Source of the DNA: a virus
Strand: one strand, 5' to 3'
Virus record (IMG/VR): IMGVR_UViG_3300027973_000236
Span: 1 to 22,396 of that record
Length of the DNA stretch: 22,396 nt
Shown here: one piece after another, positions 1 through 22,396 of the stretch
Numbering within the stretch: position 1 is the stretch's first letter
How the letters are laid out: every line of letters begins with the position of its first letter
The notes under the pieces: model-generated
Databases searched by the model: none
The model's input: the letters and a program-made list of their open reading frames with translations, nothing else
What the model was told of the DNA's origin: nothing
Translations under genes and position numbers: made by a program

Positions 1-1
1 G

Positions 2-2731
2 GCCGAAAAGGGAAAAATAGAAATGCCAAAACTCCCGAGAATGGGATTTTTGGATTGGATTAAAAACTTTATTGGTAATATTATTCTTGGATATTTTGCA
101 GTAAGACTTGTAGATCAACTACCAAAATTAAAGGGAGTAATTTCTTTTATTGGAAAGGCATCTGATTTTGTTCTGGACATTGGCGGAAAACTTTTAGATG
201 GATTGGTAACATTTATTGATTGGGGATACAAAGCATATGATGCTACCAGAGGATTCATGAAGAATCTATTTGGAGAAGGTGGCGTAAAACAATTTGATCA
301 ACTTTCTGGACTATTAAACAAATTTTTAAATCTTGCCATTATTGTTGGAATGATAGCAGCAAGTGGTAATGGATTTGGTGGTCGTGGGGGTGGGGGTGGA
401 TCAAGATTTAAACCAGGACAGGGGGGAAGACCAAGAGTAACAACAAGTGGAGGAAGAGGATTAAATAGACCTGATATAAGAAATCCTTTTAGAGAAAGAC
501 CAACAATAACTACAGGAAGAAGTGGTGGATTTCGTCTTCCCCAATTACCTGGAACAGGTGCAAAAGTTACAGGTGGTGGGAAAGGATTTCGTCTTCCCTC
601 AGGAGCATCAAAAATTTTAGGCGTTGCTGGCAAATCTCTTGGTTATATTGCTTTAATACCGTTAGTTTTTGATGTTGTCGGTTCTATAAAAGACAGAAAT
701 TATAAGGATGCTGCAAGAACCATTATATCTGGTGGTTTGAGCATGGCAGTATTTAATGCAGTTTTAGGTGCCTCGGGTGCCGCTGCTGTTGCTGAAGCAC
801 TTTTTAGTGGTGGAACCTTAACCCCAGTGGCAATTGCAACTTTATTGGGTGGAGCAGCATTAGCTACTGGAGCTTCTGCTGGCACCAGTTATGCATCTGA
901 TGAATTTCTCAAAAAACTTGGATTGGAAGATAAACCCAAACGCATGGCAGGCGGCGGTACAGCAAAGGGCCAAAAAAGAAGAATTCTGAATACAAAGAAA
1001 GGAAAATATAAAAGAAAACTTGCTCCAAGAAAACCTGGACAAATTCAAATGCAACCAGGTGCTGATGTTGGTGGCGAAGATAAATTATTTGGATTATTTG
1101 ACAATCCACTTAAAACGGCTAAAAATGCTATTGATATGATGAATCCATTTAAGGTGATTGAAAATACTGGAAAAGAACTTGGAAAGAGTGACTATTTTGG
1201 ACCAATTCTTGCAATTACTTCCAAAATTCTTTTGGGACAAAAACCAAGTCAAAAAGATTATGAGAATGTTGGTCTTGGAATTAATCTTTTGGTTTCAAAG
1301 GGATTGAATGAAGGGCAATTAAAGGGGGGACTTGCTGCTGCATTTGCGGAAGGTGGATTTGTTGATCCAAAAGCATTAGATGCTATAAGTCAAGGTGGTG
1401 ATATTACAAATTGGGTTGCAAAAGCATTTAGAGAATCAACAGAAAGTAATACACAAGAAACTTTAAGAGATATACAAGACAATTTGAGATTAAAAAAAGG
1501 AGAACCACCTACACCCACCCCAGGCACCGGGGGTCCTGGTGGAATTGGTGGCGAATATTCTCCAGAAGGACTTCAAGGAGACATATACAAGTATCTTCTT
1601 TCAAAGGGTATGGATGATACACACGCTTTGGGTCTTATGGCAAATATATCCAGAGAAAGTGGATTTAGACCTGGTGTTTTGGAAGAAGGTGGTGGAGGTG
1701 GAGTTGGATTGTGGCAGTATACAAGTGAACCACGCAGATCTAATTTCTTAAAGGCAGTTCCAGATTATAAAACAAATTGGAAAGCTCAAATTGATTATGC
1801 ATTAAAAGAACCTGGTGAACCAGGGCAACAATATCTTTCTACAAAATTTTCTTCTCCACAAGAAGCAGCAGATTGGTTTATGCGAAAATGGGAAAGGCCT
1901 GATGAAAAAATTCAAAATGATAAAGGGCCCAAAATACATGCACAATATCTTTCTGGATTGCAGAAATATAGAACTCAAAAAGGATACAATATTCCTGGCA
2001 GTATGAATATTGCTGGAATGGATAAAGGTGGAGTTGGAGGTTCTGTTGCAGAATATATTACCGGAGATCCAAATACTCCATTTGGCAGATTTGATAGAGC
2101 AGGACATGGTACACCCGGAAATTATCATGATCATATTGCATTTAAAGATAGAAATACTGCAGTAAGAGCATATAATTTTTTCAAATCAAAAGGCATACAA
2201 GTAACAGAATTTAAAGGATTTGATTCTGTTGGTGGCCATGCCAATGGTTCACTTCATTACTCTGGATTGGCATTTGATGTTCCTGGAGCACAGTGGGGAG
2301 GTTCTGGTGCTATAGGATCAAGAGATTATGCTGGGTCTGGAAAAGTCAGAAAGACTTTAAAAGAATTTCTTGGAGGTTCTTCCAGTCCAACAATTGCAAA
2401 AGCATATGCAAAAGGTGGAGAAACCCTTGGAGGCCCCCACCTTGCAATGTTGGGAGAAAAGGGAAGAGAGATAGTTGTTGATGCTGATAGTTCTGGTCCA
2501 GCAAGAGACATGTTGCTTGCTATCAACCAAGCAAAAGATCACAAAGGAGTAATGAAAGCAATTCAACAATATGCTCCTTATGATGTAATGTCACCACAAA
2601 CAATTGTTATGCCATCATCTGGAGGTGAAAGTGATTATGATTCTGAAATGGCTGGTGGCAGTGTTATGATGATGGATGGTGGTGGGGAGGATTCTTATGA
2701 TCCATTTGATGCCCTGGAAATGGGTGGTTAA
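2..2731 (+). CDS. Large tail structural protein with tail lysozyme domain and tape-measure-like C-terminus (5' end outside window)
   Basis: The frame has no stop up to the left edge. The first ATG is at 23, but no convincing ribosome site precedes it, so the true start is probably upstream. Residues here count from that ATG (902 aa). The N-terminus (9-60) is amphipathic to hydrophobic, 118-190 is Gly/Arg-rich low complexity, and hydrophobic stretches fall in 198-290. About 510-650 match the phage tail lysozyme family: an N-I-S-R-E-S-G-F motif with likely catalytic Glu545, then G-L-W-Q-Y at 562-566. About 680-790 form a second module with S-x-H-x-x-G-x-A-x-D at 743-752, the zinc-binding signature of M15-type peptidases, and H-D-H at 702-704. 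The end (about 800-830, including L-G-E-K-G-R-E-I-V) resembles tape-measure C-termini. Probable role: virion-borne cell-wall degradation at the tail centre. The next gene follows after 23 bases. Domain calls are from motif memory; the exact virion position is inferred. Confidence 0.8.
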   Translation, partial: AEKGKIEMPKLPRMGFLDWIKNFIGNIILGYFAVRLVDQLPKLKGVISFIGKASDFVLDIGGKLLDGLVTFIDWGYKAYDATRGFMKNLFGEGGVKQFDQLSGLLNKFLNLAIIVGMIAASGNGFGGRGGGGGSRFKPGQGGRPRVTTSGGRGLNRPDIRNPFRERPTITTGRSGGFRLPQLPGTGAKVTGGGKGFRLPSGASKILGVAGKSLGYIALIPLVFDVVGSIKDRNYKDAARTIISGGLSMAVFNAVLGASGAAAVAEALFSGGTLTPVAIATLLGGAALATGASAGTSYASDEFLKKLGLEDKPKRMAGGGTAKGQKRRILNTKKGKYKRKLAPRKPGQIQMQPGADVGGEDKLFGLFDNPLKTAKNAIDMMNPFKVIENTGKELGKSDYFGPILAITSKILLGQKPSQKDYENVGLGINLLVSKGLNEGQLKGGLAAAFAEGGFVDPKALDAISQGGDITNWVAKAFRESTESNTQETLRDIQDNLRLKKGEPPTPTPGTGGPGGIGGEYSPEGLQGDIYKYLLSKGMDDTHALGLMANISRESGFRPGVLEEGGGGGVGLWQYTSEPRRSNFLKAVPDYKTNWKAQIDYALKEPGEPGQQYLSTKFSSPQEAADWFMRKWERPDEKIQNDKGPKIHAQYLSGLQKYRTQKGYNIPGSMNIAGMDKGGVGGSVAEYITGDPNTPFGRFDRAGHGTPGNYHDHIAFKDRNTAVRAYNFFKSKGIQVTEFKGFDSVGGHANGSLHYSGLAFDVPGAQWGGSGAIGSRDYAGSGKVRKTLKEFLGGSSSPTIAKAYAKGGETLGGPHLAMLGEKGREIVVDADSSGPARDMLLAINQAKDHKGVMKAIQQYAPYDVMSPQTIVMPSSGGESDYDSEMAGGSVMMMDGGGEDSYDPFDALEMGG

Positions 2732-2739
2732 ATAGAAAT

Positions 2740-2746
2740 AGGAGGT
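2740..2746 (+). promoter_or_regulatory. Strong Shine-Dalgarno site of the gp27-like gene
   Basis: The full AGGAGGT match to the 16S anti-SD lies 8 bases before the ATG at 2755. It is the best ribosome site in the window, which fixes that start and suggests high translation of the hub protein. Confidence 0.75.
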
Positions 2747-2754
2747 AATATTAA

Positions 2755-4098
2755 ATGGCAAAACAGATAATCTCAAAAAGTGCAGAACCGTCTTTTATTG
2801 AGAGACTGGATATTGTATCAAATAAAGATCAGAGCAAGACTGTAAGCATTACTGGCGGAACTATTCGTTTGATGTATTATGAAAGTATCATGCAAGATAC
2901 TATAAAAGCAACTGTAACATTTACTGATTCTGGAAATGCAATTGATAAGAAAACTGTTCTTGAAGGATTGCCTCTTGTTGGACAAGAAAAAGTTTATGTA
3001 AAATTTAAAGATAATAATGATGAACAAATAGATCTAACTTTATATGTAAATAAGGTTACTCCTTTATCTGATGATACAACAAAATCCATGGTTCAATTGG
3101 ATCTTGTATCTAAGGAGTTTATTATGAATGAGAAGGTAAGATTAAACACAAGATTTGATGGAAAAATATCAGATCACATTAAAAAAATTCTATCGGATGC
3201 CAATTATATTAATACTCAAAAGAAACTTGATATTGAAGAAACTTCTAATACCTATAATTTCATTGGTAATAATAAAAAACCATACTATGCAATGAATTGG
3301 TTATCAAAAAAAGCAGTTCCACAATTACCTGGAGCAGATGGAAGTACTGCGGGTTATTTTTTCTTTGAAACTTCAGAAGGATTTAAATTTAAATCAATTG
3401 ATTCTTTGTTAAGTCAAGAAAAGAAAAAATCAATTCTCTATAACCAATCTCCCGATTCCAGAGGCGATAATCTTCCTGCAGGATATGATGCAAAAGCCTT
3501 AGAATATTCAAAGGATAATCGTGTTGATGTTAAAGAAAAATTAAAAATGGGAGCATTCTCAACCCGTACAATTTTATTTGACCCATTCAATTGTTACTAT
3601 GAAGTTATCACGCCAAATGCAAAGGAAAAAGAAAAAGATTTGAAACTTGGTGGAAAAGAACTTCCTGTATTAAATCCTGAATTTAATAAAGAAGGAAAAA
3701 ATAAAGATTTTTCAAGAACAACATATATGTTAATTGACAAGGGATCACTTCCTTCTGGAGATACTTCTCAGCAAATAGAAAAATCAAAGGACCAAAATTT
3801 TGATCCAAAGAAGATCTTAAATCAATCAATTATGAGGTATAATCAGTTATATTCTATTAAGACTACGATTACAATAGCCGGTGACTTTTCTCTACATGCT
3901 GGAGATGCTATCTTTGTAGATGCTCCAGAACTTTCTTCGGAAGAGTCCAAAGACGTAAGTAAGGAAAATGGAGGTCTATATATTATAGCAGATTTATGTC
4001 ACTATATTTCTACAAAAGAAACTTATACTAAACTTAATTTGGTAAGAGATTCATTTGGTAGAATTGGTAATCACACATCTGGGAAAATGCCATTATGA
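2755..4098 (+). CDS. Baseplate hub-like structural protein (gp27-like candidate)
   Basis: A 447-residue protein without signal peptide or membrane segment. The start is set by an AGGAGGT site 8 bases upstream. The N-terminal half is beta-rich, with alternating hydrophobic strands around 20-130 and a segment near 115-140 with S-K-E-F-I-M-N-E-K, followed by helix-like stretches at 135-150 and 175-190. This pattern, its length (T4 gp27 is somewhat shorter, about 390 aa) and its position just upstream of a gp5-like gene suggest the trimeric hub ring to which gp5 docks in T4. Sequence identity to T4 gp27 is not obvious by eye, so the assignment rests mainly on context; 'virion structural protein' is the safe call. 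The stop overlaps the next start in an ATGA arrangement (4095-4098), implying translational coupling. Confidence 0.7.
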   Translation: MAKQIISKSAEPSFIERLDIVSNKDQSKTVSITGGTIRLMYYESIMQDTIKATVTFTDSGNAIDKKTVLEGLPLVGQEKVYVKFKDNNDEQIDLTLYVNKVTPLSDDTTKSMVQLDLVSKEFIMNEKVRLNTRFDGKISDHIKKILSDANYINTQKKLDIEETSNTYNFIGNNKKPYYAMNWLSKKAVPQLPGADGSTAGYFFFETSEGFKFKSIDSLLSQEKKKSILYNQSPDSRGDNLPAGYDAKALEYSKDNRVDVKEKLKMGAFSTRTILFDPFNCYYEVITPNAKEKEKDLKLGGKELPVLNPEFNKEGKNKDFSRTTYMLIDKGSLPSGDTSQQIEKSKDQNFDPKKILNQSIMRYNQLYSIKTTITIAGDFSLHAGDAIFVDAPELSSEESKDVSKENGGLYIIADLCHYISTKETYTKLNLVRDSFGRIGNHTSGKMPL

Positions 4099-4313
4099 GT
4101 AACAGGACTCTTCAACAACACATAGATGATGATAGAAATGAACTGGACAATTCAGATACAAATAGCCAAAGACGCCGCCATTTGGAAGATGAATTAACTT
4201 CATTAGAAAAATATCAAAGAAATCATCCAGAAGATAATCACGATCCATCATCATTAGAATTATTTTGTGACAATAACCCAGCAGCGCCAGAATGTAGAAT
4301 TTATGAAAATTGA
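4095..4313 (+). CDS. Small acidic hydrophilic protein of unknown function
   Basis: A 72-residue protein starting inside the stop of the hub-like gene (ATGA overlap) and ending 6 bases before the gp5-like start, so it is clearly part of the same operon. It is very polar, rich in Asp, Glu, Asn and Arg; residues 5-45 have helical, possibly coiled-coil character, and two cysteines lie near the C-terminus. No domain is recognised. Its place between the two hub genes suggests a hub assembly factor or minor structural component; this is inference. The tight coupling on both sides makes it a real gene rather than a chance frame. Confidence 0.75.
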   Translation: MSNRTLQQHIDDDRNELDNSDTNSQRRRHLEDELTSLEKYQRNHPEDNHDPSSLELFCDNNPAAPECRIYEN

Positions 4314-4319
4314 TAAGTA

Positions 4320-6143
4320 ATGGAAGGAACTGCATTATTTAATTCAGGATTTTTAGGATCATCATTTAATTGGTGGGTTGGTCAGATTGCTGACGATTCC
4401 ACCTGGCGTGATAATATGCTGCCAGGAAAACATCAAGGTAAAGATGAGGTTCCTGGTTGGGGTCGTAGATATAAAGTCAGAATTATTGGTCTTCACGATA
4501 AAGAAGAGGAAACTATTCCCTCAGATCAACTTCCTTGGGCACAAGTCATGTACCCCATCACTGCTGGTGGTGGTCAGACAAATGCAGGTGAAACTTCAAG
4601 TTTAAGACAAGGTAATTTTGTATTTGGATTTTTCCTTGATGGTCAGGATCAACAAGTTCCTGTAATTATGGGAGTACTTGGAAACAATTCTCAGACTGCA
4701 CTTGCAACAAAGATTGGAACAACAAAACAAAACTTTGCTGCAACAAGTGGATATGCAGAAGGAAAAGAACCTCCACAACAACAAGCAAAACCAAAAGTTC
4801 CTGATACTGGATTAACCACAAAAAAACCAACAACTCCAGAACAATCTGCAGAATGTGCTCCTGCCCCTCCTGGCGTTAAAGTTAATGAATTTGGTCTTCG
4901 TCCAGATGTGTCTTTAAGTAAGGCACAATTTGCAGACCAACAAAGTGGATTGCGAGAAGCAGAAGCAAGAGGATTAACAGGAACAAATAAAGCTGCATTT
5001 GTTCAACAAGCAGTTGCTAAAGGAATTAAAGATCGTTGCAAGTTTGCAAATTCTCCACAATCTGGATCAGCACCTGGAGCAACAATTGAACAACCAGATA
5101 ATCCACACATCATAACTGCGGCTGATGTAAAAAGGCAAGAGTATTATACTAAAAAAATTGCATTAGTCAATCCTTGTGATATGACGGGATCAGCATTAAA
5201 GGCAATCAAGACAGTTATTGAAAATCTTACAAAAGATATTAATAAGTATTTGGCAGCAGCAAAAAGTTATATTGATGCAGTTTCAAGTACAGTATCATCT
5301 CTTAAAGATATAATTGCAAATGCTGCTTGTCAAATTGCAAAATATATGAAGATTATTTTTGATAAGATCTTTGAGTATGTTTTGAAGAAAATCAATAAGG
5401 CACTAGCACCAACTATTGATTTATTGTTTCCAAATCAAAGATATAAATTTAGTGATCTAAAAGAAATTATTAATAAAATTCTCAATGCAGTATACAGTAA
5501 AATTACTAATAATCTTTGTGGACAAATCCAAGGATTTTTAGATAAAGTTCTTGATAAAAGTACGCCAAGAGAAGTTGATCCAGATGAAGAAAATGATACT
5601 GCTGTAACTGTTCCAACAAATGGTACTACCACAGTTACTCCTATTTGTTCTGTAGAGGAATTGAGTGGAAGTATTATTGGGCAAAATATGAATGTAATGA
5701 ATAAATCCGTTGATGATATTCTAGATAATATTAATAGTTTTCTCTCAGATATTCAGTCTGAATTGTCAGAAATTTCTGGTGCAATTAATAATGTTGGATC
5801 CATAATTGGAGGAATTAGTGGAAGTATTACTTCGGCACTGAGTTTTACAAATATTATCTTAAATATATTTCCAAGTGATTTGAAACCAAATTGTGCAGTA
5901 TCAGATCAATATTCCATAGCTACTGGTGGCGGTGCGACTGAACAACCACAATTACCAAGACCTGCTGAAGTAGACGAAGCAGCGAAAAATCCCACACTAT
6001 CAACTGCAACAGCAGCAGTGCCATTTAAAGAACCAACAAAATCAACGCCTGATGTTGATTTTAGTGACAAAGCATCTACAGCTGCAGAAAGAACACAGGT
6101 CGGTACAAATCAAACTCCTGGGTTTACCAGGATTGGTGGATAA
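4320..6143 (+). CDS. gp5: gp5-like baseplate hub protein: OB-fold without lysozyme domain
   Basis: A 607-residue protein. Residues about 15-125 match the OB-fold of T4 gp5: W-W-V-G-Q-I at 18-23, G-R-R-Y-K-V-R-I-I-G-L-H at 48-59, L-P-W-A-Q-V at 71-76 and G-F-F-L-D-G-Q at 103-109, ending in V-I-M-G-V-L-G. In T4 this fold sits on gp27 at the tip of the tail tube. T4 gp5 continues with a lysozyme domain and a C-terminal beta-helix needle. Neither is visible here: a Pro/Gln/Thr-rich linker (about 140-260) leads to helix-rich segments (about 262-410 and 442-517) and a Pro/Thr-rich tail. Muralytic activity may come from the lysozyme domain in the protein ending at 2731, and the needle from the protein at 10336-11004. 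The ribosome site is weak. The stop codon lies inside a late promoter motif for the next gene. Confidence 0.85.
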   Translation: MEGTALFNSGFLGSSFNWWVGQIADDSTWRDNMLPGKHQGKDEVPGWGRRYKVRIIGLHDKEEETIPSDQLPWAQVMYPITAGGGQTNAGETSSLRQGNFVFGFFLDGQDQQVPVIMGVLGNNSQTALATKIGTTKQNFAATSGYAEGKEPPQQQAKPKVPDTGLTTKKPTTPEQSAECAPAPPGVKVNEFGLRPDVSLSKAQFADQQSGLREAEARGLTGTNKAAFVQQAVAKGIKDRCKFANSPQSGSAPGATIEQPDNPHIITAADVKRQEYYTKKIALVNPCDMTGSALKAIKTVIENLTKDINKYLAAAKSYIDAVSSTVSSLKDIIANAACQIAKYMKIIFDKIFEYVLKKINKALAPTIDLLFPNQRYKFSDLKEIINKILNAVYSKITNNLCGQIQGFLDKVLDKSTPREVDPDEENDTAVTVPTNGTTTVTPICSVEELSGSIIGQNMNVMNKSVDDILDNINSFLSDIQSELSEISGAINNVGSIIGGISGSITSALSFTNIILNIFPSDLKPNCAVSDQYSIATGGGATEQPQLPRPAEVDEAAKNPTLSTATAAVPFKEPTKSTPDVDFSDKASTAAERTQVGTNQTPGFTRIGG

Positions 6144-6146
6144 ATA
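6139..6146 (+). promoter_or_regulatory. T4-type late promoter motif GATAAATA
   Basis: The octamer fits the NATAAATA late motif known from T4-like phages, recognised by the gp55-type sigma factor with the sliding clamp. It overlaps the TAA stop of the gp5-like gene. Initiation 6-8 bases downstream would leave a leader of about 12-15 bases before the ATG at 6166, plausible for a late transcript of the large adhesin gene. No -35 element is expected for this class. Confidence 0.6.
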
Positions 6147-6165
6147 TCATTAACAAGAAAAGGAT

Positions 6166-9100
6166 ATGCCGACTAATTTATTTGGACCAAGATCTAAAGA
6201 TGATATTAGAGTAGGATATATTTCTACTGATACTGGATATGTTACGGGGGTAACTATTTGTGAGGCAAATTCTTATGCTCAACAAAATCCAGGAACAACA
6301 TTCATTTTTAGAAATGGTAATAATAATATTAAGTATTTGAATATTAATGAGGTTAATAAACTAACTCCAGATAGTCTTGTTTCCACTGCAAATAGTTGTG
6401 GTGGGCCTCAAACAGTTGTGGAATGTGGACCACCAATTATTAACTTTTCTGGTGGCGGTGGTGTTGGAGCACTTGGAAATGCTATTGTTGGTATTGACGG
6501 CGCAATACTTGCAGTAGATGTTATAGAAGGTGGATTTGGATATCAGTACGAACCTTTTGTGAATGCAAAAGATAATTGCCAAATCGGAAATGGTGCAGTA
6601 CTCACTGCTGTTCTTGGAGAAACCACCGAGACGCTAGAAGAAACCTATGATAGTGAAGCAGACTTTGAAGAGTATGAAATATGCCCAGATACGACTGTTG
6701 GATATGGTAGAAATTGGGGCCCGAATGGAGAAGATCTGGGTCCTTGGGAACCAAGAACGTATACGGAAGTAAGTCAAGATCCAATTCGAAAAGAAATTGA
6801 AGAATATCAAAAAGCACTTACAGTAGGAAAAAATCCATTTTGGACGACAAGAAAAAATACACCAAAAAGAATTACATCATTAAGTCAATCATTTAGAAAG
6901 TATGATGTTACCGATGAACCATACTTGAAGAATAGAAGAGCAGAAGGGGTAAAAGATCCCGTTGCATGGAATGAATTTATGAATTCCTATACAATCTCTC
7001 CTGTTCCCCCATCAAATGTTTCTGGAAGTGATTTTGCAGGAAAAGTATTTACGTTTGAATGGGAAGATGAGTTTCCTCGTGATGGAGAATATGTTTTTAG
7101 AGGACTGTGCGATAATAAAGCAACACTATATCTTGATGGATTAAAATTCTTTGATCTTGGAGATTTTAATGGAGCCGTAAGTCCACAAAGAAAAACTTTG
7201 CAGGCAGGAGTTCATAAAATTAGAGTTGATTTGGAAAATTATCCCATTTATGAAACTAAAGTAATACAACCAAAAGTACCACCAAAAAAACTTCCTCCAG
7301 CACCGCCTCCAGAATTGATTGGTATGCTGCGGTTTTTTACAGCCGACTTTAGTGGTCCAGCATTAACAACTCATTTTTATACATCAGATCCAAATGATGA
7401 ATTTATTCAGGAAAATGGATTTGTTCTTGAGGGATTGGCATTTAAATTATTTAAAAGTTCTGCCAATGTTCCTGGAACTGTAGATGTTTATCGTTTATTT
7501 AAGGGAATAATAGGAGATCATTTCTTCACAACATCTGGAGCAGAAAAAGGTTCAGCAGTACTGGATCAGTACATTTATGAGGGAGTTGTTGGAAAGGCAT
7601 ATTCGGAGCCAGGACCAGATAGAATTGAAGTAGTACGTTATTTTAGACCATCTACAGGAGAGCATTTTTATGTTACAACTATAGAAGATTCGCAACGTCC
7701 TGGTTGGTTAGCAGGTCTTGGATATGTAAGGGAGGGAACAGCATTTTATGCTCCAACTGATCCAACTGCCACACCAACTACTGAACCAGTTGCAAAACCA
7801 ACATCAAATCCAATTCAAAATGCAAATGTCTTTAATACAGTAGATTATATTGATAAAGCAACTCGTCGTTTGTGGAGAACCAATCCAACAGCAACTGCAA
7901 CATCAAGCATTATTGATCGTTATGGAATATGTCCTTTTGATACAACAACTGCAGAAGCACAAAACCAAAGTTATGCAGGAACTCATACAATTATATGGAA
8001 CAATATCAATTTTCCAATAGATGGTGATTATAGAATTCAAATTGCGGTTGATGATAATGTAACTCTTTATATTGGCGATACTCAAATTAGAAAACAAGGA
8101 TTTTTTCCAGGCACATCGACAGGTACTGGAGATCTTAATGAAATCTATCAATTTAAGGCAGGAAATTATACAATTCGTGCAGAACTAGAACAAATTCCAG
8201 GTTCTGCTTTGGCTAGAGGAAATCCAATGGTTCTTGCAGTCAATATTGAAACAACATACAGCACTCAACAAGTTGTTTCTCCAAAATCTTGGAATGATAA
8301 TCCAATGGGAATATCAATTACAATTGATGCTCCTCCCCCAACTGTTCCAAAAGAAATCCCACCAGTTCAAACAGGAAGATGTCCTCCCAGTCCGATTTGG
8401 TCTACAAGATTTCCTGGTGCATCACAAGCATGGTATCCTGTTCGTTTTAATGTTCCAAATACTTGGAGCAAGTTTATGAATAGATATGCACTTTCGCCTG
8501 TCCCCCCACTAGACACTCCAGGAAGTGATCAAACCGAAGTTAACTTTTTAAATGATTGGAATGTTGAAATACCATATGCAGGATATTATGGTGTAAAAGG
8601 AACTGGAGATAATAGGGGAAGATTGTTGATTGATGACATAGAAGTAGCACAATTTGATGGATTTAACGTAGTCAACCCAAAATTAAAAAAAGTTTATCTT
8701 ACTAAAGGTAATCATAAAATAACAACTGAAATTTTTAATTATTCAATTTTAGCAACATCTATAGTTAATAAAAAAATCTTTAGTACAAAAGATTGGATTG
8801 TAACATCCCCATCCCAACCAAAAACAGTTGATGTTAGTTTTAATATCTCTGTTGCAGGTGGGTTTGCAAATAAATTTGTCATTGATGATTTGGGGATATC
8901 TGTATCAAAAGTAAATGATAGAGGCCAAAGTAGTAAAAATGAAAACATTACAAAAAATGTTGAATATGGTAAAGTATATAAGGTAAAACTTTCTACTAGT
9001 AATCAAGGACAAATAAAATTAAGAACTCAGGGAAATAATGTATTACAGGCAGAAGATGATAGAGATTTTAATTGGAAAGATATTCAATGTACCACTAATA

Positions 9101-10308
9101 TTGGAAGATTTTATGATTTAAATGGCGATGAATGTAAATTTGTTGTCGATAATGCCGGAGTATTCCCATCATTTAGCAGTGGTACAGTAAAGGATGAAGT
9201 GACTTATATTGGACCAACACCAATTGCATCTTATCCTCAACCAATTACTGGGAGAACTGAATTCATTTCGCCTGCATTTAGCAATATCTTAACACCAACA
9301 GATGAAATTCAAGGAAAAACTTGGATTATGAGATGGAGTAATGTTGACTTTCCTGAAGACGGACAGTATATATTAAAGGCGGAAGCAGATGATTTGGCAA
9401 TTATTAGAATTGATGGCGTTGAAGTGGGAAGGGCTAAAGTAAATGAGGGGCAACGAACTACCAATTTTAATGCAACTAAAGGAAAACGAACAGTGGAGTT
9501 TGAGTTATCAAACATCTCCATACCAAATACATCATTCCAACAAAATCCAGTTGTTGTTTCCGTAGAGATCAGTAAAAATATAAATGTAACAACAAAAGCA
9601 AATATTCCGTGGACAACAAATCCAGTTGGAGTATCTGCAATTTTAATTCCTCCCCCTTGTCCCAAATTGGTTAGAGGTAGAGGTGTTGTAGATAAAGTAA
9701 TTATAGAAGATCCAGGTGTTGGATACATACCACCAGTACCTGGTGGCAATGGATATCCTGTTATTCTTAAGCTTGCAGAAGTTTTTGTAGAAAATTCTGG
9801 AATCAATTATAATTGTGGGGTGGATCAACTTAAAATTATTCCAGATAATGGGGCAAAATTAAGTTATACTTGCAATGCTTTTGGAGTTATTGATGCGGTA
9901 AGTGTTGATAGTCCCGGTACTCCTTTTAATAGTTATCCAGAAATCACTCTTGTATCAGAAACTGGAGTGAATGCATTATTCAGACCAGTATTTGAAGTTG
10001 TAAGAGATCCATTGGATCCTACAATATCTCCAAATAATATCATTCAGGTTACTGATTTGGTTGGCCTCAAGCAAACTGGATATGTAGATGGAAGACCATA
10101 TTATGGTGCTGTCTTCTATGAAAATGGACTTAAATATGCAGGATATTATAAGACAATTGGAGCACCAATTCGAATTTATGATACTCTTCAAGAAAGTATC
10201 ACTGCGAAGGTCACCACACCTGCAAGTGCAATCGAAAGATCTGGTACTGATGTTACCAATAATGATCCAAGACTTAATATTCCAGGTACGCCAAATACCA
10301 CTACATAG
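6166..10308 (+). CDS. Giant tail adhesin-like protein with four PA14-like modules and a DUF5648-like repeat domain
   Basis: A 1380-residue structural protein. Four related beta-rich modules lie at about 264-361, 580-720, 744-864 and 1045-1145. Each has a 'FP.DG.Y' strand followed by a D-D/N-x-x-x-L-x-I-D-G-like segment, as in PA14 carbohydrate-binding domains. Modules 1 and 3 also share a near-identical lead-in, F-M-N-x-Y-x-x-S-P-V-P-P followed by G-S-D. Residues 384-532 hold three repeats with an H-F-Y/F-T/V-T signature and an E-G-x-A-F-like ending, resembling DUF5648 repeats. The C-terminal part (about 1175-1275) contains several short G-x-G-Y/P-G motif units. No catalytic domain is seen. 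Likely role: side fibre or baseplate appendage binding cyanobacterial surface glycans. A late promoter sits just upstream; AAGGA is unusually close to the ATG. Confidence 0.8.
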   Translation: MPTNLFGPRSKDDIRVGYISTDTGYVTGVTICEANSYAQQNPGTTFIFRNGNNNIKYLNINEVNKLTPDSLVSTANSCGGPQTVVECGPPIINFSGGGGVGALGNAIVGIDGAILAVDVIEGGFGYQYEPFVNAKDNCQIGNGAVLTAVLGETTETLEETYDSEADFEEYEICPDTTVGYGRNWGPNGEDLGPWEPRTYTEVSQDPIRKEIEEYQKALTVGKNPFWTTRKNTPKRITSLSQSFRKYDVTDEPYLKNRRAEGVKDPVAWNEFMNSYTISPVPPSNVSGSDFAGKVFTFEWEDEFPRDGEYVFRGLCDNKATLYLDGLKFFDLGDFNGAVSPQRKTLQAGVHKIRVDLENYPIYETKVIQPKVPPKKLPPAPPPELIGMLRFFTADFSGPALTTHFYTSDPNDEFIQENGFVLEGLAFKLFKSSANVPGTVDVYRLFKGIIGDHFFTTSGAEKGSAVLDQYIYEGVVGKAYSEPGPDRIEVVRYFRPSTGEHFYVTTIEDSQRPGWLAGLGYVREGTAFYAPTDPTATPTTEPVAKPTSNPIQNANVFNTVDYIDKATRRLWRTNPTATATSSIIDRYGICPFDTTTAEAQNQSYAGTHTIIWNNINFPIDGDYRIQIAVDDNVTLYIGDTQIRKQGFFPGTSTGTGDLNEIYQFKAGNYTIRAELEQIPGSALARGNPMVLAVNIETTYSTQQVVSPKSWNDNPMGISITIDAPPPTVPKEIPPVQTGRCPPSPIWSTRFPGASQAWYPVRFNVPNTWSKFMNRYALSPVPPLDTPGSDQTEVNFLNDWNVEIPYAGYYGVKGTGDNRGRLLIDDIEVAQFDGFNVVNPKLKKVYLTKGNHKITTEIFNYSILATSIVNKKIFSTKDWIVTSPSQPKTVDVSFNISVAGGFANKFVIDDLGISVSKVNDRGQSSKNENITKNVEYGKVYKVKLSTSNQGQIKLRTQGNNVLQAEDDRDFNWKDIQCTTNIGRFYDLNGDECKFVVDNAGVFPSFSSGTVKDEVTYIGPTPIASYPQPITGRTEFISPAFSNILTPTDEIQGKTWIMRWSNVDFPEDGQYILKAEADDLAIIRIDGVEVGRAKVNEGQRTTNFNATKGKRTVEFELSNISIPNTSFQQNPVVVSVEISKNINVTTKANIPWTTNPVGVSAILIPPPCPKLVRGRGVVDKVIIEDPGVGYIPPVPGGNGYPVILKLAEVFVENSGINYNCGVDQLKIIPDNGAKLSYTCNAFGVIDAVSVDSPGTPFNSYPEITLVSETGVNALFRPVFEVVRDPLDPTISPNNIIQVTDLVGLKQTGYVDGRPYYGAVFYENGLKYAGYYKTIGAPIRIYDTLQESITAKVTTPASAIERSGTDVTNNDPRLNIPGTPNTTT

Positions 10309-10335
10309 TAATACATTAGATATATTTTTTTACTA

Positions 10336-11004
10336 ATGGCTACATCACAAAATCGTAATAATTCAAAACTGGGTACTCCCACAACATTGACTAAAGGTGG
10401 TGCTGCTGGTGGTGTTTCAAAAACAAACACTGCTAAACAAAATTATACTGCAAGAAGCGTTGGTAATGATCATGGGTCACTTACTTTTGGTGCTATTCAC
10501 AAACAAGGTGATGTGACATCAGATGTAATGCTTCAGGCAACTGATGGAAGGCATGGCATTATTTTAGATAAAGACGGTTCTCGTAAAGGATGTACACAAA
10601 TCACTGCTCCTGGTAGAATTACTATTGATGCAGGTGAGGATAAAAAGGAAGCAGAAGATACATTGATGATTCATTCTTGGAATGGAAATATTTGTATCGT
10701 TGCAAGTAATGGAAAACTTAGATTGCAAGGAACTGATATTGAATTAGTTGCTGTTGGTGAGGGTGGTTCCAAAGGAAACATTCGCATGAAAGCAAGTGAA
10801 ACAATTGAACTTGATGGGAAAAAGATCATTGGCAATGCAAAAACTTTGTGTAAAATGGTTTCCAGTGGTAAAGTAGAAATGGCAGCAAATACTTGTATGA
10901 ATATATACGGATCATTAATCAGAAATACTACCGATGCCGTTGCAAATAAAGATGGTAAGAATGGTGGTCAACTTCTTCAAAATTTACAAAATCTAACAAG
11001 TTAA
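10336..11004 (+). CDS. Beta-helix spike-like structural protein, possible detached gp5 C-terminal needle
   Basis: A 222-residue protein. Residues about 1-45 are polar and probably extended. From about 50 on it is built of short strands with regular turns: an I-T-A-P-G-R-I-T-I-D-A-G strand pair, then units such as I-R-M-K-A-S-E-T-I-E-L-D-G-K-K and V-E-M-A-A-N-T-C. This periodic alternation of charged and small residues is what the gp5 C-terminal and VgrG-type triple-stranded beta-helices look like. The gp5-like protein at 4320-6143 lacks such a region, so this gene may supply the spike tip as a separate trimer. That is inference from sequence texture and context. No clear ribosome site precedes the ATG; the 27-base gap before it is T-rich. 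The next gene starts 7 bases after its stop. Confidence 0.7.
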   Translation: MATSQNRNNSKLGTPTTLTKGGAAGGVSKTNTAKQNYTARSVGNDHGSLTFGAIHKQGDVTSDVMLQATDGRHGIILDKDGSRKGCTQITAPGRITIDAGEDKKEAEDTLMIHSWNGNICIVASNGKLRLQGTDIELVAVGEGGSKGNIRMKASETIELDGKKIIGNAKTLCKMVSSGKVEMAANTCMNIYGSLIRNTTDAVANKDGKNGGQLLQNLQNLTS

Positions 11005-11011
11005 AAGTAAA

Positions 11012-11800
11012 ATGGCAAATTCTTCAGATGATATTTCAACTGGAAGACAGTTGATGGTTGGTGCAGGACAACCTCCTTGGATGGGGATTGGTGCAGCAGC
11101 TGTAAGAGGTGCTGCATTTGTTGAAGGTCCTTTATCAATTGGAAATGCAACAGAATTTCCTGGTGCATATGCAACATTGATGGTTGGTCCGTTGTCAAAT
11201 GGTGATGCAATAAAAGTTCCTGTTGCTGGGGCAAATTGTGGTCAAAATTTTTCTCCTTATTCACTTGTTGTAAGTGGTGATGCAGCAATTTTTGATAATC
11301 TAAGTGTCAGTAGTAATGTGATTGCAGGTTCTGATATCATTGCTCAGGGAGAAGTTAGGTCAAGATGTGGATCACATATCTTATCTGCTAAAAAGAACTT
11401 TGATATACCTCACCCATCCAAAGAAGGGTGGAGACTGCGCCATACGTGCCCAGAAGGTCCCTCAAACGATGTTTATGTAAGAGGAAAGGTTCTGAACCGA
11501 AATGAAATTCAACTTCCTTCTTATTGGAAAGACCTTGTTGATTGGACAACAATTACTGTATCACTAACACCAATTGGTGCTCATCAAGATGTGATTGTAA
11601 AAAGAATTGATGAAGATAAAATTTATCTCCAATCAAAAGGTAATATGCCCATTCATTGTTTCTATCATATCTTTGCTGAAAGAGCGGATGGTGAGAGATT
11701 GATTTCTGAGTATCAAGGAGAAAGTCCTGCAGATTACCCAGGCAATAATAATGAATATTCAGTTTCTGGATATCATTATGACACTAAAGGAGAAAACTAA
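11012..11800 (+). CDS. Fibre-like structural protein, first of two tandem paralogues
   Basis: A 262-residue protein. The N-terminal half (1-125) is Gly/Ala-rich with short strands of the kind seen in fibre shafts. From about residue 127 it carries a domain that starts K-N-F-D-I-P-H-P-S-K, continues W-R-L-R-H-T-C-P-E-G-P and ends with P-A-D-Y-P-G-N-N and G-Y-H-Y-D. The same domain forms most of the following gene. I recall this H-P-T/S-K and L-R-H domain as common in marine phage fibre or appendage proteins but know no function for it. A head-binding or assembly role is possible. Its stop and the next start overlap (TAATG at 11798-11802), and an AAGGAG site for the next gene lies within its last codons. 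Confidence 0.7.
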   Translation: MANSSDDISTGRQLMVGAGQPPWMGIGAAAVRGAAFVEGPLSIGNATEFPGAYATLMVGPLSNGDAIKVPVAGANCGQNFSPYSLVVSGDAAIFDNLSVSSNVIAGSDIIAQGEVRSRCGSHILSAKKNFDIPHPSKEGWRLRHTCPEGPSNDVYVRGKVLNRNEIQLPSYWKDLVDWTTITVSLTPIGAHQDVIVKRIDEDKIYLQSKGNMPIHCFYHIFAERADGERLISEYQGESPADYPGNNNEYSVSGYHYDTKGEN

Positions 11801-12495
11801 TGGCTGAATTTTTTATACAAAACGAACAGAATGGAATTCCAAATTGTGCGGATCAAAGTCCATATGGAATTCCATCTAGTAGATTTGACTATATTTTAAA
11901 ATCATTAACTGGCGATGATGATTATCCATATGATGCTTGCACTCCATATCTTCATTATAATGTAAGAGTTGCAAACTTAAGAGCAGATGCCCAAATTCTT
12001 GCTCCAAATTATCGTGGAGGTAATTTTTATGGAACCTTTTATGGCACACTAAATGGAAGAGCAACGGGCAATAAATCATTTGATATTTCACATCCAACAA
12101 AAAATGACTGGAGATTGAGGCATGTTTGTTTGGAGGGTCCAGAGAGTGCAGTATTCTTCAGAGGTCGCCTAACCAATTCAAATGTAATTGAACTTCCAGA
12201 TTATTGGACTGGACTTGTTGACCCAGAAAGTATTACAGTTTCTCTAACTCAAATTGGATATTCTCAGGACTTAATTGTTGAAAAAATTGAATGGGGAAAA
12301 AAAGTTTTAATTAAGTCTGGAACCGGAGCAAATGTTGATTGTTACTATTTGGTTCATGGAACAAGAAAAGATACCGAAAAATTAATTCCTGAATATGAAG
12401 GAAAAACCCCAGCAGATTATCCAGGAAATAATGATCTTTATTCCGTTGCTGGTTATCATTATGATGTTCGTAATATAGGAGATATTAACCTATGA
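11800..12495 (+). CDS. Fibre-like structural protein, second of two tandem paralogues
   Basis: A 231-residue protein whose region from about residue 90 parallels the C-terminal domain of its upstream neighbour: K-S-F-D-I-S-H-P-T-K, W-R-L-R-H-V-C-L-E-G-P, I-E-L-P-D-Y-W-T-G-L-V-D, I-T-V-S-L-T-Q-I-G and a final P-A-D-Y-P-G-N-N / G-Y-H-Y-D. The N-terminal about 85 residues are unrelated to the neighbour and shorter, with several Tyr/Pro pairs, suggesting a different attachment point on the same domain. Start support: AAGGAG at 11787-11792 and a TAATG overlap. The stop overlaps the next start (ATGA). Probably a virion appendage protein; exact role unknown. Confidence 0.7.
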   Translation: MAEFFIQNEQNGIPNCADQSPYGIPSSRFDYILKSLTGDDDYPYDACTPYLHYNVRVANLRADAQILAPNYRGGNFYGTFYGTLNGRATGNKSFDISHPTKNDWRLRHVCLEGPESAVFFRGRLTNSNVIELPDYWTGLVDPESITVSLTQIGYSQDLIVEKIEWGKKVLIKSGTGANVDCYYLVHGTRKDTEKLIPEYEGKTPADYPGNNDLYSVAGYHYDVRNIGDINL

Positions 12496-13343
12496 TTTTT
12501 ACTAATAGCCCCAAATCCCAATTTGTTTATAATGACCTATCGGATGAGCAGTCAAGACTTCAAAAAGCAGTTCAAAGTAATTATACAAACACTGGAGTTA
12601 CCTCAACATCAGTAGGTAATTACAAAGTTCCTTCTGCAGCTTTAGATCAACTTGCACTTCAAAAACTTGTAGTGATTAATAGTAAAAAACTAGAAATTTC
12701 TACAATTACTACCAATAATTTTAATACTTATTCCAGTTCTTGTGGTGCAAGTGGATGTGGTATAGGTACATCCACAAGTTTTTCTTCGTCGGTTATTGTA
12801 GGAACTTCAAAAACTACGGTTGGATATACTTGCGGAGTTACAACTTATTATGCAGGTAAAGCAGAAGTTCGTCAAGATATTTTATGTGCATGGAATTTTC
12901 CAGTTTTAGAAACTGTAAATTCCTCTGCAGAATTCTATACAGATGGAGAAACATACACTCAAGTTACCTCTGGTAATTTGGGTATTGGAAAAACTTCAGT
13001 TCTTTGTAGTGACACAAGCGATCTTTCAGGGTTGCAACCAACAGCAACATTAATTGGGTATTATTATCCAATTGATCCATCTGCTTCTGGCCCAGGATGT
13101 GCTGGTGCAATCTCTTCTGTTACATCCATTACAAATGAAATTATAACTTTAAGAAGTGAAATTAATTCTTTGACTACTGATATTAATACGATAAAAGATG
13201 AAAAAACAACATATCAAATTGATCTGTGGTATGAAAATAAGGCAACTAATGATTTTAATAATCGGTCAACTAATCTTGGAAATGCAACTAGTACGATGAC
13301 CCAGTATCAGCAGGTAATTGCCGATTATGAAGCAACCACTTGA
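12492..13343 (+). CDS. Structural-type protein with six cysteines and C-terminal coiled coil, unknown function
   Basis: A 283-residue protein translated from an ATGA overlap with the preceding fibre gene, with a TAGGAGA site at 12476-12482. The middle (about 75-205) is Ser/Thr/Gly-rich with six cysteines in C-G-A-S-G-C, Y-T-C-G, L-C-A-W, L-C-S-D and G-C-A-G contexts. The C-terminal about 70 residues form a polar heptad-like helix (N-E-I-I-T-L-R-S-E-I-N-S-L onwards), suggesting oligomerisation. No family is recognised. Operon position makes it the last gene of the structural run. Its TGA stop lies inside the -35 box of a sigma-70-type promoter that opens the next region. Confidence 0.7.
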   Translation: MIFTNSPKSQFVYNDLSDEQSRLQKAVQSNYTNTGVTSTSVGNYKVPSAALDQLALQKLVVINSKKLEISTITTNNFNTYSSSCGASGCGIGTSTSFSSSVIVGTSKTTVGYTCGVTTYYAGKAEVRQDILCAWNFPVLETVNSSAEFYTDGETYTQVTSGNLGIGKTSVLCSDTSDLSGLQPTATLIGYYYPIDPSASGPGCAGAISSVTSITNEIITLRSEINSLTTDINTIKDEKTTYQIDLWYENKATNDFNNRSTNLGNATSTMTQYQQVIADYEATT

Positions 13344-13368
13344 CAATGCCCTCTAGGTGCCCTATAAT
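13340..13368 (+). promoter_or_regulatory. Perfect-consensus sigma-70-type promoter
   Basis: TTGACA (13340-13345) and TATAAT (13363-13368) are separated by exactly 17 bases, the full bacterial consensus and optimal spacing. The -35 box contains the TGA stop of the preceding gene. Initiation is expected near 13375, 15-20 bases before the ATG at 13394. This is a host-polymerase (early) type of promoter, unlike the GATAAATA late motifs elsewhere in the window. Confidence 0.85.
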
Positions 13369-13374
13369 ACCTAG
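13353..13374. promoter_or_regulatory. Inverted repeat flanking the -10 box, possible operator
   Basis: CTAGGT (13353-13358) and its exact reverse complement ACCTAG (13369-13374) are separated by 10 bases that include the whole TATAAT box; the right arm also lies in a CCTAGG palindrome. A repressor dimer bound here would block the promoter. The arms are only 6 bases long, so chance cannot be excluded. Confidence 0.35.
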
Positions 13375-13393
13375 GTAATCAAACGAACCGCGA

Positions 13394-13603
13394 ATGACTT
13401 TTGAACTTCAAGAAGACGAGTATCTCACTCGTTGTGTGGTGAATACGACTGCCCGCACCTTTAGTCTTTATTCTAACACAGGAGACGAAAAGGTAGTATC
13501 GTGTGATACAATGGATGAGTTTATGAATGTTCTTACGTTCGTTCGCAATACGATTGGCGAGGGTGATGAACTTGTTTATGCCGATCCTCTGACTGCAGGT
13601 TAA
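13394..13603 (+). CDS. Small acidic protein of unknown function, first gene of the accessory island
   Basis: A 69-residue acidic protein directly downstream of the consensus promoter. It is predicted to be a compact mixed alpha/beta protein: strands around 12-27 and 33-36, then a helix around 39-54. No domain is recognised. The ATG has no clear ribosome site and lies close to the expected transcription start. Base composition is visibly higher in G+C than the structural genes (26 of 60 bases at 13441-13500). The stop overlaps the start of the next small gene (TAATG at 13601-13605), supporting both as real. Such small ORFs are usual among early genes of T4-like phages. Confidence 0.65.
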   Translation: MTFELQEDEYLTRCVVNTTARTFSLYSNTGDEKVVSCDTMDEFMNVLTFVRNTIGEGDELVYADPLTAG

Positions 13604-13782
13604 TGCGTCCAGAAACAAGAACCTCAATGGAGATGTTGTTTGCTTCTAAATGGAACTTGCCGCAAGCAGCAAAACATGCTAATCTAACTTGTAAGGAGAT
13701 GAAGATTACTTTTAACGAATACTGTAATTTTCATCCACCTACTTATCAATTTGAAAGGAACAATCAACTCAAACTTTTTTGA
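13603..13782 (+). CDS. 59-residue protein of unknown function
   Basis: An open frame of 59 codons starting MRPETRTSMEM, with the ATG overlapping the previous stop (TAATG). It has a helical segment with W-N-L-P-Q-A-A-K-H-A-N-L near residues 17-28, which suggests a small helix-turn-helix-like fold, then a polar C-terminus ending K-L-F. I recall similar short proteins in marine T4-like phages but know no function. A DNA-binding role is possible but speculative. Its last codons form the left arm of a hairpin terminator (13766-13785), so its coding end and the terminator share the same bases. Confidence 0.6.
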   Translation: MRPETRTSMEMLFASKWNLPQAAKHANLTCKEMKITFNEYCNFHPPTYQFERNNQLKLF

Positions 13783-13790
13783 GTTTTTCT
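13766..13790 (+). terminator. Hairpin with T-rich tail, probable intrinsic terminator
   Basis: AACTCAAA (13766-13773) pairs perfectly with TTTGAGTT (13778-13785) around a CTTT loop, followed by TTTCT. The stem is A+T-rich, so termination may be partial. It covers the last codons of the 59-residue gene and abuts the first base of the tRNA at 13791, so readthrough would be needed for the island promoter to drive the tRNA. Confidence 0.55.
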
Positions 13791-13863
13791 GCCCGTGTAG
13801 CCCAGCGGAAGAGGCACAAAACTTAAAATTTTGCAAGCGACAGTTCGAATCTGTCCACGGGTA
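13791..13863 (+). tRNA. tRNA-Leu(UAA) with a short variable loop
   Basis: A 73-base cloverleaf. Acceptor stem 13791-13797 pairs with 13856-13862 (one terminal G-U pair), discriminator A at 13863, CCA not encoded. The D arm is 13800-13815. Anticodon stem CAAAA/TTTTG (13817-13821, 13829-13833) encloses loop CTTAAAA with anticodon TAA at 13824-13826. T arm GACAG/CTGTC (13839-13855) has loop TTCGAAT. The anticodon reads UUA leucine codons, frequent in this A+T-rich phage. The variable loop is only 5 bases (CAAGC), whereas bacterial leucine tRNAs normally have a long variable arm. Confidence 0.88.
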
Positions 13864-13889
13864 TTCCCTTCTAAATATGCAAAAGGGAA
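13864..13889 (+). promoter_or_regulatory. Hairpin covering the ribosome site of the 89-residue gene
   Basis: TTCCCTT (13864-13870) directly follows the tRNA and pairs with AAGGGAA (13883-13889) across a 12-base loop. The right arm is the likely Shine-Dalgarno region of the ATG at 13896, so pairing would hide it. There is no T-run, so it is not an intrinsic terminator. It may alternatively guide 3' processing of the tRNA. Confidence 0.35.
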
Positions 13890-13895
13890 ATCAAT

Positions 13896-14165
13896 ATGGG
13901 ATACCGAATTGAAACAGCATATTGCTGGTACAACAAAGAAACTCAAATTATTTTGATGTACTTTATCAATCACATCCCATTTACTTTTGATGAACTTCCT
14001 GACTTTGTGATGGAAGATCCTGAAATCATCAAAAAAGCAGATCAACAACGTCGTTGGAATCCAGAAGATCTTTACCGAACTTCCTTTTATCTGATAGACG
14101 AAGAAGCACATCCGATGATCTTTGAAGTTGATTTGGAAAATCCAGAGGCACTTCCTGTGGATTAA
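13896..14165 (+). CDS. Acidic 89-residue protein of unknown function
   Basis: Lies between the two tRNA genes. The start is supported by AAGGGA at 13883-13888, about 7 bases before the ATG. The protein is acidic and aromatic-rich, with strand-like segments around 5-12 and 17-25, a Pro/Asp-rich middle (P-F-T-F-D-E-L-P at 28-35), and a C-terminus with repeated Glu/Asp ending A-L-P-V-D. No signal peptide, membrane helix or family is recognised. A competing antisense frame across 13764-14225 is rejected because it runs through both tRNA genes. Only 4 bases separate its stop from the tRNA-Thr gene. Confidence 0.65.
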   Translation: MGYRIETAYCWYNKETQIILMYFINHIPFTFDELPDFVMEDPEIIKKADQQRRWNPEDLYRTSFYLIDEEAHPMIFEVDLENPEALPVD

Positions 14166-14169
14166 TTTT

Positions 14170-14240
14170 GCCTCTAAAGCATTGTGGTGATGCACCGCTC
14201 TTGTAAAGCGGAGACGACAGTTCAATTCTGTCTAGAGGCT
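14170..14240 (+). tRNA. tRNA-Thr(UGU)
   Basis: A 71-base cloverleaf. Acceptor GCCTCTA (14170-14176) pairs perfectly with TAGAGGC (14233-14239); discriminator T at 14240; CCA not encoded. D stem GCAT/ATGC is 14179-14182/14190-14193. Anticodon stem CCGCT/AGCGG (14195-14199, 14207-14211) has loop CTTGTAA with anticodon TGT at 14202-14204. T stem GACAG/CTGTC (14216-14220, 14228-14232) has loop TTCAATT. It reads ACA threonine codons, common in the fibre genes here. Position 8 is A and position 14 is T, the reverse of the usual U8-A14 tertiary pair. Confidence 0.88.
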
Positions 14241-14259
14241 TGAGTTCTATACTCCAATT

Positions 14260-14415
14260 ATGTCACTTATTTCACAACAAGATAGAGATCTTGCTATTGA
14301 AGCATTAAATTTCTACCTCTTCAGTAAAGGTAATGATTTTACTGAAGCAAAGAGAGCAGAAGTAAATGCTCTTCTTAACTGGATTAAATTGGAAAAAACC
14401 AAAAATGAATATTAA
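14260..14415 (+). CDS. 51-residue protein of unknown function
   Basis: An open frame of 51 codons starting MSLISQQDRD, 19 bases after tRNA-Thr. It is predicted mostly helical: a first helix around 5-22, then a second from about 27-47 (T-E-A-K-R-A-E-V-N-A-L-L-N-W-I), followed by a lysine-rich tail. No family is recognised. The next gene starts inside it (14405), an 11-base overlap, consistent with a compact operon leading to the Mom-like gene. No strong ribosome site precedes the ATG, which lowers confidence, but codon use is phage-like throughout. Confidence 0.55.
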   Translation: MSLISQQDRDLAIEALNFYLFSKGNDFTEAKRAEVNALLNWIKLEKTKNEY

Positions 14416-14578
14416 ACTTTGGTATTGCGAATCAATGAAACTATGGCGTTGGACTTTAACTGATGATTCTCGCACAATCATCAAACAAGAATCTGGACAA
14501 CAACCAGACTTAAGAGATGCAATGAATGATGTAGCAACTACCGTGGAATATATGTTGGAAACCCGACAAATTCCATGA
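14405..14578 (+). CDS. 57-residue protein of unknown function
   Basis: The ATG at 14405 (MNIKLWYCESMK) is preferred over an in-frame ATG at 14366, because it overlaps the preceding gene by only 11 bases and because the extra residues would be translated from inside that gene. The protein begins with an aromatic-rich beta hairpin-like part (L-W-Y, L-W-R-W-T-L) and ends in a helix (R-D-A-M-N-D-V-A-T-T-V-E-Y-M-L-E). The stop overlaps the next start (ATGA at 14575-14578), so it is translationally coupled to the Mom-like gene and may belong to the same function. No family is recognised. Confidence 0.6.
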   Translation: MNIKLWYCESMKLWRWTLTDDSRTIIKQESGQQPDLRDAMNDVATTVEYMLETRQIP

Positions 14579-15189
14579 GTAAAAGTGCTTACTTTATAGA
14601 TAAAGTTGGTAAGAATGAAATCAAAGATTTACTTTATACCTATCACTATTTAAAAGATGAATCCAAAGATTTTAAATCTGGTTTCAACTATGGACTTTTT
14701 AGATCCACATTCGAATGCCCTCTTAATATTGGCGGGTGTCTTGGTACTTGCGTTTTTACTAATCTCCCAGTTCCAGAAATTGCCGTAAGTGCATTTGGTC
14801 TGGAGAGACATCAACAAGATGGACTTTATGAACTCTCTAGACTTTGCATTCATCCAGACCTTCAAAAAGAAGAATATAATATTACATCCTGGTTTGTAAG
14901 TCGTTGTATCAAGAGGTTTAGAAAAGATGCCCCAGTTCGTGCTATTCTTAGTTATGCTGACTCTAATCACCACACTGGAGTTATATACAGAGCTTGTAAT
15001 TTTAAGTATTACGGGTTAACCGCACCAAAGAAAGATTTTTACTATGCAGATGGCACAAAACATTCACGAGGTAGTGTTCGCGGCATTGATGGTCAGTGGT
15101 GCAATCGCAGCCGTAAACATCGCTATCTTATGGTATTCGATAAAACGCTGAACCTCTTGTGGAAAGAAGAAAAGTATGGTAATATATAA
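14575..15189 (+). CDS. Mom-like GNAT-fold protein, putative DNA adenine-modification enzyme
   Basis: A 204-residue protein. The central and C-terminal parts resemble the phage Mu Mom family: Y-E-L-S-R-L-C-I-H-P-D at 85-95, a helix with S-W-F-V-S-R-C-I-K-R at 105-114, then A-I-L-S-Y-A-D-S at 123-130, H-T-G-V-I-Y-R-A-C-N-F at 133-143 and Y-Y-G at 145-147. Mom belongs to a divergent GNAT-like acyltransferase family and converts adenine in DNA to N6-carbamoylmethyladenine, protecting phage DNA from restriction. The motif order and the length (Mu Mom is about 240 aa) agree. The C-terminus (155-185) is basic and aromatic, fitting DNA contact. It is coupled to the preceding small gene (ATGA) and followed by a strong terminator. 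The alternative is a general N-acetyltransferase. The family call is from memory of motifs; the chemistry in this phage is unknown. Confidence 0.75.
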   Translation: MSKSAYFIDKVGKNEIKDLLYTYHYLKDESKDFKSGFNYGLFRSTFECPLNIGGCLGTCVFTNLPVPEIAVSAFGLERHQQDGLYELSRLCIHPDLQKEEYNITSWFVSRCIKRFRKDAPVRAILSYADSNHHTGVIYRACNFKYYGLTAPKKDFYYADGTKHSRGSVRGIDGQWCNRSRKHRYLMVFDKTLNLLWKEEKYGNI

Positions 15190-15226
15190 ATGGCGATACT
15201 GATTAAACCCCTTCCGTGTGCTTCAT

Positions 15227-15251
15227 AACCTCCTTCGGGAGGTTTTGTTGT
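15227..15251 (+). terminator. Strong intrinsic terminator with UUCG tetraloop
   Basis: AACCTCC (15227-15233) pairs perfectly with GGAGGTT (15238-15244) around a TTCG loop, followed by TTGTTGT. It closes the accessory island after the Mom-like gene and insulates it from the next late gene, whose promoter motif begins 3 bases later. Confidence 0.85.
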
Positions 15252-15253
15252 AT

Positions 15254-15261
15254 GATAAATA
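15254..15261 (+). promoter_or_regulatory. T4-type late promoter motif GATAAATA
   Basis: The same octamer as at 6139-6146, here just after a strong terminator and 30 bases before the ATG at 15292. Initiation 6-8 bases downstream would give a leader of about 23-25 bases. It marks the return from the island to late structural genes. Confidence 0.7.
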
Positions 15262-15291
15262 ATCCATAACGGAAACTATAGATTTAATAAG

Positions 15292-18200
15292 ATGGGTCTC
15301 TCCAGATTAGATAATTTTTTGAAATCGGTTCGCGGTACAATCATATATGTTGATCCAAATAGTCTTGATGCTACAGATAGTATTGAGAACCAAGGAAATT
15401 CATTAACCCGTCCCTTTAAGACAATTCAAAGGGCTCTGATTGAAGCATCAAGATTTTCATATCAGAGAGGTCTGAATAACGATAGATTTGGTAAGACTAC
15501 AATTCTTCTATATCCCGGAGACCACATTGTTGATAACCGTCCAGGATGGATTCCTGATGGTTCAAATAATTACAGACTTAGAAATGGAGCACTATCAACA
15601 GATTTTCCTGCATTTGATCTAACAACAAACTTTGATGTTAATACTCAAGATAATCAACTTTACAAACTGAATAGTATTCATGGTGGTGTAATTGTTCCCC
15701 GTGGTACTTCAATTGTTGGTCTTGATTTAAGAAAGACTAAGATTCGTCCTAAGTATGTTCCCAACCCAGAAAATGATAATATTGAAAGATCAACAATCTT
15801 TAGAATTACTGGTGGATGCTACTTCTGGCAGTTTTCATTATTTGATGCTGATCCAAACGGTCAGTGCTATATTGATTACACAAACAACTTATTTGTTCCA
15901 AACTTCTCTCACCATAAACTCACTTGTTTTGAGTATACTGATGGAAGAAATGCTGTAAATATTAATGATACTTTCCAATCATATTCAACAGATCGTACTG
16001 ATTTGGATATGTATTATGAAAAAGTTGGATTGGCTTATGGACAATCATCTGGTCGTGCAATTGAACCAGATTATCCATCTTCGTCTATTGATATTCAACC
16101 TAAGATTGATGAATATCGTATTGTCGGACCAACTGGTGGTTCGGTTGGTATTACAAGTATTAAGTCAGGTAATGGCGTAACTCCAACAACAACGATTACA
16201 GTCACAACTTCTTCTGCAGTAGATGGTCTGGATGTAGATACTGCATTCCGTGTTGAGGGTATTACTGCATCAGGTTATAATGGTCAGTTTGTTGTTACTG
16301 AAAGATTAAGCGATACTCAGATTACATATCAGGTTCAGAATGCACCAGCATCTGCACTTCCAAGCGTCACAGGAGCAACACTATCATTAAGTTCTGATAC
16401 TGTTACCTCAGCATCTCCATACATCTTTAACATCTCTCTGCGTTCTGTTTATGGAATGTGTGGTGTTCTTGCTGATGGCGATAAGGTAGAAGGATTTAAA
16501 TCTATGGTGATTGCCCAGTTTACGGGTATTGGTTTACAGAAAGATGATAATGCATTTGTTGTATATAACTCAAGTAGTGGCCAATATGATGATACTACTG
16601 TTGCAGGAAATGAGACAATTAGTAATAATTCAAGTGCAGTCTTTAAACCTTCATATAGAAACTTCCATATCAAGGCTATTAATGATGCCTTTATTCAGAA
16701 CGTTTCAATCTTTGCAATTGGTTATGCTGAGCACTTTGTAGTAGAAAGTGGTGGTGACTTCTCAGTCACAAACTCCAACTCTAACTTTGGCGCAAAATCA
16801 CTTGTTGCATCAGGTTTCCGAAGAGATGCATTCCCACAAGATGATCTCGGCTACATCACTCATATTATTCCGCCAAAGGAAATTACAACTGTAGAAAATG
16901 CAATTGAATTCAATTCACTTGACGTAAGCAAAACTGTTGGTGTTGCATCAACAGGACATCTTTATCTTTACAATCAAACAAACTCTGATGTTGCACCAGA
17001 AAATGTTCTGGAAGGTTATAGAATTGGTGCAAGAGAAAATGATTTACTGAAAGTTCTGATCTCAAACGTAGGAGTTGTAACAGAATTTACTTCTCGTATT
17101 GTAATGCCAGGTTCTCAGTCAAGTTCTGAGAAAAAGTTCTATGTAAACAGAAGTACCGCAGGTATTAATAGTATTACCAGCAATACACTTTCATTAACTC
17201 AAAGTCATAGTCTCTTTAATGGAGAATCCATTCGTATTTTAAGTGATAGTGGTCAAATTCCTGATGGACTAGCACCAAATACTGTATATTATGCAATTAC
17301 AAATTCTAATACTTCGAGTGGATTAACAACCACTACTCAGATTAAAATTGCAAAGACACAAAATGATGCAATTAATGCTACTGCAATTTCAATCAATAAT
17401 AAAGGTGGACTTTTAAGTGTTGTAAGTAGAGTATCTGATAAGAATTCTGGAGATATTGGCCACCCAATTCAATATGATACTACCAATTCTCAGTGGTATA
17501 TTAAAGTATCAACTGCGACAACTGATAATACAATTTATTCTCAAATTGTAAGTCTAGGAACAACTTCACTTGGATCTGCAACACCAAGAACTTATATTTC
17601 ACGTAAACAAGACAATAGAAACTCGACAGATACAATTTACCGTGTAAGATATGTAATACCGCAATCTGCAGGGTCTGTTGATGCAAGACCACCAAGCGAT
17701 GGATTTATTCTTCAAGAATCCAATACATCAATCGGATCAACAACTGGCGAAATTGTAACCTACTTTGGTAGTGGATCTATTAGTAATGTAAATCAACAAA
17801 GAAACTTTAGATTTATTGCTGATGCAAATTGGGTTGGTTCTACTGCAAATCTGATTACAGAACTTCCACACAATCTTTCTGTTGGTTCTATTGTTGAACT
17901 TGTAAATGTCAAGAGTTCTGCAAATACAACAGCAGCAAGTAATAGCGGATTTAATGGTACTTATACTGTAACAGGAATTAGTAGTGCAAAACAATTCTCT
18001 GTTGGTATCTCTACAAATCCTGGTACATTCACTAACGACACTTCTTCAAGAACAACTACTCTTCCATATTTCAAGAGAAAAAATTATACAAATACTTATT
18101 ATGTTTATAGAAGTCAGGAAGCACAAAAATATATCAGTGGACAACAAGATGGTGTCTATTACTTAACTCTTGTTAATGCATCAAATGCACCAACAGTTTC

Positions 18201-21135
18201 GCCATTTACCGCTGAAAAATATACACAACCAGTAAAAGAACTTTATCCACAAACCAACCGCGATAATCCAGTTTCTGATCCAGATGCAACAACTTGTTTT
18301 GCATCATCATCAACGATTGGTGAAGTTGTTGTTGATGATGTTCGTAAGAGTATTACAAAAGAAACCCTTACAAAAGTATTAAAAGATATTGATGTTGGTA
18401 TTGGTATTACTAATATTGTATCAGCATCATCTACAACTCACACAATCTATACATCAATTGACCATGGCCTGAATAGAATTACTGCAGTCAGTATTGGTAA
18501 CAGTGGTGCTGCTTATGGTTCTGGTTCTGGTGGAACTCTCTATAATGCAAAACTTGTTGGTCTTGCAGGTTCTACAACAGGTTCTTATGCAACTGCTAAA
18601 CTGACATTGAATGCATCAGGTAATATTACTGATGTCAAGATTATGGATGGTGGTAGTGCCTATGGCATCGGCAACACACTTGCTGTTGTTGGCGTTGCAA
18701 CCACAACTGGTTATTCGCAAGGATATGTAACTGTTACTCAAGTCTATAACAATGTTGGCGATACTGTTAGAGTTTCTGGCGTATCCTCAATTGCATATCA
18801 ACCAGTTAATGACTTGTATAGAATTACAAGTGTTGCTGTTGGTGCCGCAAAGAGTTTTGCAGTTTCTTCTGCATCTTCAATTTCAGTCAGCCCATCAACG
18901 GGAATTGGTGTCACAGTTACTGCAAATGCATTTACCTATCTTACAGGAGAATCAATTCGTATCAGTGCATTGACTTATACTAACACAACTGGAATTGCAA
19001 CTGTTACGACAACCAATAGACACGGATTAAAGGTTGATAACAAGGTTCGTTTCACTGGTGCAAATCAAAGTGTTTATAACGGCGACTTTGTTGTTAAGGA
19101 AAATCTCAGTCTCAATTCATTCTCTGTTACAATTGGTGTTACCACATCTGCTCCAACAGCAACAGGAACTCTCTATGCATATCGTGAAGGTGTAACATCT
19201 AATGGTGGGGTGATTACAAGAGAGGATGAAAACCTGAATGGTAGAATGATTACCAATTATGCAGGAATTACAACTACATTATCAGCACTGATTGCTGATG
19301 CAACTACCGAACAAATTAATATTCAAGGAATTGCTAATCTTGATATTAACATTGGTGATTACTTACAAATTGATGATGAAATTGTAAGAGTTAAAACAAC
19401 TGTTCCAAGCACTGCTGCCAATCCAATCTATGTCTTCCGTGGTGTACTGGGAACGCGAGCAGTTAATCATGCAATTAACTCTGTTGTAAGAAGAATTGCG
19501 GTTAATCCAGTTGAACTTCGTAGGCACTCAATCATTCGTGCATCAGGACATACATTTGAGTATGTTGGATTTGGTCCTGGTAACTATTCAACTGCATTCC
19601 CAGATAAACAAGACCGTCAGATTTCTGCAGTAGAAGAACTTCTGGCTCAATCAACCAGAAGAGATGGTGGTATTAACTTCTATACTGGTATGAATGATAA
19701 GGGTATCTCATACTCTGGTAATAAAAAGTTAAGTACAGTTACAGGTCAAGAAGAAATCTTTGATACCCCTGTTCAAACTGTTACTGGCGAAGACATTGGT
19801 TCTTTCCCTTCTTTGAATGTTATCAATCCTGTTGAAGCAACATTCAGTCGTTCTATTCGTGTTGAAGGTGGTTCTGATAACAAATCAATTTCAGAATTCA
19901 ATGGACCAGTTGTATTCAGTAACAAAGTAACCTCAACTGCATCAGGGGGTATTGAGGCAAACTTACTGTTCTTACAAGGTGATGCAACAGTTTCAAGAAA
20001 GTATACGGTTGGAATTGCAACTCCTTCTCTTGCTGGTAACCCAGGTGATGTAGTCTATTATGAAAGACCAACGAAGGGTGGATATCTTGGATGGGTTTAT
20101 ACAACTGATAATGACTGGTATCGTTTCGGTGCAGTCAGTCTGGACAAGAACTTAAATATTGGCCTTTTTGATCAAGTTGGAATTGCAACCACAAGTCCTG
20201 GAACTAATCTTCTTCAAGTTGGTAGTGGATCCGCATTAGTTGCTATTACTACAAGTGGTGGTGTTGGTCTCGGAACCACCGCAAATCAATTCAAATTGAA
20301 TGTAAATGGCAATACAAATATCATTGGTACTTGTTATGCATCTTACTTCTCTGGTGATGGTAGTGCATTAACAAATCTGAATGGATCTGGATTTGGTTGG
20401 ACACAAATCAGTGGTGGTCTTTACAATACCAATTTAAATAATGTTGGTATTGGCACATCAGTTCCAAGATTTAATCTTGAAGTTGGTGCTGTTGGAACGT
20501 CTGCAACATCTCTTTATGTAAATGGTCAAGCAAAATTTGTTGGCATCATTACTGCAAATAATGTATTTGTAAGTGGAATGATGACTGCAATTGGATTTGA
20601 CCTAAAATCAACATCAGGTCAAATTACTGCAGGTATTGTTACCACAACAACACTTGTAGTTGGTAGTGGTGGAACTACGATCACAACCAGTGGTTCAAAC
20701 GTTGGTGTCGGTACACTTACACCAAGAGCAAAACTTGATATTGAAGGTTCTGTAAGATTTACATCTTATTTTGAAGTAGTTCAGGCAGTCACGAGTTCTT
20801 CAGGTGTTGTAACAATTGATCTTTCCAAGGCACAGACATTCACACTTGCTCCGACAGAAGCAGTAACATCATTTACATTACTAAATCCACCAGCAGGATC
20901 CACTGCATTTACACTTAAGATTGCTCAAGGTTCTACTGGATACTCTGTTGGAATTGATACCTTTAGAAATTCTGGTGGAACAGCAATTCCTGTTTACTGG
21001 GCTGGTGGTGGTGTTGTTCCGAACGTAACAACCACAGCAAACCGAACTGATATCTACTCCTTCAAGATATTTGATGGAACGAATATTACGACCGATGGAA
21101 TGTTTGGTATTGTTGGAGGACAGAACTTCCTATGA
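15292..21135 (+). CDS. Giant virion structural protein: pectate-lyase-like N-terminus, repeated beta modules and fibre-type C-terminus
   Basis: A 1947-residue protein under a late promoter. Residues about 18-90 show the start of a pectate-lyase-like beta-helix (Y-V-D-P-N-S, R-P-F-K-T-I-Q-R-A-L-I-E-A and L-Y-P-G-D-H), with further helix turns to about 240. A module with a Y/F-N-G-x-F/Y-x-V core recurs at about 301-370, 846-915 and 1230-1300, with a weaker copy at 1163-1200. Residues about 1340-1620 are less repetitive (R-G-V-L-G-T-R, G-F-G-P-G-N-Y-S) and look like a packed domain. The C-terminus (1620-1800) carries fibre-type repeats with G-I-G-T and G-V-G-T turns and S-G-D-G-S-A-L-T-N-L, as in phage tail fibre shafts. 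No catalytic residues are assigned. It is probably a baseplate-attached appendage. The stop overlaps the next start (ATGA). Confidence 0.8.
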   Translation: MGLSRLDNFLKSVRGTIIYVDPNSLDATDSIENQGNSLTRPFKTIQRALIEASRFSYQRGLNNDRFGKTTILLYPGDHIVDNRPGWIPDGSNNYRLRNGALSTDFPAFDLTTNFDVNTQDNQLYKLNSIHGGVIVPRGTSIVGLDLRKTKIRPKYVPNPENDNIERSTIFRITGGCYFWQFSLFDADPNGQCYIDYTNNLFVPNFSHHKLTCFEYTDGRNAVNINDTFQSYSTDRTDLDMYYEKVGLAYGQSSGRAIEPDYPSSSIDIQPKIDEYRIVGPTGGSVGITSIKSGNGVTPTTTITVTTSSAVDGLDVDTAFRVEGITASGYNGQFVVTERLSDTQITYQVQNAPASALPSVTGATLSLSSDTVTSASPYIFNISLRSVYGMCGVLADGDKVEGFKSMVIAQFTGIGLQKDDNAFVVYNSSSGQYDDTTVAGNETISNNSSAVFKPSYRNFHIKAINDAFIQNVSIFAIGYAEHFVVESGGDFSVTNSNSNFGAKSLVASGFRRDAFPQDDLGYITHIIPPKEITTVENAIEFNSLDVSKTVGVASTGHLYLYNQTNSDVAPENVLEGYRIGARENDLLKVLISNVGVVTEFTSRIVMPGSQSSSEKKFYVNRSTAGINSITSNTLSLTQSHSLFNGESIRILSDSGQIPDGLAPNTVYYAITNSNTSSGLTTTTQIKIAKTQNDAINATAISINNKGGLLSVVSRVSDKNSGDIGHPIQYDTTNSQWYIKVSTATTDNTIYSQIVSLGTTSLGSATPRTYISRKQDNRNSTDTIYRVRYVIPQSAGSVDARPPSDGFILQESNTSIGSTTGEIVTYFGSGSISNVNQQRNFRFIADANWVGSTANLITELPHNLSVGSIVELVNVKSSANTTAASNSGFNGTYTVTGISSAKQFSVGISTNPGTFTNDTSSRTTTLPYFKRKNYTNTYYVYRSQEAQKYISGQQDGVYYLTLVNASNAPTVSPFTAEKYTQPVKELYPQTNRDNPVSDPDATTCFASSSTIGEVVVDDVRKSITKETLTKVLKDIDVGIGITNIVSASSTTHTIYTSIDHGLNRITAVSIGNSGAAYGSGSGGTLYNAKLVGLAGSTTGSYATAKLTLNASGNITDVKIMDGGSAYGIGNTLAVVGVATTTGYSQGYVTVTQVYNNVGDTVRVSGVSSIAYQPVNDLYRITSVAVGAAKSFAVSSASSISVSPSTGIGVTVTANAFTYLTGESIRISALTYTNTTGIATVTTTNRHGLKVDNKVRFTGANQSVYNGDFVVKENLSLNSFSVTIGVTTSAPTATGTLYAYREGVTSNGGVITREDENLNGRMITNYAGITTTLSALIADATTEQINIQGIANLDINIGDYLQIDDEIVRVKTTVPSTAANPIYVFRGVLGTRAVNHAINSVVRRIAVNPVELRRHSIIRASGHTFEYVGFGPGNYSTAFPDKQDRQISAVEELLAQSTRRDGGINFYTGMNDKGISYSGNKKLSTVTGQEEIFDTPVQTVTGEDIGSFPSLNVINPVEATFSRSIRVEGGSDNKSISEFNGPVVFSNKVTSTASGGIEANLLFLQGDATVSRKYTVGIATPSLAGNPGDVVYYERPTKGGYLGWVYTTDNDWYRFGAVSLDKNLNIGLFDQVGIATTSPGTNLLQVGSGSALVAITTSGGVGLGTTANQFKLNVNGNTNIIGTCYASYFSGDGSALTNLNGSGFGWTQISGGLYNTNLNNVGIGTSVPRFNLEVGAVGTSATSLYVNGQAKFVGIITANNVFVSGMMTAIGFDLKSTSGQITAGIVTTTTLVVGSGGTTITTSGSNVGVGTLTPRAKLDIEGSVRFTSYFEVVQAVTSSSGVVTIDLSKAQTFTLAPTEAVTSFTLLNPPAGSTAFTLKIAQGSTGYSVGIDTFRNSGGTAIPVYWAGGGVVPNVTTTANRTDIYSFKIFDGTNITTDGMFGIVGGQNFL

Positions 21136-22396
21136 TAGATAATAATCTTTTCCGCGAAACTTCCACAAATTTTGAATTAAACGGTCCAACTTTATCATTC
21201 ACCACACAACCTGTGGGAGTTGCAACTACTAATGGTGGATCTGCAACTTTTATTGGAATTGCGACTGCTACCTTTTCTCAGGCAGCATCAAATAGCGGAA
21301 GTATTGTTTATCAGTGGTATGATCAAAATGGTGCCATATCAAATGGAACTTATGTAACTGGTGCAGCAACAACTACATTAACAATTAGTAATCTTGTAAG
21401 TCCAACAGATCATAATCGTCAGATTTATTTGCAGGCAGATTATGTGCCATCAGGTGTCACTGGTAATGCACTGAATGAACCAGCAAATTCAAATATTGGC
21501 ATAGTAACTGTCTACCCATCACTGAGTATTACAACTCAACCTGTAGAAACAACAAGCGTACAAAATGTAAGTGCTACTTTTAGTATTGTTGCATCTGCCA
21601 CAGATACTACTCAAGGAAACTTAACTTATAAATGGTATTCTGATGGTGTAGAACTTACTGATGTTTCTCCAGTAAGTGGTTCAAGCACACCAAATCTTAC
21701 AATAGCATCAAGTGATCTTGGAACTAAAGTAATTAAATGTATTGTAAGTCATCCGACAGCAGGCAATTCTCCAGTATCATCAAATGAAGTTTATTTCAAT
21801 GTCATATATCCAAGACCAGGCATTACTGTTGAAAACTATGATACAACAACATCAACTGCATCAGTAAATTTTTATGATTTGCAAGTTTCTGGGGCTTTAA
21901 CTTTACTTGCACAAAATAGAACAAGTGCAACCAGTCTAATCTCATTATATGCATCAGAAAAAGATACTGATGTGGAAATGGAAATCTATGGTGGATCTGG
22001 TGCCAACGTTGGATCTTATAGTGGTGGAAAGGGAGGATATTCTAAACTTAGATTTACAATGAAGAGAAATGAAGAATATACGATTGCAGGATTGGATGCA
22101 GTAACAAATTGTCCCTTTGTTTATCGTAAGGGTTCTTTGATTGCAGTTGTAGGAAAAGGGGGAGATGCTGCAACTGGTGGTAATGGTGGAGATGGTGGCG
22201 GAGTTAATATTTCAGGAACATCTGGTGGTGGTAGAGGTGGCGGTGCTGGTGCTCAGGCAGTTTCAGGAACTTTGCCTTCCAATGGTATTTTTGGATCATC
22301 ATCAAATTCAACTGCAATTAGCCCAGATACAAAGGCAACAGGACAAAATGGAGGAAGAACCATTCCTTGTCCGAAAGGAAATTATTGGATATCTAG
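21132..22396 (+). CDS. Ig-like and glycine-rich tail adhesin (3' end outside window)
   Basis: The ATG overlaps the stop of the giant structural gene (ATGA), with GGAGGA at 21115-21120. The frame stays open for 421 codons to the right edge; the terminal TAG is out of frame. Residues about 18-132 and 136-236 are two Ig-like domains, each with the T-T-Q-P-V start and a Y-x-W-Y core strand (V-Y-Q-W-Y and T-Y-K-W-Y). A linker leads to a glycine-rich region from about 290 (G-G-S-G-A-N-V-G, G-G-K-G-G-Y-S, then Gly runs with G-G-N-G-G-D-G-G-G). This texture resembles the glycine-rich receptor-recognition proteins of T4-like phages, such as the gp38-type adhesins with packed polyglycine helices. Likely role: host recognition at the fibre tip or a surface decoration. 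The family call is from composition and layout only. Confidence 0.75.
   Translation, partial: MIDNNLFRETSTNFELNGPTLSFTTQPVGVATTNGGSATFIGIATATFSQAASNSGSIVYQWYDQNGAISNGTYVTGAATTTLTISNLVSPTDHNRQIYLQADYVPSGVTGNALNEPANSNIGIVTVYPSLSITTQPVETTSVQNVSATFSIVASATDTTQGNLTYKWYSDGVELTDVSPVSGSSTPNLTIASSDLGTKVIKCIVSHPTAGNSPVSSNEVYFNVIYPRPGITVENYDTTTSTASVNFYDLQVSGALTLLAQNRTSATSLISLYASEKDTDVEMEIYGGSGANVGSYSGGKGGYSKLRFTMKRNEEYTIAGLDAVTNCPFVYRKGSLIAVVGKGGDAATGGNGGDGGGVNISGTSGGGRGGGAGAQAVSGTLPSNGIFGSSSNSTAISPDTKATGQNGGRTIPCPKGNYWIS

Follow-up and report, generated by a model that had tools for sequence, protein, structure and literature searches.

Marine T4-like cyanophages are abundant, and in the literature searched we found neither a baseplate structure for any of them nor an explicit description of a split gp5. 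In VgrG (T6SS) and in the AFP, PVC and other eCIS spikes, OB part and needle are joined in one chain, and a PAAR protein caps the needle. The spike of T4 combines an OB plug with a triple-stranded beta-helix needle and the PAAR tip gp5.4. Plug and needle derive from one gene, with a T4-type lysozyme between the two domains, and become separate chains only upon cleavage of gp5 at Ser351/Ala352, the mature device consisting of nine chains, (gp27-gp5*-gp5C)3 (PMC3004832). In the Anabaena myophage A-1(L), OB domain and beta-strand needle also form one chain (gp25), and the hydrolases reside on another baseplate protein, the hub gp15 (PMC10966104). The Kyanoviridae phage S-CREM2 encodes a gp27-slot protein (gp210), a gp5 (gp211) and a separate needle (gp212, labelled there as a baseplate wedge); its virions yielded 25, 40 and 14 unique peptides from these three proteins, respectively (PMC10665884). 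The virions of S-SM1 contain gp5 and T4-GC15, the family of its gp27-slot protein (PMC3037559).

Composition of the locus

The window, by which we mean the whole stretch of 22,396 bases analysed, comes from a T4-like marine cyanophage whose closest phage matches are the Kyanoviridae SynMITS9220M01, Bellamy and S-SM2. Its genes follow the order P1 (PF18013 lysozyme), P2 (gp27 slot), CP12, P3 (gp5 OB), P4 (PA14), P5, P6, P7 and others, an order identical in the annotations of S-SM2 and Bellamy. We read the stretch, with a probability of about three in four, as a T4-type central hub and spike divided into separate polypeptides. Unlike in T4, needle, plug and C-terminal hub half would each have a gene of their own, the hydrolase being part of yet another protein, as in A-1(L). 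The features are the following:

23..2731, + strand: P1, peptidoglycan-hydrolase protein in the slot before gp27 (phrog_35997), open at the 5' end of the window
1580..1918, + strand: lysozyme domain of P1 (PF18013, E 8.9e-21)
2246..2278, + strand: M15/VanY-like motif GSLHYSGLAFD of P1 (by eye)
2755..4098, + strand: P2, hub protein occupying the gp27 slot (T4-GC15, phrog_350; synteny)
4320..6143, + strand: P3, predicted N-terminal half of gp5, with OB domain and helical stretches (607 aa)
4503..4706, + strand: OB domain of P3 (PF06714, Gp5_OB; residues 62-129)
5181..5861, + strand: stretches of P3 predicted to be helical (residues 288-412 and 445-514; moderate to low confidence)
6166..10308, + strand: P4, predicted to be the C-terminal half of gp5 on a separate chain, carrying inserted PA14 and DUF5648 domains (PHROG, Pfam, hhalign)
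6388..6675, + strand: N-terminal gp5-derived block of P4 (hhalign with the C-terminal half of P-TIM68 gp5)
7021..7242, + strand: PA14 domain 1 of P4 (E 1.4e-6, under the curated cut-off)
7360..7752, + strand: DUF5648 domain of P4 (E 5e-22)
7960..8214, + strand: PA14 domain 2 of P4 (E 1.1e-8, above the cut-off)
9292..9480, + strand: PA14 domain 3 of P4, partial match (E 6.2e-6, under the cut-off)
9706..10233, + strand: C-terminal gp5-derived block of P4 (hhalign with the C-terminal half of P-TIM68 gp5)
10336..11004, + strand: P5, putative separately encoded beta-helix needle (family profiles, structure comparison, synteny)
10609..10890, + strand: region of P5 read as beta-helix (~residues 92-185; pLDDT mostly 67-92)
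10921..11001, + strand: C-terminal tail of P5 (residues 196-222; modelled at low pLDDT with a single short helix)

An earlier sequence-only reading had distributed the functions of gp5 over three proteins and proposed a spike made of separate chains. This is true in outline, plug, lysozyme and needle being on different genes, but it missed a fourth piece, P4, and hub and spike take up three genes instead of two. A host metabolic gene, the Calvin-cycle regulator CP12 (4095-4313; PF02672, E 4.7e-14), lies within the hub operon, flanked by the gp27-slot gene and gp5, an arrangement found in many other cyanophages. A search of NCBIfam returned 0 matches.

Hub, hydrolase and the two parts of gp5

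P2 is gp27-like by position alone, its comparison with T4 gp27 being not significant (hhalign 2.9 versus 0.0 for the reversed control) and a search of the PDB giving nothing significant. In P1, residues 520-632 match PF18013 (Phage_lysozyme2) with 75 bits against a curated cut-off of 28.2, which bears out the lysozyme domain previously read in the protein ending at 2731; this family differs from that of the T4-gp5 lysozyme (PF00959). Tape-measure PHROGs also match P1, mainly across the lysozyme stretch, and P1 is possibly a protein of the tape-measure type. Its M15/VanY-like motif has no Pfam match in the window, and VanY (E 1.6e-10) and M15_3 (E 1e-4, barely under the cut-off) are found in the same-slot proteins of S-SCSM1 and S-SM1. 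Since P1 and S-SCSM1_214 have a common N-terminal part (E 2.5e-22), hydrolase modules appear to be exchanged on a shared carrier. In S-SM1, S-RIM14 and ACG-2014f the gene preceding the gp27 slot contains T4-type PF00959, and in S-SCSM1 VanY; PF18013 occurs there, or one gene earlier, in B23, S-RIM14 and the window, and the protein preceding the slot in S-SM2, P-TIM68 and SynMITS9220M01 has no Pfam hydrolase match.

The lysozyme was thus not split off in this phage: it lies off gp5 in all cyanomyoviruses examined, so that its loss from gp5 is lineage-wide and not particular to the window's phage. PF18013 is kept inside gp5 in the Caulobacter phage Cr30, where a single chain (5935-8040) comprises OB domain, PF18013 lysozyme and needle region and ends in an apparent M15 peptidase (by eye). 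In the slot of P1, S-CREM2 encodes gp208 and gp209, both detected in virions (PMC10665884). These two "endolysins" (484-9555) add up to ~3,020 aa and the tail measures 418 nm; at ~1.5 angstrom per residue their lengths would be compatible with a two-protein tape measure.

P3 matches Gp5_OB (PF06714) at E 1.6e-5, barely above the curated cut-off, as do all 41 of its 41 aligned relatives. Residues 26-101 of T4 gp5 also match it directly, and the gp5 PHROG phrog_1922 matches P3 and, weakly, P4. No family match to a lysozyme or a beta-helix was found in P3, and its structure model, poor with a mean pLDDT of 52.7, is helical and then, beyond residue 515, mostly without regular structure. A beta-helix hidden at the C-terminus is absent from both model and profiles. 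Since its homology is with the N-terminal part of gp5, P3 is, as far as sequence tells, a gp5 relative without the C-terminal beta-helix, which agrees with the original description of an OB-fold protein lacking both other parts. Helical segments of about 150 and 75 residues had been described as gained in their place; helices are predicted, of ~125 (288-412) and ~70 residues (445-514), and are extra with respect to T4, but the replacement is doubtful because fused cyanophage gp5s also have long helix-like stretches after the OB domain (by eye). A comparison of these with the helices of P3 did not rise above the reversed control. We found no locus in which P5 is fused to P3.

P-TIM68 has gp5 as a single chain, whose C-terminal half is matched by the N-terminal block of P4 with an hhalign probability of 99.8 (E 2e-27) and by the C-terminal block of P4 with one of 100 (E 1e-67), against 0.1-0.4 for unrelated neighbours, although these values are inflated because the P-TIM68 profile, built by iterated search, already contained P4 sequences. 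An independent profile, made from the C-terminus of gp5 of ACG-2014e, also took in some P4 sequences. Profiles of single P4 ends find the gp5 of S-B05, S-SSM7, S-PRM1, P-SSM2 and S-CAM7, all absent from those profiles, at E 1e-10 to 1e-38. As the C-terminal half of one-chain gp5s (P-TIM68, S-SCSM1, B23 and others) has its homologues in the two ends of P4, these comparisons indicate that gp5 itself has been cut and that P3 and P4 together make up gp5, a link between P4 and gp5 that we did not find elsewhere. P-TIM68, S-SCSM1 and B23 resemble the window in their OB-helical hub and in the P5 needle gene directly downstream; unlike the window, they keep the C-terminal half within a one-chain gp5 and have no separate P4 gene. 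The two blocks of the window's P4 are separated by ~1,000 residues, in which the DUF5648 domain and three PA14 matches lie. Among loci with P3, P4 and P5, the length of P4 ranges from 405 aa (SynMITS9220M01) to 1,993 aa. PA14 domains are typically sugar-binding. P4 with these insertions probably surrounds the base of the spike as a collar or adhesin, and its PA14 domains may bind host surface sugars.

The window is a single uncultured contig, in which an assembly or sequencing artefact could have produced such a split. This explanation is refuted, because 65 distinct loci have P4 after P3 (41 of them with P5 next, some P3-P4 loci stopping inside P4 or P5) and the identical split exists in the finished genomes of S-SM2, Bellamy and SynMITS9220M01.

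The needle and its tip

P5 looks like a needle-type beta-helix, by family profiles and by its predicted structure. The VgrG needle domain DUF2345 matches 29 of 35 P5 relatives (best E 1.2e-7), the window copy itself having no Pfam match. Folded as a monomer (pLDDT 64.6), the AlphaFold model is extended, with hardly any intra-chain strands across residues 91-185 and a pLDDT of ~84-92 over about residues 110-180, which is what a single chain of an intertwined trimer should look like. Foldseek gave PVC and AFP spikes as best structural matches (9qgm, probability 0.98, E 0.048; 6rbk, 0.75), and VIA-align superposed 151 residues on VgrG 8gra_G (Z 7.2, rmsd 4.4). Such Z values are middling and insufficient alone, and the needle call depends on DUF2345 and gene position pointing the same way, in line with the beta-helix-like protein recognized at first; both programs hardly reach the C-terminal tail. 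In hhalign comparisons with T4 gp5C and the B-type needle, P5 did not score usefully above controls; T4 gp5C gave no match (0.3), and the fused S-SM1 needle a weak one of 39% (reversed control 1.0, shuffled 0.3).

Beta-helix profiles resemble those of fibres as well, and P5 and P4 might instead be peripheral baseplate or fibre proteins, with the true needle elsewhere in the genome or absent. T4 gp34 is indeed among the lower structural matches of P5, haemagglutinin repeats occur in 18 of the 35 P5 family members, P4 carries PA14 domains, and P6-P8 and fibre genes come next. We nevertheless consider this unlikely: eCIS and VgrG spikes outrank gp34, DUF2345 is the commonest family match among P5 relatives, and P5 lies directly 3' of gp5 or P4 in more than 12 named phages, with no second P5 match in the seven P5-type genomes searched whole. 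Moreover, the gene at the position of P5 in S-CREM2, gp212, is a T4-type gp5C, matching residues 384-519 of T4 gp5 (E 0.006) and another T4-like spike (E 5e-4).

If P5 is the needle, its tip differs from that of T4. A search for PAAR (PF05488) at E 0.01 gave no match in any of the 14 P5-type records, which comprise a 184-kb contig and 13 named phages, whereas 9 of 11 non-P5 records have a match, 3 of these 9 under the curated cut-off. The association with needle type (Fisher test, P 2.7e-5) amounts to one evolutionary event, because all P5-type phages belong to a single clade. Divergent PAAR proteins could have escaped detection, and the window covers just part of a genome. P5 proteins also extend ~25-60 residues beyond the beta-helix, where T4-type needles stop (by eye), non-P5 cyanophage needles ending on the last strand (..ILLN, ..IFLN, ..IYLN) and T4 with ..RIDIG (by eye). 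From the missing PAAR and this run-on tail we infer that P5's own tail closes the spike tip in place of PAAR, although P6 or P7 could be the cap instead. A PAAR-less tip is a testable prediction, and PAAR is commonly taken to be standard in contractile machines. The tails following the beta-helix of P5-type needles at four loci (L169, L170, L167, L175) look hydrophobic or amphipathic and are perhaps membrane-active. P6 and P7 (11012-12495), paralogues with a common C-terminal module (KNFDIPHP..) that come after P5 in its closer relatives, are possibly tip or fibre parts.

Order of events and proposed assembly

The needle is fused to gp5 in T4, S-SM1, S-RIM14 and Syn9. It is separate and T4-gp5C-like in P-HM2, whose annotation already shows two "gp5" genes, and in S-CREM2; separate and B-type in ACG-2014e/j, S-CAM1 and S-CAM3; and separate and P5-type in P-SSM2, S-SSM7, S-PRM1, S-CAM7, S-SKS1, ACG-2014f, S-B05, P-TIM68, S-SCSM1, B23 and the window's clade. 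On a tree built from the N-terminal part of gp5, separation of the needle and splitting of the hub require one change each, and the hub-cut clade (100/100) is nested within the P5 clade (96/96). The branch uniting all separate-needle phages is moderately supported (86/91), and the direction of change rests on the fused T4, Cr30 and Los1, because the root is weak. On this gp5 tree, the central spike is shown to have come apart in order, the needle first and the hub later. Among the cyanomyoviruses examined, a separate needle is widespread, and only the window's clade has gp5 divided into P3 and P4 as well.

It could be argued that this is an ordinary cyanophage arrangement, in which gene fission does what cleavage does in T4, with nothing mechanistically new. 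Such a reading, to which we give considerable weight while placing it below even odds, overlaps with ours on protein identities and differs on whether the split matters. T4 gp5 is cleaved anyway (PMC3004832), and most cyanomyovirus lineages sampled have a separate needle gene; by contrast, the P3|P4 cut is not at the T4 maturation site, the insertions of P4 vary in length, and the P5-type genomes have no detected PAAR. Separate spike chains have a precedent in both T4, where gp5 is cleaved from its needle, and S-CREM2, with its separate needle in virions; unlike the window, the latter has a one-chain gp5, a T4-gp5C-type needle and a PAAR match.

In the divided T4-type spike that we favour, the OB plug of P3 would sit beneath a trimeric P2 hub, P4, the former C-terminal half of gp5, would surround the spike base as collar or adhesin, and P5 would trimerise into a beta-helix needle; peptidoglycan cutting by P1 would follow the opening of the envelope by the needle. 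The presence of all chains together at the tail tip, and their stoichiometry, are presumed. More tentatively, the spike of the P5 clade may have been re-engineered, with a PAAR-less needle formed by P5's own trimer and tipped by its own C-terminal tail, non-covalently docked to the OB plug, and with P4 as a PA14 collar reading host surface sugars next to it; we would hold this version to be less probable than its opposite. Corrected annotations are suggested for S-CREM2 gp212, listed as baseplate wedge, and for P5, listed as hypothetical, since both look like needles. Further along the window, a Mom-like DNA modification protein (14575-15189; PF25680, E 5.8e-19) adjoins genes for tRNA-Leu and tRNA-Thr.

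Follow-up and report, generated by a model that had tools for sequence, protein, structure and literature searches.

We found that a gene on the forward strand of a viral record (14575..15189; 204 aa, ATG start) encodes a genuine Mom-family relative of phage Mu Mom, and that Mom is an optional insert of ~0.6 kb that separates a phrog_2818 gene from the giant fibre gene of T4-like cyanophages. The window referred to below is the whole stretch of 22,396 nucleotides that was analysed. Mu Mom masks viral DNA chemically against bacterial restriction enzymes, its adduct being N6-carbamoylmethyladenine. From the sequence, a structural model and the analogy with Mu, we put at roughly 75% the probability that the cyanophage Mom would modify adenine in the phage's own DNA against restriction. 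What is new is a Mom-family member in a new host group; the kind of enzyme was already known.

Family membership, fold and active-site residues

The first-pass annotation had recognized the gene by a Mom-family order of motifs, and all three motifs it quoted were located in the protein (SRLCIHPD, residues 88–95; YADS, 127–130; HTGVIYRA, 133–140). Two family profiles also matched above chance: Pfam PF25680 (Mom) over residues 6–193 (E 5.8e-19, 69 bits, where the curated cut-off is 27.1 bits and Mu Mom scores 253) and PHROG phrog_1384, "Mom-like" (E 1.3e-27). A search of NCBIfam with the window protein gave no match. When PDB sequences were searched with phmmer using the window protein as a single-sequence query, 8bv8 (Mu Mom) was recovered at E 0.006, and a profile of 30 relatives from which Mu sequences had been excluded (alignment A2) recovered it at E 5e-4. 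The value of 2.5e-50 obtained with a profile of alignment A1 was circular, since A1 held Mu rows, and was disregarded. Identity as a homing endonuclease was rejected: the matches to phrog_559 and phrog_3339 are domain-only, spanning C-terminal profile positions alone (465–555 of 607 and 404–493 of 536, respectively), and no HNH nuclease domain was matched in the window protein by Pfam.

The first-pass annotation had also proposed setting a predicted structure against Mu Mom and the GNAT families, and the closest fold proved to be that of Mu Mom. An AlphaFold2 model of the window protein built with 30 aligned relatives (pLDDT 88.6, pTM 0.83) had 8bv8 as its top fold in a Foldseek search of the PDB (E 1.4e-10) and as rank 1 in VIA-align (Z 17.1, 184 residues, rmsd 3.8), where the runner-up was an ordinary acetyltransferase (Z 13.2). 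The Mom signature (HY, ELxR, NxxS, S[YF][AS]D, G..Y) is complete in the window protein in alignments of 20 and 33 members, the conserved residues being H24 Y25, E86-L-S-R89, N102-I-T-S105, S126-Y-A-D129, G135 and Y138. In the alignment of 20, which takes in Mu, Listeria, Staphylococcus, Enterococcus, Salmonella, Vibrio, mycobacterial and other phages, H24, E86, R89, S126, D129 and Y138 are identical in every protein (20/20), and Y25 and N102 in 19/20. The residues of Mu Mom that are matched in the window protein are H58, Y59, E108, R111, N121, S124, S146, D149 and Y159 (241-aa numbering).

The title of 8bv8 calls the Ser124 Ala mutant inactive, and in a sequence alignment of Mu and 18 other family members S105 is the counterpart of Mu Ser124. 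Aligning Mu with the cyanophage clade alone paired Ser124 with Asn102, as if the catalytic serine had been lost, and this proved to be an artefact; adding 18 more diverse members shifts the pairing to N121–N102 and S124–S105, and the catalytic serine is therefore not lost. Although the fold is common to both proteins, identity to Mu Mom is about 20–23%, and the window protein is without the roughly 35-residue N-terminal extension of Mu Mom. In work attributed to Karambelkar in 2020, Mu Mom reportedly binds acetyl-CoA and iron.

HPDLQKEEYNITSW, which links the ELSR strand to the helix that follows, holds no glycine P-loop (Q/R-x-x-G-x-G/A), and the glycine is missing from the GNAT P-loop region in the window protein and in Mu alike. 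No GNAT family was matched in Pfam at E<=1, where PF25680 stood alone. Having neither a glycine P-loop nor a GNAT match in Pfam, the window protein is not an ordinary acetyltransferase. Close pairs gave dN/dS values of about 0.10–0.22, indicating purifying selection, and the Mom protein is therefore maintained.

An optional gene ahead of the cyanophage tail-fibre gene

The region had been described at first pass as a T4-like cyanophage tail region, and this description holds. The fibre gene of the window shows about 72–75% nucleotide identity to those of the Synechococcus myoviruses S-SM2, Bellamy and SynMITS9220M01; photosystem reaction-centre proteins (PF00124, psbA/psbD-type) are encoded on all Mom-bearing contigs of 95 kb or more (6/6); and in one other lineage Mom adjoins CpeT and bilin reductase genes (cpeT/pebS-type), away from the fibre. 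Because of these fibre matches, PF00124 genes and neighbours, these Mom-bearing phages are assigned to the cyanophages. Mom was found in 9 of the 10 long related contigs searched.

Relatives of the window Mom are encoded on 533 IMG/VR stretches, which are contigs and not independent genomes; 80 loci were kept, and together with the window they hold 67 distinct Mom proteins. The giant tail-fibre gene, which flanks the slot (15292..21135, forward strand; 1947 aa), lies within three ORFs after Mom in 73 of 81 loci, while the remaining eight comprise five truncated or fragmentary loci and three, from one lineage, with Mom elsewhere. A search begun from the fibre gene recovered Mom at 32 of the 79 usable loci, leaving 47 without it. 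It stood directly before the fibre in 31/32 of the former, and 3.3 kb away in one (L225). The gap from the phrog_2818 gene to the fibre is typically about 705–755 nt with Mom and, in the loci without Mom where a phrog_2818 gene was found, usually about 40–220 nt. The isolates S-SM2, Bellamy and SynMITS9220M01 have the short form of the slot, without Mom. Other genes also occupy the slot, including 2OG-Fe(II) oxygenases and genes bearing HNH or NUMOD3, and a fibre-adjacent accessory hotspot was seen in nine loci (L006, L020, L038, L048, L064, L067–L069 and L080) with 2OG-Fe(II) oxygenases of many kinds and, probably, homing-type endonucleases.

Among the phage records searched, a collection from which those nearest to the window may be missing, there was no close relative of the window Mom, the best being that of Roseobacter phage CRP-212 (51%). 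Any orthologue from a cyanophage isolate in those records would outrank CRP-212, and so none is present in the isolates searched; the close form of Mom is common in uncultured cyanophages and occurs in no sequenced cyanophage isolate searched. A literature search for a Mom gene in cyanophages found no report, although one may exist elsewhere. On one 153-kb contig with photosystem genes (G004) we observed two Mom genes from different branches (C1:65600-66193 and 137096-137689; L261 and L262), possibly through misassembly, the second being 53% identical to the Mom-family protein of cyanophage S-SSM6a.

Upstream, all on the forward strand, lie tRNA-Leu (TAA; 13790..13864), a small phrog_4134 gene (13896..14165), tRNA-Thr (TGT; 14170..14240), a small phrog_38106 gene (14260..14415) and, overlapping it, the small cyanophage gene phrog_2818 (14405..14578), which is directly upstream of Mom and whose stop overlaps the Mom ATG (ATGA at 14575). 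The earlier proposal that Mom sits behind its own regulatory region was not borne out: Mom closes a cluster of translationally overlapping genes, and the nearest strong promoter, a sigma-70-type TTGACA-17-TATAAT on the same strand (13340..13368; 12/12 consensus), lies ahead of the whole tRNA/small-gene cluster. Perfect hexamers with a 17-nt spacer were found upstream in 19/73 loci with Mom and 20/39 without, the spacer sequences being divergent, as against 0/73 on the reverse strand, 4/72 equally long fibre-gene stretches and an average of 0.06/73 loci after shuffling. The promoter sequences suggest that the cluster would be expressed early, independent of Mom. The conserved promoter and its tRNA/small-gene cluster lie among the structural genes of T4-like cyanophages. 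Between Mom and the fibre gene, a terminator-like hairpin (15227..15250, forward strand) is followed by ATAAATA, a T4-late-promoter-like element (15255..15261, forward strand), and both recur in loci with and without Mom alike.

This arrangement is unlike that of Mu mom, which is preceded and overlapped by com, the gene of the zinc-finger activator Com. No Mu-type com gene was found before the window Mom, the overlapping upstream gene being phrog_2818, which has a lone Cys and lacks any CxxC pair, and Mom stands instead in a cyanophage tRNA/small-gene cluster.

Mom relatives in other phages

In a tree, the Mom genes of the cyanophage slot cluster with further Mom genes of aquatic origin, and Mu and S-SSM6a fall elsewhere. 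Outside the cyanophages, members of the same clade adjoin genes for a family-A DNA polymerase and for a dCTP deaminase-like protein (L098, 49% identity) or a DnaB-like helicase gene (L104, 73% identity; the same neighbour is seen in L114), or lie near a ribonucleotide reductase gene (L099, 55% identity), and more distant Mom genes neighbour DNA polymerases or DNA methyltransferases. Because the nearest relatives in other phages adjoin genes of DNA replication and DNA metabolism, the fibre neighbourhood of Mom looks positional. Of the initial suggestion that Mom belongs to a structural gene block, the place beside the tail genes stands, while a functional link to them is weakened by the occurrence of the same clade in DNA-replication modules elsewhere.

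The closest isolate is CRP-212, whose gp15 region encodes a Mom of the same clade (51–54% identity) that differs in carrying a C-terminal MazG domain and in adjoining ribonucleotide reductase. Mom and the MazG nucleotide pyrophosphohydrolase domain occupy one frame (10342-11271; L083:4001-4930), which is annotated publicly as a MazG protein only, with a truncated start inside the Mom part. The whole fusion occurs on nine IMG/VR contigs (85–98% identity), and a tenth (L097) holds most of it (L088–L097).

The Synechococcus phage S-SSM6a likewise has a Mom-family gene, CYVG_00145, which differs from the window Mom in its low identity (27%), its branch of the tree and its position outside the fibre slot. 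This gene of a cultured cyanophage is unannotated and lies beside psbA and a tRNA cluster (L256:2911-3534). Mom-like proteins of Listeria, Enterococcus, Staphylococcus, Salmonella and Vibrio (ICP1) phages have the same signature residues, although they fall on other branches (about 25–33% identity) and have different neighbourhoods. We also noted that the homing endonuclease Hef34 of Campylobacter phage NCTC12673 (L260:307-1926) resembles Mom in its C-terminal region, where H, ELxR, SYSD and Y are conserved, and that a contig filed in a gammaproteobacterial MAG (NYUL01000008.1; L247) is a phage-like contig bearing a Mom gene and equals the IMG/VR record of L113 in length (49349 bases).

Proposed function and its alternatives

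Mom transfers an acyl group from acyl-CoA to N6 of adenine (review, PMC7824862). By analogy, the cyanophage protein would be a Mom-type acyltransferase-fold enzyme that modifies adenines in phage DNA, probably at N6 and, as Mu does, with a group derived from acetyl-CoA or glycine, and DNA modified in this way would resist host restriction enzymes. The gene is an optional accessory in the slot just before the fibre gene of this cyanophage lineage, and the tRNA/small-gene cluster that ends in it would probably be read early from the host-type sigma-70 promoter. DNA is the favoured substrate because Mom relatives adjoin or fuse with DNA-metabolism genes. Against DNA modification stand the low identity to Mu Mom given above and the neighbours of the cyanophage gene, which are the fibre and 2OG-Fe(II) oxygenases and not replication genes.

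A Mom-type modification of DNA whose adduct or target base differs from that of Mu Mom is unlikely. Such a difference would fit with how deeply the protein has diverged from Mu (about 20% identity), with a loop before N102 that is longer by 3 residues and with membership of a separate clade shared with other aquatic phages, and the MazG fusion in one relative hints at a nucleotide-pool partner; however, every family-invariant active-site position is the same. We regard it as rather improbable that the product of the cyanophage clade is a new DNA base modification, perhaps made jointly with the 2OG-Fe(II) oxygenases of the slot or, among relatives, with the MazG nucleotide hydrolase fused to Mom.

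The position of the gene brings up a further possibility, namely a repurposed Mom-fold enzyme that modifies the tail fibre or some other protein of the virion and works together with the 2OG-Fe(II) oxygenases of its slot. The regularity with which a fibre gene follows Mom (73/81 loci) and the variety of oxygenases in the same place speak for it, yet in 47/79 loci and in isolates a fibre gene of the same family has no accompanying Mom, a terminator and a late-type promoter lie between the two genes, and one lineage keeps Mom away from the fibre, next to the cpeT/pebS-type genes. Close relatives sit in replication modules and the Mom active-site residues are all retained, and we consider a role in fibre modification very doubtful. 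That the protein is an ordinary GNAT N-acetyltransferase with a small-molecule or protein substrate is hardly credible, since its GNAT fold, which many acetyltransferases match at Z 12–13, is outweighed by Mom being the best match by sequence and by fold, by the lack of any GNAT match in Pfam and by the segment after the ELSR strand being without a glycine P-loop.

Modification of adenine in phage DNA by Mom would bear on abundant viruses, as T4-like cyanophages rank with the most common viruses of surface waters. The Mom clade of the window is missing from the sequenced cyanophage isolates searched. The clean presence or absence of Mom in one slot offers a natural paired comparison. Should many uncultured T4-like cyanophages have modified DNA, wild cyanobacteria may be under heavier restriction pressure than the picture drawn from laboratory strains, and detection of phage DNA based on nanopore signal or restriction would be affected.
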